Assembly (NCBI GenBank): GCA_902786855.1
Contig: CADAEH010000004.1
Coordinates: forward strand, 62,001 to 126,000
From: an uncultured Eubacteriales bacterium
GTDB lineage: Bacteria > Bacillota > Clostridia > Peptostreptococcales > Anaerovoracaceae
Reading direction: 5' to 3'
Length of the DNA: 64,000 nucleotides
How positions within the stretch are numbered: position 1 is the first letter of the stretch; each line of letters starts with the position of its first letter. The position numbers and the translations under genes are program-made. Positions 1 through 64,000 of the stretch are shown piece by piece. Under the pieces are notes generated by a model. It ran no database searches. It was given only the letters and a program-made list of their open reading frames with translations, and was not told the origin of the DNA.

Positions 1-1610
1 AAAGAAGATTCCAGAAGGTACTGATCGATCAGCCGTCCGTAGAGGAAACCGTTTCGATACTCAGAGGCCTCAAGGAAAAGTTTGAGATCCATCACGGCGT
101 CAGGATCACTGACAGCGCTCTTATTGCATGCGCTACTCTGTCAGACAGATATATCACAGACAGGTTCCTGCCTGATAAGGCGATAGACCTTATGGATGAA
201 GCTGCAGCAAGGATCAGAACTGAGATCGACAGCATGCCTTCAGAACTCGATGAGATCTCACGTAAGATAATGCAGCTGGAGATCGAAAAACAGGCCCTCA
301 GCAAGGAAGATGAGGATGATAAGGGTGCAAAATCAAGACTGGCTGCTCTTGAGCATGAGCTCGCAGAGCTTAAGGATAAGAGTGCCGGCATGAGAGCTCA
401 GTGGGAGAATGAAAAGCAGGATATCCTTGACATCAAAAACCTCAAAGAACAGATCGAAAACATCAAGCTCGAGATCGAAGACGCGGAGAGACAGTATGAT
501 CTTGAAAAGCTCGCGGAGCTCAAGAATGGTGTTTTGCCAGACCTCGTAAAACAGCTTGAGGAGAAAAAGGCGAGAGCTGATGCGGCAAAGGAAGAGAGAC
601 TGCTTCAGGAAGAAGTCACAGAAGATGAGATCGCAGAGGTCATATCCGCCTGGACAGGGATCCCTGTAAGCAAGCTCGTCGAAACAGAAAGAGATAAACT
701 GCTCAGGCTGCCTGATATACTGCACAAGAGAGTTATAGGTCAGGATGAGGGCATCCAGGCTGTATCTGAAGCCATACTGCGTGCAAGAGCCGGACTCAAA
801 GATGAGAACAGGCCGATAGGATCTTTCATATTCCTCGGACCTACGGGCGTAGGAAAGACTGAGCTGGCAAAGGCACTTTCAGAGGCACTTTTCGACAGTG
901 AGAGGAACATGATCCGTATAGACATGTCAGAGTATATGGAGAAACACTCAGTCTCCAGACTGGTCGGAGCGCCTCCGGGGTATGTGGGTTATGATGAGGG
1001 CGGTCAGCTGACTGAGGCTGTGCGCCGCAAGCCTTACAGCGTAATTCTTTTCGACGAAATAGAAAAGGCTCATCCTGATGTGTTCAACATATTGCTCCAG
1101 TTACTTGATGACGGCAGGCTTACTGACAATCAGGGCAGAACAGTCGACTGCAAGAACACGATAGTGATCATGACATCCAATATCGGAAGTGCTGATCTTC
1201 TTGATAACATGAAAGAGGATGGTACGATCGATCCTGAGATAGAGGCACAGGTTGAAGGACAGCTGAGAAACTACTTCAGACCGGAATTCCTCAACAGAAT
1301 AGATGACATAATCACATTCACACCGCTCACTAGAGAGCAGATCAAAGGCATCATCAGCCTGCAGCTTGAGGATATCAAGGAGAGACTCAAAGACAGGGAA
1401 ATCACTGTCGACGTCACTGATGCCGCGCTCGAGTTCATAGCGGATGAAGCATATGAACCGCAGTACGGTGCGAGACCTGTGAACCGTTATCTGTCGAAAC
1501 ATGTTGAGACAGAAATAGCCAGGGGAATCATACGCGGCGATATAGTCGACGGACAGAACCTGACGATCGATACAGACGGCACACAGCTGACATATACCAG
1601 CGAGAAATAA
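1..1610 (+). CDS. clpB: ATP-dependent disaggregase ClpB, C-terminal part (5' truncated by window edge)
   Basis: Hsp100 AAA+ chaperone that threads aggregated proteins through a hexameric pore together with DnaK. The reading frame is open from base 3 and encodes 535 residues of a protein that is usually about 860, so the N domain and most of the first ATPase domain lie outside the window. Visible in order: the end of NBD1 ([15 protein letters not shown]), the long heptad-rich coiled-coil middle domain that separates ClpB from ClpC/ClpA (about bases 230-620), then NBD2 with Walker A GPTGVGKT near base 840, Walker [14 protein letters not shown] near 1045, the pore loop [13 protein letters not shown], and the Arg-finger region [11 protein letters not shown]. 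It is followed by a hairpin terminator. The family call is secure; the 5' regulatory region (CIRCE/HrcA or CtsR sites) is not visible. Confidence 0.96.
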
Positions 1611-1641
1611 AAACGAATCGTCCGGCAGTAACAGATTTGAA

Positions 1642-1677
1642 AAGGGCACACCCGGTATGGGCGTGCCCTTGTTGTTT
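1642..1677 (+). terminator. Rho-independent terminator after clpB, possibly bidirectional
   Basis: Twelve-base arms at 1642-1653 and 1659-1670 pair with a single A-C mismatch around a 5-base loop, followed by a T-rich run (GTTGTTT). It lies between clpB and the convergent corrinoid gene, so it may serve both strands. Confidence 0.75.
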
Positions 1678-1704
1678 CAATGATGATCCTGTATGCTTCA
1701 TCAG

Positions 1705-3504
1705 CTATGACAGGAGCTGTACAGCTTTACGCGCGGCTGCGGCAGCATCAGGAGTATATGCATCCGCTCCGACTTTGTCACAGAATTCCTGAGTGACCGG
1801 AGCTCCTCCTATGAGGATCTTGACCTTATCTCTGATACCGCGATTGACAGCTTCCTGTACCACTCTTTCTATCTCGCCCATGCTTGTTGTGAGCAGGGTA
1901 GAGCATGCGATCATGCCACAGTTATTATCTATTGCCATCTGAACGAAGTCTTCGGCGCCGACATCACAACCTGCATCGATCACTTCGAGGCCGCTGCCCT
2001 CCATCATGATCTTTACCAGATTCTTACCGATATCGTGCAGATCACCGCGTACGGTGCCGAGGCATACCTTACCGGCGGCTCTGACTTCATTATCGGATGT
2101 CAGGAGCGGCTTGAGGATCTCGGTTGCGGAAGACATGCAGTTAGCTGCACGAAGCATCTCAGGCACGAATACCTCACCCAGCGAGAAGTCTTCTCCGAGC
2201 TCGTTCATTCCGCGTACCAGTCCGTCTGTCAGGATGCTTTGGGCGGAAATGCCTGCTTCAAGGGCTGATTCTACAGCTTTGCAGGTCGCGCTTACAGAGC
2301 CATCCTGCAGGGCCTCTGAGACAGCGTCAAGAAGTGTGCCGGATCCCACCGGCATTTCGCCGGCATCGGAAATAGCAGCAGAAACATTTCCTGAAACGGC
2401 ATCCTTGCTGCTGATAAGCGAGAGATCAGTGCTCTCAGGATCATTCATGCAGGCAAACCTGACCGGTCTGGTGATATCTGCTGCAGATGTCAGCGCGGTA
2501 TAGCGCGGCAGGTGATATCCTGCATTATACTTCCTGATCTCATCATCTATCCACGGATCCACATGCTTATATACAGTACCTGCAAGTCCGTATGTTATTG
2601 AAGGAATGTAGTGACCTCCCGGACAGTATTCGTGAAGTGCATCATGGACATAATTGCGTACTTCTTCTTCTCCGGCATCTTCGCGGTCGATAGCAGCGCC
2701 GATGCCGCCCATGAGGACCATCCTGCCTTTAAGACGCCTCTGCAAGGCAGGAATGTCATTTTCAGGCAGAACGCCCTGCCATACCTGTATGCCTATCTCA
2801 GCCATATCTTCTACGATAGGAGCGAGATAAGAGTCAGCATGATGGATGGCTATGACACCTCTTGAGCGTATATATCCGTAGAAACGGCGATAAGGCTCCT
2901 TATAGAATTCACGCCATGTATCAGGATTCATGAAAAGAGCATCCTTGGTGCCCCAGTCATCGTGCGAGAAGATGACATCGGGCTGCAGATTGTCTATCAG
3001 AGTCTTCACATAGGTCAGACGGAACTCGGTGATGTAATCGATGAGCTCGTGCATCTCATCCGGATGATCATACAGGCTTGTGAGTACTTCCTGGAAAGGC
3101 ATCAGAAAGTGGCACTGTTCAAAAATACCGGTGGCCATAAACCCGGCGACCAGCCGTTCATCGCCGGCAAGTTCTCTGACATGGCTGCGGAATGCGGACC
3201 ATTCAGCCTCATTGCTGCAGTTGGCAACGATATCCGGTGCGTGCACATAGTCACGCCAATGGGTAATATCTTTTATTACTTTGTTTTCTGCAGTGACGAT
3301 CGGCATGGATCCCGGTGCATCTGCAGGCCAGTCTACTACTGTTCCCCACAGATCGGTGATGGTAGCTCCGGGGCGTCTGCCCATGTGCAGATATCCTCCT
3401 ATAGGATCGCCCAGAGCCATCTGCAGTGCTTCATACTGGATTAGCTGACGCTCAGGTCTGCCGTCTTCTTTAAGCAGTTCAAGAAATATCTCTTTTGCTG
3501 TCAT
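1705..3504 (-). CDS. UroD-type methyltransferase fused to a corrinoid-binding domain
   Basis: The protein has 599 residues. Residues 1 to about 345 resemble the uroporphyrinogen-decarboxylase/MtaA methyltransferase superfamily. After a linker come a helical cap (about 375-450) and a Rossmann B12-binding domain (about 455-590) carrying the GDLHDIGKN signature, whose His is the lower cobalt ligand in MtaC/MetH-type corrinoid proteins. In known methyltransferase systems the corrinoid protein and the UroD-type enzyme are usually separate chains; here they are one. I chose the ATG at 3504 (MTAKEIFLELL) because it matches the family N-terminus and has AAGG nine bases upstream; the frame stays open to 3576, where it would overlap the upstream gene. 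Likely role: moving methyl groups between a methylated substrate or folate and an acceptor. The substrate cannot be read from sequence. Confidence 0.85.
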   Translation of the reverse strand: MTAKEIFLELLKEDGRPERQLIQYEALQMALGDPIGGYLHMGRRPGATITDLWGTVVDWPADAPGSMPIVTAENKVIKDITHWRDYVHAPDIVANCSNEAEWSAFRSHVRELAGDERLVAGFMATGIFEQCHFLMPFQEVLTSLYDHPDEMHELIDYITEFRLTYVKTLIDNLQPDVIFSHDDWGTKDALFMNPDTWREFYKEPYRRFYGYIRSRGVIAIHHADSYLAPIVEDMAEIGIQVWQGVLPENDIPALQRRLKGRMVLMGGIGAAIDREDAGEEEVRNYVHDALHEYCPGGHYIPSITYGLAGTVYKHVDPWIDDEIRKYNAGYHLPRYTALTSAADITRPVRFACMNDPESTDLSLISSKDAVSGNVSAAISDAGEMPVGSGTLLDAVSEALQDGSVSATCKAVESALEAGISAQSILTDGLVRGMNELGEDFSLGEVFVPEMLRAANCMSSATEILKPLLTSDNEVRAAGKVCLGTVRGDLHDIGKNLVKIMMEGSGLEVIDAGCDVGAEDFVQMAIDNNCGMIACSTLLTTSMGEIERVVQEAVNRGIRDKVKILIGGAPVTQEFCDKVGADAYTPDAAAAARKAVQLLS

Positions 3505-3557
3505 CTCTGTAACCTTGTCCCTTTCACAGACAGAGCGATCGTTTAAAGCTCTGCTTT

Positions 3558-4118
3558 TCAGTCTATAAGTATGCATGATGTAAAAGTCATCGTGCCGCTT
3601 CCGTAGTTATAACCCAATCCGGACCGTGTGCAGACATCGCTCACCAGCAGGCCATATGCCTCCATCGACGGCCAGAGCTTGTCAGGATGACGGCAAGGCC
3701 TGTCAGGATATGTGCACTTACGGCATCTTTTGCAGGCGCCCGCTCCCATTGGCAGACATCCCGGGCGGATCTTGCGTATCTGCCTTACAAGTATATCAAA
3801 ACAAGCCGCGTGCTTCTCAGATATGCTGCGTATCGATGCGATATCAAAATCGTCAGCCAGAGTTCCTGTGGTCTGCACGATGATACCGCGACAAAACCCT
3901 TTTGCCCTTGAAGATATAGCTTCAAGGGAACCGGCGGCAGGCGGACAACTCCAGCTCCTGCCGTAGCTGCGGCAGAGGTCGGCACTGCACATGTCACGTA
4001 CTTCCTGCCTGAACAGCAGGGATTCCATAGAAAGTGAAGCAGCATGTGTGAATCCCGCTTCCTCAGCAAGCTGCAAATAGTCTGATATATTCAGTTCTTC
4101 AGTGGGATTGATAATCAT
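3558..4118 (-). CDS. DUF2284-type cysteine-rich metal-binding protein
   Basis: This 186-residue protein has the DUF2284 cysteine layout: C44 and C49, then the YGRSWSCPP motif with C58, then a ferredoxin-like cluster C129-x2-C132-x2-C135-x6-C142, followed by PSMEAYG and a Gly/Tyr-rich tail (LGYNYGSGT). DUF2284 proteins are uncharacterised but frequently sit beside corrinoid methyltransferases, as here, directly upstream of the UroD-corrinoid fusion with a 53-base gap to that gene's preferred start. A role in cobalt-centre reactivation or electron transfer is an inference. No Shine-Dalgarno is seen upstream of the ATG; a TATAAC sequence lies only 5 bases before it, so a very short leader or a missed promoter is possible. 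Confidence 0.82.
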   Translation of the reverse strand: MIINPTEELNISDYLQLAEEAGFTHAASLSMESLLFRQEVRDMCSADLCRSYGRSWSCPPAAGSLEAISSRAKGFCRGIIVQTTGTLADDFDIASIRSISEKHAACFDILVRQIRKIRPGCLPMGAGACKRCRKCTYPDRPCRHPDKLWPSMEAYGLLVSDVCTRSGLGYNYGSGTMTFTSCILID

Positions 4119-4198
4119 CTTGTGTTATATTTTAAGAGATAAAGGAAGATTAAACAAGGTGGTTGCGGCAATTGCATCAAAGCAGAAGGGACAGGACG

Positions 4199-5422
4199 AT
4201 GGAACTATATTTTCCGCTGGTATTAGACGGGGCGAACGGTACAGAACTTCAGAAAAGAGGATATGACGGAAGCATATGCGCAGAGGCATGGGTACTCGAA
4301 CATCCTGAAGTAATGCAACAGATACAGAGAGAATATGCTGAGGCGGGCAGCGATGTGGTGTACGCTCCGACATTCGGTGCCAACAGGGTAAAGCTGGAAG
4401 AAAACGGTATATTCAATCAGGTATCAGACTATAACAGAAGGCTTGTTGCAATTTCAAAAGAGGCAGTAGCCGGAAAAGCACTGGTCGCCGGGGATATCGC
4501 TACGACAGGAAAATTCCTTGCGCCTGTCGGGGATGTCGCTTTTGCCGAACTCTACGATATATATCATGAGCAGGCAGAGGCTATGGCTGATGCAGGCGTC
4601 GACATGTTCGTTATTGAGACGATAATGACAGTACCTGATGCAAGAGCAGCCCTGCTGGCAGTCAGGGATGTTTCAGACAAACCTGTATTAGTCTCATTTA
4701 CATGTGATGAAAACGGCAGGACTCTCACGGGTACGGATGTCCTTGCGGCACTTATCATCATGCAGGGAATGGGGGTCGATGCTTTTGGTCTCAACTGCAG
4801 TACCGGACCTGACATGATGGTAAAACAGGCTGAAAGACTCAGCGGCTTTGCACGTGTGCCGCTCGCGATCAAACCTAATGCCGGTCTTCCTAAGACCGTA
4901 GATGGCAGAACAGTATATGACTGTACACCTGAAGACTTTGTCAGATATACGGCTGAGTTTGCTGATGCAGGAGCAGCCTTGTTCGGGGGATGCTGCGGCA
5001 CCGGACCTGAGCATATAGCAGCACTGAAAAAATCGCTTGAAGGAGTTGCAATAAAAAGACCGGTACCAGATGACAATACTGAGGGAAAGCTTATCTGTGC
5101 TACAGAGAAAGATGTGTTCATACTGGACAGAGATATCGTTATCAACGATACCATACAGTGCGGACCTGATCTTGAAGACAGGATCAAACAGGCTAACAGG
5201 TCTGAGTCAAAAGTAATAACTATAGAGATAAGGTCGGAAGACGACCTTGACGAGTTTGAATACGCCCAATATGCAATCAGAAAGCCCCTCTGTATCATTT
5301 GCGATGATGCACAGCTGCTAAGTCAGGCTCTGATGCTGTATCAGGGAAGGGCTTTATATGCAGGCAACCTCTCAGATGAGCAGCTTTTACCGCTGATGAG
5401 AAAATATGGCCTTATAGCCTGA
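4199..5422 (+). CDS. Homocysteine S-methyltransferase domain protein with a partial pterin-domain-like tail
   Basis: Residues 1 to about 290 of 407 form a homocysteine methyltransferase barrel like the N-terminal module of MetH: start LVLDGANGTELQ, APTFGANR, and all three zinc cysteines (C200 in GLNCSTGP; C265 and C266 in GGCCGTGP). It should pass a methyl group to homocysteine to give methionine. The last roughly 110 residues are not part of that fold; their end (PLCIICDD, ALMLYQGRALYAG, LMRKYGL) resembles the substrate-loop region of the MetH pterin-binding barrel, but the rest of that barrel and the B12 module are missing. Start at 4199 follows GGGACAGG; an upstream in-frame TTG at 4163 looks less likely. 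Divergent from the corrinoid-protein pair, which could be its methyl donor (inference). Confidence 0.87.
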   Translation: MELYFPLVLDGANGTELQKRGYDGSICAEAWVLEHPEVMQQIQREYAEAGSDVVYAPTFGANRVKLEENGIFNQVSDYNRRLVAISKEAVAGKALVAGDIATTGKFLAPVGDVAFAELYDIYHEQAEAMADAGVDMFVIETIMTVPDARAALLAVRDVSDKPVLVSFTCDENGRTLTGTDVLAALIIMQGMGVDAFGLNCSTGPDMMVKQAERLSGFARVPLAIKPNAGLPKTVDGRTVYDCTPEDFVRYTAEFADAGAALFGGCCGTGPEHIAALKKSLEGVAIKRPVPDDNTEGKLICATEKDVFILDRDIVINDTIQCGPDLEDRIKQANRSESKVITIEIRSEDDLDEFEYAQYAIRKPLCIICDDAQLLSQALMLYQGRALYAGNLSDEQLLPLMRKYGLIA

Positions 5423-5451
5423 AAATTGTTGATCATTGGACTATGCGAATA

Positions 5452-5460
5452 TGATATAAT
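5452..5460 (+). promoter_or_regulatory. Extended -10 element upstream of the cell-wall operon
   Basis: TGATATAAT is a perfect extended -10 (TG-n-TATAAT) lying 54 bases before the proposed start at 5514. No good -35 is seen at the proper distance, as is usual for extended -10 promoters. Confidence 0.5.
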
Positions 5461-5513
5461 TATTATTCGCAGATGTAGTGGATCAGGACACTTTCGCCGT
5501 AAGGCTGATTCAG

Positions 5514-7040
5514 ATGATAAAAATGAAAACTCTGACAAAATACAGACCTCTGATATTCAAACTGGATATAGTTCTCGCTCTGCTGATCGTGGTGTGTATC
5601 TCGGTCAAGTCACCTCCTGCAAAGGTCAGTGCGCTTGAGATAACCAAGACCACGTATAATTCGGCTGCTTTAAAATGGCAGAAAGCAGATAAAGCGGACG
5701 GCTATCATATATACCGGTCTGAAGACGGTGAAAAGTATGAATATATAGGTTCGTCAAGGAGCGCAGATTTCATAGATACAGACCTTAAGACAGGTTCTGT
5801 CTATCAGTATAAGGTGAGCGCTTACAGCGGTGTACGTAACGGAGAGGAGAATAAGGATCCTGTCACTGCAGAGCCTTCTCTTGATAAGCCGAAACTCAAA
5901 GTAGATACCAGTGAGGGTCAGGTCGAACTGGACATAGCAGCGGTTGACGGAGCTACCGGGTATGAGATATTCCGTGACGGAGAGAAGATCAGCAGTCAGG
6001 CAGAGACTACTTATATTGACGATGAAGCTCAGGGTGATGAGTCGCATAGCTATGAGGTCAGGGCTGAGAGAGTTGAGACCGAAAGCGAGAGCGAAGACGA
6101 ACCGGTATACAGTGATTTCAGTAAGCCTGCAGAAGCAACACTCATCTCAGCAGGAAAACTCAGCGCTGAAGTCGACGGAAACAACATACATCTCATATGG
6201 GACGGAAACGAAGAATATTCCACATATAAAATATTCGATGGCAAAGATATACTGACTAAGACTGAATCTACGGAATTTATTCTGGAAGATCCTGAAATCA
6301 ACAGGACATATGATCTCAGACTTATAGGATACGGCGAGGACATCGAAAGCCCTGAAGAGACGTTCAGTTTCAGCATTTCGGAAGAACCGCTTACAACAGA
6401 AGATGCTGTCAATGCTGCCTGTGACTGGGGTGTTGAAATTGCTGAAGACAATTCATTCAACTACGGCACAGGTGACAGAGCGCACAGAAACGGCTGTTAT
6501 TTCTGCGGTACCAATACGGGGCCGGTCAAGAATATTAAAGGCCGGTCAAGGGTAAAAGGTCATTCCTATGAGAAGACCTACTGCTGCAATACTTTTGTGA
6601 CTGCCTGCTTCGCCCACGGCGCAGGTGACCCCGGAGCTCTTGCCCTTTGCGAAAAAGGCAACAGCATAGACATGACAGAGGCCAGCTTCATGAAGATCGG
6701 AGAATGGGATGCTCTCGGTAAGCCATCCATGGCAAACCTTGAACGGGGAGATGTGCTTGTAGGTAACAGAAACATAGGATCAAGCAAGTCACATCATATG
6801 GCTATATATATAGGCGATGGCAAGATAGTCCAGGCAAAGCGAAGCGGCTGGGATGCAGAAAGCATTAATGTCCAGGATCTCTCTTCAAGAAGATACGGGA
6901 AATTCGATTTTGTCATGAGATACCAGGGGACCGGCAGCGGGACGAAACTGGTCATCCATGAATTGAATGATGATCATGCTGATACAGCGCAGGCACAGGG
7001 CCAGAAATCAGAATCGCAAAAGGCTGATGACAGTGAATGA
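5514..7040 (+). CDS. Secreted or anchored protein with fibronectin III-like repeats and a C-terminal NlpC/P60- or CHAP-like domain
   Basis: The protein has 508 residues. A basic start and hydrophobic run (about 10-30) form a signal peptide or membrane anchor. Two clear FN3-like modules follow (WQKADKADGYHIYRS; GATGYEIFRDG), then a third weaker one (STYKIFDG). The last roughly 190 residues look like a papain-fold peptidoglycan hydrolase: Cys in TYCCNTFVTACF, His in SHHMAIYIGDGKIVQA, and a region rich in Gly and Asn. It would cut cell-wall peptides outside the membrane. Start chosen at the ATG at 5514, with AAGG 9 bases upstream; a GTG at 5478 and an ATG at 5523 are alternatives. Its stop overlaps the next ATG by 4 bases, so it is translationally coupled to the precursor-synthesis genes downstream. 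Exact peptidase class is uncertain. Confidence 0.78.
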   Translation: MIKMKTLTKYRPLIFKLDIVLALLIVVCISVKSPPAKVSALEITKTTYNSAALKWQKADKADGYHIYRSEDGEKYEYIGSSRSADFIDTDLKTGSVYQYKVSAYSGVRNGEENKDPVTAEPSLDKPKLKVDTSEGQVELDIAAVDGATGYEIFRDGEKISSQAETTYIDDEAQGDESHSYEVRAERVETESESEDEPVYSDFSKPAEATLISAGKLSAEVDGNNIHLIWDGNEEYSTYKIFDGKDILTKTESTEFILEDPEINRTYDLRLIGYGEDIESPEETFSFSISEEPLTTEDAVNAACDWGVEIAEDNSFNYGTGDRAHRNGCYFCGTNTGPVKNIKGRSRVKGHSYEKTYCCNTFVTACFAHGAGDPGALALCEKGNSIDMTEASFMKIGEWDALGKPSMANLERGDVLVGNRNIGSSKSHHMAIYIGDGKIVQAKRSGWDAESINVQDLSSRRYGKFDFVMRYQGTGSGTKLVIHELNDDHADTAQAQGQKSESQKADDSE

Positions 7041-7852
7041 ATATATTAATTGACGGTTACAATATCAATTATAAGATAACAGGACCGGAGAATGCTGACA
7101 GGACTGCGGTGATCCTTCAGGGCTGGGGCACCGGCTGCGATCTCTATGACTTTGCGGCAGGCTGCATCAATGACGGGATCAGAGTGGTGCAGTTCGATAT
7201 GCCCGGGTTTGGTGAAAGCGATGAACCGGCAGAACCATGGAGACCGGCAGACTATGCAGACTTTTTCTGCAGGTTTATGGAGGCACTGGAGATAAAAAGA
7301 GCAGTGCTGATAGGGCATTCATACGGAGGCAGGGTGATCATCAAGCTTGCAGTGCGTGATGATCTTCCTTTTGATATTGAGAAAATTGTGCTGATCGACA
7401 GTGCCGGCATCATGCCTGAGAGAACACCTGCACAGAAGAGAAAGGTAAAACGCTACAAAATAATGCGTAATTTCCTGACAAGCAAACCTGTGCATGCCAT
7501 GTTCCCGGAGGTCATAGATTATTGGATGAGCCAGCAGGGTTCTGACGATTACAGAAATTCAAGTCCGATCATGAAGAAGTGTCTCGTCATGGCGGTAAAT
7601 GAAGACCAGAGAGATGCACTGCCTGATATAAAGCAGGATACTCTGCTGATATGGGGCAGTCTTGACGACGCTACTCCTATTAGTGACGCTAAGTTAATGG
7701 AAGAGAAGATACCCGGCTCTGCTCTTATAATATTTGAGGGCGCCGGACATTATTCATTCCTTGAAAGGCCTCAGCAGTTCAGAGGTATTATCAGATCATA
7801 CCTTGATGCTGATGCAGAGGCTGCAAAATATGCCGGCGGAGGTGAGTCATGA
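7037..7852 (+). CDS. Alpha/beta-fold hydrolase
   Basis: This 271-residue protein has the full hydrolase triad: nucleophile elbow GHSYGG with Ser95, the acid in WGSLDDATP (about D215), and His in GAGHYSFLERP (about H238). The oxyanion segment LQGWGTG is at 27-33. There is no signal peptide, so it is cytoplasmic. Substrate class cannot be read from sequence: esterase, lactonase and aminopeptidase families share this plan. It overlaps by ATGA with both neighbours, a secreted wall hydrolase upstream and a MurF-like ligase downstream, which points to a job in peptidoglycan precursor metabolism (inference). Confidence 0.88.
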   Translation: MNILIDGYNINYKITGPENADRTAVILQGWGTGCDLYDFAAGCINDGIRVVQFDMPGFGESDEPAEPWRPADYADFFCRFMEALEIKRAVLIGHSYGGRVIIKLAVRDDLPFDIEKIVLIDSAGIMPERTPAQKRKVKRYKIMRNFLTSKPVHAMFPEVIDYWMSQQGSDDYRNSSPIMKKCLVMAVNEDQRDALPDIKQDTLLIWGSLDDATPISDAKLMEEKIPGSALIIFEGAGHYSFLERPQQFRGIIRSYLDADAEAAKYAGGGES

Positions 7853-9492
7853 TAGTAAGGACACTGATCACAGCCGCTCTGGCTGTTCCGGCTTTCTGGC
7901 TGACAATGAGATACAACATGCACATGTTCCAGCTGAATGTATATATCAATGGTGAGCAGCGTGCCTGGATAAAGAAGAATTTTCACCTCCAGTGGATACT
8001 GGTTTTCGCTATGGGGCTTGGTATCGCCCGCATGCTGGCAGTTCTTACGAAAGCAGACTGGCTCATGTGGGTGCTGGATGCACTTATCTGGCTGACCCTC
8101 ATTACAATCATCCTGGTCTACAGGGTGATGAAGGATATGCATCAGAAGAAAAAGCTGGTATTCACCCCGAGAGTGAAGAGAATGGTCGCATGCATCATGG
8201 TCCTGTGTGTGTTATTCCTTACAGCAGCGATCCTTATCGGAGGACTCATTTCTGTGAGCGGTGCACTGGTATTTCTTGTTGGGTCTCAACTTTGGATGCA
8301 GATGCTCGCAAGAACCATCAACCAGCCGATCGAGAAAGGTGTCAATCAGCATTATATCAATGATGCAAAGCGTATTCTTAAGAGCAATCAGGACATAACT
8401 GTCATAGGTGTTACCGGCAGTTACGGTAAAACCAGTGTCAAGTTTTTCCTTCAGACACTGCTTCAGCAGAAGTATAGTGTCCTGGTGACTCCGGAGAGCT
8501 ACAACACACCTATGGGTGTTGTTATAACCATAAGAAAGCACATGAAGCCTTCACATGAAATATTTGTGTGCGAGATGGGGGCCAGATACGTTGGTGAGAT
8601 CAAGGAGATCTGTGATATAGTGCACCCTCATCACGGCGTTATAACATCCATCGGACCTCAGCATCTTGATACATTCGGAAGCATTGAGAACATCAAGAAG
8701 ACGAAATTTGAACTTGCAGATGAACTTCCGGAAGGCGGTATGCTTTTCCTGAACGGTGACAATGTATATATAAACGACTACCTGGATTCACGTGGCGGAG
8801 ACACAGGGGCGGCTGATAATGGCCTTGCCGGAGCCAGAAAGACCGGTGGATACGGAAATGTGACATTCTACTATTCAGAATCCGATGGAGTAGGATATAC
8901 CGCTTCAGATGTAAAGGTGTCAAGTCTGGGTACTGAGTTTACCGTGACAGCACCTGACGGAGAATCTGAAAGGTACCAGATGAAACTGATAGGAGCACAT
9001 AATGTGATCAATGTCATGGGCGCTGTTGCAGTTGCGAACAGGTTCGGGATAGCGCTTAAAGATCTCAGGATACCTGTAAGACGGCTGCGCCCGGCACCGC
9101 ACAGGATGGAGATGAAAGAAAACGGCGACGTCACGATAATCGATGATGCTTACAATTCAAATCCTATCGGCTCAAGAGCTGCTGTCGAGACACTGGCTCT
9201 GTTTGACGGGATCAGGATCCTCATAACACCTGGAATGGTAGAGCTCGGAGAGGAGGAAGCGGAGTATAACCGTTTATTCGGTACATACGCTGCTGACTGC
9301 TGCGACTGGATACTTCTTGTCGGAGCAAAACATACAGAACCTATCAGAGAAGGCATAATGAGCAAAGGATTCTCTGAAAAGAGATGCCTCACTTTCGACA
9401 AGGTCGAAGATGCGATCAATTACGCCTATAAGATAAAAGGGCAGGGGCACAAATACATACTGCTCGAAAACGATCTGCCTGACAATTACTGA
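7849..9492 (+). CDS. Mur ligase (MurF-like) with an N-terminal multi-span membrane domain
   Basis: The family reaction is ATP-dependent joining of D-Ala-D-Ala to UDP-MurNAc-tripeptide. In this 547-residue protein the ligase module starts at about residue 180: P-loop GVTGSYGKTS (187-196), CEMGARYVGEI, and ITSIGPQHLDTFGS, followed by a C-terminal domain (DDAYNSNP near residue 430). The first roughly 155 residues hold about four to five hydrophobic helices (near 5-20, 48-64, 72-92, 111-131, 133-148), which soluble MurF enzymes lack; total length exceeds the usual 450. The N-terminal region could hold the ligase at the membrane near MraY. It is translationally coupled to the upstream hydrolase (ATGA) and lies 57 bases before ddl. 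Whether it is the cell's only MurF or a paralogue cannot be decided here; no other murF is in the window. Confidence 0.86.
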   Translation: MIVRTLITAALAVPAFWLTMRYNMHMFQLNVYINGEQRAWIKKNFHLQWILVFAMGLGIARMLAVLTKADWLMWVLDALIWLTLITIILVYRVMKDMHQKKKLVFTPRVKRMVACIMVLCVLFLTAAILIGGLISVSGALVFLVGSQLWMQMLARTINQPIEKGVNQHYINDAKRILKSNQDITVIGVTGSYGKTSVKFFLQTLLQQKYSVLVTPESYNTPMGVVITIRKHMKPSHEIFVCEMGARYVGEIKEICDIVHPHHGVITSIGPQHLDTFGSIENIKKTKFELADELPEGGMLFLNGDNVYINDYLDSRGGDTGAADNGLAGARKTGGYGNVTFYYSESDGVGYTASDVKVSSLGTEFTVTAPDGESERYQMKLIGAHNVINVMGAVAVANRFGIALKDLRIPVRRLRPAPHRMEMKENGDVTIIDDAYNSNPIGSRAAVETLALFDGIRILITPGMVELGEEEAEYNRLFGTYAADCCDWILLVGAKHTEPIREGIMSKGFSEKRCLTFDKVEDAINYAYKIKGQGHKYILLENDLPDNY

Positions 9493-9549
9493 TCTGTCGA
9501 CCCGGAAGATTTCTGTTTTGACAGATTCCGATAATCGGAGGGACATCAT

Positions 9550-10770
9550 ATGAAAACAAGAGTCGCAATGCTTTTTGGCGGCAAGACAGTAGAACATGAA
9601 GTATCCGTTATTTCAGGTATCCAGGCATACATGGCTATGGATACGGAGAAGTACGATGTCATACCTGTCTATATGGACAAAAGCAACAATATGTACATCG
9701 GAGATGGCATAGGTAATATAGCATCCTACAAGGATATCCCGGCTCTGCTGTCACGTTCACAGCGTGTAGTTATGATAAATGACGGAGGAAGGATACTGCT
9801 GCTGCCTTATCCTGTCAAAAGATGGGGAGGCGCTAAGCCGGTGCAGATAGACATTGCTTTTCCTGTGGTACACGGGACTAATGTCGAGGACGGAGCGCTT
9901 CAGGGATATCTCAAGACAGTAGGCGTTCCTTTTGTCGGGCCGGATGTCACTTCATCTGCTGTAAGTATGGACAAGTTCATAACCAAGGCAGTCCTGAAGA
10001 TGCATGACATTCCTGTTCTGGATGCTGAAGTATATACACTGGCTGATTATGAAGACATGGAGAGTCTGCCTGAGAGAATAGAGATGGTTTTCGGATATCC
10101 TGTTATCGTAAAGCCTGTAAATCTGGGCTCAAGTGTGGGTATCAGCATAGCAAGGACAAGAACAGAACTGGTCAACGCCCTGGACGATGCTTTCAGATAT
10201 GCCACACGAGTGCTTGTAGAGCATGCTATCGGAAAGCTGAGGGAGATAAACTGTGCAGTGCTAGGTGATGAGAATGAGGCTGTTGCTTCTGAATGCGAAG
10301 AACCGCTCCATACTGCAGATATACTGAGCTACGAGGACAAATATGTCAGCAGCGGAGGATCAAAAGGCGGCAAAAACGGAGGAGCAAAGGGTAGTTCAGG
10401 CAGTAAGGGAGCCGGTATGGCGAGCCTTGCAAGAAAGATCCCTGCGGATCTGACGCCTGAGCAGAGAGAGGAAGTCAGAAATCTCGCTGTCAGATCATTC
10501 AAAGCACTTGGCTGCAGCGGTGTGTCGAGGATAGACTTCATGATAGATGAAGGATCCGGGCAGCTGTATTTCAACGAGATAAACCCTATACCGGGATCGC
10601 TGTCCTTCTATCTGTGGGAACCTGTCGGTGTTCCTTATACTGAGCTCCTTGACAGGATGATACAGCTTTCACTGAAAAGACAGAGACAGGAAGAATCTAT
10701 AACTTTCACTTTTGATACAAATATTCTCAAAAACGCTAATCTTGGAGGCAGCAAAGGGAGTAAGAGATAA
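9550..10770 (+). CDS. ddl: D-alanine--D-alanine ligase
   Basis: An ATP-grasp enzyme that makes the D-Ala-D-Ala dipeptide used by MurF. The protein has 406 residues against about 300-370 for the family. Seen: N-terminal LFGGKTVEHEVSVISG, HGTNVEDGALQGYL (104-121), the ATP-binding VKPVNLGSSVGIS (188-200) and the metal-binding end YFNEINPIPGS. It carries a Gly/Ser/Lys-only insert at residues 267-289 just before MASLARKIPADL, in the omega-loop region that closes over the active site, and a similar short tail (GGSKGSKR). The ribosome site GGAGGG lies 9 bases upstream. It follows the MurF-like ligase, so the two consecutive steps are encoded together. Ligase versus D-Ala-D-Lac/Ser specificity cannot be set with certainty. 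Confidence 0.92.
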   Translation: MKTRVAMLFGGKTVEHEVSVISGIQAYMAMDTEKYDVIPVYMDKSNNMYIGDGIGNIASYKDIPALLSRSQRVVMINDGGRILLLPYPVKRWGGAKPVQIDIAFPVVHGTNVEDGALQGYLKTVGVPFVGPDVTSSAVSMDKFITKAVLKMHDIPVLDAEVYTLADYEDMESLPERIEMVFGYPVIVKPVNLGSSVGISIARTRTELVNALDDAFRYATRVLVEHAIGKLREINCAVLGDENEAVASECEEPLHTADILSYEDKYVSSGGSKGGKNGGAKGSSGSKGAGMASLARKIPADLTPEQREEVRNLAVRSFKALGCSGVSRIDFMIDEGSGQLYFNEINPIPGSLSFYLWEPVGVPYTELLDRMIQLSLKRQRQEESITFTFDTNILKNANLGGSKGSKR

Positions 10771-10802
10771 TTGTTACACCTTGATTTACAGGAGGAATTG
10801 AC

Positions 10803-11480
10803 ATGAAAAGGGTTCTAGGATTGATCATCGCTTTGCTTCTGGGTGCCGTGCTTGCTGCAGGCGGTATATTTTACATGCACATGAAAGCTCAGCCACATGT
10901 GGACGCAAAAGGTCTTATGGAAAGACTCGAGGAGTCGTCAGAGCTGACAGTTGAAAAGAGTTATTACACAGGTATAGTCAGATTCAGTGAAGGTACTGTC
11001 CCACTGATCAACAAAAACGGCTTCTCCATGAAATATGAAGCTGAGTTAGATGCCGGCTTTGAGCTGGAAGATGTAACTATTGAAGTGACTGACAATGCTG
11101 TCGTTGTGACTGTTCCGAAAGCTGAGATCCTGTCGATCGACATAGACCCGGATTCTCTGGAGTTCTATGATAATAAGACTTCATTATTCAAGACTGACCG
11201 AAAAGAGGCGACAAAAAAAGCACTTCAGGAGGCTGAAAAAGATGCCGAAGAAAATGCGTCCAGAAAAGGAGTGCTTGAGGCAGCAGACAAGAGAGCTGAA
11301 GTCATATTCAAGGGTATTCTCGAAGGTGGTGTAGGAAACAGAGATATCATTGTCCTTCAGAAAGACTCTGGGCAAAATGCCAATACCAAGACTGAAACTG
11401 AAGAAGCAGACAGCGAAAAAGAAACAGGCGCAGATGCAGCAGACAGTTCAGAAGCAGAAACAGAAGAGGCTGCAGGCTAG
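10803..11480 (+). CDS. DUF4230 membrane-anchored protein
   Basis: A 225-residue protein with one N-terminal membrane helix (about 4-24) and an extracytoplasmic domain like DUF4230: LTVEKSYYTGIVRFSEG, then a beta-rich segment and a charged helix that starts TDRKEATKKALQEAEKDA. The final roughly 35 residues are almost all Glu, Ala, Thr, Asp and Ser. The function of the family is unknown. It has a good ribosome site (CAGGAGG), begins 32 bases after ddl and ends 11 bases before the ClC gene, so it is part of the same operon. Confidence 0.75.
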   Translation: MKRVLGLIIALLLGAVLAAGGIFYMHMKAQPHVDAKGLMERLEESSELTVEKSYYTGIVRFSEGTVPLINKNGFSMKYEAELDAGFELEDVTIEVTDNAVVVTVPKAEILSIDIDPDSLEFYDNKTSLFKTDRKEATKKALQEAEKDAEENASRKGVLEAADKRAEVIFKGILEGGVGNRDIIVLQKDSGQNANTKTETEEADSEKETGADAADSSEAETEEAAG

Positions 11481-11491
11481 AGTAATTCCTT

Positions 11492-13246
11492 ATGAAAGAA
11501 AGTGCTGCAGATAATCTCCGCAGGAGAGACAGTTTTAAATATGTAGTAGTTGCTGAGGGCGTTCTTATCGGTCTGATAACGGGCGCTCTTATTTCCGTGT
11601 TCAGACTGATGCTGATTTACGCAGATCAGCTGAGAGACAAAATGACTGATTATGCTCACACCGGATATGGAGCTGCAGCGGTCTGTGCATTTGTCATGAT
11701 ATGCCTGACAGTGATAATTACTCTTCTGCTGGCCTGGGAACCGGATATAGCGGGTTCCGGTATCCCTCAGGTTGAAGCCGAACTGAGAGGGCAGAAAGAT
11801 ATGCGCTGGCATCGTGTGATCATAGCTAAGATGGCAGGATGTGCTCTTGCGATCGGCGGCGGACTGGCACTCGGCCGTGAGGGACCTAGTATACAGCTGG
11901 GTGCGATGGTCGGAAAGGGTTTTTCAAGGACCAGACATCGCCTTCTCACAGAAGAGCGTCTGCTTATAACATGCGGAGCAGGTGCAGGGCTTTCAGCTGC
12001 ATTCGGAGCACCTCTGGCCGGAGCTATCTTTGCACTCGAAGAACTTCACCGGAATTTTTCAGCTGAAGTATTACTCTCCGCCATGGCAGCTAGTGCGGCA
12101 AGCGATTTTGTTGCTGCCAATGTATTCGGGCTTACTCCTGTATTCGGGTTTGGGGTGGAACATGGTCTCCCGCTCAGGCAATACTGGGCGGTAGTGCTGA
12201 TGGGCGTCCTGCTCGGTTACTTTGGTATGTTCTATAACAAAATGATAGCATTCATGCAGGATCTTTTCGAGAAAGCAGGGAGATCTTTTGCAAGGCTGGC
12301 AGGTTTCTTGCCGGGGATACGCACATTCAACCTGACAGACAGCAAGCTTAACAGGGAAGGCGAGATCGTGTCGGTGGCCGGAAAGCTGTCAGCAGCATTC
12401 GCTGTTGCTTTTATACTGGTATTTCTATATCCTGCAGCTCTCGGCAGCGGAAGTCCGCTGGTAGGACAGATAAGCAGAGGAGAGTTTTCACTGGCAGCAC
12501 TCGCTGTTCTCCTTGTTGTGAAATTCCTTTTTTCAACTGCGAGTTTTGGTTCAGGCTCACCGGGCGGGATATTCCTTCCACTGCTTGTACTCGGGGCAGT
12601 CAGCGGAGGACTGTTTTGCAGGATCCTGGGTCTTGCAGGATTTGATCAGCGGTATATTACGGCCCTGGTTGTGGTCTCGATGGCAGGGTATTTTGCAGCT
12701 ATTGTAAGAGCACCTGTGACGGGAGTTATCCTCATAACTGAGATGACAGGTGACTTTACTTGTCTGCTGCCTCTGGTACTTACATCACTTATTGCATATC
12801 TGATTCCGGAATTCTACGGTGTTGAGCCGATATACACCCAGCTCCTTCACCGCAGCCAGAACAGCGCAAAGAATAAAGAAACCAGAGACGAAACAGTCTA
12901 TGGAAGAGACTGGGGCGCTCTCCAGCTTGGCATGACTTCATCAGAAAGACCGAACGGACGCATACATAAGGCCGGTAAGCGCAGCAATATCACAGATAAT
13001 GACCGTAAAACAGTGATCGATGCAGAAGTACATGTAGGGTCATACATGGATGGGAGAAAGGTAAAAGAATTCGGCCTTCCCCTGGGATCACTGATAGTTT
13101 CAGTGAACAGAGAAGGCCTTGAGATAATACCTGATGGAAATACTATCCTCCGTGGCGGAGACGAGCTCGAGATACTGATGCGGGAAAGAGATATAAGTGA
13201 TGTAGAGTCGATAGTTGATGAGCGCTGCAAAGAGGTTGAAGAATAG
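11492..13246 (+). CDS. ClC-family chloride (or fluoride)/proton antiporter with C-terminal TrkA-C domain
   Basis: The 584-residue protein has the ClC selectivity motifs GSGIP (88-92), GREGP (128-132) and GGIFLP in helix N. Both the gating glutamate (E130) and the inner proton glutamate (E184 in ALEELH) are present, which in this family marks H+-coupled exchangers rather than channels. About residues 20-440 are membrane; after a linker, residues about 500-575 form a TrkA-C-like ligand-binding domain (GSLIVSVNREG, GDELEILM). It probably balances charge or pH. Convergent with bioY, only 8 bases between the stops. Confidence 0.92.
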   Translation: MKESAADNLRRRDSFKYVVVAEGVLIGLITGALISVFRLMLIYADQLRDKMTDYAHTGYGAAAVCAFVMICLTVIITLLLAWEPDIAGSGIPQVEAELRGQKDMRWHRVIIAKMAGCALAIGGGLALGREGPSIQLGAMVGKGFSRTRHRLLTEERLLITCGAGAGLSAAFGAPLAGAIFALEELHRNFSAEVLLSAMAASAASDFVAANVFGLTPVFGFGVEHGLPLRQYWAVVLMGVLLGYFGMFYNKMIAFMQDLFEKAGRSFARLAGFLPGIRTFNLTDSKLNREGEIVSVAGKLSAAFAVAFILVFLYPAALGSGSPLVGQISRGEFSLAALAVLLVVKFLFSTASFGSGSPGGIFLPLLVLGAVSGGLFCRILGLAGFDQRYITALVVVSMAGYFAAIVRAPVTGVILITEMTGDFTCLLPLVLTSLIAYLIPEFYGVEPIYTQLLHRSQNSAKNKETRDETVYGRDWGALQLGMTSSERPNGRIHKAGKRSNITDNDRKTVIDAEVHVGSYMDGRKVKEFGLPLGSLIVSVNREGLEIIPDGNTILRGGDELEILMRERDISDVESIVDERCKEVEE

Positions 13247-13254
13247 TTTCTTGT

Positions 13255-13839
13255 TTACGCTTGCCTATCTACAAATGGTCGGAGTCTTCTGGTCAGCATC
13301 AGAGCAAGTATGATCTTGATAACATCGGGAATGATATACGGAATGACGCACCAGCTGAGTGCTGTAGCAAGTCCGATATCCCCGGTGTTTTTTGTATAGA
13401 CACTCATGAACCAGGCAGTTCCGAAAGCATAGCATACGATGAGTCCGATAACCATGGAAGTGGCAAGTGCTCTGGTACCTTTTCCAAAGAAACGTTCAGA
13501 GAGCCACATGATCAGTGCTGTAAAAATGAATCCGACCATGTATCCGCCTGTCGGCCCGAGTATGTGGCCGATGCCTCCGGTAAAACCAGAGAAGACCGGA
13601 AGTCCGACCGCCCCGAGCAGCAAATATACTATTATACTGATGGTGCCGCGTTTACCGCCGAGCAGTCCGACTGCAAGGAACACACCGAATGTCTGCATGG
13701 TAAAAGGCACTGTTGCCGGTATCATGATCCATGAGCAAACCGCCATTATCGCGGCAAACAATGCTATTAATGCAATATCTGTTGTACTGAGCCTGCTGTT
13801 TCCTGTTATATTTGACATTTCCTTTGTTGTAGTATTCAT
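13255..13839 (-). CDS. bioY: BioY biotin transporter (ECF S component)
   Basis: A 194-residue membrane protein with the BioY pattern: an N-terminal helix (IALFAAIMAVCSWI), PFTMQTFGVFLAVGLLGGKRG, and GGIGHILGPTGGYMVGF. It binds biotin and works with the shared ECF energising module, which is not in the window. It lies 48 bases downstream of birA on the same strand and is probably co-transcribed from the BirA-controlled promoter, so uptake would be shut off when biotin is plentiful. Confidence 0.95.
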   Translation of the reverse strand: MNTTTKEMSNITGNSRLSTTDIALIALFAAIMAVCSWIMIPATVPFTMQTFGVFLAVGLLGGKRGTISIIVYLLLGAVGLPVFSGFTGGIGHILGPTGGYMVGFIFTALIMWLSERFFGKGTRALATSMVIGLIVCYAFGTAWFMSVYTKNTGDIGLATALSWCVIPYIIPDVIKIILALMLTRRLRPFVDRQA

Positions 13840-13887
13840 TTTATTCTATTCCTTAGTACGATTCTTTTACTTTGATTGAGATGACCT

Positions 13888-15045
13888 CTATAGCCTGATA
13901 CTTATCTCGCCGCTGTTGAGTGTTTCAGTGCTGCCATCCTCATATATCACATTCAGCCCGCATTCATCATCTATTCCGGTTACATATGCCCGGACAGGGG
14001 CAGAGCCTGCTTTAAGTACATCCACTTCACGGCCGATAACAAAGCATCTGCGCCTGTATTCATCAATATAGCGTCTGACACCCGGATCTGAGTTCCCGGA
14101 GTACTGGCTGTTCAGTTCGGCGACGCAGTATGAATAAAACCGTGTGATGATCTCCGCAGCCAGACGGTTTCTCCCTCCGTTTTTACGTACAGGATCGGTC
14201 TTGTCTTCGTCAGAAGGGCCTGAGTCTTTGCGACATGGAGATATCGCGCCTGCAACATCTTTTATGATGTCAGGAAAGCCGTCTTCCGGCTCATATACAT
14301 TGATCCCGATTCCGACAACAGCATAGGCAAGAGTATAGTCTTCAAGATCAAACGATGCCTCTGTCAGAATACCGCACACCTTACGCCCGTCTATATATAC
14401 ATCATTTACCCATTTGATATCAGCTTTCCTGCCGGAAACTGCTTCTATGGCTTCAGATACTGCAACTGCCGCAAGTGTCGTGAAACGCATCGCAGGCTTC
14501 GAAGATAATCCGGAAGGACGGAGCAATATGCTCAGGTAAAGCCCCGTGTCCTCCGGTGAGTAGAATGTTCGGCCTCTGCGGCCGCGTCCGCGGCTCTGGC
14601 TGCCGGCAACGGCGATGAATCCGCCGGGAGCTCCTTCTGAAGCCATTCTCATACAAAGTGCATTGGTTGAATCAATGGTGTCGAAGGTTTTGATATTCAA
14701 TGAATCGATATTAAAATGCCTGGTACCGAAAAAAAATGCCCTGTCTTCATCTATACCGACATTTACGATCTTACCTGACACTAATTCGCGTATGTAAGCG
14801 TAGATCTTCTCTGCCGAGAGGACATCATAGTCTACGGACAGACAGTAACCCTTGTTGGTTACGGCATCTATATTGAAACCTTCATTCTGGAGCTTCTTCA
14901 CGGCTTTCCATACTGCCGTCCTTGAAAGCCTGAGCTCAGCAGCTATCTCCTGACCAGAGACATAGCTGCCTTTTCTGGATTCAAGGAGCATAAGCACTCT
15001 GTCCCGGGATGAAGGATTATTCTCTTTTCTTTCTGTGGCATTCAT
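13888..15045 (-). CDS. birA: Biotin protein ligase and biotin-operon repressor BirA
   Basis: The protein has 385 residues, longer than the usual 320-330. Residues about 15-70 are a winged helix (GQEIAAELRLSRTAVWKAVKKL). The catalytic domain carries the biotinyl-AMP loop GRGRRGRTF (153-161) and KWVNDVYIDGRKVCGILTE. Extra length lies between the helix-turn-helix and the ligase (about 75-120) and in an acidic loop (KDSGPSDEDKTDP). It activates biotin and loads carboxylases, and as a dimer represses DNA. Start at 15045 has only a weak ribosome site; the frame closes at a TAA near 15087. A BirA operator covers its own promoter, so it should autoregulate. Confidence 0.94.
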   Translation of the reverse strand: MNATERKENNPSSRDRVLMLLESRKGSYVSGQEIAAELRLSRTAVWKAVKKLQNEGFNIDAVTNKGYCLSVDYDVLSAEKIYAYIRELVSGKIVNVGIDEDRAFFFGTRHFNIDSLNIKTFDTIDSTNALCMRMASEGAPGGFIAVAGSQSRGRGRRGRTFYSPEDTGLYLSILLRPSGLSSKPAMRFTTLAAVAVSEAIEAVSGRKADIKWVNDVYIDGRKVCGILTEASFDLEDYTLAYAVVGIGINVYEPEDGFPDIIKDVAGAISPCRKDSGPSDEDKTDPVRKNGGRNRLAAEIITRFYSYCVAELNSQYSGNSDPGVRRYIDEYRRRCFVIGREVDVLKAGSAPVRAYVTGIDDECGLNVIYEDGSTETLNSGEISIRL

Positions 15046-15095
15046 ATAAGTAAACTTCTGATCGTAAATGATCCTTTGAAATGATTATATTGGAA

Positions 15096-15124
15096 ATAAT
15101 AAAGCAGCATAAGATCATTGTCAA
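15096..15124 (-). promoter_or_regulatory. birA-bioY promoter
   Basis: On the minus strand TTGACA (15119-15124) and TATTAT (15096-15101) are separated by exactly 17 bases: a consensus -35 and a 5/6 -10. The -35 lies inside the left half of the BirA operator. Confidence 0.85.
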
Positions 15125-15149
15125 CTCAAAAAGGGCAACTGGTTAACAA
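15118..15149 (-). promoter_or_regulatory. BirA operator
   Basis: TTGTCAAC (15118-15125), a 16-base spacer, then GTTAACAA (15142-15149) match the established BirA half-sites TTGTnAAC/GTTnACAA. The site overlaps the -35 of birA-bioY, so bound BirA would block RNA polymerase. Confidence 0.88.
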
Positions 15150-15308
15150 TCTACCCAAGTGTCACCACTTTTCTCATGCTGTCAGCAGCAGAATTTACAG
15201 GTATTACTTTTTTCACAATCCGCAGGAAGAAAATGTATAATAAATGTATTAATTGCCTTGAGCCTTTCAGATGCCAGGGCTGTATTATAAGTACAATGAG
15301 GAGCAATC

Positions 15309-17501
15309 ATGAGAATGCCGGAATTACTTTCACCGGTCGGAGGCAAGGCGCATCTGACCGCAGCAGTCAATAACGGAGCAGATGCCGTATATATGGGAGG
15401 CATGGCTTTCAATGCAAGGATATTTGCTGATAATTTCAGTGATGAAGAACTCCCTGAAGCGATCAGATATGCTCATATGCATGGAGTAAAGGTATATATG
15501 ACTCTCAATACTCTCATCAGAGATGATGAGCTGGTGAGGGCGTTTGAGTATGCCAATTACATATACGGTATAGGGGTAGATGCTCTTATTGTCCAGGATA
15601 TGGGCCTGGCGAGAATGCTGCATAAATACATCCCCGGACTGCCGCTCCACCTGTCGACTCAAGGAACTCTGTATAACAGAGAAGCGATGGGGCTTGCAAA
15701 GAAACTGGGTTTCTGCAGGGTAGTGCCTGCAAGAGAACTATCACTTGATGAGATAAAGGAACTGGCCGATGAGGGAAGAAGGATATCACCTGATGAACCT
15801 GTAGAGATCGAGGTATTCGTTCATGGTGCACTCTGTATGTGCTACTCGGGACAGTGTCAGATGAGCCGTATGATGGGCAGAGGAAGCGGACGGACAGGTA
15901 ACAGAGGTACATGTGCGCAGCCATGCAGACAAGCATATACGGATGATCATGGACGCACATATTATGCTCTCAGTCCTAAGGACCTGTGCCAGATACAGAA
16001 TATTCCTGACCTTGTATCCTCTGGAGCGGCGTCTTTCAAGATCGAGGGGCGAATCAAGTCGCCTGAATATGTTGCTACTGTAACAAGGATCTACAGAAAG
16101 TACATAGATATCTACGACCGTCTGCTAAGCCGATTCGGAGCAGATGAGGCAAAAAAGAGATACAGAGTCGATGAAGAGGATATGCTTGAACTCAGGCAGA
16201 TATTCAACAGGGGAGATTTCACTGAAGGCTATCTCTACGGTGATCCCGGAGAAGCTTTGCTTTCAGGAAGCAGTCCGAAAAACCAGGGCATATATCTGGG
16301 AAAAGTGATAGCAGTCCTGGATAATGAGCATAAAGCTGCAGACGCTGAAGAGAGGGCGGCTGTGAAAGGGGCGCTCAAGCGTGGAAAGGAACTTGTCTGT
16401 ATCAGAAAAGACAGGAATTCGCCGGCAGAGATCTCAGCCGGTGACGGACTTGAGTTCAGACATGAGGATGCAGAAGAACGCCCTGATCTGCATCCTGTCG
16501 GAAGTGTAACGACTTATATAAAGGACATAGGAGGAGGCTGCATCATAGCAGGTGATTTTGACCGCGGAGCAGCGACCGGAGACCTGGCATTCAAGGTCAC
16601 TGATCGCGGCCTGATTGAAAAAGCCCTGTCATCACCTGAGAAAAAACTGCCTGTCACTATGCTGTTTACCGGAAGAGAAGGACAGTCTCCAAGGCTTGTG
16701 ATGACCGATATCAAGGCGAATGAAACTGCAGAAGTGATAGCAGATCATGTGATCGAGCACGCAAGGAAAACACCTACCGATGCGTCGCGCATAGCAGATA
16801 ATCTCTCGAGACTCGGCGATACGCCTTTTTCACCGGGCCTGACAGGGATCGACGTGGAGATAGATGATGACATCATGATGCCGGTGTCGATAGTAAACAG
16901 AATGAGACGTGAAGCAGCAGACGAACTGATGGCAAAACGTGCGGGAGCAGTGATCTGTTCACGCGCACCAAAACTCACAAGAGCAGAGCTTGACGTAGCA
17001 GAGTCAGGCGAGATGCTTGGCGCAGTTGTTCTGGACACTGAGGAATATTCTGACAGGCTTGAGACTCAGAAGATAAGGCCGGTTCCGCTCGAACAGTTCA
17101 TGCAGGGCAACGCTGAGGGAGATATTCCCTACATACTTAACATCTCGAAGGGAAATCTGGATGATTTTATCCGCAGCAATTTTGATGAAATCATAAGTTC
17201 GGTCAAGGATACCGGAATACTGATCGGAAATCTCGGGTGGATACAGAAATTCACCGATGCCGGCGTTAAAGTATATGGAGACTATGGGCTCAATGTATAT
17301 AATGAACAGGCGAGAAGAGCATTTGAAGATGTCGGTGTCGAACTGTATATGCCGTCACATGAAACAGGGATATGCGACAAAAGACGTATTCCGCTTATGG
17401 TCACCGAGCATAGGATGCAGGCTGATTATCTGACCGACAGAAAAGGGGAGGACCACATAATAGCGACCTCCCCGTCAGGTGATAAAACTCTTATTTACTG
17501 A
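15309..17501 (+). CDS. Peptidase U32-family protein, RlhA/TrhP-like RNA hydroxylation factor
   Basis: The 730-residue protein has the U32 N-terminal barrel (LSPVGGKAHLTAAVNNGADAVY) and the family's cysteine set C176, C178, C183, C202, C206 around GRGSGRTGNRGTCAQPCR, presumed to hold an iron-sulfur cluster. A long C-terminal half corresponds to the DUF3656-type extension seen in RlhA, which hydroxylates 23S rRNA C2501; TrhP acts on tRNA U34. Despite the name, protease activity is doubtful for this branch. Ribosome site GAGGAG is 7 bases before the ATG. The upstream region shows a TATAAT at 15236-15241 with a poor -35. Its TGA abuts the thiT stop with no gap, and its last 60 bases contain the likely thiT terminator. 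Confidence 0.88.
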   Translation: MRMPELLSPVGGKAHLTAAVNNGADAVYMGGMAFNARIFADNFSDEELPEAIRYAHMHGVKVYMTLNTLIRDDELVRAFEYANYIYGIGVDALIVQDMGLARMLHKYIPGLPLHLSTQGTLYNREAMGLAKKLGFCRVVPARELSLDEIKELADEGRRISPDEPVEIEVFVHGALCMCYSGQCQMSRMMGRGSGRTGNRGTCAQPCRQAYTDDHGRTYYALSPKDLCQIQNIPDLVSSGAASFKIEGRIKSPEYVATVTRIYRKYIDIYDRLLSRFGADEAKKRYRVDEEDMLELRQIFNRGDFTEGYLYGDPGEALLSGSSPKNQGIYLGKVIAVLDNEHKAADAEERAAVKGALKRGKELVCIRKDRNSPAEISAGDGLEFRHEDAEERPDLHPVGSVTTYIKDIGGGCIIAGDFDRGAATGDLAFKVTDRGLIEKALSSPEKKLPVTMLFTGREGQSPRLVMTDIKANETAEVIADHVIEHARKTPTDASRIADNLSRLGDTPFSPGLTGIDVEIDDDIMMPVSIVNRMRREAADELMAKRAGAVICSRAPKLTRAELDVAESGEMLGAVVLDTEEYSDRLETQKIRPVPLEQFMQGNAEGDIPYILNISKGNLDDFIRSNFDEIISSVKDTGILIGNLGWIQKFTDAGVKVYGDYGLNVYNEQARRAFEDVGVELYMPSHETGICDKRRIPLMVTEHRMQADYLTDRKGEDHIIATSPSGDKTLIY
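17441..17473 (-). terminator. Terminator for thiT embedded in the 3' end of the U32 gene
   Basis: On the minus strand GGGGAGG (17473-17467) pairs with CCTCCCC (17451-17445) and is followed by TTTTCTGT. It lies inside the coding sequence of the convergent gene, where the intergenic space is zero. Confidence 0.5.
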
Positions 17502-18125
17502 TCAGTTCATCTGCTCCTTGAGCGTTAAGAACATTTTCTTAACAGCAGGAATGTTTATCACGATAATGGTGAGTATACCTTCTGCTGCAAGGTATGTCAG
17601 GTTATACCACAGAGACCATGTCCAGGCATTGAACCCTTCAGGCGCATATGCTCCGAAGAATATAACTCCTGACAATACTGCGCATATATAGCGGCCTATG
17701 ATACCAATGATATATCCTTTGGTAAGGCCGTTTTTTGTGTTGCGGGTCAAGCCTGAAAGACCCAGAGCGCCGAATGCGATCGGATAATCCATAAGAAGCT
17801 GTACCGGGTGGATAACATATGGTCCGAAAATGAGATTGAGCAGACCCACGCAGAACCCGGCCATGACGCCGCGACGTGTTCCCAGCAGATATCCGCAAAC
17901 TACGATAGGAAGAATACTGAACAGAGTTACAGATCCGCCCTGAGGCATCTCAAATATCTTGATCTGACCGAGAACTGTTGCCAGTGCTATCAGAAGAGCA
18001 GATACAGTCAGTGCTCTGACATCCGTTTTTTTGTCTTTTCCGCCCCTCATGATGAGGAAGAGCAGTATCACGATGACCGCGATAACAGCTATTTTGCCCT
18101 GAGTTGATTCAAAAAATGCTTGCAT
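17502..18125 (-). CDS. thiT: Thiamine transporter ThiT (ECF S component)
   Basis: A 207-residue protein with about six hydrophobic helices after a short extra N-terminal helix. The ThiT pattern GGSVTLFSILPIVVCGYLLGTRRG and the C-terminal FNAWTWSLWYNLTYLAAEGI, rich in Trp and Tyr for thiamine stacking, are present. It needs the ECF module encoded elsewhere. A TPP riboswitch precedes it, and its Shine-Dalgarno (AAGGAGG) lies in a hairpin, so uptake is repressed when thiamine pyrophosphate is high. Confidence 0.95.
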   Translation of the reverse strand: MQAFFESTQGKIAVIAVIVILLFLIMRGGKDKKTDVRALTVSALLIALATVLGQIKIFEMPQGGSVTLFSILPIVVCGYLLGTRRGVMAGFCVGLLNLIFGPYVIHPVQLLMDYPIAFGALGLSGLTRNTKNGLTKGYIIGIIGRYICAVLSGVIFFGAYAPEGFNAWTWSLWYNLTYLAAEGILTIIVINIPAVKKMFLTLKEQMN

Positions 18126-18130
18126 AAAAA

Positions 18131-18156
18131 ATCCTCCTTAATCTTAAGTTAAGGAG
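18131..18156 (-). promoter_or_regulatory. Hairpin sequestering the thiT Shine-Dalgarno (TPP riboswitch expression platform)
   Basis: On the minus strand CTCCTTAA (18156-18149), a 7-base loop and TTAAGGAG (18141-18134) form a perfect 8-bp stem whose 3' arm is the ribosome site. Six T residues follow just before the ATG, so it could also act as a weak intrinsic terminator. Confidence 0.7.
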
Positions 18157-18218
18157 AGCTGCCGATGATAATGGCCTGTATAACGCAATAAGATGAAAGC
18201 GTGGTTAGGCACATTCAG

Positions 18219-18312
18219 TTATTTTACCTTCCTACGCCGGTATTATCCGGATCAGGTATAAGGGTCATCCCGTTAAACGGGAAATCTCAGCATAAGCTCC
18301 CCTGGCTTTATG
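18219..18312 (-). ncRNA. TPP riboswitch (THI element)
   Basis: Read on the minus strand, the conserved THI-box blocks are all present in order: GGGGAGC...GCTGAGA near 18300, ACCCTT, then ACCTGATCCGGATAATACC and GGCGTAGGAA near 18235. The P3 arm (CCCGTTTAACGGG) is short. It lies between a good promoter and thiT. Confidence 0.96.
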
Positions 18313-18324
18313 TTGTCGGAAATA

Positions 18325-18352
18325 ATTATAACTCTGATACTGTTTAAGTCAA
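18325..18352 (-). promoter_or_regulatory. thiT promoter
   Basis: Minus-strand TTGACT (18347-18352) and TATAAT (18325-18330) with a 16-base spacer, placing the transcript start just before the TPP riboswitch. Confidence 0.8.
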
Positions 18353-18494
18353 GCTGTAAAATACCGATACTGTCATACAAATATCATAGAAAGAGAATAA
18401 AAGAATAGTATAGGTGGCTCAGTAAATCAGACATTGTGGTATAATGCGATAAAAGGGATATTTTGTTTTATTTTAAGAGGGATTGGTACTGATA

Positions 18495-19295
18495 ATGAGT
18501 CAAAATGCACCTAAGAAAAAGCTGACACCGGTGCTTACTCTTCACTATCTCAAGCTTGTTTACAGGTCTGCTCTTCTGATAGCTCTTATAATACTGTACA
18601 TAATACACAGATTTGCCGGAGGAGAAGACATAGAGCAATATATCGAGAGCAGGCCGCTGATTATTTCAGTGATCTGGATCGTATTTACTGTGGAGATGAT
18701 CTTTCGATTCTTTCCATCGAAACTTGAGAGCCCGGGTTGTCAGAAACAGTTTGCACGGAACTATATAAAAACTGGGAAAACAAGCATAGATATCGAGGAT
18801 AATCACGGTGTAATGCTGGTAGCACTTATCTGGATCATTTTCAATGGCATATTTGGGGCACTGCACATGATGGGCATCCTGGATGACGGGATAATGATAA
18901 TTCTATGCTGCGCTTACTCAGTCTGCGACATAATATGCATCATGTTCTTCTGCCCGTTCCAGTCATGGTTTCTCAAGAACAAATGCTGCTGCACATGCCG
19001 TATATATAACTGGGACTATGCTATGATGTTCACTCCTCTTTTCTTCGTGAGAAAGGCTTACACATGGAGCTTGCTGGTACTTTCCCTTGCACTGATGCTG
19101 AGATGGGAAATCACATTCTATCTGTATCCAGAGCGATTCTCAGAAGCTACTAACGGATATCTCGGATGCGCTAACTGCTCTGAAAAACTGTGCTCACAGA
19201 AGAACCAGCTTAAGAAATTGTGGAAAGAAATAGCGGAATTCACTGATAAGAGGATGAAGAAGCTTGGAGGAACGGACGCTCCGGCACAAAAGTAG
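18495..19295 (+). CDS. Membrane protein of unknown function with clustered cysteines
   Basis: I do not recognise this 266-residue protein. It has about five hydrophobic helices (near 25-40, 55-72, 103-122, 130-155, 185-205). A loop after the fourth holds KNKCCCTCRIYNWDYAMMF, and a soluble C-terminal region holds GCANCSEKLCSQK, so two Cys-rich patches could bind metal or form disulfides. Start at the ATG at 18495 is preceded by AAGAGGG 13 bases away; an in-frame TTG at 18483 is closer to that site but leaves almost no spacing. TATAAT at 18440-18445 is a likely -10. It is monocistronic and has its own upstream region, between thiT and the helical-protein gene. Confidence 0.75.
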   Translation: MSQNAPKKKLTPVLTLHYLKLVYRSALLIALIILYIIHRFAGGEDIEQYIESRPLIISVIWIVFTVEMIFRFFPSKLESPGCQKQFARNYIKTGKTSIDIEDNHGVMLVALIWIIFNGIFGALHMMGILDDGIMIILCCAYSVCDIICIMFFCPFQSWFLKNKCCCTCRIYNWDYAMMFTPLFFVRKAYTWSLLVLSLALMLRWEITFYLYPERFSEATNGYLGCANCSEKLCSQKNQLKKLWKEIAEFTDKRMKKLGGTDAPAQK

Positions 19296-19385
19296 AGACG
19301 ATATATTCTGTATGATAATTGCTATGATATAATAATTTCTGCAGATAAAAGCCGCAAAACCGTTTTTGTTAAAGGAGGGTATAAG

Positions 19386-20072
19386 ATGGCAAACAAAGAA
19401 ACTATTAATAAGGTAAAATCACTTCTTGAAGGACATTGCTACGGACCTCTCAGAGAGGCAGCTGAAAAGTGGCTCGCCGCTGCTGATGAAAAGTATGACA
19501 TCAAGGACAAGGCGGACAAGGCATGGGATAAGCTCAATGATGCCGCAGACAAGTTTTCGGATGCATCGATCAAATTCAACGAAAAGATGGCCGGTGTCAG
19601 TGAGGATGTAGGGGAAGCTTATGACAAAATTTCTGAGAAGGCAGCTCCTGTAGTTGATAAGATCCAGGAAAAAGCAGCTCCTGTTGTAGACAAGGCCGGC
19701 GAGAAACTTCTTGAAGTAGAACTCATCAAGCAGCTCAAGGAAGGAATCAATTCAGTAGGCGATCTTATTGATACATTCGGTTCAAAGGATGCTGCTGAGA
19801 AGTTCGGTGAAGACTTCGCAGAAAAGATGAAGACCCATGCGGAGGCTCTTAAGGAAAAGGGTGAAGAGTTCTGTGACTGTGAAGCTTGCAGAAAGGCAAG
19901 ATCCATCCTCAAGGACTTCGGTGAGGATCTTGACAGCGTCAGGGAAAAAGCAGCTGACAAGTTTGAAGAGCTCAAGACCAAGGCTGATGAGGCTGTAGGA
20001 GATGCAGCTGATAAGGTTGAAGAAGCTGCAGAGAAGGCTGAAGAAGCAGCTGAAGATTTTATTGAAGAATAA
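19386..20072 (+). CDS. Highly charged amphipathic-helix protein, YtxH/apolipoprotein-like
   Basis: A 228-residue soluble protein made almost entirely of Lys, Glu, Asp and Ala helices with about 11-residue periodicity, without signal peptide or membrane span. It contains a near-perfect internal repeat (EKAAPVVDKIQ then EKAAPVVDKAG, about 80-103) and one cysteine cluster (FCDCEACRKA, about 159-168). Strong ribosome site AAAGGAGG. An extended -10 (TGATATAAT) ends at 19333. The composition resembles stress-related YtxH or LEA-type proteins, but I assign no function. A strong terminator follows. Confidence 0.8.
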   Translation: MANKETINKVKSLLEGHCYGPLREAAEKWLAAADEKYDIKDKADKAWDKLNDAADKFSDASIKFNEKMAGVSEDVGEAYDKISEKAAPVVDKIQEKAAPVVDKAGEKLLEVELIKQLKEGINSVGDLIDTFGSKDAAEKFGEDFAEKMKTHAEALKEKGEEFCDCEACRKARSILKDFGEDLDSVREKAADKFEELKTKADEAVGDAADKVEEAAEKAEEAAEDFIEE

Positions 20073-20101
20073 CTGACTGCAGTAATTAATAATGCATGTT
20101 A

Positions 20102-20130
20102 AAAAGCCGGCAATGCCGGCTTTTATTATT
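20102..20130 (+). terminator. Bidirectional terminator
   Basis: Perfect 10-bp arms AAAAGCCGGC (20102-20111) and GCCGGCTTTT (20115-20124) with a 3-base loop, then ATTATT. Being flanked by A and T runs on both sides it can stop both the helical-protein gene and the convergent exporter gene. Confidence 0.9.
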
Positions 20131-20146
20131 ATCTAAGGTGTATCTG

Positions 20147-21022
20147 TCAGAACGTGATACCGAACAGATCGATGATCAGTCCCCATGCGATCCCGATGCT
20201 GTACAGTGCAGCGATGACTCTCAGGTTCTCGAAAAGGTGTCTGTTGGTCCTGATGAGAACCAGTATCCCGACCCCGGCTCCTACAAGAAGGCCGGCCATC
20301 ATCTGTCCTGTCGTAAGAAGGCCTTCAAGATAAAGCTGCGCGATCACTACAGAAGCAGCACAATTCGGTATCAGTCCAATGAGTCCGGAAATCAACACTC
20401 CCAGAACAGGAATGCCGGTCATGACCGACGCGAGAGTATCCTGCCCGATGAAGCCTACAAGAAGGCTGATGATGAGCGAGATCAGAAAAATGAACGCAGT
20501 TATCTTGATGGTGTGGACTGCTGCAGAATGCACGATACCGCCTTCTTCATCCTCGCAGCCGCACTCATCCTGTTCACACAGATCGTGTATGTGCTTATTT
20601 GTCCTGAAAGTATAATTAACGATCTTCACGGCTATGTCTATAGCGAGGCCGGAGACCATGGCTATGATGAATTTTGCAAACAGGATCCTGACTATTGTCC
20701 CGGGACTGACTGCGGACGAGAGGAAAATAGGTACCATCTCATCTGATGTAGACAGGAAAACAGCGATCACCGTGCCCACGCTTATTACTCCACCTGAGTA
20801 GAGACTCGCCGCTGCTGCAGAAAAACCGCACTGCGGAATCACGCCAACAGCAGCTCCGATAACAGGACCGGAATTTCCTATACGCGAAAGTAAAGCGACG
20901 GATTGTTCTTCTGTTTTGCTCTCGAGCCATTCCATTGCGAGATATGTGATGAACAGGAAAGGTATGAGTGTCGCAGTGTCTTTTATTGTATCGATCAGTG
21001 AATCAATGATTATTTCTGCCAT
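20147..21022 (-). CDS. Putative heavy-metal exporter (ArsP_2 / putative manganese transporter family)
   Basis: This 291-residue, roughly 8-10 helix membrane protein shows two internally similar halves, each with a proline motif: GVIPQCGFSAAAASLYSGG (59-77) and GLIPNCAASVVIAQLYLEG (about 215-233). Such inverted pairs are typical of this exporter family. A middle loop rich in Cys, Asp, Glu and His (HIHDLCEQDECGCEDEE) is a good metal-binding segment. Some relatives are controlled by yybP-ykoY manganese riboswitches; none is seen here. The ATG at 21022 has no Shine-Dalgarno and sits about 3 bases after the predicted transcript start, so a leaderless mRNA is likely. The transported ion is unknown. 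Confidence 0.8.
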   Translation of the reverse strand: MAEIIIDSLIDTIKDTATLIPFLFITYLAMEWLESKTEEQSVALLSRIGNSGPVIGAAVGVIPQCGFSAAAASLYSGGVISVGTVIAVFLSTSDEMVPIFLSSAVSPGTIVRILFAKFIIAMVSGLAIDIAVKIVNYTFRTNKHIHDLCEQDECGCEDEEGGIVHSAAVHTIKITAFIFLISLIISLLVGFIGQDTLASVMTGIPVLGVLISGLIGLIPNCAASVVIAQLYLEGLLTTGQMMAGLLVGAGVGILVLIRTNRHLFENLRVIAALYSIGIAWGLIIDLFGITF

Positions 21023-21031
21023 AGTTCAGAT

Positions 21032-21060
21032 ATTATATTCCAACCGGGATTGATTCACAA
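21032..21060 (-). promoter_or_regulatory. Promoter of the metal-exporter gene
   Basis: Minus-strand TTGTGA (21055-21060) and TATAAT (21032-21037) separated by 17 bases. The -10 ends 9 bases before the start codon. Confidence 0.75.
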
Positions 21061-21178
21061 GACAGAACCATGACATAATGGGTATTTTCTATCACCGGCA
21101 GCCAAGCTCAACATAGAATTATTGTGTGAAATATACTACAATAGTAAGGAAAATATTGAATACAGAAAGGGATCCAGG

Positions 21179-21745
21179 ATGGCAATTACAGCAGAACAGG
21201 AAAAACAGAAGATAACATTCCCTGAAATAATAGACGACCTGCCGGAAGAAGGTTCTTCAGTGGCTGTCGCCTTACCGGAAGAAGGGGCCGCATTGGCTGC
21301 TGCACCTGAGGAGGCTTCATCAACAGCTGCCTCGCAGGCAGAGGAAGACGGATTCTCGATCGATGTTGATATAGATGACATGGTGTGGGAAGTGGAAAGC
21401 GGATCTGAAAGCGAAACTCCAGAACAGGAAGGGGTGAACGATGCTGAAACCGAGGAGTATTATCCTGATGAACAGGACTACTATGACGGAGGACGCATAC
21501 GCTACTCCAGAAAGATGAACAAGCATCTTTTTGCATGGGTGTTTTCTTTCCTGCTGGGAATATACGGAATGGACAGATTCGTCCGCGGGCAGCCGGTACT
21601 GGGCGTGCTTAAGCTGGCCACTTTCGGAGGTTTCGGATTCTGGTATCTTGCAGATGCCCTGATCGCACTGCATAAGGCATACGCATCAGAGAACTCTGCA
21701 TATGAAGACCTGTACTTTGACGAGTACGGCAGATATATATTCTGA
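21179..21745 (+). CDS. TM2-domain protein with an acidic N-terminal region
   Basis: The 188-residue protein has a TM2 domain near its end: KMNKHLFAWVFSFLLGIYGMDRF, then a short loop and FGGFGFWYLADALIAL, two membrane helices joined by a G-x-x-x-x-D/R-F turn. The first roughly 110 residues are acidic and low-complexity, with repeated LPEEG/PEE motifs. The start at ATG 21179 follows AGAAAGGGA by 8 bases; the frame is open upstream to 21122 but without a better start. TM2 proteins have no agreed function. It is 17 bases upstream of the GH3 gene and probably in its operon. Confidence 0.82.
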   Translation: MAITAEQEKQKITFPEIIDDLPEEGSSVAVALPEEGAALAAAPEEASSTAASQAEEDGFSIDVDIDDMVWEVESGSESETPEQEGVNDAETEEYYPDEQDYYDGGRIRYSRKMNKHLFAWVFSFLLGIYGMDRFVRGQPVLGVLKLATFGGFGFWYLADALIALHKAYASENSAYEDLYFDEYGRYIF

Positions 21746-21762
21746 CTCAGAGGAGCACGGAA

Positions 21763-24186
21763 ATGAAAGCATATGAAACTGAACATCTGAACAGATTGAG
21801 AGCACATCTCCCGGATTGCACGGTGCTGCTCAGGAAAAACGGAGCTTTTCCGCTTCAGAAACCATGCAGACTGGAGGCTGTTGGCAGCGGAGTAAGGTAC
21901 ACCGTAAAAGGAGGAACAGGGTCGGGCGAGGTCAACTCGAGATATTACATTGATATCGAGAAAGGGCTTTTATACGCCGGTTTTGAACTTTGCAATATGG
22001 ACTGGTCAACTGCTTACGCCGGTATAAAACAGGAAGCAAGGCGGCAATTCACAGCAGATATCAAGCGAAAGGCCAGAGACCAGAAGCAAAGCGTTATTGC
22101 TGCTTCCATGGGTGCCGTAATGAAGGAGCCGGAATATGATATTCCTCTCAAATTCAACGCAGATGCGGCGATCTATGTGGTTTCAAGGATATCCGGAGAA
22201 GGAAACGACCGCTTACCTGAAAAGGGAGATTTTAAGCTCACAGACAGTGAGGTCAGGGATATTCTTGCTCTGGATGAAAAGTATGAGAAATTCATGCTTG
22301 TCATCAATGCCGGAGGCCCGGTCGATCTCTCACCTGTCATGAACGTCGGAAATATACTTGTCCTGTCGCAGCTCGGTGTTGAAACAGGCAGTGCACTTGC
22401 AGATATCTTGCTGGGAAAGGGATGTCCGTCAGGAAAGCTTGCGACAACGTGGGCGAGATATGAAGACTACAGCAAATACGGAGATTTTGCCGAGCGGGAT
22501 GACACTGTATACAGAGAGGGCATCTATGTTGGATATCGCTATTTTGATATGGCAGGAGTGGACCCTCTTTTCCCGTTTGGATATGGACTCGGATACACTG
22601 ATTTCGAACTTGAGACAGAGAGTACGGCATGCAGTTTCGGTGAATTCTGCGTATCGGTCAGGGTAAAGAATACCGGCAGCTATAGAGGGAGAGAAACCGT
22701 TCAGGTCTATGCTGCCTGCCCTCAGGGGAGACTTGATAAAGAGGCAAAGAGGCTGGTTGGCTTTGCGAAGACACGTGAGCTGGGACCGGGAGAGGAAGAG
22801 ACAGTGACCGTACAGTTCACTGCAGAAGATCTTGCAAGTTATGACGAGAGCAAGTCCTGTTATATTCTTGAGCCGGGCAGGTACGTCATTCTGACAGGTG
22901 CAGACAGCAGAAGTGTTATCCCTGCAGCTGTATATGAACTGGATGAAGAGTTTGAGATAAAGCAGGTCAGTGAGCTTCTCGGATGCAACTGTGACAGAGA
23001 TATCAGAAATCTCGGCAAAAGCGAAAAGTTTGATACCGGATCATTACCGATAGGCAAGATCGATCTCAGCGAATTACAGACAGAGATCGTAACATACGGG
23101 ACCAATCGTCCGGATCCTGATCCGAGACTTGAAGGCCTCGAAGATAAGGACCTTGCGCTTCTAAATATAGGAGCTTTTGATCCTAAAGGCAGCATCGCCG
23201 GAGTGATTGGAGATGCCGGAACTACAGTTCCCGGAGCAGCCGGCGAGTCATGCCGCCTCTATGAGGACAGGGGCATCAGCAGGATAGTAATGGCTGACGG
23301 TCCTGCCGGCGTCAGAATAGCAAGCAGATATTATGAGGACAAAAGGGGCAAACATACTGTCGGATCATCTATTCCTGAGAGCATGATGGAACTGATGCCT
23401 GATATCGCTAAACGCGCCATCAGCGTGAAGAACAGGGTGAAGAAAGGTGCAGAAATAAAGGAGCAGTATGCAACGGCGATCCCTATTGCGACTGCGCTTG
23501 CACAGAGTTTTGATGTTGATTTTGTCCGCATGTGCGGGGATATAGTGGGGACGGAGATGGAACTCTTCGGGGTGGATCTCTGGCTGGCTCCGGCACTTAA
23601 CATCCATAGGAATGTTCTGTGCGGCCGTAACTTCGAGTATTATTCGGAAGATCCTCTGCTGAGCGGAAAGCTCGCTGCTGCTGTCACACAGGGCGTTCAG
23701 GCACATAAGGGCTGCGGTGTGACCATCAAACATTTTACAGCGAACAACCAGGAGACCAACAGATATGCGAACAACAGCATAGTCAGCGAGAGAGCTATGA
23801 GGGAGATATATCTGAAGGGGTTTGAGATATGTATCAAAGAATCCGATCCTGCAGCGCTTATGACATCGTACAATCTGCTCAACGGAACGCATACATCCGA
23901 GAACCGTGCCCTTGTAACATGTATCCTGCGTGATGAATTCGGGTTTGACGGACTTGTCATGACGGACTGGGTAGTAGGAGGAGATCTGCTGCTTAGTAAG
24001 GGGTCAAGATACGGCATTCCGGATGCTGCTCTCGTAGCTGCCTCGGGACACAGTCTTTTTATGCCGGGCTGCAGAAAAGATCTGAGAGAGATCATGTCCG
24101 GACTGAAGAAGGGAACTGTTACAAAAGAGCAGCTTGCTGAAAATGCAGGGTGGCTGCTGCATGTTATCGACAGGCTGGGAAAGTGA
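21763..24186 (+). CDS. Glycoside hydrolase family 3 beta-glucosidase-type enzyme with permuted domain order
   Basis: An 807-residue enzyme. The usual GH3 order (barrel, then alpha/beta sandwich, then FN3-like) is rotated: the sandwich domain comes first (about 100-290) with the acid/base candidate E146 in RISGEGNDR, followed by the FN3-like domain (about 290-370, ETVQVYAACPQG), and the TIM barrel is last (about 420-807) with nucleophile D735 in LVMTDWV and KHFTANNQETNR. This rotated order is known from some ruminal beta-glucosidases such as Butyrivibrio BglA. No signal peptide, so it would act on imported oligosaccharides. It is followed 10 bases later by butyrate kinase. Confidence 0.92.
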   Translation: MKAYETEHLNRLRAHLPDCTVLLRKNGAFPLQKPCRLEAVGSGVRYTVKGGTGSGEVNSRYYIDIEKGLLYAGFELCNMDWSTAYAGIKQEARRQFTADIKRKARDQKQSVIAASMGAVMKEPEYDIPLKFNADAAIYVVSRISGEGNDRLPEKGDFKLTDSEVRDILALDEKYEKFMLVINAGGPVDLSPVMNVGNILVLSQLGVETGSALADILLGKGCPSGKLATTWARYEDYSKYGDFAERDDTVYREGIYVGYRYFDMAGVDPLFPFGYGLGYTDFELETESTACSFGEFCVSVRVKNTGSYRGRETVQVYAACPQGRLDKEAKRLVGFAKTRELGPGEEETVTVQFTAEDLASYDESKSCYILEPGRYVILTGADSRSVIPAAVYELDEEFEIKQVSELLGCNCDRDIRNLGKSEKFDTGSLPIGKIDLSELQTEIVTYGTNRPDPDPRLEGLEDKDLALLNIGAFDPKGSIAGVIGDAGTTVPGAAGESCRLYEDRGISRIVMADGPAGVRIASRYYEDKRGKHTVGSSIPESMMELMPDIAKRAISVKNRVKKGAEIKEQYATAIPIATALAQSFDVDFVRMCGDIVGTEMELFGVDLWLAPALNIHRNVLCGRNFEYYSEDPLLSGKLAAAVTQGVQAHKGCGVTIKHFTANNQETNRYANNSIVSERAMREIYLKGFEICIKESDPAALMTSYNLLNGTHTSENRALVTCILRDEFGFDGLVMTDWVVGGDLLLSKGSRYGIPDAALVAASGHSLFMPGCRKDLREIMSGLKKGTVTKEQLAENAGWLLHVIDRLGK

Positions 24187-24196
24187 TATACAAGAA

Positions 24197-25348
24197 ATGA
24201 GTTATAAGATATTAGTGATCAACCCGGGTTCAACGTCGACAAAACTGGCATACTTCGAAGATGAGGAAAAACTCTTTGAGACCAATGTCTTCCATGATGC
24301 CCCTTTTCTTGAGAGCCTGGGAGAAGTAAACAATCAGCTGGGATACAGACTGGAGCTGATCAGAAAGTTTCTGGACGACAATGGCATAGACCTCACCGGC
24401 GTTGATGCGATAGTAGGCAGGGGAGGTGCAAGCATGTCCTGCATCGGCGGGACATATGAGGCAAATGATAAACTGCTCAGTGATACTGTAAATGCTGTTT
24501 CAGGTGTTGATCATCCTGCTAACCTGGGACTTCCGCTCGCGATCGAGCTGCAGAAGGAATATGGCGGCAGAGTGTTTATGGTCGATAGCCCTAAGACTGA
24601 TGAATACTGTGACCTGGCAAGGATCACAGGTGTTCCGGGTATATACAGGACGTCGAGTACACATGCTCTTAACATCAAGGGTACGGTAAGGATGCATTGC
24701 AGGAACAAGGGTGTCAGATACGAGGATGGCAATTATATAGTGTGCCATATCGACGGCGGCATGACTGTGTCAGCCCATGATCATGGCAGGATGATAGACG
24801 CCACCAATAATGCAGAGGGCGAAGGCCCGTTTACACCGACCCGCACAGGTGCTCTTCCTGTGGCTTCTGTCATCGATTATTACTTTGACAACGAGCATAG
24901 AAACAGGATCGGCATCGCTGAGAACCATTATGAGGATTATGTTTCCAGGGTAAAAGCTGCAAGGGAGATCCTTACAAGGAACGCCGGGCTGACCGGCCAC
25001 TTTGGAACATCAAACTCAGATATGATCCATGATATGGTCGAAGCCGGTGACCCTAAAGCAGTCAGGATCTGGGATGCTATGATATATAATATCTGTAAAA
25101 CAATAGGATCGATGGCTACAGTTCTTTCGGGCAATGTAGACGGCATAGTCTGCGGCGGAGGATTGCTGCGTTTTGACGATCTTAAGCAAAAGATCCGCGA
25201 ACGCTGTGAATGGATAGCACCGGTAAGCTTCTATCCGGGCGAGGTCGAGCATGAAGCAATGGCGGCAGGAGCTCTTCGCGTGCTGAGGGGAGAAGAAGAG
25301 CCTCTGGTGTACACAGGGGAGCCTGTGTTCAGAGGCTTTGACGACTGA
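24197..25348 (+). CDS. buk: Butyrate kinase
   Basis: An acetate/butyrate kinase superfamily member of 383 residues. ASKHA signatures are present: INPGSTSTKLAYF at the N-terminus, IVGRGG, STHALNIKG, CHIDGGMTVSAHDHGRM and CGGGLL. It makes ATP while converting butyryl phosphate to butyrate, or acts on branched analogues. The usual partner phosphotransbutyrylase (ptb) is not adjacent; instead the gene follows a GH3 glucosidase. The start at 24197 gives the family N-terminus; upstream in-frame codons lie inside the GH3 gene. A bidirectional terminator follows. Confidence 0.92.
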   Translation: MSYKILVINPGSTSTKLAYFEDEEKLFETNVFHDAPFLESLGEVNNQLGYRLELIRKFLDDNGIDLTGVDAIVGRGGASMSCIGGTYEANDKLLSDTVNAVSGVDHPANLGLPLAIELQKEYGGRVFMVDSPKTDEYCDLARITGVPGIYRTSSTHALNIKGTVRMHCRNKGVRYEDGNYIVCHIDGGMTVSAHDHGRMIDATNNAEGEGPFTPTRTGALPVASVIDYYFDNEHRNRIGIAENHYEDYVSRVKAAREILTRNAGLTGHFGTSNSDMIHDMVEAGDPKAVRIWDAMIYNICKTIGSMATVLSGNVDGIVCGGGLLRFDDLKQKIRERCEWIAPVSFYPGEVEHEAMAAGALRVLRGEEEPLVYTGEPVFRGFDD

Positions 25349-25381
25349 GTCTTTATGAGATGCAATTAATATGAACATAAA

Positions 25382-25417
25382 ACAGGACATGCTGACAAAG
25401 CATGTCCTGTGTCTTTT
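25382..25417 (+). terminator. Bidirectional terminator between buk and the GPH symporter
   Basis: Perfect 12-bp arms (25382-25393 and 25399-25410) around 5 bases, with TCTTTTA after it. It overlaps the last codons of the convergent transporter gene. Confidence 0.85.
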
Positions 25418-26879
25418 ATCTTGATGCAAGTTCTGCGACGATGCGGTCATATTCTTCCTCATCGAGGATATAGTGTTTACTGTACAACAGATATGTGCAC
25501 ACCATCATGATAAACGGAATCAGACACATCACGATAAGCAGTCCGTGACTTTGCGTGCTGGTGACCGAAGATATGACACTGTCGATCTGAACCAGCTTTT
25601 CTGTCTCAGTGATGGTACCCATGTTAGCGGCCTGTTCAAAAGATGAGATCTGATTGGTCGTATTGGTCACGCCCAGGATCAGGTATGATACAGTGGTCAG
25701 AAGAATACAAAGAGCACTGCCGAATTTTGTGAAAAACGGTCTTATCGATGCTACGATAGCTTCATCTCTTGTCCCGTTCTTGTATTCGTTATATTCCACG
25801 GTGTTGATGATGGATAACATCATTATCACGTAGTAACAGTTCATTCCGAGCTGAGCCAGCATGTAGCCAATAGTTGTGATCCAGAAAGAGGTCATATCGG
25901 CAGGCAACAGGAAACCCGCACCTATCATTATCGCGAATCCGACAGTCAGAATAATACCAAAGCCTTTCATCAGTGTTTTTCTGTTCCACCTGGACGACAG
26001 CCACGGATACGCGATGAGCAGAATGCCGGACGCGGACAGCCCTATAGTCGAGAACAGGGAATACAGACCGCCTTTGTACCCATATGTAAAGTATATATAT
26101 GTTGAACCGATGCCTCCTACTATCAGATCAGCACCGATCTGGTGGAGCAGAAAGATAAGGCACATCCACGACAGTTGATCATTTTTGGCTATGGTGGAAA
26201 CAATCTTTCTGAAACTGACAGGAGGCGGCGTGACGTCCATATAGGAACGATCTTCTCTGACACCGAAGATCGTGAATGTCAGGAACAGAGGTGCTAAGAT
26301 ACAGAATATCAGCGCAACGACACCATAAGCTGTCTGAGCGTTGCCGCCGATGGTACCGGAGCCTGTTGTGAGCATTGGTATGAACAATCCTGCCAGACCA
26401 CCGCCGATACCGGCAGCCAGATTGGTCATTGCAGTGAGCTTATCCCTTATCCCGCCATCCTTGCTGAGAGAAGGGATCATTCCCCAATACGCAATGTCAT
26501 GCATCGTATAGGTGATGCTGTAGGCAAAGTATATGATGCCGAAGAACCATATGAATGCCCACCCGTCGAGCCTTACGTTGAATGCCAGGTATACGACCAC
26601 AGAAGTGCTGAGGATACCTATTACGAGCCATGGTTTATATTTACCCCAGCGTGTACGGGTGCCTTCTATGATGTTCCCCATGAGGGGGTCATTCAGAGCA
26701 TCGAATATCCTCGCGCCTATCATGATGCCTGTGATAGCCATCAGCTGTGCGGGCGTCAGGTTGTGCGTGAAAAGCACATACAGAAGTATGTAATTGGTGA
26801 AAAGATTGTAGATCATGTCTCTTCCGAGAGTTCCTATAGGGAAACAGAAGAGATTGCGTTTTTGAGTTTTTTCGTCCAT
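25416..26879 (-). CDS. Glycoside-pentoside-hexuronide (GPH) family sugar:cation symporter
   Basis: A 487-residue, 12-helix transporter of the MFS-related GPH family: GRDMIYNLFTNYILLYVL at the start, a loop rich in Asn/Asp and Arg (DALNDPLMGNIIEGTRTRWGK) that is the family hallmark, and RFFTKFG-like RPFFTKFGSAL late. It lies 81 bases downstream of a GH36 galactosidase on the same strand, so alpha-galactosides such as melibiose or raffinose are the likely cargo (inference). Confidence 0.92.
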   Translation of the reverse strand: MDEKTQKRNLFCFPIGTLGRDMIYNLFTNYILLYVLFTHNLTPAQLMAITGIMIGARIFDALNDPLMGNIIEGTRTRWGKYKPWLVIGILSTSVVVYLAFNVRLDGWAFIWFFGIIYFAYSITYTMHDIAYWGMIPSLSKDGGIRDKLTAMTNLAAGIGGGLAGLFIPMLTTGSGTIGGNAQTAYGVVALIFCILAPLFLTFTIFGVREDRSYMDVTPPPVSFRKIVSTIAKNDQLSWMCLIFLLHQIGADLIVGGIGSTYIYFTYGYKGGLYSLFSTIGLSASGILLIAYPWLSSRWNRKTLMKGFGIILTVGFAIMIGAGFLLPADMTSFWITTIGYMLAQLGMNCYYVIMMLSIINTVEYNEYKNGTRDEAIVASIRPFFTKFGSALCILLTTVSYLILGVTNTTNQISSFEQAANMGTITETEKLVQIDSVISSVTSTQSHGLLIVMCLIPFIMMVCTYLLYSKHYILDEEEYDRIVAELASR

Positions 26880-26960
26880 GATATTATTCTTTCCCGGTCA
26901 TTTGTAAAGTTGATTATCTGGATAAGTCATATTTCCCAAAGCAAAAGAGATGTCATGTAT

Positions 26961-28427
26961 TTATAGATGCTCGAGAAAGCTCCTGTCGTGCCAGTCTTTA
27001 TTTTCCCATGTTTCACGAATCTCTTTATAGCGGGCAAGCTGCTCCTCGTCATACTCTCCCATATTGTCAGATGTCAGCAGGAAACTGCCATACTGTGCAA
27101 GGACCCTGGCGTGCATCAGCTTTTGCTCGTCAGTGAGCTTTATATTGTCTTTTCTCAGGAAGAAAACATCCGGATCATTGAGAAAGGCGCGACCATCGAG
27201 CTGCCTGCGGTAGTATGAATCTCCTATCGCGTTTCTGGTGGAAGGGACCTCTCTGTTTTGCCTGCGCATTACCGGATTATTTTTCCAGTCAAGACTGGCG
27301 TCACATCCTATCCTGCAATATTCGACTTTACCAAAAGCAGGCATCAGAGGAACTCCGCAGCCGAGGATCATGCCTGTACCGCACCATTCTCTCAACAGAT
27401 CCATTGCGCGACACATCCTCTGACCGCGGCTCTCTCCGTAGTGCTGACCTTTTGCAGTAGGCCAGGGAGCAGCGCTGTACAGGAAATCGAGTTTTACCAG
27501 TTCAAAACCCCATTCGTTTAATACTTTATCGAAAACTCGTTTCATATGATCCTGTACTCCGCGGTGATCCAGATCGAGGGAGAAGAATCCGTTCCAGGCA
27601 GAGCCGGCATACCATGGCTTTCCGTCGTGCTCAAGGAGCCAGTCAGGATGGTCTTTCACCAGTTCTGAATTCGCCTGGGCTGAGAACGGAGCAAGCCACA
27701 GACCGGCTTTGAAGCCGCATGCGTGGATATCATCCACCGAAGCCTTCATGCCTCTGGGGAATTTAACGGAGTCTGTTACCCAGTCTCCGACAGCTGTTTG
27801 CCAGCCATCATCTATCTGGAACAGGTCGCCCGGTCTGAGAACTTTGCTGCAGCCTTCCAGGTCGGCAGTAATAGTCTCGTCTGAGATCTTGCTGAACCTG
27901 TTATACCAGCTTGTATAGCCTGCCAGCGGCTCTGCAGGTCTTCTTGAAATGCCTGCAGCATCGAACCATGCATCAAAGACCTCATCTTCTGTTCCTTCGA
28001 ATATCATGACGTGCACTGAAGGGTCATATTCCGGACCTATGCCGGCATCTTTTACGATCTTCAGTTCTCCGGTCACCACATCGTAGTAGAAGATAGTATA
28101 ACCATTGGTCTCATCCGTCGAGGCGACCAGAGTATATGTATCTCCGGTGCGGCGGTACATGTACGAAAAACCGTGAAAACAGCCTTGCCTGCCTGTGTAG
28201 TCAATGAAAAATTCATCTCCGTATTTCTGCGAACCGAATGGAAATCCAAGTGAGCGGAATATTGGATGGATCGCAGGAAATCTGTCTGAAGGTTTTACCT
28301 CGTGAGAGATTGTCCATGTCTGATAACCATTAAAAAAGAGCCGGTCGGATGAGGTACACTTGAAATCGAGCACCCATGCCGATAAGCTGCGGCTTTTGCA
28401 AATGCTGTAAGGGTCAATTATTTTCAT
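26961..28427 (-). CDS. GH36-type alpha-galactosidase
   Basis: An enzyme of 488 residues, shorter than the 700-plus of many GH36 members. Seen: LFQIDDGWQTAVGDW (about 202-216), the nucleophile D314 in VKLDFLYSAAPW, and the acid/base candidate D376 in YCRIGCDASLDW. The N-terminal beta domain is reduced. It would release galactose from raffinose-family sugars brought in by the co-oriented GPH symporter. The start at 28427 is chosen because GGAG lies 9 bases upstream; the frame runs open to 28481. No signal peptide. Confidence 0.9.
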   Translation of the reverse strand: MKIIDPYSICKSRSLSAWVLDFKCTSSDRLFFNGYQTWTISHEVKPSDRFPAIHPIFRSLGFPFGSQKYGDEFFIDYTGRQGCFHGFSYMYRRTGDTYTLVASTDETNGYTIFYYDVVTGELKIVKDAGIGPEYDPSVHVMIFEGTEDEVFDAWFDAAGISRRPAEPLAGYTSWYNRFSKISDETITADLEGCSKVLRPGDLFQIDDGWQTAVGDWVTDSVKFPRGMKASVDDIHACGFKAGLWLAPFSAQANSELVKDHPDWLLEHDGKPWYAGSAWNGFFSLDLDHRGVQDHMKRVFDKVLNEWGFELVKLDFLYSAAPWPTAKGQHYGESRGQRMCRAMDLLREWCGTGMILGCGVPLMPAFGKVEYCRIGCDASLDWKNNPVMRRQNREVPSTRNAIGDSYYRRQLDGRAFLNDPDVFFLRKDNIKLTDEQKLMHARVLAQYGSFLLTSDNMGEYDEEQLARYKEIRETWENKDWHDRSFLEHL

Positions 28428-28533
28428 CAATGGACTCCATGAAAGTATAAATAATATTTGACTTATTCTACCATAACTCAATATGCAATACTAACTGTTT
28501 ATGACTGGCGGACACATATACTGAAACAGCTGA

Positions 28534-28562
28534 TTGTAACCGAAATTCATTTTGGTTATAAT
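28534..28562 (+). promoter_or_regulatory. Promoter of the DUF4015 gene
   Basis: TTGTAA (28534-28539), 17 bases, TATAAT (28557-28562); transcript start about 35 bases before the start codon. Confidence 0.75.
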
Positions 28563-28603
28563 ACGAGAGCATGACCTGAAACAGACGGAAGGTGAGTAAC
28601 GAA

Positions 28604-30277
28604 TTGAAGAGAAAAATACGTTTTGGTGCTGGAATACTGATAGCTTTTCTACTCTTTGCTATTGCCGGAGTAGTCTACTATATACTGCTCGGTCAGTGGC
28701 ATACGGCTGCTTATGCTGCCGGGAATTCCAATACTGTCAATATATACAAAATGTCAGAAAGCGGAGAGGAGACGACCGTAGAACCGGTAGGTACAGTAAT
28801 ACGTGGATCCAAGGTCACACGTTACATACATAATATTACATCTGACGGAGTCACTTACTATAAGGTGAAGAGTGACGCGTATCCCGGTGAAAAGGATCTG
28901 TATATGGCAGAGTCCTCTCTTGCAGGAACTGTTTCAGCGACTGTGCAGGAAACTGAAGTCTTTGTAAGGACTCCCGCAACTATTTATGAATCAGCTGAAG
29001 GACCGGACATTGCCTCATTTGCTCCTAAAGGGACAAAGCTCGAAATAACAGGCCATGACACGCTGCTGGATAACGGATATATCGACATGTACAAGGTCAG
29101 ATATCAGAACGCTGACGGGAAAGAGGCAGAAGGCTACGTTTACGGCAAGTATATGACAGGTACTCAGGAAGAAGCAGACAAGCCTTATAACGAACACGGC
29201 GAATATGATACAGCCGCCGGCGACGGTTTCAGATTTGAGCTGTATGGCGGAGAGGCGAAAGATCTTGACTTTTATCCGTATGAAAGAACCAGTATTGAAG
29301 GCAATGAATTCTGCAGATACGCCAGAGCTATGTATCTCAATGCTGTTGCCGCGATTTCTCCGGATGAGTATATCAAGATCATAAAGGAAAGCGGCTGTAA
29401 TGCAGTTGTTGTTGATATAAAGGATGGCATGCTCACTTATCAGTCAGAAGTAGCAAAGGAGCTCTCACCGACATCATATAAAGGTGCATATGCATCCATG
29501 GATGACATGAAAGCTTCGATGGAAAAACTGAAAGAGTCCGGTGTATATCTCATAGGCAGGATCGTGACGTTCAACGATACATCCTATGCTGCAGATCATC
29601 CGAAAGACTGTATAAAGTACGGAAACAGTAAAAGCTGGCCGAGCGCGTATTCGAGAAATGTATGGGAATACAACGTAAAACTCGCGCAGGAAGCAGTGCG
29701 GGAATTCGGATTCAATGAGATCCAGTTCGATTATGTCAGATTCCCTGAGTCAACTTACGAGATGTCAAAATCAGGAAATGCTGATTTCCGTAATAAATAC
29801 AAAGAAACCAAGTCGCAGGCGGTACAGAATTTCTGCTTCTATGCGGCAGATCAGTTAAGAGAAGTAGATGCGTACATTTCGATAGACGTGTTCGGCGAGA
29901 GTGCTTACAGCTATGTTACTGCATACGGTCAGTACTGGACGGCAATATCAAACATAGCAGATGCGATCAGCGCTATGCCTTACACAGATCATTTTTCCGG
30001 AGACAGACCATGGGAAGACCCTTACGGATCGGTCAAGAGATGGGCAAAAAGAGCTCAGAAGCAGCAGGAGAGACTTCAGGATCCTGCAGTGGCAAGGACA
30101 TGGATCACCGGATATAACACTCCGCACTGGGCACCTAATATCGATTATACGGAAGGTAAACTGAAAGCTCAGATCAAAGCACTGGAAAAGTGTGGGCTTG
30201 ACGGGGGATTCATTCCGTGGAATGCTCTGTCGGATCTGTATAAATACAGAGAATATCAAGGTATATGGCATGAATAG
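28604..30277 (+). CDS. DUF4015 putative glycoside hydrolase-like surface protein
   Basis: The protein has 557 residues from a TTG start at 28604, preferred over GTG 28592 because AAGGTGA sits 7 bases upstream. A membrane helix (about 8-30) anchors it outside. Two SH3-like beta regions (about 45-185: NIYKMSESGEE, EVFVRTPATIYES) precede a barrel domain of the DUF4015 type (about 235-545): NAVVVDIKDGMLTYQSEV, YLIGRIVTFND, and FNEIQFDYVRFPES with Asp and Arg that look catalytic. DUF4015 is related to GH13-like barrels, but its substrate is not established. Followed by a strong terminator, so it is monocistronic. Confidence 0.85.
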   Translation: MKRKIRFGAGILIAFLLFAIAGVVYYILLGQWHTAAYAAGNSNTVNIYKMSESGEETTVEPVGTVIRGSKVTRYIHNITSDGVTYYKVKSDAYPGEKDLYMAESSLAGTVSATVQETEVFVRTPATIYESAEGPDIASFAPKGTKLEITGHDTLLDNGYIDMYKVRYQNADGKEAEGYVYGKYMTGTQEEADKPYNEHGEYDTAAGDGFRFELYGGEAKDLDFYPYERTSIEGNEFCRYARAMYLNAVAAISPDEYIKIIKESGCNAVVVDIKDGMLTYQSEVAKELSPTSYKGAYASMDDMKASMEKLKESGVYLIGRIVTFNDTSYAADHPKDCIKYGNSKSWPSAYSRNVWEYNVKLAQEAVREFGFNEIQFDYVRFPESTYEMSKSGNADFRNKYKETKSQAVQNFCFYAADQLREVDAYISIDVFGESAYSYVTAYGQYWTAISNIADAISAMPYTDHFSGDRPWEDPYGSVKRWAKRAQKQQERLQDPAVARTWITGYNTPHWAPNIDYTEGKLKAQIKALEKCGLDGGFIPWNALSDLYKYREYQGIWHE

Positions 30278-30288
30278 GTTCATTACGG

Positions 30289-30317
30289 CGCGGGCACATT
30301 ATGTTCCCGCGTTTTTT
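30289..30317 (+). terminator. Rho-independent terminator after the DUF4015 gene
   Basis: CGCGGG (30289-30294) pairs with CCCGCG (30306-30311), extended by ACA/TGT, then six T residues. Confidence 0.88.
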
Positions 30318-30381
30318 AATACGTTAATTACCTTATGGTCAATTTTATCGCTGTTTTTTTGTTTTCATTAGCCTGCAGCAA

Positions 30382-30409
30382 TTGACTAACAATAGCAATA
30401 AATTATACA
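30382..30409 (+). promoter_or_regulatory. Promoter of the enoate-reductase-like gene
   Basis: TTGACT (30382-30387), 16 bases, TATACA (30404-30409). It leaves an untranslated leader of about 85 bases in which I see no riboswitch. Confidence 0.7.
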
Positions 30410-30499
30410 ATGAATCCAATAGTATTTGATCATATATACGCACGCATCAGGTGTGCAGTAATATTGGATCAGCTTTGTTTTTTCGGGAGGATAAGAAGG

Positions 30500-32572
30500 A
30501 TGAAAAAGGAATATGAACCTCTATTTACGCCTTGGAAGATCGGCAACGTAGAGATCCCTAACAGGATCGTGCAGACTTCCATGGGAGGAACATCTCTGTT
30601 CGGATGGCTCGAGCCTTGCCACTTTGACAAGGAGGCTGCTTACCATATCCTGAACCGCGCACAGGAAAATGTAGGTCTGGTACTTCCTGGCATGCAGTGC
30701 GTCAGAGATACCATGGGCCGCAGATGGCTGTATCAGAACAAGAAAATGTTCAAGGATCTTGCAGAATGGATGCCTGAATTCCACAAAACAGGTTCCAAGC
30801 TGTTCATTCAGCTCGCAGGTGGATTCGGACGCTCGATGGCTATCAATGATATGTTCGTTAAGATGCTCCAGAACAAGGCGTTCGGTGCTGTTTCCAAACC
30901 ATTTGTAGATATTGAATACTGCTGTGCTTCAGCAGGTGAGACACCTAACAGATGGTATCCTGAGATCAAGTCAAGAATGATGACTATCAAAGAGATCCAG
31001 GACATGGTAGAAGCTTTCGCAAAAACTGCAAAAATGTGCAAGGATGCCGGCGTAGACGGTGTTGAGATCCACGCTGTACACGAAGGATATCTGCTTGACC
31101 AGTTCACTATCGCTAATATGAACTACAGAACTGACCAGTACGGCGGTTCTTTTGAGAACAGATTCAGATTCCCTGTCGAGATCGTACAGGCAATCAAGAG
31201 AGAATGCGGACAGGACTTCCCTGTCGCACTGAGATATTCTGTTGTATCCAAGACAAAAGGATGGCTCCAGGGTGCACAGCCTGGTGAAGAATTCGTAGAA
31301 TTCGGACGTGATATGGCTGAATCCGAAAAGGCTATCAAATATCTCTCCGACGCAGGATATGACATGTTCAACTGCGACAACGGAACATACGATGCATGGT
31401 ATTGGGCACATCCGCCTGTCTACATGCCTGACAACTGCAACTTCGAAGATGTGGCTCACATCAAGAAATTCACAGACAAGCCTGTAGTATGCGCAGGTAA
31501 GATGGATATCAAGTTTGCTGCAGAACAGATCAAGGCAGGAAAGATCGATGCTCTCGGTATTGCACGTCAGAACCTCGTTGACCCTGAGTGGGTAACTAAG
31601 ATCCTCGAGGACAGAGAAGACGAGATCAAGCCGTGTATCAGATGCCATAATGCATGCTTCAATTTTGCTAAGTCAAAACACACAGCTAATACACAGCCTC
31701 TGTTTGACTCACTCCAGCTTGCACGCTGCGCTCTGACACCGCAGACCATGCAGCACAACAAGTACAAGATCGTGCCTACCAACAATCCTAAGAAAGTCGC
31801 TATCATCGGTGCAGGATTCGGCGGACTCGAGGCTGCTCTCGTTCTTAAGAAGAGAGGACACAATCCTGTGGTATTTGAGAAGGATGACAAGATGTTCGGC
31901 CTTTACAATACTGCAAGCGCAATGTCCTTCAAGGATGCAGACAAGCAGCTCATGAAGTGGTATGAGAGAGAACTCAAGAAGTGGGATATCGATGTAAGAC
32001 TCAATTCAGAAGTCAAGGACATCAACGCTCTCCTCAAGAGCTATGACGATGTTATCGTATCTATCGGTACATTCCCTAAGGCAATCAACATTCCGGGATT
32101 TGACAAGGCTATCACATTCACAGACCTGCTCACCGGTAAGGACAAGGAGAAATACAACAAGATCGTATTCCTCGGCGGCGGACTTTCTTCATGTGAGGCT
32201 GCATATGATGCAGTGCTGGCAGGAAAGAAGCCTGTAGTAGTAGAGTTCATGGATGATCTGATCACAGCACCTGGAACTTGTCTTGCTAACTCCTCATTCC
32301 TGAGAGAGGCACTTCCGTTCAAGGGAGTTCCTGTACATCTGCGCAGCACCGTCACAGAGATCGGCGACGGTTACTGCATGATCAAGAATGTTGAGACAGG
32401 TGATGTATGGAAGGAAGAATGCGACTGCGTAGTAAACGGTCTCGGATTCGTTCCTAACGATCAGTTCGCTTCCATCAAGAACAAGCATCTCCACAGATGC
32501 GGAACATGCGTCAAGTGGGGAGCACTCAGAGAAGTTATCTGGGGAGCCTGGGACGTTGCAATGAAGATCTGA
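30500..32572 (+). CDS. 2-enoate reductase/2,4-dienoyl-CoA reductase-like FMN-FeS-FAD oxidoreductase
   Basis: A 690-residue three-cofactor enzyme. Residues 1-370 are an Old-Yellow-Enzyme barrel (FTPWKIGNVEIPNRIV; VEIHAVHEGYLLDQF; RTDQYGGSFENRFRF). The cluster cysteines C379-x2-C382-x3-C386 and probably C410 follow; the last gap (23 residues) is wider than the 11-12 usual in dienoyl-CoA reductases. FAD (GAGFGG, 437-442) and NAD (LGGGLSSCEAA) folds complete it. It reduces activated C=C bonds with NADH; the HAVHEGY form is typical of clostridial enoate reductases. Ile codons are nearly all ATC and the ribosome site GGGAGG is strong, which suggests very high expression. Start at 30500 gives the family N-terminus. 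Substrate unknown. Confidence 0.88.
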   Translation: MKKEYEPLFTPWKIGNVEIPNRIVQTSMGGTSLFGWLEPCHFDKEAAYHILNRAQENVGLVLPGMQCVRDTMGRRWLYQNKKMFKDLAEWMPEFHKTGSKLFIQLAGGFGRSMAINDMFVKMLQNKAFGAVSKPFVDIEYCCASAGETPNRWYPEIKSRMMTIKEIQDMVEAFAKTAKMCKDAGVDGVEIHAVHEGYLLDQFTIANMNYRTDQYGGSFENRFRFPVEIVQAIKRECGQDFPVALRYSVVSKTKGWLQGAQPGEEFVEFGRDMAESEKAIKYLSDAGYDMFNCDNGTYDAWYWAHPPVYMPDNCNFEDVAHIKKFTDKPVVCAGKMDIKFAAEQIKAGKIDALGIARQNLVDPEWVTKILEDREDEIKPCIRCHNACFNFAKSKHTANTQPLFDSLQLARCALTPQTMQHNKYKIVPTNNPKKVAIIGAGFGGLEAALVLKKRGHNPVVFEKDDKMFGLYNTASAMSFKDADKQLMKWYERELKKWDIDVRLNSEVKDINALLKSYDDVIVSIGTFPKAINIPGFDKAITFTDLLTGKDKEKYNKIVFLGGGLSSCEAAYDAVLAGKKPVVVEFMDDLITAPGTCLANSSFLREALPFKGVPVHLRSTVTEIGDGYCMIKNVETGDVWKEECDCVVNGLGFVPNDQFASIKNKHLHRCGTCVKWGALREVIWGAWDVAMKI

Positions 32573-32615
32573 TGATCATGTCCAGCCATATGACAATACG
32601 ACCATAATATGAGAT

Positions 32616-32646
32616 GCCGCCGGAGCGATCCGGCGGCACTTTTGTG
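32616..32646 (+). terminator. Rho-independent terminator after the enoate-reductase-like gene
   Basis: GCCGCCGGA and TCCGGCGGC form a perfect 9-bp GC-rich stem over a GCGA tetraloop, followed by ACTTTTG. The T run also forms the -35 of the next promoter. Confidence 0.9.
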
Positions 32647-32670
32647 TAAAACGCTTTGTTATGGTAAAAT
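32642..32670 (+). promoter_or_regulatory. Promoter of the nucleoside kinase operon
   Basis: TTGTGT (32642-32647), 17 bases, TAAAAT (32665-32670), overlapping the upstream terminator tail. Confidence 0.6.
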
Positions 32671-32724
32671 ATCTCCAAATTATTTTGCAAAGGCTTTATC
32701 GAACCACACTAAGAGAGGTGTGCT

Positions 32725-34224
32725 ATGGGACATAATTTCAAAATAAAGAGCTTTTCGGATGAGAGATCTTATCACAACACAGCGATCATGATATATCTCA
32801 AAGCCGCAAAAGAGATCACGGGACTTGATATGAGAATCGGTAATTCCCTCAATCAGGGGTATTTCTCATATGCCAACCGTGCGCTTTCGTCAACAGAGAT
32901 CCATAAGATATGGAATCGAATGGATCAGATAATAGAGAAAGATATCCCGCTGCATGAAGAAAAAGACACAGCTTCGCATGCAATGAAAAAATGGGAGACT
33001 CTCGGATGCACAGAGAAAGCAGGACTCCTGAGATACAGAGATCCTGAGGAAACTGTCATCATCGCAGAACTCGGTGGATACAGAAATTGTATGTACTGTC
33101 ATGTCTTACCATCTGCCGGATATATAGATCTGTTCGAACTCAGGCAATACAGAAACGGCGTCCTGCTCAGACTGCCTAATGCGCTCAACCCTGATTCTAT
33201 CCCTGACTACAGAGATGACGATAAGCTGTATGATGCCTTCGCAAGGAGCAACAAGCTCAGAAAGAAAACCGGCATAAGGTATCTTGCTGATATCAACGAC
33301 AGGATCCATGACGGTCTGTCGGATGACATCATACGTGCAAATGAATGGCTGCAGCGGAGAGAAATAAAAGAGATCGCAGAGACTATAGTCGAGGGAGGCA
33401 AGAAAATCGTGCTGATCGCCGGACCATCTTCGAGCGGAAAGACGACTACAGCCAAGAGACTGTGTGAGGCGATAGCGGAACTGACTTCCACTCCGCTTTA
33501 TCTGGGTACAGATGACTATTTCGTTGAAAGAAGCCAGACACCGCTCCTGCCGGATGGTACACCTGATTTCGAAGGGCTCGGCGCACTTGATCTCGACCTT
33601 TTCAATATGCAGATGGATGATCTTCTTGCGGGAAAGGAAGTCGATATCCCCGAGTTTGATTTTATCTATGGAAAGAAGACTTTCGGAAAGAGGATCACAA
33701 AGCTTGAACAGGGACAGATACTGGTCATAGAAGGTATTCACAGTCTGAATGATGTTCTGACGCAGAACATCGACAGGCGCGATAAATTCAAGATCTATAT
33801 AAGTCCGCTGACACAACTCAGCATGGACAGGCACAACAGGGTATCTACGGCTGACGCGAGGCTGCTGAGAAGAATGGTCAGAGACAATCAGTTCAGGGGC
33901 TATAACGCAGAGGCAACACTGGAAGCATGGCCTAAAGTCAGAGCAGGTGAAAGTGTAAATATATTCCCATACAGTTCCTCTGCCGATGTGGTTTTCAACT
34001 CAAGTACAGTGTATGAGACCAATATGCTGAGGACATTTGCTGAGCCGCTTCTTGAAGCGATCGATGAAGACAGCAAGCAGTATGTTGAGGCACAAAGGAT
34101 ACTGAACTTTATAAAATACTTTGTTAAAATTGAGAATACTGAGGCAGTTCCTGATAATGCGATCCTCAGAGAATTTATAGGACCACGGAAGCAAGCAGAG
34201 GATGGAGGAAAGGAAAAGGCATGA
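32725..34224 (+). CDS. Uridine kinase-like nucleoside kinase with threonyl-tRNA-synthetase-like N-terminal region
   Basis: The protein has 499 residues. The first roughly 200 resemble the editing/TGS part of ThrRS (YHNTAIMIYLKAAKEI; LPSAGYIDLFELRQY), and the second half is a phosphoribulokinase/uridine-kinase fold with P-loop GPSSSGKT (233-240), TDDYFVERSQTPLLPDG, and IEGIHSLND. This fused plan is widespread in Clostridia; the N-terminal domain's role and the natural substrate are not established. Start ATG 32725 follows AGAGAGG. The next gene overlaps its stop by 4 bases. Confidence 0.88.
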   Translation: MGHNFKIKSFSDERSYHNTAIMIYLKAAKEITGLDMRIGNSLNQGYFSYANRALSSTEIHKIWNRMDQIIEKDIPLHEEKDTASHAMKKWETLGCTEKAGLLRYRDPEETVIIAELGGYRNCMYCHVLPSAGYIDLFELRQYRNGVLLRLPNALNPDSIPDYRDDDKLYDAFARSNKLRKKTGIRYLADINDRIHDGLSDDIIRANEWLQRREIKEIAETIVEGGKKIVLIAGPSSSGKTTTAKRLCEAIAELTSTPLYLGTDDYFVERSQTPLLPDGTPDFEGLGALDLDLFNMQMDDLLAGKEVDIPEFDFIYGKKTFGKRITKLEQGQILVIEGIHSLNDVLTQNIDRRDKFKIYISPLTQLSMDRHNRVSTADARLLRRMVRDNQFRGYNAEATLEAWPKVRAGESVNIFPYSSSADVVFNSSTVYETNMLRTFAEPLLEAIDEDSKQYVEAQRILNFIKYFVKIENTEAVPDNAILREFIGPRKQAEDGGKEKA

Positions 34225-34484
34225 AAAAGATCAACAAGAAAGGCTCTGCAGCTGTCTATCTGATCATAGCACTGATAGTCGCTCTGGCAGTGATAGCTAT
34301 GATAATCAAGCTTAACTGGGCGAGATTCAAAGCTGAGACAAGTTTTGCTCTGACGCTCATAGGTATCATTATTGTGCTGGTCCTCCTGATCGTACTTATA
34401 ATACGGCATAAGATCAGAAAGGCAAGGAAAGAACGCGCAAGGGCAAAAGCTGAAAAAGAAGCTGCTGAGCATGAGGAAGAGTGA
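34221..34484 (+). CDS. Small two-helix membrane protein
   Basis: 87 residues, not recognised. Two hydrophobic helices (about 10-28 and 40-62) are followed by a tail of Lys, Arg, Glu and Ala that should be a cytoplasmic charged helix. Its ATG overlaps the kinase stop (ATGA), so the two are coupled, and it ends one base before the SDR start. Context gives no clear function. Confidence 0.75.
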   Translation: MKKINKKGSAAVYLIIALIVALAVIAMIIKLNWARFKAETSFALTLIGIIIVLVLLIVLIIRHKIRKARKERARAKAEKEAAEHEEE

Positions 34485-34485
34485 T

Positions 34486-35136
34486 ATGGCTGGCAGAAAG
34501 GTACTCGTGATAGGTGGTTCAAGAGGCATAGGCGCCGAGGCGGTCAGAAAGTTCAGAAGTGCCGGTGATGACGTAGTCTTTACATATCACAGATCTGAAC
34601 TTGCAGCTGATGCGCTGAGACAGGAAACAGGAGCAGTTCCGGTCAGATGTGATGTGAAATTCAGTAACTCTGTAAAGATAGCTGCGGACAAGGCAATAGG
34701 TATACTGGGATATGTCGATGTTCTTATCTGCAATGCGGCGATCTATGATTTCGACCTGCTGACCGACATAGAAGAGACCAGATGGGAAGAAGTGATAGAT
34801 ACCAATCTTAATGGTGCCTACTACAGCATCCGGAATATCCTGCCTTATATGATACAGCGCAAAAGCGGATCCATAATTACTGTATCCTCCACGCCGGGGC
34901 AGGTTGGAGCTTCATCCGCAGTGGCTTATTCTGCAGCAAAAGCAGGTGTCATAGGCCTGACCAAAGCTCTGGCAAAAGAGGTGGAGCCATACAGTGTCAG
35001 GGTCAATTGCATCTCTCCGGGAACTCCGCTTTGCAGAACCGGAAAGCCGGAAGAAATAGCCGCTGTCATGTCTTTTCTCGCATCTGAAGAAGCTGGTTTT
35101 ATCACCGGACAAGTGATAGGTGTGAACGGGGATTGA
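34486..35136 (+). CDS. Short-chain dehydrogenase/reductase, FabG-like, with a shortened substrate loop
   Basis: A 216-residue Rossmann protein with the SDR signatures GGSRGIGAEA (NAD(P) site), CNAAIYDF, catalytic Ser in TVSS, and Y-x3-K in VAYSAAKAG. After NCISPG the sequence runs straight into TPLCRTGKPEEIA, whereas family members carry roughly 18-20 more residues there (the lid helices over the substrate). The frame is intact, the deletion is in phase, and the C-terminus (SEEAGFITGQVIGVNGD) is normal. Start at ATG 34486 is preceded by GAGGAAG at 6 bases; an earlier in-frame ATG at 34471 overlaps the upstream gene. Activity may be changed or lost. Confidence 0.88.
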   Translation: MAGRKVLVIGGSRGIGAEAVRKFRSAGDDVVFTYHRSELAADALRQETGAVPVRCDVKFSNSVKIAADKAIGILGYVDVLICNAAIYDFDLLTDIEETRWEEVIDTNLNGAYYSIRNILPYMIQRKSGSIITVSSTPGQVGASSAVAYSAAKAGVIGLTKALAKEVEPYSVRVNCISPGTPLCRTGKPEEIAAVMSFLASEEAGFITGQVIGVNGD

Positions 35137-35216
35137 TAGTGTAAAACTGCAATAAATCGTGGGCTGAGGTGGGGGACCTTCCCATACTCTGAAGAGCATA
35201 TATGGTAGTGAGACCG

Positions 35217-35255
35217 GAGCCAGACACAATATGTTGTGTCTGGCTCTTTTGTTTT
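35217..35255 (+). terminator. Strong terminator between the SDR operon and mraZ
   Basis: Perfect 13-bp arms (35217-35229 and 35234-35246) with a 4-base loop, then TTTTGTTTT. The 80 bases before it (35137-35216) hold no gene; they contain short complementary segments (CCATA/TATGG) that could fold but match no RNA family I know. Confidence 0.93.
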
Positions 35256-35273
35256 GCTCTGAAAAAAGCCGCT

Positions 35274-35363
35274 GGGTGGGGGATAAATCAAAAAAGTGGG
35301 GGAAAAGTGCTGAAAATGACGTTTTTCTTTTGAAAAAGGGAGTGAAGTGGAGTAAAATGGAGA
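35274..35363 (+). promoter_or_regulatory. MraZ operator boxes upstream of mraZ
   Basis: Repeated GTGG-type boxes: GGGTGGGGG (35274-35282), GTGGGGGAAAAGTG (35296-35309), and AGTGAAGTGGAG plus AAATGGAG (35341-35363). MraZ proteins bind tandem TGGG/GTGG repeats ahead of their own operon. The last group lies in the spacer and -10 of the promoter. Confidence 0.75.
35330..35358 (+). promoter_or_regulatory. Promoter of the mraZ-rsmH-ftsL segment
   Basis: TTGAAA (35330-35335), exactly 17 bases, TAAAAT (35353-35358), 30 bases before the mraZ start codon. Confidence 0.8.
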
Positions 35364-35388
35364 CACGGATGATAATTAGGGAGACTCC

Positions 35389-35820
35389 ATGTTCACAGGT
35401 ACATATCAGAACTCAATAGACAGCAAAAACCGGATGATAATCCCGTCAAGATACAGGGATCAGCTCGGCGGACACTGCATGCTTACAAGAGGATTTGACC
35501 GTTGCCTGTATATATATGCGATGGATGACTACGAGGTGCTGGTCAACAAGATCAGAAAACTGCCTCAGTCAGACAGAGATGTCCGTAAGTTCATCAGAGA
35601 ATTCTTCTCAAATACAGAAGAATGCCATCTGGACTCGCAGGGCAGGATCCTGATCCCTCAGCATCTCAGAGATTATGCCGGGATTAGCAAGAACCTTGTC
35701 ACTAAGGGAGCTATGGACAAGATAGAGATCTGGAGCACAGAGGTACTCTCTGATCCTGATGGTGAAAACATGATGGATAATGACGAGTTTGTCAGAAAGC
35801 TCGACATGTATGACCTCTAA
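35389..35820 (+). CDS. mraZ: Transcriptional regulator MraZ
   Basis: 143 residues with two copies of the AbrB-like MraZ fold. DNA-contact motifs D-x3-R are seen as [15 protein letters not shown] (first copy, about 8-22) and [15 protein letters not shown] (second copy, about 81-95). It forms a ring oligomer that binds the repeats in front of its own gene and tunes the division cluster. Ribosome site AGGGAG is 5 bases upstream. It is 11 bases upstream of rsmH, the conserved partner that counteracts it in other bacteria. Confidence 0.97.
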
Positions 35821-35831
35821 GGAGACAGGAT

Positions 35832-36764
35832 ATGGATTTTGAACATGTCCCGGTACTCTATAGCGAAGTGATCGAAGCACTGAATATCAGACCTGACGGT
35901 ATATACGTCGATGGAACGGTAGGCGGCGGAGGTCATTCTTCGGGAATATGTGAAAGGCTTTCTTCCTCAGGAACCCTGATAGCGGTCGACAGAGATACTG
36001 CAGCACTGAAGGCATCTGAAGCAAGATTGTCGAAATACGAATGCACCCGGAAATTCATACATGCCAACTACAGCGATACTGAAGCGATAGCTGAAGCAGC
36101 AGGAGGTAAGGTGCAGGGGATCCTTCTGGACCTGGGTGTCTCTTCATTCCAGCTCGACAATGCTGACAGAGGGTTTTCATATATGCATGATGCTCCGATG
36201 GATATGCGTATGAACGAGGATGACACCTTCACAGCATACGATGTTATCAACGGATACAGCGAAAAAGAACTGGCCCGGATCATCAGAGAATACGGCGAAG
36301 AAAAGTGGGCTGCCCGTATAGCGCAGTTCATTGTCAGAGCCAGAGCAGAAAGACCTGTCACGACCACAGGCGAGCTGACCGAGATAATCAAAGCAGCTAT
36401 ACCTGCAAGAGCAAGAAGGACAGGACCTCATCCGGCAAAGAGAACCTTCCAGGCTGTCAGGATAGAGGTGAATGATGAGCTCGGACATCTGAGAGATGCC
36501 GTACAGAAACTTCCCGATCTGCTTGAAAGCGGAGGGAGGATAGCAATAATCACTTTCCACTCACTTGAAGACAGGATCGTCAAGGCAGAGTTTGACAGAA
36601 GACTGGATCCATGCACTTGCCCGAAGGAATTTCCGGTGTGTGTCTGCGGGAAAGTCGCAGATGTGAAAAAGGTGACACGGAAACCGATCACACCTTCGGA
36701 GGAAGAACTTGAAAGAAATCCGAGAGCCAGGAGCGCTAAGCTCAGGGTAATCGAAAAACTATAA
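35832..36764 (+). CDS. rsmH: 16S rRNA (cytosine-1402-N4)-methyltransferase RsmH
   Basis: 310 residues, the normal length. SAM-binding motif [13 protein letters not shown] near residue 27, [12 protein letters not shown], the inserted helical domain, and the C-terminal [13 protein letters not shown] are all present. It methylates C1402 of 16S rRNA in the P site. Ribosome site AAGGAG. Second gene of the dcw cluster. Confidence 0.97.
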
Positions 36765-36816
36765 ACGTAAGAACTCACTATCAGCTATCACAGTAATCGT
36801 AAGGGGATGCACTGAA

Positions 36817-37230
36817 ATGACACGTACTATGACAGCCGGGGGAGCAATTTCGGCAGGAACCCTCGGTAATTCAACAGCCGGAGTAAGGGTACAGGGACGC
36901 ACAAGATCAAAAAGAGCGTCAAGAAACCTGTTTTTAGCAATATCAGCCATCGTTCTAGCAGTTTTTATCCTTGTAGGACTCAGCGCTTATGCAGCCAGCA
37001 TCCAGCATGCAAATAATGTGCTGATAGAGGAAAACGAATATCTGCAGGCTGAGATCGATTCTCTGAACAGCCAGATAGTAGAGGCAACCAAGATAACTAA
37101 GATCGAAGAAGTCGCAAAACTGAAATATGGCATGGTGTATCCATCTCCGGAAAACTGCATAGTGATCAATGAAGCTTCTGAGAATTCGCAGAATCTGGCG
37201 GTTTCCATAAGGAGCGAAGCATACAACTAG
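36817..37230 (+). CDS. ftsL: Cell division protein FtsL (FtsL/DivIC-type)
   Basis: 137 residues: a basic cytoplasmic tail of about 45 residues, one membrane helix (about 46-66, FLAISAIVLAVFILVGLSAY), then a leucine-zipper-like coiled coil (ENEYLQAEIDSLNSQI) and the short AKLKYGMVYPSPENCI end typical of FtsL/DivIC. It joins DivIB in the divisome core. Sequence conservation in this family is low; position between rsmH and ftsI supports FtsL. A strong terminator follows it. Confidence 0.88.
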   Translation: MTRTMTAGGAISAGTLGNSTAGVRVQGRTRSKRASRNLFLAISAIVLAVFILVGLSAYAASIQHANNVLIEENEYLQAEIDSLNSQIVEATKITKIEEVAKLKYGMVYPSPENCIVINEASENSQNLAVSIRSEAYN

Positions 37231-37252
37231 AGATATATCCCATCTCTGCCAG

Positions 37253-37287
37253 AACCACTGATCCGGGCACGGGATCAGTGGTTTTTT
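37253..37287 (+). terminator. Strong terminator inside the dcw cluster, after ftsL
   Basis: Perfect 12-bp arms (37253-37264 and 37272-37283) over 7 bases, followed by a run of T. It separates mraZ-rsmH-ftsL from ftsI and the rest, which then need their own promoter (TATAAT at 37333-37338). Confidence 0.92.
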
Positions 37288-37371
37288 CATCTAAATGAGG
37301 TATTGTGATTTACCTTGCCATACAAGATGTAGTATAATATCCATGCTCAAAACGATATATGTATAATAGGG

Positions 37372-39528
37372 ATGCCTAAAAGAAAGAATAAGAAACAAAA
37401 GAAGAAAAAAAATACCAACGTGAGGGAAGCAGCGCGTATTCCTGGAAAAGAGAAATACGCATATGGTTCTTTCTCTTTTGATGAGTACGAGGGCGACAAC
37501 AAGGTCGATGTAAAGCGCATAAGAAGGCGCAGGGAAATGGATGTATCCCGCATCACGCCAAAAAACCGCAACAGACTCGTGCTCGGTTTTGCTGTGATCC
37601 TGTTACTTATGACGGCGCTTATCTTCAGGATGGGATACTGGCAGATCGTAAGAGCCGATGAGCTCAGGACCATGGCGGCGCAGATGCAGAAAGTGGATAC
37701 CGAGATAGAACCGGCAAGAGGCAGTATATATGATTCCAGGATGAATACTCTGGCGGAGTCGGTAACAGAGTATGAACTGTACGGTTACTCGCAGTACATG
37801 TATAAAGACACTGAACTGACAGCAACTGAAAAGGCCAGAACAGTCAGCAGGCTTGTTGAGATAACCGGACAGGATCAGGACGAGATCAAGAAAAAACTGA
37901 TGACTGATGAAAACCTGGTCCTGCTTGCCGAAGGCCTGACAAGAGAACAGGTCGAAAAGGCTGAAGAATACTGGGGCAGTCAGGTGTCGGTAAAGACCAG
38001 AGTTGCCAGATATTATCCTAACGGTCCTTTTGCGGCTCAGATCCTTGGAGGTGTCAATGCTGATAATGTGGGCAGATCGGGACTCGAGTATGAATACAAT
38101 TCGGTCCTTGCAGGTGTCAAGGGCAGGACTGTAAGAACTACAGACCGTGACGGGAATACTCTGTCGGGAAGCAAAACAAGGTATTATGAGCCACAGGACG
38201 GGAGCAGTATCGTGACCACGATCGACTCAGTCATACAGAATTTTGTTGAGTCGGCTCTCGAGACAGGCATGAAAAAGACCGGTGCCAGTTCTATTACCTG
38301 TATCGTTATGGATCCAAAGACAGGAGATATCCTTGCTTTGGCCTCGACTCCTGAATTCGATCCGAACAATTCCGCTCAGCCATATGCAAAAAAAGAACTG
38401 GATAAATTCCAGAAAATGACTCCGGAACAACAGACTGAGTATCTCAGCAGAATGTGGACAATAGACGCTGTCAGTACGATATACGAACCGGGATCTACTT
38501 TTAAGCTGATAACAGCGGCTTCGGCCCTTGAATCTGCAACAGCCAACAGCAAGTCCAGATACCAGTGCAACGGGTACATTCATGTTGCGAATTACAATCT
38601 GCGCTGTCTGGGACTGCATGGAGAGCAATCACTCAAAGAAGCTGTCGGTAATTCATGCAACCCGGCACTTGCGAAAGTTGCTCTGGACATGGGGGCAGAT
38701 ACCTTTTACAACTATATCGACATGTTCGGACTGCGCGACAAGACAGGTATAGATCTTCCGGGCGAGACGACATCCATCGTAAAAAATCCTGCAGACATGG
38801 GTGATGTAGATCTGGCGACCACCGGCTATGGACAAGGTATCGCGATCACACCTTTGCAGATCCTCTGCGCCATCAACTGTTTCGGGAACAACGGAGTTCT
38901 GATGAAGCCAAAGCTTGTCAGAAAGGTTCTTGATAAAGATGGAAATGTTATAAAAGAGATACCTGACACTGCCGTACGGCAGGTTGTATCAGAGACAACT
39001 GCTGCTGAGATGTGTGACATAATGGAGTACTATGTATCGGATGCTCAGGGTGATCAGGCATATGTTCCAGGTTACAGGGTCGGCGGAAAAACAGGAACTG
39101 CTAACGTAGTAGAAGGAAGCAGTTACTCGAAGAGTGCTACTAACACATCTTTCGTGGCAATGGCCCCTATGGATGATCCCCAGATATCCATGATATGTAT
39201 TGTGTACAGACCTACCAAAGTACAGTTCGGAAACTGGACTGCGGGACCTATCGTCAGAGAGATCATGGAGAATTCTCTCCAGTATATGGGCGTTGAACGT
39301 GAATACACCAAGGATGAGGCCAAGGCTGCCAAAAAGAATCTGGTCAAAGTACCTGATGTCACAGGTGAGAACAGCAGGACCGCTATCCAGACGCTCAAGG
39401 GCAAAGGCCTGAAATATATCGTAGTTCCTGATGACAACACCGGAAAGAGCTTTGTTGTCCAGGATCAGTTCCCTAAAGCGGGAAAGAAAGTTGAAAAGGG
39501 GTCTTCTGTATACCTATACAGTGACTGA
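37372..39528 (+). CDS. ftsI: Division/sporulation class B penicillin-binding protein with one PASTA domain
   Basis: The 718-residue transpeptidase starts with a very basic tail (RKNKKQKKKKN) and has one membrane helix at about 65-85. A PBP dimerisation domain follows (EPARGSIYDSR). The three penicillin-binding motifs are present: S-x2-K in EPGSTFKLI (about 375), S-x-N in GNSCNPAL, and KTG in GGKTGTAN. One PASTA domain ends the protein (VPDVTGENSRTAIQ to the C-terminus). It cross-links septal peptidoglycan with FtsW. PASTA and length fit PBP2B or SpoVD; the two cannot be told apart by sequence alone. No clear Shine-Dalgarno lies before the ATG. Confidence 0.94.
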   Translation: MPKRKNKKQKKKKNTNVREAARIPGKEKYAYGSFSFDEYEGDNKVDVKRIRRRREMDVSRITPKNRNRLVLGFAVILLLMTALIFRMGYWQIVRADELRTMAAQMQKVDTEIEPARGSIYDSRMNTLAESVTEYELYGYSQYMYKDTELTATEKARTVSRLVEITGQDQDEIKKKLMTDENLVLLAEGLTREQVEKAEEYWGSQVSVKTRVARYYPNGPFAAQILGGVNADNVGRSGLEYEYNSVLAGVKGRTVRTTDRDGNTLSGSKTRYYEPQDGSSIVTTIDSVIQNFVESALETGMKKTGASSITCIVMDPKTGDILALASTPEFDPNNSAQPYAKKELDKFQKMTPEQQTEYLSRMWTIDAVSTIYEPGSTFKLITAASALESATANSKSRYQCNGYIHVANYNLRCLGLHGEQSLKEAVGNSCNPALAKVALDMGADTFYNYIDMFGLRDKTGIDLPGETTSIVKNPADMGDVDLATTGYGQGIAITPLQILCAINCFGNNGVLMKPKLVRKVLDKDGNVIKEIPDTAVRQVVSETTAAEMCDIMEYYVSDAQGDQAYVPGYRVGGKTGTANVVEGSSYSKSATNTSFVAMAPMDDPQISMICIVYRPTKVQFGNWTAGPIVREIMENSLQYMGVEREYTKDEAKAAKKNLVKVPDVTGENSRTAIQTLKGKGLKYIVVPDDNTGKSFVVQDQFPKAGKKVEKGSSVYLYSD

Positions 39529-39553
39529 TCAGATCAGGGGGAATCATACAGCC

Positions 39554-40531
39554 ATGCAGATAACACACTATGCAGCAATAGCCGTAATAGCATTCGCCGT
39601 TTCGATGCTTACAACAGCGCAGATGATACCGTTCCTCAGGAAGAAACAATTCGGCCAGTTTATAAGAGAGGAAGGACCACAGGCCCACCTGAGTAAGGCA
39701 GGCACCCCTACTATGGGAGGGATCGCAATGGTCCTCGGCATAACGGTTGCACTCATAGCCAGCAGTTTTATTACTGGATCCTTTGGCGCAGAAAAGCTTG
39801 CGATACTCCTTAGCATGTATGCTTTTGGACTTGTCGGCTTCATTGATGACTTCAATAAGATTGCCAAGAGGCAGAATGAAGGTCTTACACCAAAACAGAA
39901 ACTCGCACTGCAGCTTCTGTTCGGACTGGCGCTGGCAGTGTTCATGATGGTCAGAGAGGGTACATCGGTACTGATACCATTCGCAGGAATCACTGTGGAC
40001 TTCGGAATACTGTATATACCATTCGTAGTGTTCGTTGAAGTTGCTATGGCTAATTCAGTAAATCTCACCGATGGCCTGGACGGACTCGCATCAAGCACTT
40101 CAGCAATAGTAGCTGCATGTTTTGCAGTAATAGGGATTTTCGTGCTTCCAACGGGGAATGAACCGATGGCTGCGGCTGCCCAGGCGGTGTTCGGAGCTAC
40201 TCTGGGATTTCTGGTATACAATCATTATCCTGCAAGGATTTTCATGGGAGATACAGGGTCGATGGCTCTCGGCGGGGTGTTATCAGCAACTGCAATAGTA
40301 GGACATGTTGAGTGGCTCCTTCCTATAGCAGGAATGATATATGTATGCGAAGCACTTTCAGTTATTATCCAGGTCACATATTTCAAGAAGACCGGAGGGA
40401 AAAGAGTCTTCCGCATGGCGCCGATACATCATCATTTTGAGCTCGGCGGATGGCATGAGACCAAGGTAGTAAGGGTGTTCTGCATATTTACGTTTATCTG
40501 CTGTGTTATAGCCGTACTGTCTGTAATGTAA
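39554..40531 (+). CDS. mraY: Phospho-N-acetylmuramoyl-pentapeptide-transferase MraY
   Basis: 325 residues, ten membrane helices. Family marks: GTPTMGG near residue 53, GFIDDFNK (catalytic Asp pair), NLTDGLDGLA, FMGDTGSMALGG and the HHH motif in PIHHHFELGGW. It makes lipid I. Start at 39554 gives the normal N-terminus with AGGGGGAA about 12 bases upstream. murE and murF, which often stand between ftsI and mraY, are absent. Confidence 0.97.
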   Translation: MQITHYAAIAVIAFAVSMLTTAQMIPFLRKKQFGQFIREEGPQAHLSKAGTPTMGGIAMVLGITVALIASSFITGSFGAEKLAILLSMYAFGLVGFIDDFNKIAKRQNEGLTPKQKLALQLLFGLALAVFMMVREGTSVLIPFAGITVDFGILYIPFVVFVEVAMANSVNLTDGLDGLASSTSAIVAACFAVIGIFVLPTGNEPMAAAAQAVFGATLGFLVYNHYPARIFMGDTGSMALGGVLSATAIVGHVEWLLPIAGMIYVCEALSVIIQVTYFKKTGGKRVFRMAPIHHHFELGGWHETKVVRVFCIFTFICCVIAVLSVM

Positions 40532-40556
40532 TAATTGGATCAAGAGGTATTCTGAT

Positions 40557-41945
40557 ATGGATCACAATGAATTCAGGAATAAACTCAGAAACATGGATGT
40601 GCTCGTTGTCGGCATGGGGAAGTCCGGCAAAGCTGCGATAGAGGCGCTTCTTGAGAACGGAGCGAAGGTATACGCTCAGGACTCTGCAGATGCATCCAGA
40701 ATGGACAAAGAGTTACTTGCTCATCTTGAAAGAGAAGGAGTAGAGACATTTTTTGGTATTGTTCCGGAAGACATGTCTGTATTCGACATGCTCGTACTGA
40801 GCCCCGGTGTCCCTACTGATCTTGCTTTTATCAGAGCTGCAGAAAAAGCCGGTGCTGAGATCATAGGGGAACTTGAACTCGCATACAGATTGACTCCGGC
40901 GCATTTTATCGCAATAACCGGAACAAACGGCAAAACGACTACTACGACACTGGTAGGAGAGATCTTTAAGGCAGCGGGAAGAAAGACATCTGTAGTCGGG
41001 AATATAGGCAATCCTGTTGTCACGGAGGCGATACACGCCGCAGAGGATGACTGGATGGTAACAGAGGTCTCTTCATTTCAGCTTGAGACTGTACGGGAAT
41101 TCAGACCTGCAGTTTCTGCCATACTTAATCTGACACCCGATCATCTCAACAGACATAAGACGATGGAGGCGTACGGAAATGCTAAGGCAAAAGTCGCAGC
41201 GCGTCAGACTGATGACGAGTATCTGGTCATAAATTATGATGACAAAACAGCTCTTGCCCTTGCAAGTCAGAGCAGAGCTACTGTGATTCCTTTCAGCAGA
41301 AAGGAACAGCTGGATAAGGGGGCATATCTGGATGGTTCTGAAATAGTTATCAGGGACCTCAGCGGAAAAGTGCATTGCATAGCGGATGCCGATGAACTCA
41401 GGATCATAGGTGATCACAATATTGAAAATGCTCTCGCGGCGGCTGCTATATGCTTCTTTTCAGGCATAGATCCTGACATAATAGGCAAAGCCACTACAGA
41501 ATTCCCGGGGGTTGAGCACAGGATAGAATTCTGCGGCAGCCTGAACGGAGTCGATTTTTACAACGATTCAAAAGGAACTAACGTTGATGCAGCGGTCATA
41601 GCGATAAAGGCCCTCAGGAACAACATTATCCTTATTGCGGGCGGGGACGGCAAGTCTCAGGATTTCACTGATCTCGCAGAACACCTTAATGGTGCTGTGA
41701 CTGCGCTGGTGCTTCTCGGAAGAGATGCGCCGATAATCGAGGAAGCTGCCCGCAAAGCCGGCTTTACTGAGATATATAACTGCAGCACAATGGAAGAATG
41801 TGTCCGCAAGGCTGCAGATCTTTCAAGGGAAGGTGATAAAGTATTGCTTTCTCCGGCATGCGCGAGCTGGGATATGTATCCTAATTTCGAAGTCCGCGGC
41901 AGGCATTTTAAAACATGCGTGAGAGATATCATTGATCTGGCATAG
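40557..41945 (+). CDS. murD: UDP-N-acetylmuramoyl-L-alanine--D-glutamate ligase MurD
   Basis: 462 residues. N-terminal Rossmann domain (VLVVGMGKSGKAAIE), ATP loop GTNGKTTTTTLVGEI near residue 122, LNLTPDHLNRH, and the C-terminal DSKGTNVDAAV and LLSPACASWDMYPNFEVRG. It adds D-Glu to UDP-MurNAc-L-Ala. Ribosome site AAGAGGT. It lies 25 bases after mraY. Confidence 0.97.
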   Translation: MDHNEFRNKLRNMDVLVVGMGKSGKAAIEALLENGAKVYAQDSADASRMDKELLAHLEREGVETFFGIVPEDMSVFDMLVLSPGVPTDLAFIRAAEKAGAEIIGELELAYRLTPAHFIAITGTNGKTTTTTLVGEIFKAAGRKTSVVGNIGNPVVTEAIHAAEDDWMVTEVSSFQLETVREFRPAVSAILNLTPDHLNRHKTMEAYGNAKAKVAARQTDDEYLVINYDDKTALALASQSRATVIPFSRKEQLDKGAYLDGSEIVIRDLSGKVHCIADADELRIIGDHNIENALAAAAICFFSGIDPDIIGKATTEFPGVEHRIEFCGSLNGVDFYNDSKGTNVDAAVIAIKALRNNIILIAGGDGKSQDFTDLAEHLNGAVTALVLLGRDAPIIEEAARKAGFTEIYNCSTMEECVRKAADLSREGDKVLLSPACASWDMYPNFEVRGRHFKTCVRDIIDLA

Positions 41946-41967
41946 TGGAAAATACTGAAAAAAACTT

Positions 41968-43221
41968 ATGGCACAGGAAAAAGTTATTACAGATAAAAGA
42001 GTAGAAAAGGAAAGGCGCAAGGAACTCCGCCGCAGGATAAAGCAGGAGAAGGCTGAAGCGAGAAAGCTCAGGAATGCCAGCCGAAGGACTGCTGTCAAAG
42101 AGAGCATCGGCGGTGTTGATCTTGTAGTACTTGTAACTGTTGTCCTTTTCTCGCTTTTTGGAACTGCCATGGTATTCAGTGCAGGATATTACCAGACGAT
42201 CAATACCTCGCATCCGAATCCTTTCTATTATCTGATCAGACAGGGTGGATTCGTGGTAACCGGATGGATGCTGATGTATTTATCTTCAAGGGTCGATTAC
42301 CATATCCTGGGCAAACTCGGTTCCGTTTTTCTGGCTGTAAGTATCGGTCTTCTGGTTCTGGTACTTGTAATTGGCCAGAATGTAAACGGTGCTGTCAGAT
42401 GGATCAATCTGGGATTCTTCAGATTTACACCGAGTGAGTTTTCCAAGATCTTTGTCATTATTTTCACCTCGGCATATCTCATCAAGGATCCGAGGAACAT
42501 ACGGACATTCAAAGGCCTTTTTGTGCTTGCTGCTGTAATGGCTGCACATTTTCTGCTGATCATCAGACAGCCTAATCTGTCAACAGCTGTCGTAATCGTT
42601 CTGATCATGATAGCGATAATGGTTGTCGCAGGGCTCAATCTGCTGTATCTGGCTGTACCTATAGCCGGCGCAGTAGCAGGATATTTCTATATTGTTACCT
42701 ACAAGACTCCTTATCACTGGTATCAGAGACTGACAAGCTTTGCAGACCCTTTTGCAGAAAGACAGGGAGACGGTTATCAGGTGGTCCAGGGATTGATCGC
42801 ACTCGGCAACGGAGGACTAAAAGGTCTTGGATTCGGAAAGAGCATATCCAAAAATATGTATCTTCCTGAGCCTCAGAACGACTTCATTCTGGCTATTCTG
42901 GGTGAAGAGCTGGGCTACATAGGATTCGTCCTGCTTATGGCAGCATATATATTTCTTATATTCAGACTTATGATGATAGCGCTTAAAGCGGAAGACAGGC
43001 TTGGTTTCTACCTTGCAACAGGAGTATCAGTAATGCTCGGCTTGCAGGTCATAATCAATGTTGCGGTCGTTACATCATCTATGCCCGCTACAGGCATCAC
43101 ACTTCCGTTCATCAGCTACGGAGGAACATCCATGTGGTCGTTCATGATAGCGATGGGGATAGCGCTCAATGTATCACGAAAACGAAAAGAAAAATCGGAA
43201 GGAAAGGCGGTCACAGAATGA
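41968..43221 (+). CDS. ftsW: SEDS-family peptidoglycan polymerase FtsW
   Basis: The 417-residue protein has an unusually charged N-terminal tail of about 45 residues (KEL, RRRIKQEK, EARKLRN), then ten membrane helices. SEDS marks: LPEPQNDFILAILGEELG with the catalytic Asp equivalent to that of E. coli FtsW, and PATGITLPFISYGGTS near the end. It polymerises glycan at the septum with the class B PBP encoded two genes upstream. Its stop overlaps murG by 4 bases. Confidence 0.95.
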   Translation: MAQEKVITDKRVEKERRKELRRRIKQEKAEARKLRNASRRTAVKESIGGVDLVVLVTVVLFSLFGTAMVFSAGYYQTINTSHPNPFYYLIRQGGFVVTGWMLMYLSSRVDYHILGKLGSVFLAVSIGLLVLVLVIGQNVNGAVRWINLGFFRFTPSEFSKIFVIIFTSAYLIKDPRNIRTFKGLFVLAAVMAAHFLLIIRQPNLSTAVVIVLIMIAIMVVAGLNLLYLAVPIAGAVAGYFYIVTYKTPYHWYQRLTSFADPFAERQGDGYQVVQGLIALGNGGLKGLGFGKSISKNMYLPEPQNDFILAILGEELGYIGFVLLMAAYIFLIFRLMMIALKAEDRLGFYLATGVSVMLGLQVIINVAVVTSSMPATGITLPFISYGGTSMWSFMIAMGIALNVSRKRKEKSEGKAVTE

Positions 43222-44321
43222 GAGTAGTACTTACAGGCGGGGCTACAGGCGGTCATATCTTTCCTGCTCTGGCGATAGGTGACGCGCTGAAGGCCAGGAT
43301 ACCTGACTGCGAGGTAATTTATATTGCGAGCGGAAAACCTCTTGAAAAGTCCATTATTCCCGCTCACGGATATGAACTGTATGAGGTCGAATCGTCACCT
43401 CTTGACAGACGAAATCTGACAAAGGCTGTATCCACAGCTGCCAGAACATTAAAGGGCAGGCACCAGGCTCTCACGATCATGAAAAAATTCAAACCGGATG
43501 TCGTAGTAAGTACAGGGAGCTATGTAAGCGTTCCGGTGGTCCTGGCTGGTCACAGTCTGGGTGCAGCAGTTTATCTGCATGAACAGAATGGATTCCCCGG
43601 TGTGTCCAACAGGATGCTTGCAAGATTTGCTGACAAGGTCTTTCTTGGCTTTGAAGCTGCACGCGAGCATTTCTACGATAAGAACAAGATCATATATTCG
43701 GGTAATCCGGTGAGGAGCGAATTCAGCGGCAGAAACAGAGCTGAAGACCGTAAGACACTGGGGATCCCTGCTGATGATTTAGTTATACTGGTATTTGGCG
43801 GCAGTCTGGGCTCTGAAACGACAAATAGTGTAGGAGAGGCTATAGCAAGAGCCTATGCCGGGAAGCAGGGTTATACTGTTATCTGGGGAACCGGAAGCAT
43901 GTATTACGATGAGATCACTGATAAGTTTGCAAATGAAGGTTTCGCACCTGACAATGTCAGGATCTCTGCTTTCATAAACAATATGCCTGAGCTTCTTTCG
44001 GCTGCAGACATCTCTATCAGCAGGAGCGGTGCACTTTCGACAGCAGAAACAACAATGGAAGGACGCGCTGCGATATTTATCCCGTCACCAAATGTAACAG
44101 CAGACCATCAGTACTATAATGCAAAAGCTGTTGCGGATGCGGGCGGAGCATATATTGTAAGAGATGACGATAATACAGTAAATGATGTAATGAACATCCT
44201 GAAATCACTCGATGCGGACAGAAGTCAGCTGCTGCAGATGGAAACTGCAAGCAGAAGCGTGGCTCCGGTCGATGCTGCTGATATCATAGTTAATACAATT
44301 CTGGAGACATATAAAGGTTGA
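43218..44321 (+). CDS. murG: UDP-GlcNAc--lipid I N-acetylglucosaminyltransferase MurG
   Basis: 367 residues, GT-B fold. N-terminal GGATGGHIFPALAIGDAL, middle HEQNGFPGVSNR, and C-terminal GGSLGSETTN, RSGALSTAETTMEGRAAIFIPSP. It makes lipid II. It starts on ATGA at the ftsW stop. murC and murB, often nearby, are not seen. Confidence 0.96.
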   Translation: MRVVLTGGATGGHIFPALAIGDALKARIPDCEVIYIASGKPLEKSIIPAHGYELYEVESSPLDRRNLTKAVSTAARTLKGRHQALTIMKKFKPDVVVSTGSYVSVPVVLAGHSLGAAVYLHEQNGFPGVSNRMLARFADKVFLGFEAAREHFYDKNKIIYSGNPVRSEFSGRNRAEDRKTLGIPADDLVILVFGGSLGSETTNSVGEAIARAYAGKQGYTVIWGTGSMYYDEITDKFANEGFAPDNVRISAFINNMPELLSAADISISRSGALSTAETTMEGRAAIFIPSPNVTADHQYYNAKAVADAGGAYIVRDDDNTVNDVMNILKSLDADRSQLLQMETASRSVAPVDAADIIVNTILETYKG

Positions 44322-45499
44322 ACGAGGAAGATCTGGAATTAATCGAAAACCAGGAGCCTGAGGCAAATACAGAACAGACTGCTCCCGCGGCAGAGCATAC
44401 GGTCACAGAAACAGTACCGGACGGCTCTGCTGATCTTGGCGTTGATGAAAAGGCTGTTGAGGACCTTTATGTGGATAAAGATACGGATGAGGTATTCCCT
44501 GAAGATGCAGCAGATCTTTCAGATACGATCGTCTCCGGCAGGGGCAGGACTCTGGTAGCTACACAGATGACTCCACATACCATTCAGATCGACGCCTCAG
44601 GTGATACCAGAGAGATGCCCGGGGAAAAAGCAGGTGAGGAGCAGCCGGATGAAAGACAGGAAGAAGCACCTGAAAAAATCAATGACTCTTCCGGCCAGGA
44701 TGTCGATCCTGAAATAGAAGCGATCAAGAATAAGATCCGTGAGCGTAAGAGAGAAAAGATCCGTAAAGCAAGGCGTCGCAGGATAAGATTCTGGCTGGGT
44801 GTTGCATTAGTATTTGCAGTTATCGATGCATTCGCATTCTCGATATCCGGCTTTTTCACTGTAGACTCCATAGAAGTACGGGGCAACAACCGCTATACTG
44901 CAGAAGAGATCATCAATATTGCCCATGCTGTTCCGGGACACAATCTGCTGTATAACCCGGGAAAACAGGAGATCATAAGCTTCCTGGAGCAGAATCCTTA
45001 TATAAAGTCTGCTGAAGTTACCCGGAAGCTCCCTTCGACCCTGGTCATTACCGTCAATGAGAGAGTGCAGGCCTGTGCCTTTAAATATGACGATGATTTT
45101 CTGATCATGGACGACGAGGGGATCCTTCTTAAGAAGACCAGAACCGAGCCGAAAATAACGATGGTCAAAGGCATGATAGTTTCAAAGATCAAGCTCGGAG
45201 AAACAGTAGGCACGGAAAACCAGAAATTGTTCAGCAATACTCTCAAACTGATCAGAGCCATGAATGCCGCAGACATGTATTTTGTCTCAGTAGATATGAG
45301 CACATATGATACGGATTTTCAGGTAAGAGCATATATATATGACAATCTTGTGGTCAGGGGAGAATACGAGAGCCTGATGGCATTCCTTGAAAACGGAAGG
45401 CTCCATAAGATAGTTGAAAAGCTGTTTGAAGACGATGTAAAACGTGGAACGATAATACTCGGGAATGATGGGACCGCTTCTTTCGAACCGGGTATCTGA
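44318..45499 (+). CDS. ftsQ: Cell division protein DivIB/FtsQ
   Basis: The 393-residue protein has an acidic cytoplasmic N-terminus of about 150 residues, one membrane helix (about 163-183), then a POTRA domain (FFTVDSIEVRGNNRYTAEEI) and the beta domain (PSTLVITVNERVQACAFKYDD). It holds FtsL and DivIC in the divisome. The start is a TTG overlapping the murG stop (TTGA) with AAAGG directly before. The cytoplasmic tail is long for the family. An ftsA gene does not follow. Confidence 0.92.
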   Translation: MNEEDLELIENQEPEANTEQTAPAAEHTVTETVPDGSADLGVDEKAVEDLYVDKDTDEVFPEDAADLSDTIVSGRGRTLVATQMTPHTIQIDASGDTREMPGEKAGEEQPDERQEEAPEKINDSSGQDVDPEIEAIKNKIRERKREKIRKARRRRIRFWLGVALVFAVIDAFAFSISGFFTVDSIEVRGNNRYTAEEIINIAHAVPGHNLLYNPGKQEIISFLEQNPYIKSAEVTRKLPSTLVITVNERVQACAFKYDDDFLIMDDEGILLKKTRTEPKITMVKGMIVSKIKLGETVGTENQKLFSNTLKLIRAMNAADMYFVSVDMSTYDTDFQVRAYIYDNLVVRGEYESLMAFLENGRLHKIVEKLFEDDVKRGTIILGNDGTASFEPGI

Positions 45500-45645
45500 C
45501 ACGGCTTATTTACAAGTAATTGTGTTTCGTAAACTAAATTAACGCTAAATATTGTGGTTTTTTGTGGAAAACCTAATGCAATCACACATTATATATGGTA
45601 AGATAACTATATCTATTTATGAGTTCAATGAGGAGGACACACACT

Positions 45646-46800
45646 ATGGAATTTGTTTCTGACTTCGTATCTGAGCAGGACAATGCGGCGATCATCAAAG
45701 TCATCGGCGTCGGGGGCGGCGGATGTAATGCGATAAACCGAATGGTCGACACAGGACTCGGCGGCGTTTCGTTTATTGCTGTCAATACAGACAGACAGGC
45801 TCTTTCAAAGTGCAAGGCTGAGATCAAGATCCAGCTTGGCGAAAAGGTTGCCGGAGGCAGAGGCGCAGGAGCTAATCCTGAGCTTGGACAGAAAGCAGCT
45901 GAAGAGACCATCGACGAGATCATAGGCCACATCCAGGATGCTGATATGGTATTCATTACTGCCGGTATGGGCGGCGGTACAGGTACAGGAGCTGCTCCTG
46001 TTATTGCTAAGGCATCAATGGACTGCGGAGCACTTACAGTAGCAGTAGTAACCAAGCCTTTCACTTTCGAAGGCAAGAAGAGATGGAACAGAGCTGCCAA
46101 GGGTATTCAGTACCTCAGCAACTTTGTTGATTCTCTTGTAATCATTCCGAATGACAGACTTATCGACACCAGTCAGAAGAACACATCGATGCTTGAAGCA
46201 TTCGCTATGGCTGACGACGTGCTCAGAAAGGGTGTTCAGGGTATTTCCGACCTGATCAGTGAGTATGGTCTGGTCAACGTTGACTTCGCTGATGTAAGGA
46301 CAGTCATGGAGGGCAGAGGTGTTGCTCACATGGGTGTCGGTGTCGGCGAAGGCGAGAACAGAATAGAAGATGCTGTTCAGACAGCACTCAACAGCCCGCT
46401 GCTTGAGACATCTATTGCCGGCGCAAAGTCTATCCTGCTGTATGTATCCGGCGGATATGACATGGGAATGCTCGATATCAATACCATCGCTGAAAAGGTT
46501 CAGACAGAGGCTGATCCTGATGCCAACATCATATTCGGTGCTGCTATCAGTGAGGAAATGACTGAAAAGATCTCTGTTACAATCATCGCTACAGACTTTG
46601 GCAATGTCAGGGGTTCCGGCATTGATGAAGAAGGGATCCTCACTCCGCCTGAAGCACCGGTAAGAGCTACAAGAGGACCAAGAGTCACTGTAGACGGACT
46701 TGACGGGTTTGAGGCTGATCTCGATCAGCTGCTCAAGGAGAGCAATGCTCCTAGCATAAACCCTGCACCGGAATTCGATATCCCGGATTTCCTTAAATAA
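45646..46800 (+). CDS. ftsZ: Cell division GTPase FtsZ
   Basis: 384 residues. Nucleotide loop [13 protein letters not shown], tubulin signature [10 protein letters not shown] near residue 110, T7 loop [11 protein letters not shown], and the conserved C-terminal peptide ending [10 protein letters not shown]. It builds the division ring. Start at 45646 has GAGGAGG about 8 bases upstream, preferred over an in-frame ATG at 45619. The 146-base gap from ftsQ is AT-rich and probably holds its own promoter, but I cannot fix one. Confidence 0.98.
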
Positions 46801-46824
46801 ATAATCTGAAACAGACACAGCAGG

Positions 46825-47640
46825 ATGCTTATCAGAATAGTATCATCTGACAACAGTCGTATCAGGCTTGTAAGAAAGCTGAGCACGAAAAAAGGACGTT
46901 CCGGAGAGAAAAAGTTTGTGATAGAAGGGCTGAATCTCGTCCGGGAAGCAGTGAATGATCATCGTGATATCGATTTCATAATGATACCTGATGATTTCGA
47001 TGCATCAGACAGAAGAGATATCAGCGGCCTGAACGCTTTTACTCGTGAGTGTATCAGTTCACCTGAATTAACAGTTTGCAGTGTTCCTGCAAGATGCTTT
47101 GCAGGTCTTACTGATGCGGGTACAGGGATAGGTATACTTGCTGTGCTGAAAATGCCTGAGACTGATATCTCAGAGGTGTACAGTCTTCCTGATAATACCA
47201 ATATCCTGATTCTTGACAGGATACAGGATCCGGGCAATATAGGGACTATGATCAGGACTGCGGCAGCAGCTGGATACGGCATGGTTATTGCCATAAAAGG
47301 AACGGCTGATATATATTCTGCCAAGGTCCTGAGAGCCACCGCCGGGATGATCTTCGATATACCGTTCGCTTATGCTGATGGAGCTGCTGAAATAGAATCC
47401 GTTATCCGCGGTTCAGGCAGAAAGATCGTAGTGACCGATCCGGCGGGAGGCAGACCATACTATAAAGAAGACATAAGAAAGGGCATTGCACTTGTTATCG
47501 GCAATGAGGGCAATGGTATCAGTGATGAGATGATGGCCCTGGCTGATGTCAGAGTTACCTTACCTATGAAGGGCGGCATAGAATCTCTCAATGCCGCTGC
47601 AGCAGCTGCAATACTCATGTATGAAGCTGTGAGACAATGA
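46825..47640 (+). CDS. SpoU/TrmH-family RNA 2'-O-methyltransferase
   Basis: 271 residues. N-terminal substrate-binding part (KKFVIEGLNLVREA), then the SPOUT knot: ILDRIQDPGNIGTMIRTAAAAGY, VIGNEGNGISDE and LPMKGGIESLNAAAAAAI. It methylates the ribose of a 23S rRNA or tRNA guanosine; the RlmB-like branch is most likely. Only a weak ribosome site precedes the ATG, 24 bases after ftsZ. Confidence 0.93.
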   Translation: MLIRIVSSDNSRIRLVRKLSTKKGRSGEKKFVIEGLNLVREAVNDHRDIDFIMIPDDFDASDRRDISGLNAFTRECISSPELTVCSVPARCFAGLTDAGTGIGILAVLKMPETDISEVYSLPDNTNILILDRIQDPGNIGTMIRTAAAAGYGMVIAIKGTADIYSAKVLRATAGMIFDIPFAYADGAAEIESVIRGSGRKIVVTDPAGGRPYYKEDIRKGIALVIGNEGNGISDEMMALADVRVTLPMKGGIESLNAAAAAAILMYEAVRQ

Positions 47641-47656
47641 TAATAAGGGGTTAAAT

Positions 47657-48139
47657 ATGGATAAGAACAGAGCTGATGTCGTGATCTGCGGATCAAATTA
47701 TGTGCTTTCGAGTGAAAAAAGCGAGGAGCGCATTAAAGAGATCGCCAAGTATGTAGATGAAGAACTGCGCATTACCAGTAAAGCGCTCAATGTTAATCCT
47801 AACTACAGGGCAGCAGTACTTACGGCACTTAATATTACTGAAAAGCTCATGGACAATACTGATATGATCCTCAAGCTTCAGACTGAGAACTATCAGCTTG
47901 ACAACGATGTGAAGCATTACATCCAGCTCTGGGAGCAGACCAAAAAGCAGGTTACTGATCTCAAAGAAAAAATGTCCACTGAGGTAGACAGACAGTCTCA
48001 GAACAATGAAGACCAGAAAAAACTCCAGGAAAAACTCGTAGAGATGGAGAACGCTTACTTCGATCTGCAGATGGAAAATGTCAACCTCAAGAATGAGCTG
48101 AAGTCTATCAAGAGAATGAACACAGACAATGAACTCTAA
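47657..48139 (+). CDS. zapA: Cell division protein ZapA
   Basis: The 160-residue protein has a ZapA N-terminal fold (about 4-70: ADVVICGSNYVLSSEKSEERIKEIAKYVDEEL) and a long coiled coil (about 80-155). ZapA cross-links FtsZ filaments. Longer than the roughly 90-110 residues common in the family, by the coiled-coil extension. It overlaps mutS2 by 11 bases. Confidence 0.92.
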   Translation: MDKNRADVVICGSNYVLSSEKSEERIKEIAKYVDEELRITSKALNVNPNYRAAVLTALNITEKLMDNTDMILKLQTENYQLDNDVKHYIQLWEQTKKQVTDLKEKMSTEVDRQSQNNEDQKKLQEKLVEMENAYFDLQMENVNLKNELKSIKRMNTDNEL

Positions 48140-50540
48140 GATACTGGGACTTCTTGAATTCAACAAAATATTGAACCTGTTAGCCGAACAAGCCGGCTCT
48201 GAGATCACCAGAGAACGCATCTCCGGTCTCAGACCAATGACCAATTTGCGCATGGTGCAGGATGCATTAACGGAAACTACTGAGGCGGTTTCCGTTATTA
48301 TATATAAGGGAAATATCCCGATCGGAGAGATCGGAGATATCTCCGGCATCATTGGCATGGCAAGAAAGGGCAGGATACTCAGTATGAGAGAACTGCTTCA
48401 GGTGAGAACGAGTCTCAGCATCGCAAGGACAGCCAAAGCCTTTCTGTCGGAAGATATGCCTTCCGGTCTTAAGATACTTCCTGAGCTGTGCAGCCTGCTT
48501 GAGCCTGTGCCGCGTCTGGAACAGGATATAGGAACAGCTATACTCAGCGAGGATGAGATGTCTGATGCTGCTTCACCTGAACTCAGAAGGATAAGAAGGG
48601 ACATCAGAAACAAGAATGACCTTATAAAGACCAGACTGCAGAAAATGGTCACAAGCGGCTCTGCCAAAACACACCTTCAGGATGCCATCGTAACCATGCG
48701 GAACGGCAGATACGTAATACCGGTAAAGCGTGAGTATATAAGTCTTTTCCCGGGGATGGTACATGACCAGTCCTCAACGGGAGCAACTCTTTTCGTGGAA
48801 CCACAGGCAGTTGTCAATCTGAATAATGAGCTCAGACAGCTCGAATCGGATGAGCAGGCTGAGATAACAAGAATACTGGAGGCTTTCTCAGGACGTGTGG
48901 CTGAACACTATCATGAGCTGGCCAACAATCAGAAGATACTCTCAGAACTCGATTTTATAGGGGCGAAGGGGAAATTATCCTGCATCATGGATGGAACGCA
49001 GCCTCTCCTTAATGAAGAAGGATATATCGATATAAGACGCGGCAGACATCCGCTTATCCCTTCTGACAAAGTAGTTCCTACAGATGTCGAACTTGGACGC
49101 AGGTGGACAACTCTTCTGATAACCGGACCTAATACCGGAGGCAAAACAGTCACTCTTAAGACCATTGGTCTGCTGCAACTCATGGCTCAGAGCGGTCTTC
49201 ATATCCCGGCTGATGAGAAGAGCGACCTGCCGGTCCTTGAAGAGATCTTTGCGGATATCGGAGATGAACAGAGCATTGAGCAGAGCCTGTCGACATTTTC
49301 ATCACACATGAAAAACATGATAGGCATATTTGAGTCTGCAGGAAAAGGAAGCCTGGTACTTCTCGACGAGCTCGGTGCAGGCACAGATCCTCTGGAAGGA
49401 GCTGCGCTTGGCATCGCAGAGCTTGAGACCCTGAAAGAGGCAGGTGCGCTTGTTGCTGCGACAACGCATTATACTGAGCTTAAGAAATATGCTCTGTCAA
49501 CTCCGGGTGTTGAGAACGCCTCAATGGAATTCAATGTTGAGACACTTTCTCCTACATACAGGCTGAGGGTAGGTCTTCCGGGCAAGTCAAATGCATTTGA
49601 GATCTCCAGAAAACTCGGTCTCAGTGAGACAATAATCGAAAGAGCTGCGCAGCTGCTCGGAGAGGAACAGCTTGAATTTGAAGAAGCTGTTTCGAGAGTG
49701 GAAGCTGACCAGGCTGAAGCAGAGGAAGCTCTGCGTGAAGCGGGTGAAGCAAGGGCGGAAGCTGAGTCCACCAGAGATGCGGCGGCAAGAGAGCTTGATA
49801 AAGCCAGAGCTGAGGCTGATAAAATACTGGAGGATGCCAGAGCCCAGGCCAGGACGATGCTTCGTGACGCTCAGGGGACGATAGATGATATATCCGAAGA
49901 ACTCAGGAGCATAAGCAAACGCAGGAAAAATGCCGGATTTAACGAAGGGCATATCGCGGGAGGTGCGGCAAACAGCAGAAGAGCTCTGAAACAGGCTGAG
50001 GCGGCGTACAAGCCTCAGACAGTAAAAAAGCCTGAAACACTGCAGACAGGCAAGGCACCTGAACCTGAACAGATCCGGATCGGAATGCGTATCAAATACA
50101 CCAAGCTCGATCAGATCGGTGAAGTCGAATCGCTGCCTGACAGCAAGGGGAACCTGTCTATCAGGCTCGGTGCTATCAAGATGACTGTAAACATCAAAGA
50201 CCTTATCATTGCAGAGTCGGAGAACGCGGGTCATAAAGAGAAGGTCAGATCAAAATACGGAAACATGTCATTCGGCAAGACCAAGACCATCAGACCTGAG
50301 CTCAATCTCATAGGGAAGAACCTCGATGAAGCTATCGATCTGATGAACAAATACATCGATGATGCATTCCTTGCCGGTCTCAAAACTGTGCACATCATTC
50401 ACGGCCGGGGAGAGGGCATTCTCCGGAGCGGACTCAGACAGGAACTCAGTCATAACAAGCATGTCAAGTCCTTCAAGTCGGCGCCATACAACGACGGCGG
50501 TGAGGGGTGCACGATAGCTGAGCTTAAAGACAGAAAGTAA
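48129..50540 (+). CDS. mutS2: Endonuclease/ribosome-splitting ATPase MutS2
   Basis: 803 residues, normal for the family. Core MutS domain, Walker A TGPNTGGKTVTLKT near residue 332, Walker B LVLLDELGAGTDP, ABC signature STFSSHM, a long Ala/Glu coiled region (about 515-600), a KOW-like stretch, and the C-terminal Smr domain (about 722-803) with LNLIGKNLDEA and HIIHGRGEG. In Bacillus, MutS2 splits collided ribosomes; older work ties it to recombination. The start overlaps zapA. Confidence 0.96.
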   Translation: MNSKILGLLEFNKILNLLAEQAGSEITRERISGLRPMTNLRMVQDALTETTEAVSVIIYKGNIPIGEIGDISGIIGMARKGRILSMRELLQVRTSLSIARTAKAFLSEDMPSGLKILPELCSLLEPVPRLEQDIGTAILSEDEMSDAASPELRRIRRDIRNKNDLIKTRLQKMVTSGSAKTHLQDAIVTMRNGRYVIPVKREYISLFPGMVHDQSSTGATLFVEPQAVVNLNNELRQLESDEQAEITRILEAFSGRVAEHYHELANNQKILSELDFIGAKGKLSCIMDGTQPLLNEEGYIDIRRGRHPLIPSDKVVPTDVELGRRWTTLLITGPNTGGKTVTLKTIGLLQLMAQSGLHIPADEKSDLPVLEEIFADIGDEQSIEQSLSTFSSHMKNMIGIFESAGKGSLVLLDELGAGTDPLEGAALGIAELETLKEAGALVAATTHYTELKKYALSTPGVENASMEFNVETLSPTYRLRVGLPGKSNAFEISRKLGLSETIIERAAQLLGEEQLEFEEAVSRVEADQAEAEEALREAGEARAEAESTRDAAARELDKARAEADKILEDARAQARTMLRDAQGTIDDISEELRSISKRRKNAGFNEGHIAGGAANSRRALKQAEAAYKPQTVKKPETLQTGKAPEPEQIRIGMRIKYTKLDQIGEVESLPDSKGNLSIRLGAIKMTVNIKDLIIAESENAGHKEKVRSKYGNMSFGKTKTIRPELNLIGKNLDEAIDLMNKYIDDAFLAGLKTVHIIHGRGEGILRSGLRQELSHNKHVKSFKSAPYNDGGEGCTIAELKDRK

Positions 50541-50608
50541 TATAGAATAAATAAAGATTATCTGTTATAATTTTAGATTGGATAATCATTACAGGAGTTT
50601 AGTGTTAT

Positions 50609-51166
50609 ATGTTTATAGTCAGCAGATGTCTTCTCGGTTTCAACTGCAAGTATGACGGCGGCAATAATAAGTGCGATGAGCTGTTAGAATTCTGCAGGAC
50701 ACATGATTATGTCACTGTGTGTCCTGAAACTGCTGCGGGGCTTCCGGCACCGCGTTTCCCTGCAGAGATAACAGCTGTAGAGATGATAGATGAAAAGTGT
50801 CAGTTCACCGTTATGTCAAATGACGGTAAAGATATGAGTGAAGCTTTTGACTATGGAGCAAGGCTCTCCCTTGCTTCCGTACTTACAGAAGCCGGCAGCA
50901 GAAAAGACAGAAAAGGCATCATAGAAGGTGCGATATTAAAGGCTAACAGTCCGTCATGCGGAACGGGCACCGTGTATGATGGTTCTTTTTCAGGTACTCT
51001 GACAAAGGGTTTCGGTGTCTTTGCCGACAAGCTTATCGATGCTTGCCTTGAAGAGAGAAGTAATCCTCATATTTCTGATGATAACAGATTATTTGCCGAT
51101 ACTTTCAGAGTGTGTGATGAGAATAATTTTTCACGAGTGTTCGGCATTCAGACAAAAGCAGAATAA
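50609..51166 (+). CDS. DUF523 family protein
   Basis: The 185-residue protein has the DUF523 pattern: SRCLLGFNCKYDGGNN, VCPETAAGLPAPRFPAEI, and ILKANSPSCGTGTVYDGSFSGTLTKGFGVFAD. Four conserved cysteines (near 7, 12, 44 and 118) suggest a metal or redox site. Function is unknown. TATAAT near 50565 is a possible -10. Confidence 0.9.
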   Translation: MFIVSRCLLGFNCKYDGGNNKCDELLEFCRTHDYVTVCPETAAGLPAPRFPAEITAVEMIDEKCQFTVMSNDGKDMSEAFDYGARLSLASVLTEAGSRKDRKGIIEGAILKANSPSCGTGTVYDGSFSGTLTKGFGVFADKLIDACLEERSNPHISDDNRLFADTFRVCDENNFSRVFGIQTKAE

Positions 51167-51191
51167 TAATTAAAAGGAAACAACAGCACAG

Positions 51192-52919
51192 ATGGTAGAT
51201 TTTAAAGATATTATAGCTAACGAGATTTATAATGACTCTCTGGGACTTACAGTCGATGAGATCAGGGACCTTATAGAGATCCCGGCAGATGAGAAGATGG
51301 GAGACTATGCTTTCCCATGCTTCAGGCTCGCTAAAACACTTCGCAAAGCGCCTCAGATGATAGCTGCGGATATCGCTGGCAGGATATCAGAATGTGAAGC
51401 TTTTGATAAGGTGGAAAATGTCAACGCATATGTCAATTTCTTTATAGACAGAGCATTTTTTACCGGTCAGGTAGTCGATCAGGTCATTCTGCTCGGTGAT
51501 GAATACGGCAGATCTGATGTAGGCGAGGGACGCAAGGTTATCGTTGAGTACTCATCTCCTAACATCGCAAAACCATTCCATATCGGACATATCAGAAGCA
51601 CTGTCATAGGAAATGCGATCTATAAACTGTATGATGCGGCAGGATATGATGTGACCAGGATCAATCATCTGGGAGACTATGGTACACAGTTCGGCAAGAT
51701 GATCGTTGCTTTCAGGAAATGGGGCAGCGAAGAGGAACTCGCTAAGGATCCGATCAAGACCTTACTCGGCTACTATACAAGATTCCACCAGGAAGCAAAA
51801 GAAGATCCGTCTCTTGAAGATGAGGCGAGGGAAGCTTTTGTACGCCTCGAAGCAGGTGAACCTGAGGAGGTTGAACTGTGGAGAAAGTTCAGAGAGTTAA
51901 GCCTCGCTGAATTCAACAGAGTCTACGATATGCTCGGCATCACTTTCGATTCCTATGCAGGCGAGAGCTTCTATTCGGATAAAATGCCGAGATTCATTCA
52001 GGAACTCAAGGATAAAGGACTTCTCATCGAGTCGCAGGGTGCACAGATCGTTGATCTTGAAGCATACGGCATGAGTCCTGCTATGATCACCAAATCAGAC
52101 GGATCCAGCCTTTATGTTACCCGTGATATCGCTGCAGCAGTCTATAGAAAAGAAACATATGATTTCTACAAGTGCATCTATGTAGTCGCTTCACAGCAGA
52201 ATCTCCATTTCAGACAATGGAAAAAAGTTCTGGAACTGATGGGGTACGAATGGCAGAAAGACTGTATACATGTTCCTTTCGGTCTTGTAAGCCTTTCTGA
52301 CGGCGATGACATCAAGATGATGTCGACAAGAGAAGGCACAGTAGTTTTCCTTGAAGATGTTCTGAATACTGCGGTAGAGAAAACTGCAGAAATAATGAAA
52401 GAGAAAGATGCAAAGGGCATCGATATTGAAGAAGTCTCGAAGGAAGTCGGCATAGGCGCTGTTATATTCCAGGAGCTTTCCAACAACAGGATCAAAGACT
52501 ATGTATTCTCCTGGGACAAGGTACTCAATTTTGACGGCGAAACCGGCCCTTATGTCCAGTACACACATGCCAGAGCATCCAGTGTACTCAGGAACGCATC
52601 AGAAGAAGAACTTGAGGCTGTAAAAAGCGGCAGCATAGACTGGAGTTATCTTGAGAGCGACAGCGCTTATACACTTGTCAAGCTTCTGTACAGAGTGCCT
52701 GGTACAGTGATAGAGGCAGCTGATAAATACGAACCATCTATCGTCACACGCCTTCTTGTGGACATCGCACAGGCTTTCAATAAATTTTATCATGACGAAC
52801 ACATACTGGTAGATAACAGAGACGAAAAACTTGCAAAACTGTCTCTCGTTCTCGCTTCAAAAACAGTTATCGCAAATTGTCTGGGACTGCTCGGAATCAA
52901 AGCACCTGAAAGGATGTGA
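51192..52919 (+). CDS. argS: Arginine--tRNA ligase
   Basis: 575 residues. N-terminal Add1 domain, class I motif PFHIGHIRST near residue 127, KMMSTREGT in the KMSKS position (near 375), and the DALR anticodon-binding C-terminus. The usual second Lys of KMSKS is absent, as in many ArgS enzymes. Weak AAAGGAAA ribosome site. No T-box leader is visible in the 25-base gap. Its stop precedes the next gene's preferred ATG by 5 bases. Confidence 0.97.
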   Translation: MVDFKDIIANEIYNDSLGLTVDEIRDLIEIPADEKMGDYAFPCFRLAKTLRKAPQMIAADIAGRISECEAFDKVENVNAYVNFFIDRAFFTGQVVDQVILLGDEYGRSDVGEGRKVIVEYSSPNIAKPFHIGHIRSTVIGNAIYKLYDAAGYDVTRINHLGDYGTQFGKMIVAFRKWGSEEELAKDPIKTLLGYYTRFHQEAKEDPSLEDEAREAFVRLEAGEPEEVELWRKFRELSLAEFNRVYDMLGITFDSYAGESFYSDKMPRFIQELKDKGLLIESQGAQIVDLEAYGMSPAMITKSDGSSLYVTRDIAAAVYRKETYDFYKCIYVVASQQNLHFRQWKKVLELMGYEWQKDCIHVPFGLVSLSDGDDIKMMSTREGTVVFLEDVLNTAVEKTAEIMKEKDAKGIDIEEVSKEVGIGAVIFQELSNNRIKDYVFSWDKVLNFDGETGPYVQYTHARASSVLRNASEEELEAVKSGSIDWSYLESDSAYTLVKLLYRVPGTVIEAADKYEPSIVTRLLVDIAQAFNKFYHDEHILVDNRDEKLAKLSLVLASKTVIANCLGLLGIKAPERM

Positions 52920-52924
52920 ACAAA

Positions 52925-54451
52925 ATGAAGCTTCTGCTTACCACTATTCGTACAGACTGCAAGTATACGGACTATGCCATGAGATATCTGTATTCGATCG
53001 TAGACAGCGAAGATTCTCCGGTCGATGCTGAAATGAAGATCTATGGCAAATATGAACTGGACGGCCGCATCTATGAAGACATCATCTTGGGCAGGTACAA
53101 TCTCATCTACTTCCATTGTGATGCATTGAATGAGAGAAACATCTGCACAGTTGCAGAGATGGTAAAAAAAGCTGCGCCTAGTACTGCTGTGCTGGTAGGC
53201 GGTGAGCAGGTCTCTTTCGGAACCAAGTCATTTATGGCGAGGAATCCATGGGTCGACTATGTGATAAGAGGAGAAGGCGAGACAGTACTGTTCAACTTTA
53301 TCAATTCTGTGATCACATATGACTTCGATTTTGCTAATATCCCCGGACTCGCTTACAGAGACGGAGAAGAGATTATCGTAAACTCCTTCGACGAACCTGT
53401 TGAGGTAGAAGATTTGCCGTTCCCATACGATTCAACAGAACTTCCTTCTGATGTTGTATACTATGAATCTATGAGAGGTGACACAGCAATGGCCTTCTAT
53501 TCACCGTACTATCCGGAGAACAGGGTCAGAACACTCAGCCTCGGCAGAGTCTGCAGGGAACTCAGATACTTCCTGGTGAAGGAAGTCAAAAGAGTAGTAT
53601 TCTTTGACAGATTTTTCAATTACAGCAACGAGAGAGCTTACAGGATATTTGAGTATCTCATCAATAATGACAACGGTGTCACTACATTTGAGTTCAATAT
53701 CGATGGCGAGAACCTTGATGATGAGGTTATAAGGCTTCTCTCTGAGGCAAGACCTGGCCTCTTCGAATTTAATATCGATGTGGCCAGCACCAATGCAGAA
53801 GTGCTTGCATCTGTAGGCCGTAAGGAAAACATATACCAGCTGATGTACAATGTCACCAAGCTGCTGCGTGCTGAAACAGTCAGATGCAATATACATATAA
53901 TAGCCGGACTTCCTAATGAGACAGAGGCGTTGTTCGGTCGTTCCTTCAACAAAGCTTTCGGACTTGCGGAAGGACAGCCGGTCAAGATCGATTTCCTGCA
54001 GCTTTCAAAGGGAACTGAGCTGAGGAACCTTGCGGATAAGTTTGGGTATTTTTCGACCTTTGAGACCCCGTATGATGTGATCTCAAATGATCATATGCCG
54101 GCTATGGATATGATAAGGATCAGGACTGTTGCAAGAGTTATAGATGCATTTATAGGCGAAGGCGGATTCAAGGCTTCTATACCTAGATTCCTGGCTGATA
54201 CAGGAATGCGCCCATATGACCTGTTCGGAAAACTCACTGACTACGTGCATGAAAACGAGCTGGAAAGTAAGATCGGAAAACCTGAGAATCTGGCCAGGAT
54301 AATGCGCGGATACGCAAAGCATGCATATGCGATATTTGATGATGATCTGAAATTCGATGTGCTTACAGGAGCGATCCACGCTGATCTGGAAAACATGGTC
54401 CAGGAGGAAGCTATTATCAAATTCGATCGTGACGGCTGGGATATCGTATAG
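52925..54451 (+). CDS. B12-binding/radical-SAM/DUF4080-like protein lacking the cluster cysteines
   Basis: 508 residues. Residues 1 to about 130 resemble a cobalamin-binding domain (YNLIYFHCDALNERN; TAVLVGGEQVSFG; VIRGEGETVLFNF), the middle is a radical-SAM barrel, and the end matches DUF4080 (LQLSKGTELRNLADKFGYF; DLFGKLTDYVHENEL). Where family members carry RGCPFxCxYCLSS, this protein reads RGDTAMAFYSPYY: the C-x3-C-x2-C positions are Asp186, Ala190 and Ser193. The rest of the barrel is well kept and the frame is open, so it looks like a pseudoenzyme rather than a pseudogene. An ATG at 52925 fits the AAAGGA site better than GTG at 52916, which overlaps argS. Followed by a TPR gene. Confidence 0.85.
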   Translation: MKLLLTTIRTDCKYTDYAMRYLYSIVDSEDSPVDAEMKIYGKYELDGRIYEDIILGRYNLIYFHCDALNERNICTVAEMVKKAAPSTAVLVGGEQVSFGTKSFMARNPWVDYVIRGEGETVLFNFINSVITYDFDFANIPGLAYRDGEEIIVNSFDEPVEVEDLPFPYDSTELPSDVVYYESMRGDTAMAFYSPYYPENRVRTLSLGRVCRELRYFLVKEVKRVVFFDRFFNYSNERAYRIFEYLINNDNGVTTFEFNIDGENLDDEVIRLLSEARPGLFEFNIDVASTNAEVLASVGRKENIYQLMYNVTKLLRAETVRCNIHIIAGLPNETEALFGRSFNKAFGLAEGQPVKIDFLQLSKGTELRNLADKFGYFSTFETPYDVISNDHMPAMDMIRIRTVARVIDAFIGEGGFKASIPRFLADTGMRPYDLFGKLTDYVHENELESKIGKPENLARIMRGYAKHAYAIFDDDLKFDVLTGAIHADLENMVQEEAIIKFDRDGWDIV

Positions 54452-54531
54452 CTCTAAATTCATTTATTTAACGATAAACAGGGCACGGGCTGAAAGCGGT
54501 CCGTGCTCTTGAACACTCAAAGGAGACTGCT

Positions 54532-55584
54532 TTGGATAAAAAAGACAGGATAAGCAAATATCTGATTCCTCTCAATAGCAACATGATGTTCGGTGAGCTG
54601 AGTCCTGAGTTCCTGCACGCAATGGGCGCAGGTGAGATGCTCAGCGGAATACCTGTTCCGATCAGCGAAGGAGAGAACGGGCAGATAGCCGTCAGATCGA
54701 TAGTGCTGGATATGGCTAAGATCATAGGAGCCGATCCGGACTTTGTTTATGCTGATAGATACCTGACTTATATAAAAGCCGCAGCTGGTCCACAAGCTGA
54801 GCCTATGCTGGTTTCTGAGGGAGCAAAAAAGGCAGATGAAGGTCGATTTGAGGAAGCATGCATGCTTCTCCGCACAGCACTTGCGATAGATCCAAAATCG
54901 CGTGCGGCACTCTACCTATACGGGAGAGCCTGCAAGGCATGCTATGAAGCAGCATCAGAGACAGAGTCAAAAGGAGAAATCACAGAAAACGGAGAGGCCT
55001 ATATAGGTGCTTTCAAGGCAGAATCTACAGACATATTTGAAGTGCTGACCATGATGCATCCTGACTTTGCGATGGGTTACTACTTTCTTGGATATGCTTA
55101 CCTTAATCTTGGACTATACCTTAAGGCAAAACTTACCTGGGAAGATTTTATAAAGTATTCATCCAATGCAGATGAAAGCGGTGCAGGCATCGATGATGAT
55201 CAGATGGATGATCTGAGGCATGAGATATCGGGTATGCTCTTAGATCTTGAGGAACCGGTACAGATCGAGACCGGATGTAACCAGATCATGGGGGGAGATT
55301 TTGCAGGCGGCCTGGATACCCTCAGCCGTTTCAAGGAGGGCAGATATGCAAATTGGTGGCCGCTTTGGTACTACATGGCAGTAGCGGAAGCTTCCCTTGG
55401 CAATGCAGATGCAGCCATTGAAGATTACCGCCGGGTACTTCAGCTCACACCAAGCAACACCGATGTGATGGAAGAGCTGGCTAATGTTTATGAGGCAGTT
55501 GGAGACGCTGTAAATGCGGCAAAGTATAGGAATAAAATAGGTATCATAAATAGCAACAGAAAACAGGACAGCATGCCTTCCTAG
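54532..55584 (+). CDS. TPR-repeat protein
   Basis: 350 residues from a TTG start with AAAGGAG 7 bases upstream. After a roughly 85-residue N-terminal part, tetratricopeptide repeats are clear at about 95-128 (ADEGRFEEACMLLRTALAID), 180-215 (GYYFLGYAYLNLGLYLKAKL) and 280-335 (ASLGNADAAIEDYRRVLQLTP). No signal or membrane helix. Probably a scaffold for partner proteins; the neighbour is the B12/radical-SAM-like pseudoenzyme. A GC-rich hairpin (near 54480-54510) without a good T run separates the two. Confidence 0.82.
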   Translation: MDKKDRISKYLIPLNSNMMFGELSPEFLHAMGAGEMLSGIPVPISEGENGQIAVRSIVLDMAKIIGADPDFVYADRYLTYIKAAAGPQAEPMLVSEGAKKADEGRFEEACMLLRTALAIDPKSRAALYLYGRACKACYEAASETESKGEITENGEAYIGAFKAESTDIFEVLTMMHPDFAMGYYFLGYAYLNLGLYLKAKLTWEDFIKYSSNADESGAGIDDDQMDDLRHEISGMLLDLEEPVQIETGCNQIMGGDFAGGLDTLSRFKEGRYANWWPLWYYMAVAEASLGNADAAIEDYRRVLQLTPSNTDVMEELANVYEAVGDAVNAAKYRNKIGIINSNRKQDSMPS

Positions 55585-55620
55585 ACAATTAACATCTCTT
55601 CTGAAAAAAGTTAATTTGTG

Positions 55621-55654
55621 AAACAGTATTAAGATAATACTGTTTTTTGTTTTT
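55621..55654 (+). terminator. Rho-independent terminator after the TPR gene
   Basis: Perfect 10-bp arms AAACAGTATT (55621-55630) and AATACTGTTT (55636-55645) over 5 bases, then a T-rich tail. Confidence 0.88.
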
Positions 55655-55696
55655 GAACACATAAAATTAAACGTGTTTTCACAAATTGTTATTTTT

Positions 55697-55726
55697 TTGC
55701 TCAATAATGCTTGATATAAGTATAAT
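55697..55726 (+). promoter_or_regulatory. Promoter of the DUF819-dipeptidase operon
   Basis: TTGCTC (55697-55702), 18 bases, TATAAT (55721-55726); a leader of about 100 bases follows. Confidence 0.7.
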
Positions 55727-55750
55727 ACAAGCATATACTCTCGATTAGTT

Positions 55751-55803
55751 ATTGATGATATTCTGTCATCAATGGCTTGGATCATAACCGGAATGATCCG
55801 GTT
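55751..55803 (+). promoter_or_regulatory. Structured leader with mutually exclusive hairpins
   Basis: Hairpin A: ATTGATGA (55751-55758) with TCATCAAT (55766-55773), perfect. Hairpin B: GGATCAT (55779-55785) with ATGATCC (55793-55799), perfect. Hairpin C: AACCGG (55786-55791) with CCGGTT (55798-55803), perfect. B and C cannot form together. No known riboswitch is recognised; the Shine-Dalgarno AGGAGG lies downstream. Confidence 0.5.
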
Positions 55804-55831
55804 TGTATGGAATTTTTAGGAGGTATTTATT

Positions 55832-57082
55832 ATGACTGGTTTATGGATGGGATTAGTTGGCCGTGAGTCACTGATCGCAGCTGATGACATGTGGGGACTC
55901 CTCGTTGTCATGACCATGGGCGTATTCTTCTCAATCTGGCTTGAGCAGAAATATGCATGGGCATCAAAAGTATCCGGAGCTATCATCGCACTGATCATCG
56001 CTATGGTACTTGCGAATGTCGGAGTTATCCCTACATCTTGTGTACTTTATGATGATATCGTATGGGGCGTTATCGTTCCTCTCGGTATTCCGATGCTGCT
56101 TCTCCAGTGCAACCTGAAGAAGATCTGGGCTGAAACAGGACGTATGCTTGTAATATTCCTGATCGGAGCGGTTGGAACAGTAATAGGCGCATATATCGCT
56201 TATTTCCTGCTCAAGGGACCTTATGGCAATGCTGAAGATCTCGCAAGAGTTGCTTCGATGATGACAGGATCATACATCGGCGGAGGCGTAAACTTCGCAG
56301 CGATGGCATCACAGTATGCTGCAGGCGAAGACGTAACTGCTGCTGCTACAGTAGCTGATAACCTGCTGATGGCTATCTACTTCTTCGTACTCATCTTCTT
56401 CGCAGGAAACAGCTGGTTCCGCAAGAACTTCAAGCACCCTCTGATCGATGAGGTCGAGTCCGGCCAGGTAGACCTTGAAGAGGCAAAGACTCTTGCTGCT
56501 CAGTTCTGGAGCCGCAAGGACATCTCCCTTAAGGATATCGCTATCAACATCGGATATGCTGCTACAGTAGTATGGGTATCAAGACTGATCGCAGGCCTCT
56601 TCGGAGGATTTGAGCCAAACGGCATTCTCATGAACTTTGTAGTAAGATTCCTTGGATCACAGTACGTATGGATCACAACGATCTCAGTACTTGTTGCTAC
56701 ATTCATGACTAAGACAGTTAAGGAAATGCACGGATCACAGGAGATCGGTACATACTGCATCTACCTGTTCCTCTTCGTAATCGGTGTTCCTGCAAATATC
56801 TACACCGTAGTTACCAAGAGCCCGCTCTTCCTCGTACTCACAGCTATCATGGTATTCGTCAATATGGTATTCTGCTTCGGAGCTGCCAAGATCTTCAAGT
56901 TCAACCTTGAGGATGCTATCATCGCTTCCAACGCAAATATCGGCGGACCTACAACTGCTGCAGGTATGGCTATCTCCCAGGGTTGGGTAGACCTTGTCGG
57001 ACCTGCTATGCTTACTGGTACATTTGGTTACGTTATCGGTAACTATCTCGGAACTATCGTAGCTGTATCACTTGGACTGTAA
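55832..57082 (+). CDS. DUF819 family membrane transporter
   Basis: A 416-residue protein with about 11-12 membrane helices in two related halves. Each half carries a Gly/Asn-rich motif: GSYIGGGVNFAAMA (about 150-163) and ASNANIGGPTTAAGMAI (about 367-383). DUF819 proteins (YjcL-like) have no proven substrate. Here the gene leads an operon with two cytoplasmic dipeptidases that favour D-amino-acid dipeptides, so a dipeptide or D-amino-acid substrate is the natural guess (inference). Strong AGGAGG ribosome site; Ile codons are almost all ATC, suggesting high expression. Confidence 0.88.
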   Translation: MTGLWMGLVGRESLIAADDMWGLLVVMTMGVFFSIWLEQKYAWASKVSGAIIALIIAMVLANVGVIPTSCVLYDDIVWGVIVPLGIPMLLLQCNLKKIWAETGRMLVIFLIGAVGTVIGAYIAYFLLKGPYGNAEDLARVASMMTGSYIGGGVNFAAMASQYAAGEDVTAAATVADNLLMAIYFFVLIFFAGNSWFRKNFKHPLIDEVESGQVDLEEAKTLAAQFWSRKDISLKDIAINIGYAATVVWVSRLIAGLFGGFEPNGILMNFVVRFLGSQYVWITTISVLVATFMTKTVKEMHGSQEIGTYCIYLFLFVIGVPANIYTVVTKSPLFLVLTAIMVFVNMVFCFGAAKIFKFNLEDAIIASNANIGGPTTAAGMAISQGWVDLVGPAMLTGTFGYVIGNYLGTIVAVSLGL

Positions 57083-57155
57083 CTGAAGATTATTATCTGT
57101 GACAGGCGCTTTGGGTCATACCTTAAGCGCCTGTCTCATTAAGAGGAGTAACAAA

Positions 57156-58139
57156 ATGAAATGTTTTGATGCGCACAGTGATATCTGGACAGATGTCACT
57201 ATCAAGAGGTTAAAAGGAGAGACTGACGTCTTTCATAACCATCACTTTGAAAGGCTGCAGAAGGGCGGAGTAGAAGGTTCTATTCTCGTTCTCTGGGTAG
57301 ATCCACCGCATACAAGAGATTATGCAAAGAGGACCCATGAACTCTTAGGTTGCGTGAAGGACGAGATCGCTGAGTCTAAGGACTTCAGGATCGTAAAGAC
57401 CTATGACGAGATGATGAAGGCCAGAGAAGACGGTATCTTTTATATCATGATCGGCGTTGAGGGTATGGCATATGCTTCGTATGATCCGACCTTTGCAAAG
57501 CTTGATGAGTACTACGATTTTGGCGCAAGACACGGCATGCTGACATGGAACGAGGAGAATGGATTCGGACACAGCGCAGCATCAGGCAGCACCGAAGGAC
57601 TCTCAGATCTTGGTAAAAAAGCTGTACATCACATGATCGAAAAGAAAATGATCGTAGATACATCCCACCTCAATGAGGCAGGTTTCTGGGACATTGCAAA
57701 AATCATGGATGGACGTCCTTTCATTGCTTCACACTCTGACTGCAAGAAGTTCAGCGTACATCCGCGCAACCTCACAGATGATCAGCTTCGTGCTATCCGT
57801 GATGCAAACGGATGCGTAGGACTCAATGCATGGAATGAATTCCTCGATAATGATCCAATGAAGGGCGATATCAACAGACTGGCAGACCACTGCGAGCACA
57901 TGATCGACATCATGGGTATCGACCACGTAGGCTGCGGATTCGACTTCTGCGGTTTCCTGGGAGATCCTGATGACCCTGAGGTTTACTCAGGCATGGATGC
58001 TGTAACCTGGGGCCTTGAAGATGCAAGCAAGATCCCTGCACTTTTCGAGATCCTGAGAAACAGAGGAATGAGGGAAGATGAGATAGAAAAGATAGCTTTC
58101 CGTAACTTCCACAGGATCGTAAAGGAAGTTGTTGGTTAG
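57156..58139 (+). CDS. Renal-dipeptidase-like membrane dipeptidase (peptidase M19)
   Basis: A 327-residue zinc peptidase with the M19 metal ligands: H7 and D9 in FDAHSDI, bridging E102 in GVEGMAY, H171 in DTSHLNEAG, H193 in ASHSDCKK, and D263 in the closing motif GCGFDFCG. M19 enzymes split dipeptides and tolerate a D residue at the C-terminal side. No signal peptide despite the family name, so it works in the cytoplasm. Start at 57156 follows AAGAGGAG; the frame is open upstream without a ribosome site. It lies 73 bases after the DUF819 gene; I see no strong terminator in the gap. Confidence 0.93.
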   Translation: MKCFDAHSDIWTDVTIKRLKGETDVFHNHHFERLQKGGVEGSILVLWVDPPHTRDYAKRTHELLGCVKDEIAESKDFRIVKTYDEMMKAREDGIFYIMIGVEGMAYASYDPTFAKLDEYYDFGARHGMLTWNEENGFGHSAASGSTEGLSDLGKKAVHHMIEKKMIVDTSHLNEAGFWDIAKIMDGRPFIASHSDCKKFSVHPRNLTDDQLRAIRDANGCVGLNAWNEFLDNDPMKGDINRLADHCEHMIDIMGIDHVGCGFDFCGFLGDPDDPEVYSGMDAVTWGLEDASKIPALFEILRNRGMREDEIEKIAFRNFHRIVKEVVG

Positions 58140-58168
58140 TTCTTAAGTAATAAAAAGGAGAAGTTCTT

Positions 58169-59023
58169 ATGGTAGATTACAATAAGCCAATTCCTAAGGT
58201 GGAGTTCCTCTCGAACAAGCTGCCTGTTGCTGATCCTTCGGATGAGCCGATGGTATATATGGATGACAAGTTCATCTGCAATTCATGGTATAACAAATGG
58301 CCTGAAGACAACGGAAATCCTCTGCCGGGCTCAAGTCCGAGCATCATGTGCCGTAAGACTGTATTCGAGATGGTCGAGAAGGCTGAAGCATTGCTGCCTG
58401 AGGGCTATAGATTCTCGATCTACGACGCTTACAGACCAGTTTCTGTCCAGCAGTCACTTTGGGATTATTACAGGGCTAAAAAGGCCGAAGAATTCCCTGA
58501 TGCGACACCTGAAGAGATCGATTACCAGACTCTTTTCTGCGTTTCATTTCCGTCATATAACATTCTGCTTCCGTCACTGCACAATACAGGCGGAGCAGTT
58601 GACCTCACAATAGTAGGACCGGATGGTAAGGAACTGGATATGGGCTGTGCATTCGATGAATTCTCTGACAGAGCATGGACTACATACTATGAGGATGGTG
58701 AAGCCGGAGAAGGTGTTAATGATACTGCAAGAGACAACCGCAGAATGCTCTATAGTGTCATGACAGCAGTCGGTTTTACCAACTTCCCTGCAGAGTGGTG
58801 GCATTTTGACTACGGTGATGAGAAGTGGGGTCTGTTCACAGACAACGCTCCGATTTACGGCGGAGTACTCGATGCCGAGGTCAGGAACACTGTTCCATAT
58901 AATAATATGGAACTTGTAAGAGAATCCAATGCAAAGCAGCAGGAAATGGTAAAGCAGCTCAAGGAACTGCGCAACAAGTGCAAAGAACAGGACGAAAAAG
59001 TTGCATCGGTAATGAGAGGATAG
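58169..59023 (+). CDS. VanX-type D-alanyl-D-alanine dipeptidase (peptidase M15D)
   Basis: 284 residues. VanX-like active site: Arg89 in YDAYRP, zinc ligands H138 and D145 in HNTGGAVDLT, catalytic Glu209 and ligand H212 in PAEWWHFDYGD. The enzyme splits D-Ala-D-Ala. No signal peptide, so cytoplasmic. VanX proper is about 200 residues; this one has longer N- and C-terminal parts, the latter a charged helix. There is no vanH or D-Ala-D-Lac ligase beside it, so a nutritional or recycling role is more likely than antibiotic resistance. Ribosome site AAGGAGAAG. It is 29 bases after the M19 gene. Confidence 0.92.
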   Translation: MVDYNKPIPKVEFLSNKLPVADPSDEPMVYMDDKFICNSWYNKWPEDNGNPLPGSSPSIMCRKTVFEMVEKAEALLPEGYRFSIYDAYRPVSVQQSLWDYYRAKKAEEFPDATPEEIDYQTLFCVSFPSYNILLPSLHNTGGAVDLTIVGPDGKELDMGCAFDEFSDRAWTTYYEDGEAGEGVNDTARDNRRMLYSVMTAVGFTNFPAEWWHFDYGDEKWGLFTDNAPIYGGVLDAEVRNTVPYNNMELVRESNAKQQEMVKQLKELRNKCKEQDEKVASVMRG

Positions 59024-59030
59024 CACCATA

Positions 59031-59510
59031 ATGATTTCCAACAGACGTTTTGCCAGATGGCTCATGATCACTCTTATTATGGCAATAGGCATAGGTACTT
59101 TCGGTGCCCTTTATATACACAGTGAAAAGCAGAAAGAATCTACCGAAGCAAGACCTGAGACATATCTGACTAACCAGCGCAAGAAGGACATAGATATGAA
59201 GGAGCTTGCCGGTATTATCGGCGAATATGATTCCGATCAATGGCACCTGTTCATCAGTGAAGACTATAATGAGCAAGGACCGTATCTTTCACTGACCGAT
59301 AATGCATCAGGTGATGTGGGATTTGAAGGACGCATCATGTATCTGAAAAATGATATCGTAATAACAGAGATCAATGAGGATCTGTATAAAGGGATGCCTG
59401 CAGACTGGCAGCCGGAAGGCGAAGGAAAGTACGCAATTCTCGACTACCGGCCGACAGGAGACGGTATCACCCTGGGCTACAGAGGCTCTGAAGTAAATTT
59501 TGCAAAATAG
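59031..59510 (+). CDS. Membrane-anchored protein of unknown function
   Basis: 159 residues, not recognised. One N-terminal helix (about 11-29, no lipobox cysteine) and an outside domain of about 125 residues rich in Asp, Glu, Tyr and Gly (IIGEYDSDQWHLFISEDYNE; EGKYAILDYRPTGDGI). It starts 7 bases after the VanX-type gene with GAGAGGAT upstream and so belongs to the operon; it could be an accessory binding protein (inference). Confidence 0.72.
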   Translation: MISNRRFARWLMITLIMAIGIGTFGALYIHSEKQKESTEARPETYLTNQRKKDIDMKELAGIIGEYDSDQWHLFISEDYNEQGPYLSLTDNASGDVGFEGRIMYLKNDIVITEINEDLYKGMPADWQPEGEGKYAILDYRPTGDGITLGYRGSEVNFAK

Positions 59511-59528
59511 TCTCAAAACTAATACAAT

Positions 59529-59554
59529 TTGGGGTGTTGACATCAACACCCCAA
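59529..59554 (+). repeat. Perfect 12-bp inverted repeat over the tRNA promoter -35
   Basis: Arms 59529-59540 (TTGGGGTGTTGA) and 59543-59554 (TCAACACCCCAA) are exact reverse complements separated by only 2 bases. The -35 TTGACA is in the centre. No T run follows, so it does not look like a normal terminator. Confidence 0.85.
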
Positions 59555-59565
59555 TCGTCTATAAT
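59537..59565 (+). promoter_or_regulatory. Fully consensus promoter of the tRNA operon
   Basis: TTGACA (59537-59542), exactly 17 bases, TATAAT (59560-59565). Six of six in both boxes, as expected for a stable-RNA operon. Confidence 0.93.
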
Positions 59566-59592
59566 AAACAAGTCGCAATCAAGGACTGATGC

Positions 59593-59667
59593 GCCTCGAT
59601 AGCTCAATGGCAGAGCAACCGGCTGTTAACCGGTAGGTTGTAGGTTCGAGCCCTACTCGAGGCGCCA
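59593..59667 (+). tRNA. tRNA-Asn (GTT)
   Basis: Acceptor GCCTCGA/TCGAGGC, anticodon stem ACCGG/CCGGT with loop CTGTTAA (GTT), T-loop GGTTCGAGCC, discriminator G and encoded CCA. 75 bases with CCA. Confidence 0.97.
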
Positions 59668-59675
59668 TTTTATAA

Positions 59676-59764
59676 GCCGGAGTGGTGGAATTGGTAGACA
59701 CCTGGGACTTAAAATCCTATGAGAAGCGATTCTCGTACCGGTTCGAGTCCGGTCTCCGGTACCA
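59676..59764 (+). tRNA. tRNA-Leu (TAA)
   Basis: Acceptor GCCGGAG/CTCCGGT, anticodon loop ACTTAAA (TAA), a long variable arm (GAGAAGCGATTCTC) typical of Leu, discriminator A and encoded CCA. Confidence 0.96.
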
Positions 59765-59789
59765 CTTCACAAACAACTTTATATGATGA

Positions 59790-59865
<76 letters not shown>

Positions 59866-59870
59866 GTTAA

Positions 59871-59901
59871 GCCTTTAATCACAATGATTAGAGGCTTTTT
59901 T
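59871..59901 (+). terminator. Terminator of the tRNA operon
   Basis: GCCTTTAATC (59871-59880) and GATTAGAGGC (59886-59895) pair with one wobble over 5 bases, then six T residues. Confidence 0.9.
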
Positions 59902-59996
59902 CGTTGAAATTTCAGGCACTAGAGCCATTTTTGGTAATGCAGGATAATCATTGATATCTTTTGCAATCGCAGGTGGTTATGGGTCAAAAAAGGCAA

Positions 59997-60030
59997 TTTA
60001 GTACATCTTTTGTACTAAATATGTACTAAA
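59997..60030. repeat. Three copies of TTTAGTACA beside the integrase (candidate integrase arm sites)
   Basis: TTTAGTACA at 59997-60005; its reverse complement TGTACTAAA at 60011-60019 and again at 60022-60030. The last two are 11 bases apart, one helical turn. They lie between the tRNA att side and the integrase terminator. Confidence 0.7.
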
Positions 60031-60064
60031 AAATCGCTCGGTTGCTGTTTTGCTTCCGAGCGAT
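60028..60064 (-). terminator. Terminator of the integrase gene
   Basis: Minus strand: ATCGCTCGG (60064-60056), loop, CCGAGCGAT (60041-60033), then a run of T. It lies 26 bases after the integrase stop. Confidence 0.85.
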
Positions 60065-60089
60065 GATCATATATTATTCATGATGAGGT

Positions 60090-61271
60090 TTATGCGCTTA
60101 ACGATTTGATTGCTTCTATTTTTTCCGCAGCCGGTACATTGATGTAATACTTTGCTGTTACAGATATATCGCTGTGACCCATGAGGGATGAGAGTGTCTG
60201 AAGTGCAACTCCCTTGGAGGCAAGTTTTGTACCAAATGTATGCCGATACGCGTGGAACCCATACTGACTTACTTTGGCATCCTCATGGATACGATCCAGA
60301 GTGTGCCTGAGTGAGTGTTTATCATACAGTTTACCTGAATCTGTAGTGAACAGAAGATCTGTATCATATTTATTCTTTTTCATATCTTCTTTCTGCCACT
60401 CCCTGTGCTCAGCAAGCCTGGAATATGTCTCTTCTGTTATTGGAATTGATCTTACGCTGTTCTCTGTCTTTGTATCATCGATAACGAGCTCATGGCCGAC
60501 AGTCTTACCATCCTCGAAAATAGGTCTTTCTACTACTTGTTTATTGATCGTGATTTTGTCTGGTTGTATATCATCATATGTAAGAGCCAGCAGTTCACTA
60601 ATTCTTGCTCCGGTGTTTATCGCAAGTGTGATTAGAAATCTCAATCTGCATACCCTCCGGTTTTCATAGTAGGGGAGATCTTTTATAGCTATATATTTCT
60701 TGATAGCTTCTATCTCTTCGTCATTGAACACTATGATCTCGCCAGGAGCATTCTTCTTTTTAGGCTTTGGCACTACCAGGCTCTTGGTAATGTCCTTACA
60801 AATATCTTCCTGCTCCATGAGCTTAAAGAACAGTCTCATGAGCTTATGGCAGTTCTTAACTCCGGAAGGGGCACAGGTCATGTCGTTATACGCAGCCTGC
60901 AATCCACGGTAATCAACATCTGTGATGAGTTTTTTTGTAATATCCATTGGAGCCAGGTTATTGTTATACGCATCTATATAACGCTGCTTGGTACTTTCCT
61001 TAAAATTAGGATCAGGAAGGAATGTGTTACAGATAAAATCATCTGCCAGTTCGCCAAAGAACATTTCGCGAGCATTGATACCGTGATTAGCGTTAAACTT
61101 ATCACGCTTTGCATAACATTCCTTTAAAGTCTTCCCATAGAACTTTTTGTAAACCTTTCGGTTGCCATTTTTGTCGAGGTAGGGCCTTACTTTGACATTG
61201 ATAACAATATACGGCTGACCATTGATGGTTTGTTTTTTTCGTTTAGTTTTCTTTTCCTTTGATTCTCCCAT
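60090..61271 (-). CDS. int: Tyrosine recombinase/integrase
   Basis: The 393-residue integrase has an N-terminal arm-binding region (about 5-60), a SAM-like core-binding domain (about 65-165), and a catalytic domain with the R-H-R-H-Y set: Arg in NTGARISELLALTY, H-x2-R in FHAYRHTFGT, His in LMGHSD, and nucleophile Tyr in AKYYINV near the end. It inserts and, with excisionase, removes the element at the initiator tRNA. The start is 2 bases after the repressor stop, so the two are translated together and share the divergent promoter. Confidence 0.95.
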   Translation of the reverse strand: MGESKEKKTKRKKQTINGQPYIVINVKVRPYLDKNGNRKVYKKFYGKTLKECYAKRDKFNANHGINAREMFFGELADDFICNTFLPDPNFKESTKQRYIDAYNNNLAPMDITKKLITDVDYRGLQAAYNDMTCAPSGVKNCHKLMRLFFKLMEQEDICKDITKSLVVPKPKKKNAPGEIIVFNDEEIEAIKKYIAIKDLPYYENRRVCRLRFLITLAINTGARISELLALTYDDIQPDKITINKQVVERPIFEDGKTVGHELVIDDTKTENSVRSIPITEETYSRLAEHREWQKEDMKKNKYDTDLLFTTDSGKLYDKHSLRHTLDRIHEDAKVSQYGFHAYRHTFGTKLASKGVALQTLSSLMGHSDISVTAKYYINVPAAEKIEAIKSLSA

Positions 61272-61273
61272 TT

Positions 61274-61708
61274 TTACTGCGATTCTGTCTCCTTTGCATA
61301 AAAGCGATAGTATGTTTCCTCACCCCAGACTTCTTTAAGGAACTCTGTGTCAAGTGAGGTGTATTTCTCATTACTCATAATTAGATCGATATAGTTCTCC
61401 AGTGCATCGGCTCCCATCCTGTTGACAGCACTGAGATCGATCACGATTTTAGTTATTTTGCTGGAATTCTTTCCAATCTTTTCAGACTCGAAATAATAAC
61501 CGATTTCAGGGGAGGAGCCCTTGGATATAAGGTCATCTACCTTGCATTCCAGCGCAGTTGCTATATTCTGCAGTGTTGCTATTGTAAATCTGTCCGGATC
61601 ACTTCTTTCGAACTGAGATACCGCCTGAGGAGTAACACCTAATATCGCTGCAAGTTCCTTCTGAGTGATACCCTTGCTTTTTCTTACTTCTTTAATTTTG
61701 TTTCCCAT
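61274..61708 (-). CDS. XRE-family repressor of the mobile element
   Basis: 144 residues. Helix-turn-helix at 1-60 (KEVRKSKGITQKELAAILGVTPQAVSQFER). The C-terminal part (about 75-144) has IVIDLSAVNRMGADALENYIDLIM, like the tail of many phage and ICE regulators. Start at 61708 has a perfect AGGAGG; the frame runs open to 61744. It is divergent from the early operon and three like 12-base sites lie between the two. Confidence 0.9.
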   Translation of the reverse strand: MGNKIKEVRKSKGITQKELAAILGVTPQAVSQFERSDPDRFTIATLQNIATALECKVDDLISKGSSPEIGYYFESEKIGKNSSKITKIVIDLSAVNRMGADALENYIDLIMSNEKYTSLDTEFLKEVWGEETYYRFYAKETESQ

Positions 61709-61732
61709 TGTATTGATCCTCCTGTCAGTAAT

Positions 61733-61761
61733 AGTATATACCAAACAAAAGCAAGTTTCAA
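61733..61761 (-). promoter_or_regulatory. Promoter of the repressor-integrase operon
   Basis: Minus strand TTGAAA (61756-61761), 17 bases, TATACT (61733-61738). The -35 overlaps operator O1. Confidence 0.82.
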
Positions 61762-61840
61762 CTTTATTTTTATAAAAATAATAGGCTTGACAAAAGTTAT
61801 AGCTTTAGTTATACTGTAATACTCGATAAAGCTACAACTT
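61753..61840. promoter_or_regulatory. Three operator-like sites between the divergent promoters
   Basis: O1 AAGTTTCAACTT (61753-61764), O2 AAGTTATAGCTT (61794-61805), O3 AAGCTACAACTT (61829-61840). Each is a 12-base imperfect palindrome of the same kind. O1 overlaps the repressor -35, O2 lies in the spacer of the early promoter, and O3 lies just past its start. Confidence 0.72.
61787..61815 (+). promoter_or_regulatory. Early promoter of the mobile element
   Basis: TTGACA (61787-61792), 17 bases, TATACT (61810-61815). Covered by O2 and flanked by O3, so it should be shut off by the XRE repressor. Confidence 0.85.
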
Positions 61841-61861
61841 GATATTAAGGAGGAAATCAAG

Positions 61862-61999
61862 ATGAATATTTACAAAACAACTAAAAGAATCAAAGAAAAA
61901 GCAGTTTGGAGAAGAAGGAAGCGAGCTTTCGGAAAGGAAGGTATAAGTGACGAAAGTAAGAACGATCAAAGAGACGATAAAAGAATTAAGAGCGATTGA
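61862..61999 (+). CDS. Small basic protein of the mobile element
   Basis: 45 residues (MNIYKTTKRIKEK...), rich in Lys and Arg, with a perfect AAGGAGG 8 bases before its ATG, the best ribosome site in the element. It overlaps the excisionase-like gene by 53 bases in another frame. No family is recognised; it may be a leader peptide or a small DNA-binding protein. Confidence 0.5.
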   Translation: MNIYKTTKRIKEKAVWRRRKRAFGKEGISDESKNDQRDDKRIKSD

Positions 62000-62150
62000 T
62001 CCGGGATGCCAGCTCACTGAATGGCAATTAAGACAGCTTGTAAAGGAAGAGAAGATACCGGCGATGATGGCAGGTAAAAAAGCACTTCTGTCTGTTGAAG
62101 CGGTAGAGCGGTACCTCGAGGAACAGCTTGGCGGCGAGCGGCTGAACTGA
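61947..62150 (+). CDS. Excisionase-like DNA-binding protein
   Basis: 67 residues from a GTG start with GGAAGG upstream. The pattern is a winged helix-turn-helix of the excisionase/HTH_17 kind: TIKETIKELRAID, LTEWQLRQLVKEEKIPAMMAGKKALLSVEAVERYLEEQ. It should direct the integrase toward excision. The short size and position in the early operon fit. Confidence 0.8.
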   Translation: MTKVRTIKETIKELRAIDPGCQLTEWQLRQLVKEEKIPAMMAGKKALLSVEAVERYLEEQLGGERLN

Positions 62151-62165
62151 AGCGAGGTGTGAAAC

Positions 62166-63122
62166 ATGCAGGTGAGTAAAACAGGGGTCAACTCAGTAGA
62201 TGCTCTGTATGGAGTGATTTTCACCGGCAATATAATACCGAATTCGTGGTACAGCACCATACGGACAGAAAAAGGGAAGCCGGATCTTACAGCGATAACG
62301 ATCCTCTCAGAAATCCTGTACTGGCACAGACCAAGAGAGGAGTGCGATGAGAGTGATGCCGGGGGCATAAAGCTCATTAAGCGGTTCAAAGCTGATCTCC
62401 TGCAGATGAGTTATAAGCATCTTTTGAATAAGTTCGGGCTGACTAAGGATCAGAGCAGAAGAGCGATAGAACGTCTGGAGAAGCTTGGGCTGATAAAGAG
62501 GCAATTAAGAAATGTTGAGACAGACAATACCACTCTGAATAACGTGATGTATATAGAACTCTTTTCAGACAGGCTCCTGGAGATCACATTCCCTGAGGGA
62601 TACGAACCCCCTGGTAGGAAAAATCCTACAAGGGTATCGGAAAAAACCGATGAGGTCATAGGAAAAACCCAATCAGGTAGTATGAAAAATCCTATGACAA
62701 ATACAGAGAATACTACAGAGATTACAAACATAGATTACGACTCTATCTATCAAGCGGAAATAGAAAGTGTCCGAGAGCAGATAGATTATGAAGCTCTGAC
62801 AAGAGACATGGGATCAGATAGAGGAATGATAGATGAGATAGTAGAGATAATAGTAGAAATCAATCTGTATGGGACCGAGCCGCAACTGATCAACGGAGAA
62901 CGGATACCGGCATCGATCATACGAGAGAGATTCAGAAAGATAAACAGTTATGTGGTGAAGGAAGTAATAGACAGCCTGAGATCGGCACCGAGAAACATTG
63001 TGAATACCAGAGGATATATCATGACCGCACTGTACAATGCATCGTCGACATATGAGCTTGGACTGGATATGGAGGTCACCAGAGATATGTTCAGAAGGGA
63101 GGCGAGTGCATGGGAAGCATGA
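62166..63122 (+). CDS. Replication initiator-like protein with DUF6017-type C-terminal domain
   Basis: 318 residues. The N-terminal part is a winged helix like plasmid and phage replication proteins (TAITILSEILYWHR; KFGLTKDQSRRAIERLEKLGLIKRQL). A polar linker (about 160-195) leads to a helical domain resembling DUF6017 (DEIVEIIVEINLYG; ERFRKINSYVVKEVIDSL; NTRGYIMTALYNASSTYEL). Such proteins occur in Clostridia plasmids and ICEs that replicate after excision. GAGGTG lies about 8 bases before the ATG. Confidence 0.78.
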   Translation: MQVSKTGVNSVDALYGVIFTGNIIPNSWYSTIRTEKGKPDLTAITILSEILYWHRPREECDESDAGGIKLIKRFKADLLQMSYKHLLNKFGLTKDQSRRAIERLEKLGLIKRQLRNVETDNTTLNNVMYIELFSDRLLEITFPEGYEPPGRKNPTRVSEKTDEVIGKTQSGSMKNPMTNTENTTEITNIDYDSIYQAEIESVREQIDYEALTRDMGSDRGMIDEIVEIIVEINLYGTEPQLINGERIPASIIRERFRKINSYVVKEVIDSLRSAPRNIVNTRGYIMTALYNASSTYELGLDMEVTRDMFRREASAWEA

Positions 63123-63274
63123 CACCTATGAAAGCGATCAGAGCAAAGTGCATTGACTGCTGCTGCGGAGAGAAGAAAGAGATACGACTCTGCCCGATCG
63201 AAAGGTGCCCGCTATGGCCGTACAGGATGGGCAAGCGACCTGTGAAGGATACAGACATCGACAAGAAAGATTGA
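63110..63274 (+). CDS. Small cysteine-rich protein (zinc-knuckle type)
   Basis: 54 residues with CIDCCC, then LCPIERCPLWPYRMGK, a likely Cys4 zinc site found in many small proteins of Clostridia phages and ICEs. The ATG at 63110 overlaps the initiator gene by 13 bases and follows GGGAGG. Function unknown. Confidence 0.7.
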   Translation: MGSMTPMKAIRAKCIDCCCGEKKEIRLCPIERCPLWPYRMGKRPVKDTDIDKKD

Positions 63275-63641
63275 GAACAGAAAAGTAGAGATAGCTAAGA
63301 CTTTTTTCTGAAAAGTGACCCGATATACGACACTTTTGAGAAGGGTATAGACCGGGAACAATAATCAGACAGATCTTCATGACAGTCAGAGATCATGAAT
63401 GTGATTAAGAGGGATCCGAACTACTGTCATGTAGCTGAAGGACGAAGGAGCATATGAGGAGCACACAGTTGTGGATACATAGGAGCCACACGGACTCCTA
63501 ACAAGGGAGATAAAGGAAATGAACAATGAAAATGTATAGCCATAAAGGCCTCGCCGACTGAGAGCGAAATACACCCATCGCACAAACCTTACGGTTCGTA
63601 CTCGCGGTACCGATGAATAAAGAACGTCCAGGGAAAAGGGG
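63275..63641. other. Noncoding stretch before the relaxase, candidate oriT region
   Basis: I see no convincing gene in these 367 bases. There are short inverted repeats: AGGAG/CTCCT with CC/GG near 63470-63490 and AACC/GGTT in the segment near 63585-63600. Relaxases usually act on an oriT next to their own gene, so the nick site is probably here, but no known nic sequence is recognised. Confidence 0.4.
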
Positions 63642-64000
63642 ATGATGCCTATAAAAAATGTGACATTTATACAGCACGGAAAGCTGACTAATGTAGTCGG
63701 CAGGATCAGATATATCAGCGATGAAAAGAAACAGGAGAACCTGTATGCGGTCTATGAAACAGTGCCGAGGAAGTACTGGAAGGATCTTGCGAAAGAGAAT
63801 CAGTCGGACTTCAGGCGCAGCGGAACGAGTGGAAATTGCATCGAGGCCAGAGAACTGATAATAGCTTTGCCAAAAGAAATGACCTACTTTGATCCTGATA
63901 AATTGCTCAGATACTTTGTTGAATCATATCGGAAAGAGTATGGCACGGAGTGCATCGCAGCTCTACACCATAACAAGAGAAAGACGAATTATCATATCCA
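63642..64000 (+). CDS. MobA/MobL-like relaxase, N-terminal part (truncated by window edge)
   Basis: The frame is open from 63642 to the window end (119 codons). It begins MMPIKNVTFIQHGKL and contains SGNCIEARELIIALPKEM, then ALHHNKRKTNYHI, the N-terminal part of the His-rich metal site (H-x-N-x-H type) of MobA/MobL-like relaxases. It would nick oriT and lead the DNA strand into a recipient. An ATG three bases on (63645) is an alternative start; AAAAGGGG lies just upstream. The C-terminus is outside the window. Confidence 0.8.
   Translation, partial: MMPIKNVTFIQHGKLTNVVGRIRYISDEKKQENLYAVYETVPRKYWKDLAKENQSDFRRSGTSGNCIEARELIIALPKEMTYFDPDKLLRYFVESYRKEYGTECIAALHHNKRKTNYHI

Follow-up and report, generated by a model that had tools for sequence, protein, structure and literature searches.

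The window, i.e., the whole stretch of 64,000 nucleotides analyzed here, encodes between argS and a gene for a TPR-repeat protein a polypeptide that is by ancestry a DUF4080 radical-SAM protein and, as far as its sequence tells, a pseudoenzyme. Comparison with its relatives established its descent, the loss of the cluster motif, the intact frame, purifying selection and the absence of a neighboring gene, orf300. We consider it probable that this radical-SAM descendant lost its chemistry along with orf300 and that it persists, noncatalytic and with a changed pocket, in a binding or scaffold function. That the window protein carries out no radical-SAM catalysis is very likely, and we infer that both cofactors are absent from it. 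The pseudoenzyme reading of the original prediction is thus supported by a fold-retaining protein without cluster ligands that is maintained by selection throughout a clade.

The 508-codon frame claimed in that prediction was confirmed and runs unbroken from the ATG at 52925 to the stop codon at 54449-54451 (Table 1). The Asp, Ala and Ser residues reported at the C-x3-C-x2-C positions are indeed found there, D186, A190 and S193 lying in the columns that hold C-x3-C-x2-C in canonical family relatives (27 to 37% identity to the window protein). The protein therefore lacks the [4Fe-4S] Cys motif of a functional radical-SAM enzyme. It nevertheless belongs to the DUF4080 family (PF13311, 50.3 bits against a gathering cutoff of 22.9) and, by fold and ancestry, to the radical-SAM superfamily (PF04055, 37.9 bits against 29.5). 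The B12-binding profile PF02310 scored 25.4 bits, below its cutoff of 32.1, and many copies from the genus score above that cutoff. The two neighboring stretches that had been quoted as well preserved are kept within the Cys-less clade described below (13-row alignment). A catalytic DUF4080 paralog elsewhere in the same genome was considered and rejected, as the assembly (2.9 Mb in 62 contigs, estimated to be 87% complete) contains a single DUF4080 match.

Table 1. Features of the window, with strand and basis of assignment
Feature	Position	Strand	Basis or remark
Cys-less DUF4080/B12-type radical-SAM homolog, 508 aa	52925..54451	+	ATG start; GTG 52916 is an alternative start
Former CX3CX2C cluster loop, D186-T-A-M-A190-F-Y-S193	53480..53503	+	Alignment with canonical homologs
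Residues 62-69, YFHCDALN; canonical C-F-S-C-Y-I-W-N aligns with TokK SCYVWN	53108..53131	+	Alignment
Residues 210-214, C-R-E-L-R, in helix 206-218	53552..53566	+	Alignment, predicted secondary structure
Residues 283-288, strand β4/ribose-motif region; canonical E-x-G-x-Q-S, here N-x-D-x-A-S	53771..53788	+	Alignment, strand order
Residues 322-332, β5 (GXIXGXXE) region; canonical H-x-D-L-I-A-G-L-P-x-E	53888..53920	+	Alignment, strand order
DUF4080 C-terminal domain, residues 372-496	54038..54412	+	Pfam
2-Thiouracil desulfurase/DUF523 homolog (tudS, PF04463), upstream context	50609..51166	+	Pfam, synteny
argS	51192..52919	+	Translation; syntenic in clade
argS/DUF4080 junction; orf300 site in most other family members, empty in window	52920..52924	+	Locus comparison
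TPR-repeat protein, 350 aa, TTG start, conserved downstream gene	54532..55584	+	Translation, Pfam, synteny
623-aa protein with DLHDIGKN corrinoid motif, PF02310 85.2 bits	1705-3576	-	Profile match and motif
tRNA Asn-Leu-Met cluster	59593-59865	+	

A clade without the cluster cysteines

One DUF4080 copy each was found in 45 of the 48 genomes of the window's genus, and the three genomes without a match are 59 to 74% complete. Forty-one of these copies have none of the three cysteines and four have one, the third Cys being present in none. Twelve related contigs come from uncultured Clostridiales or Clostridia bacteria, Mogibacterium sp., M. pumilum and M. timidum; in the records of M. pumilum ATCC 700696 and M. 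timidum ATCC 33093, the cluster loop reads RGVPDTCHYS, and the motif is lost. The occurrence of the loss in 45 of 45 genus copies and in both Mogibacterium records argues that it results neither from chance nor from an assembly error.

We surveyed 297 genomes of the bacterial family, 171 of which had a DUF4080 match at E ≤ 0.001. The motif was read first in 42 loci and then in further loci, for 101 matches that yielded 88 rows after identical sequences had been merged, and a tree of these rows was built with IQ-TREE after removal of the motif columns. The 39 rows that have lost the motif formed one clade (support 100/100; row L091, described below, is excluded from the clade counts) with a stem length of 0.68 changes per column. 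This clade is nested among sequences with all three cysteines (CCC), and its sister comprises two of them (L046 and L048), indicating that its ancestor possessed the catalytic motif, as befits a pseudoenzyme. It spans the window's genus and sister genera, including M. pumilum and M. timidum. Twenty-six rows have no Cys left in the motif, 11 have one and two have two; the third Cys is missing from all 39, and the second is the most frequent survivor (12 rows). This clade and its sister also appeared in a quick argS tree (SH-aLRT for the clade, 99), in keeping with vertical descent. The stem measured 0.24 in that tree, showing that DUF4080 evolved more rapidly than argS there.

The original prediction named cysteines moved to another loop as an observation that would speak against it. 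Such a move was rejected, since no new Cys forms a conserved replacement triad in the alignment of the 39 Cys-less rows.

Residues of the cofactor sites

The structural model of the window protein is weak (mean pLDDT of 71.4 and pTM of 0.47, with the cluster loop and the SAM-side loops below 50), and our statements on the pocket therefore rest on alignment. By sequence, TokK and CysS are the best solved relatives. Fold comparisons of the weak model ranked TokK, OxsB, CysS, TsrM and MgmA first (CysS, TokK and OxsB with Foldseek), with superpositions at an rmsd of at least 12 Å over two domains. The closest counterparts TokK, CysS, OxsB and TsrM are catalytic; the window protein has neither the cluster cysteines nor the ribose-motif residues, nor the Trp found beneath cobalamin.

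We compared residues between 41 canonical and 39 Cys-less rows, omitting seven distant or partial CCC rows. Core positions were chosen without regard to outcome, by requiring conservation of 90% or more across 40 canonical family rows, a set that omits eight rows (the seven distant or partial CCC rows and L085). An other-family set of 29 sequences was drawn from 34 order-level loci (L136 to L169), leaving out L136, which repeats L150, as well as L143 and L147 to L149, which are partial or at contig ends. At the 90% threshold, 141 positions are conserved in the canonical family, and 58 of them are equally conserved in the other-family set. Within this 58-position core, 27 positions are kept in less than half of the Cys-less rows and 21 in less than a tenth, compared with 27 and 15, respectively, of the 83 family-only positions. 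Losses in the widely conserved core are thus no lighter than elsewhere, a pattern not expected from plain divergence. The median number of the 141 positions kept is 111 in the other-family sequences and 84 in the Cys-less rows, for median identities to the reference L049 of 40% and 37%. A 40-position score was set aside in favor of these canonical-conserved positions, because its positions had been picked for being shifted, which made it circular for the clade.

Residues gone from most or all Cys-less rows comprise P187, K225, H256, E258, E283, G285, Q287, H322, D324 and the S64-x-Y66-x-W68 stretch, and those retained comprise G92-G93, G116-E117, Y180-E181, R184-G185, F231-N232, R299, G328, P330 and G363. 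Canonical DUF4080 proteins have a SCYVWN-type stretch in common with TokK and CysS, as phmmer aligned their SCYIWN with SCYVWN in both enzymes; the window protein reads HCDALN there. In the passages of PMC9692996 cited here, W76 of TokK lies under cobalamin, on its lower face. The equivalent W68 is absent, together with S64 and Y66, from all 39 Cys-less rows, and P94 is absent from 38, so that no member of the clade has the TokK-type Trp. This Trp is a TokK-type feature only, as TsrM uses another residue at the W76 place. The claim that a cobalamin-like N-domain is kept hence holds for the fold but not for the residues expected to meet cobalamin, which are gone.

Loss of B12 use by the organism is not favored as the cause of these changes. 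A 623-aa protein with a corrinoid motif is encoded in the window; it resembles a URO-D-type methyltransferase joined to a domain for corrinoid binding, and the organism thus seems to use corrinoids still. In some genomes of the genus (e.g., G135), the only PF02310 match is in the DUF4080 protein.

The apparent integrity of this corrinoid protein would also suit a DUF4080 protein that still binds cobalamin without radical-SAM chemistry, as a corrinoid carrier or sensor. Its N-terminal Rossmann domain is kept and alone superimposes on corrinoid-protein domains at 2.3 to 2.7 Å over 118 to 124 residues, G92, G93, G116 and E119 are retained, and TokK tolerates some substitutions of W76, according to the same passages of PMC9692996, so that the missing Trp does not by itself settle the matter against cobalamin. 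We nevertheless regard such a role as improbable, given the joint loss of S64, Y66, W68 and P94 and the observation that response-regulator domains fit the N-domain about as well as corrinoid-protein domains do.

On the SAM side, predicted strands 280-286 and 320-325 were taken as β4 and β5, and the names and places of the ribose and GXIXGXXE motifs follow the passages of PMC6231123 consulted for them. With the motifs assigned in this way, by alignment and strand order, the SAM-motif residues E283, G285, Q287, H322 and D324 are missing from every one of the 39 Cys-less rows. The H and D of the β5 region have disappeared from the entire clade, and A-G-L-P-x-E is largely kept.

The clade has conserved residues of its own. 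Y62 occurs in all 39 Cys-less rows and C210 in 35 of them, and neither is found in the 41 canonical rows. E212 and N302 are invariant in the clade (44% and 41% of canonical rows, respectively), R214 is nearly fixed there and a minority residue in canonical rows, and Y304, Y308 and Y468 are conserved in the clade and absent or in the minority among canonical rows; E212, N302, Y304 and Y308 are also present in a minority of the latter. At former cofactor positions, S64 is replaced with His in 37 of 39 rows, Y66 with Asp or Asn in 38, G285 with an acidic residue (Asp or Glu) in all 39, H256 with Glu in 29 and E283 with Asn in 30. Instead of being simply emptied, the cofactor site may have been rebuilt with this new conserved polar set, in a protein that would carry neither cofactor and might bind some other metal or small ligand or even catalyze a new, nonradical reaction, a possibility that we hold to be doubtful.

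Alternatively, redox or SAM chemistry might persist with another cluster or metal held by non-Cys or moved ligands. C210, the His at position 64 and the acidic residue at position 285 are compatible with such a site, and a non-Cys contact to a radical-SAM cluster has a precedent in Asp112 of csDUF512, located on the unique iron (PMC11659888, in the part cited). However, three conserved new cysteines are lacking, positions 186, 190 and 193 carry widely variable residues in the clade, and the SAM-motif residues are gone, which makes this alternative very unlikely.

Absence of orf300 and maintenance of the protein

In the canonical family, the locus order is mutS2 - tudS - argS - orf300 - DUF4080 - TPR, where mutS2 and argS are presumed identities; the mutS2-tudS-argS order was observed in most loci long enough to show this region. 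The orf300 gene codes for a second radical-SAM protein of approximately 300 residues (PF04055, 4.6e-20), for which no NCBIfam family scored above its cutoff. It is located directly upstream of DUF4080, on the same strand, in 42 of 48 CCC rows, the others being L065, L078 (contig end), L085 and L092 to L094. In contrast, none of the 39 Cys-less loci has orf300, nor does any of 23 further loci of the genus. Genome-wide (E < 1e-85, 297 family genomes), an orf300 ortholog was detected in 211 genomes, but in none of the 32 Cys-less genomes, versus 111 of 115 other genomes with a strong DUF4080 match; the motif was read in 75 of these 115 and is CCC in all of them, and the other 40 were assumed to be canonical. 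The four negative genomes (G007, G022, G094 and G187) have less than 500 bases of contig upstream of DUF4080. Outside the family, 10 of 24 DUF4080 genomes gave no orf300 match at 1e-20, and the motif is CCC in all nine of these ten in which it was read. A general rule that catalytic DUF4080 needs orf300 was thus rejected, and any dependence must be local.

Two other copies look as if they were eroding. The G048 protein (L085) keeps the three cysteines (RDCLYTC) and 31 of the 58 core positions in an open frame, without orf300, and the G260 protein (L091), also in an open frame and with orf300 kept, has a deleted motif region and 27 of the 58 positions. The argS tree placed both away from the Cys-less clade. 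On the DUF4080 tree, inclusion of G260 in the main-clade event was rejected (p = 0.028). G048 was not retained as a clean independent replicate, as the DUF4080 tree does not separate it from the clade (AU p = 0.329) and the argS tree favors independence. Association of orf300 with the cysteines thus amounts to a single certain event, a possible replicate and a counterexample, and the link is essentially one event on one long branch.

We calculated dN/dS, proposed in the original prediction as a check, by the NG86 method on stop-to-stop frames, which include short stretches before the start codons. Of 16 Cys-less and five canonical pairs, 13 and three, respectively, had a finite dS, and their values ranged from 0.026 to 0.081 (Cys-less) and from 0.036 to 0.074 (canonical); they are rough, as dS mostly exceeds 1 and is partly saturated, but nowhere near 1. 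The frames are open in all 45 DUF4080 copies of the genus. These data indicate maintenance by purifying selection, as expected of a pseudoenzyme, and the search for close relatives with normal cysteines and a high dN/dS yielded none.

Recent decay into a pseudogene would account for the lost catalytic residues and for the absence of DUF4080 from many family genomes, and the G260 and G048 copies fit it as well. Ninety-nine family genomes have an orf300 ortholog and no strong DUF4080 match (15 of them have a weak or partial one). Coordinates were listed for 13 of these genomes, and in 12 of them the TPR gene shares the strand of orf300 and is no more than 300 bases away. Decay was nevertheless rejected as highly improbable for the window protein on the basis of the dN/dS values, the open frames, the residues fixed within the clade and the clade-wide retention of the gene. 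As a separate observation, orf300 and the TPR gene form a candidate two- or three-gene system.

In the history that we propose for this noncatalytic descendant, the ancestor would have been a radical-SAM enzyme of the cobalamin (class B-like) type that acted together with orf300, its gene lying between orf300 and the TPR gene; gene order and homology to TokK and CysS suggest this role with orf300 near the TPR protein. Before the Mogibacterium-type radiation, orf300 and the third cluster Cys would have been lost on the same long branch, in either order. The DUF4080 protein would have been stripped of most of its contacts to SAM and cobalamin, with the remaining cysteines going branch by branch, and its Rossmann domain, barrel and DUF4080 tail would have been retained under strong purifying selection. 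It has conserved residues of its own, at former cofactor positions (H64, D/N66 and D/E285) and in helices (C210-E212-R214 and N302-Y304-Y308). The present role is most likely noncatalytic, and our guess is that the protein binds the TPR protein, its former substrate, both, or a small ligand.

This lineage comprises gut and oral bacteria, in which a catalytic fold was seemingly retired from radical chemistry and reused otherwise. The clade-wide loss, with intermediates that have two, one or no Cys, represents a natural series on the use of the fold without cofactors. Since orf300 is missing along with the cysteines, the two radical enzymes seem to have acted together in this bacterial family. 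Caution is called for in annotation, as profiles can call such proteins enzymes and motif-based surveys overlook them.

HemW-type heme chaperones belong to the radical-SAM superfamily and keep the cluster motif. One of this superfamily's heme-binding chaperones, CgdH2 of C. jejuni (Cj0363c; PMC10320005, cited in part), offers a precedent for a binding role, although it keeps the motif that the window protein has lost. Retention of the fold with loss of conserved catalytic motifs is what the window protein has in common with pseudoenzymes in general, as outlined in the cited part of PMC10211241. Among the open-access papers to which our search was confined, no described radical-SAM pseudoenzyme surfaced, and no paper was found on DUF4080 function or on Mogibacterium with radical SAM. 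The direct relatives are the canonical DUF4080 (PF13311) proteins of the same and related families, which have the same domain order and a similar argS/TPR neighborhood. Unlike the window protein, they keep the CX3CX2C motif and the SAM and cobalamin residues and, in the family, usually lie beside orf300.

The downstream TPR gene

A Cys-less clade with a conserved argS/TPR neighborhood, for which the original prediction proposed to look, does exist. DUF4080 is abutted by argS in all 38 Cys-less rows with upstream DNA and likewise in the 23 further loci of the genus, and in the Cys-less rows the TPR gene is directly downstream in 39 of 39, compared with 43 of 48 CCC family rows and 16 of 20 other-family loci. 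Of 55 conserved positions in the TPR protein, the Cys-less clade retains 53 unchanged. The suggested partnership with the TPR protein is no more than compatible with this adjacency, as the TPR gene was found in all 38 genomes tried, including 20 without a DUF4080 match. Dependence of the TPR gene on DUF4080 was therefore rejected.

A narrower form of our preferred explanation is that the protein forms a complex with the TPR protein specifically, as a scaffold or substrate adaptor. The conserved adjacency, the unchanged TPR positions and the clade-conserved helix positions in the Cys-less protein argue for such a complex, and the persistence of the TPR gene in 20 of 20 genomes without DUF4080 weighs against it; we give it somewhat less than an even chance. 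One genome, G091, carries two differing Cys-poor copies (L023 and L045), each with its own argS and TPR genes, possibly reflecting a mixed assembly.
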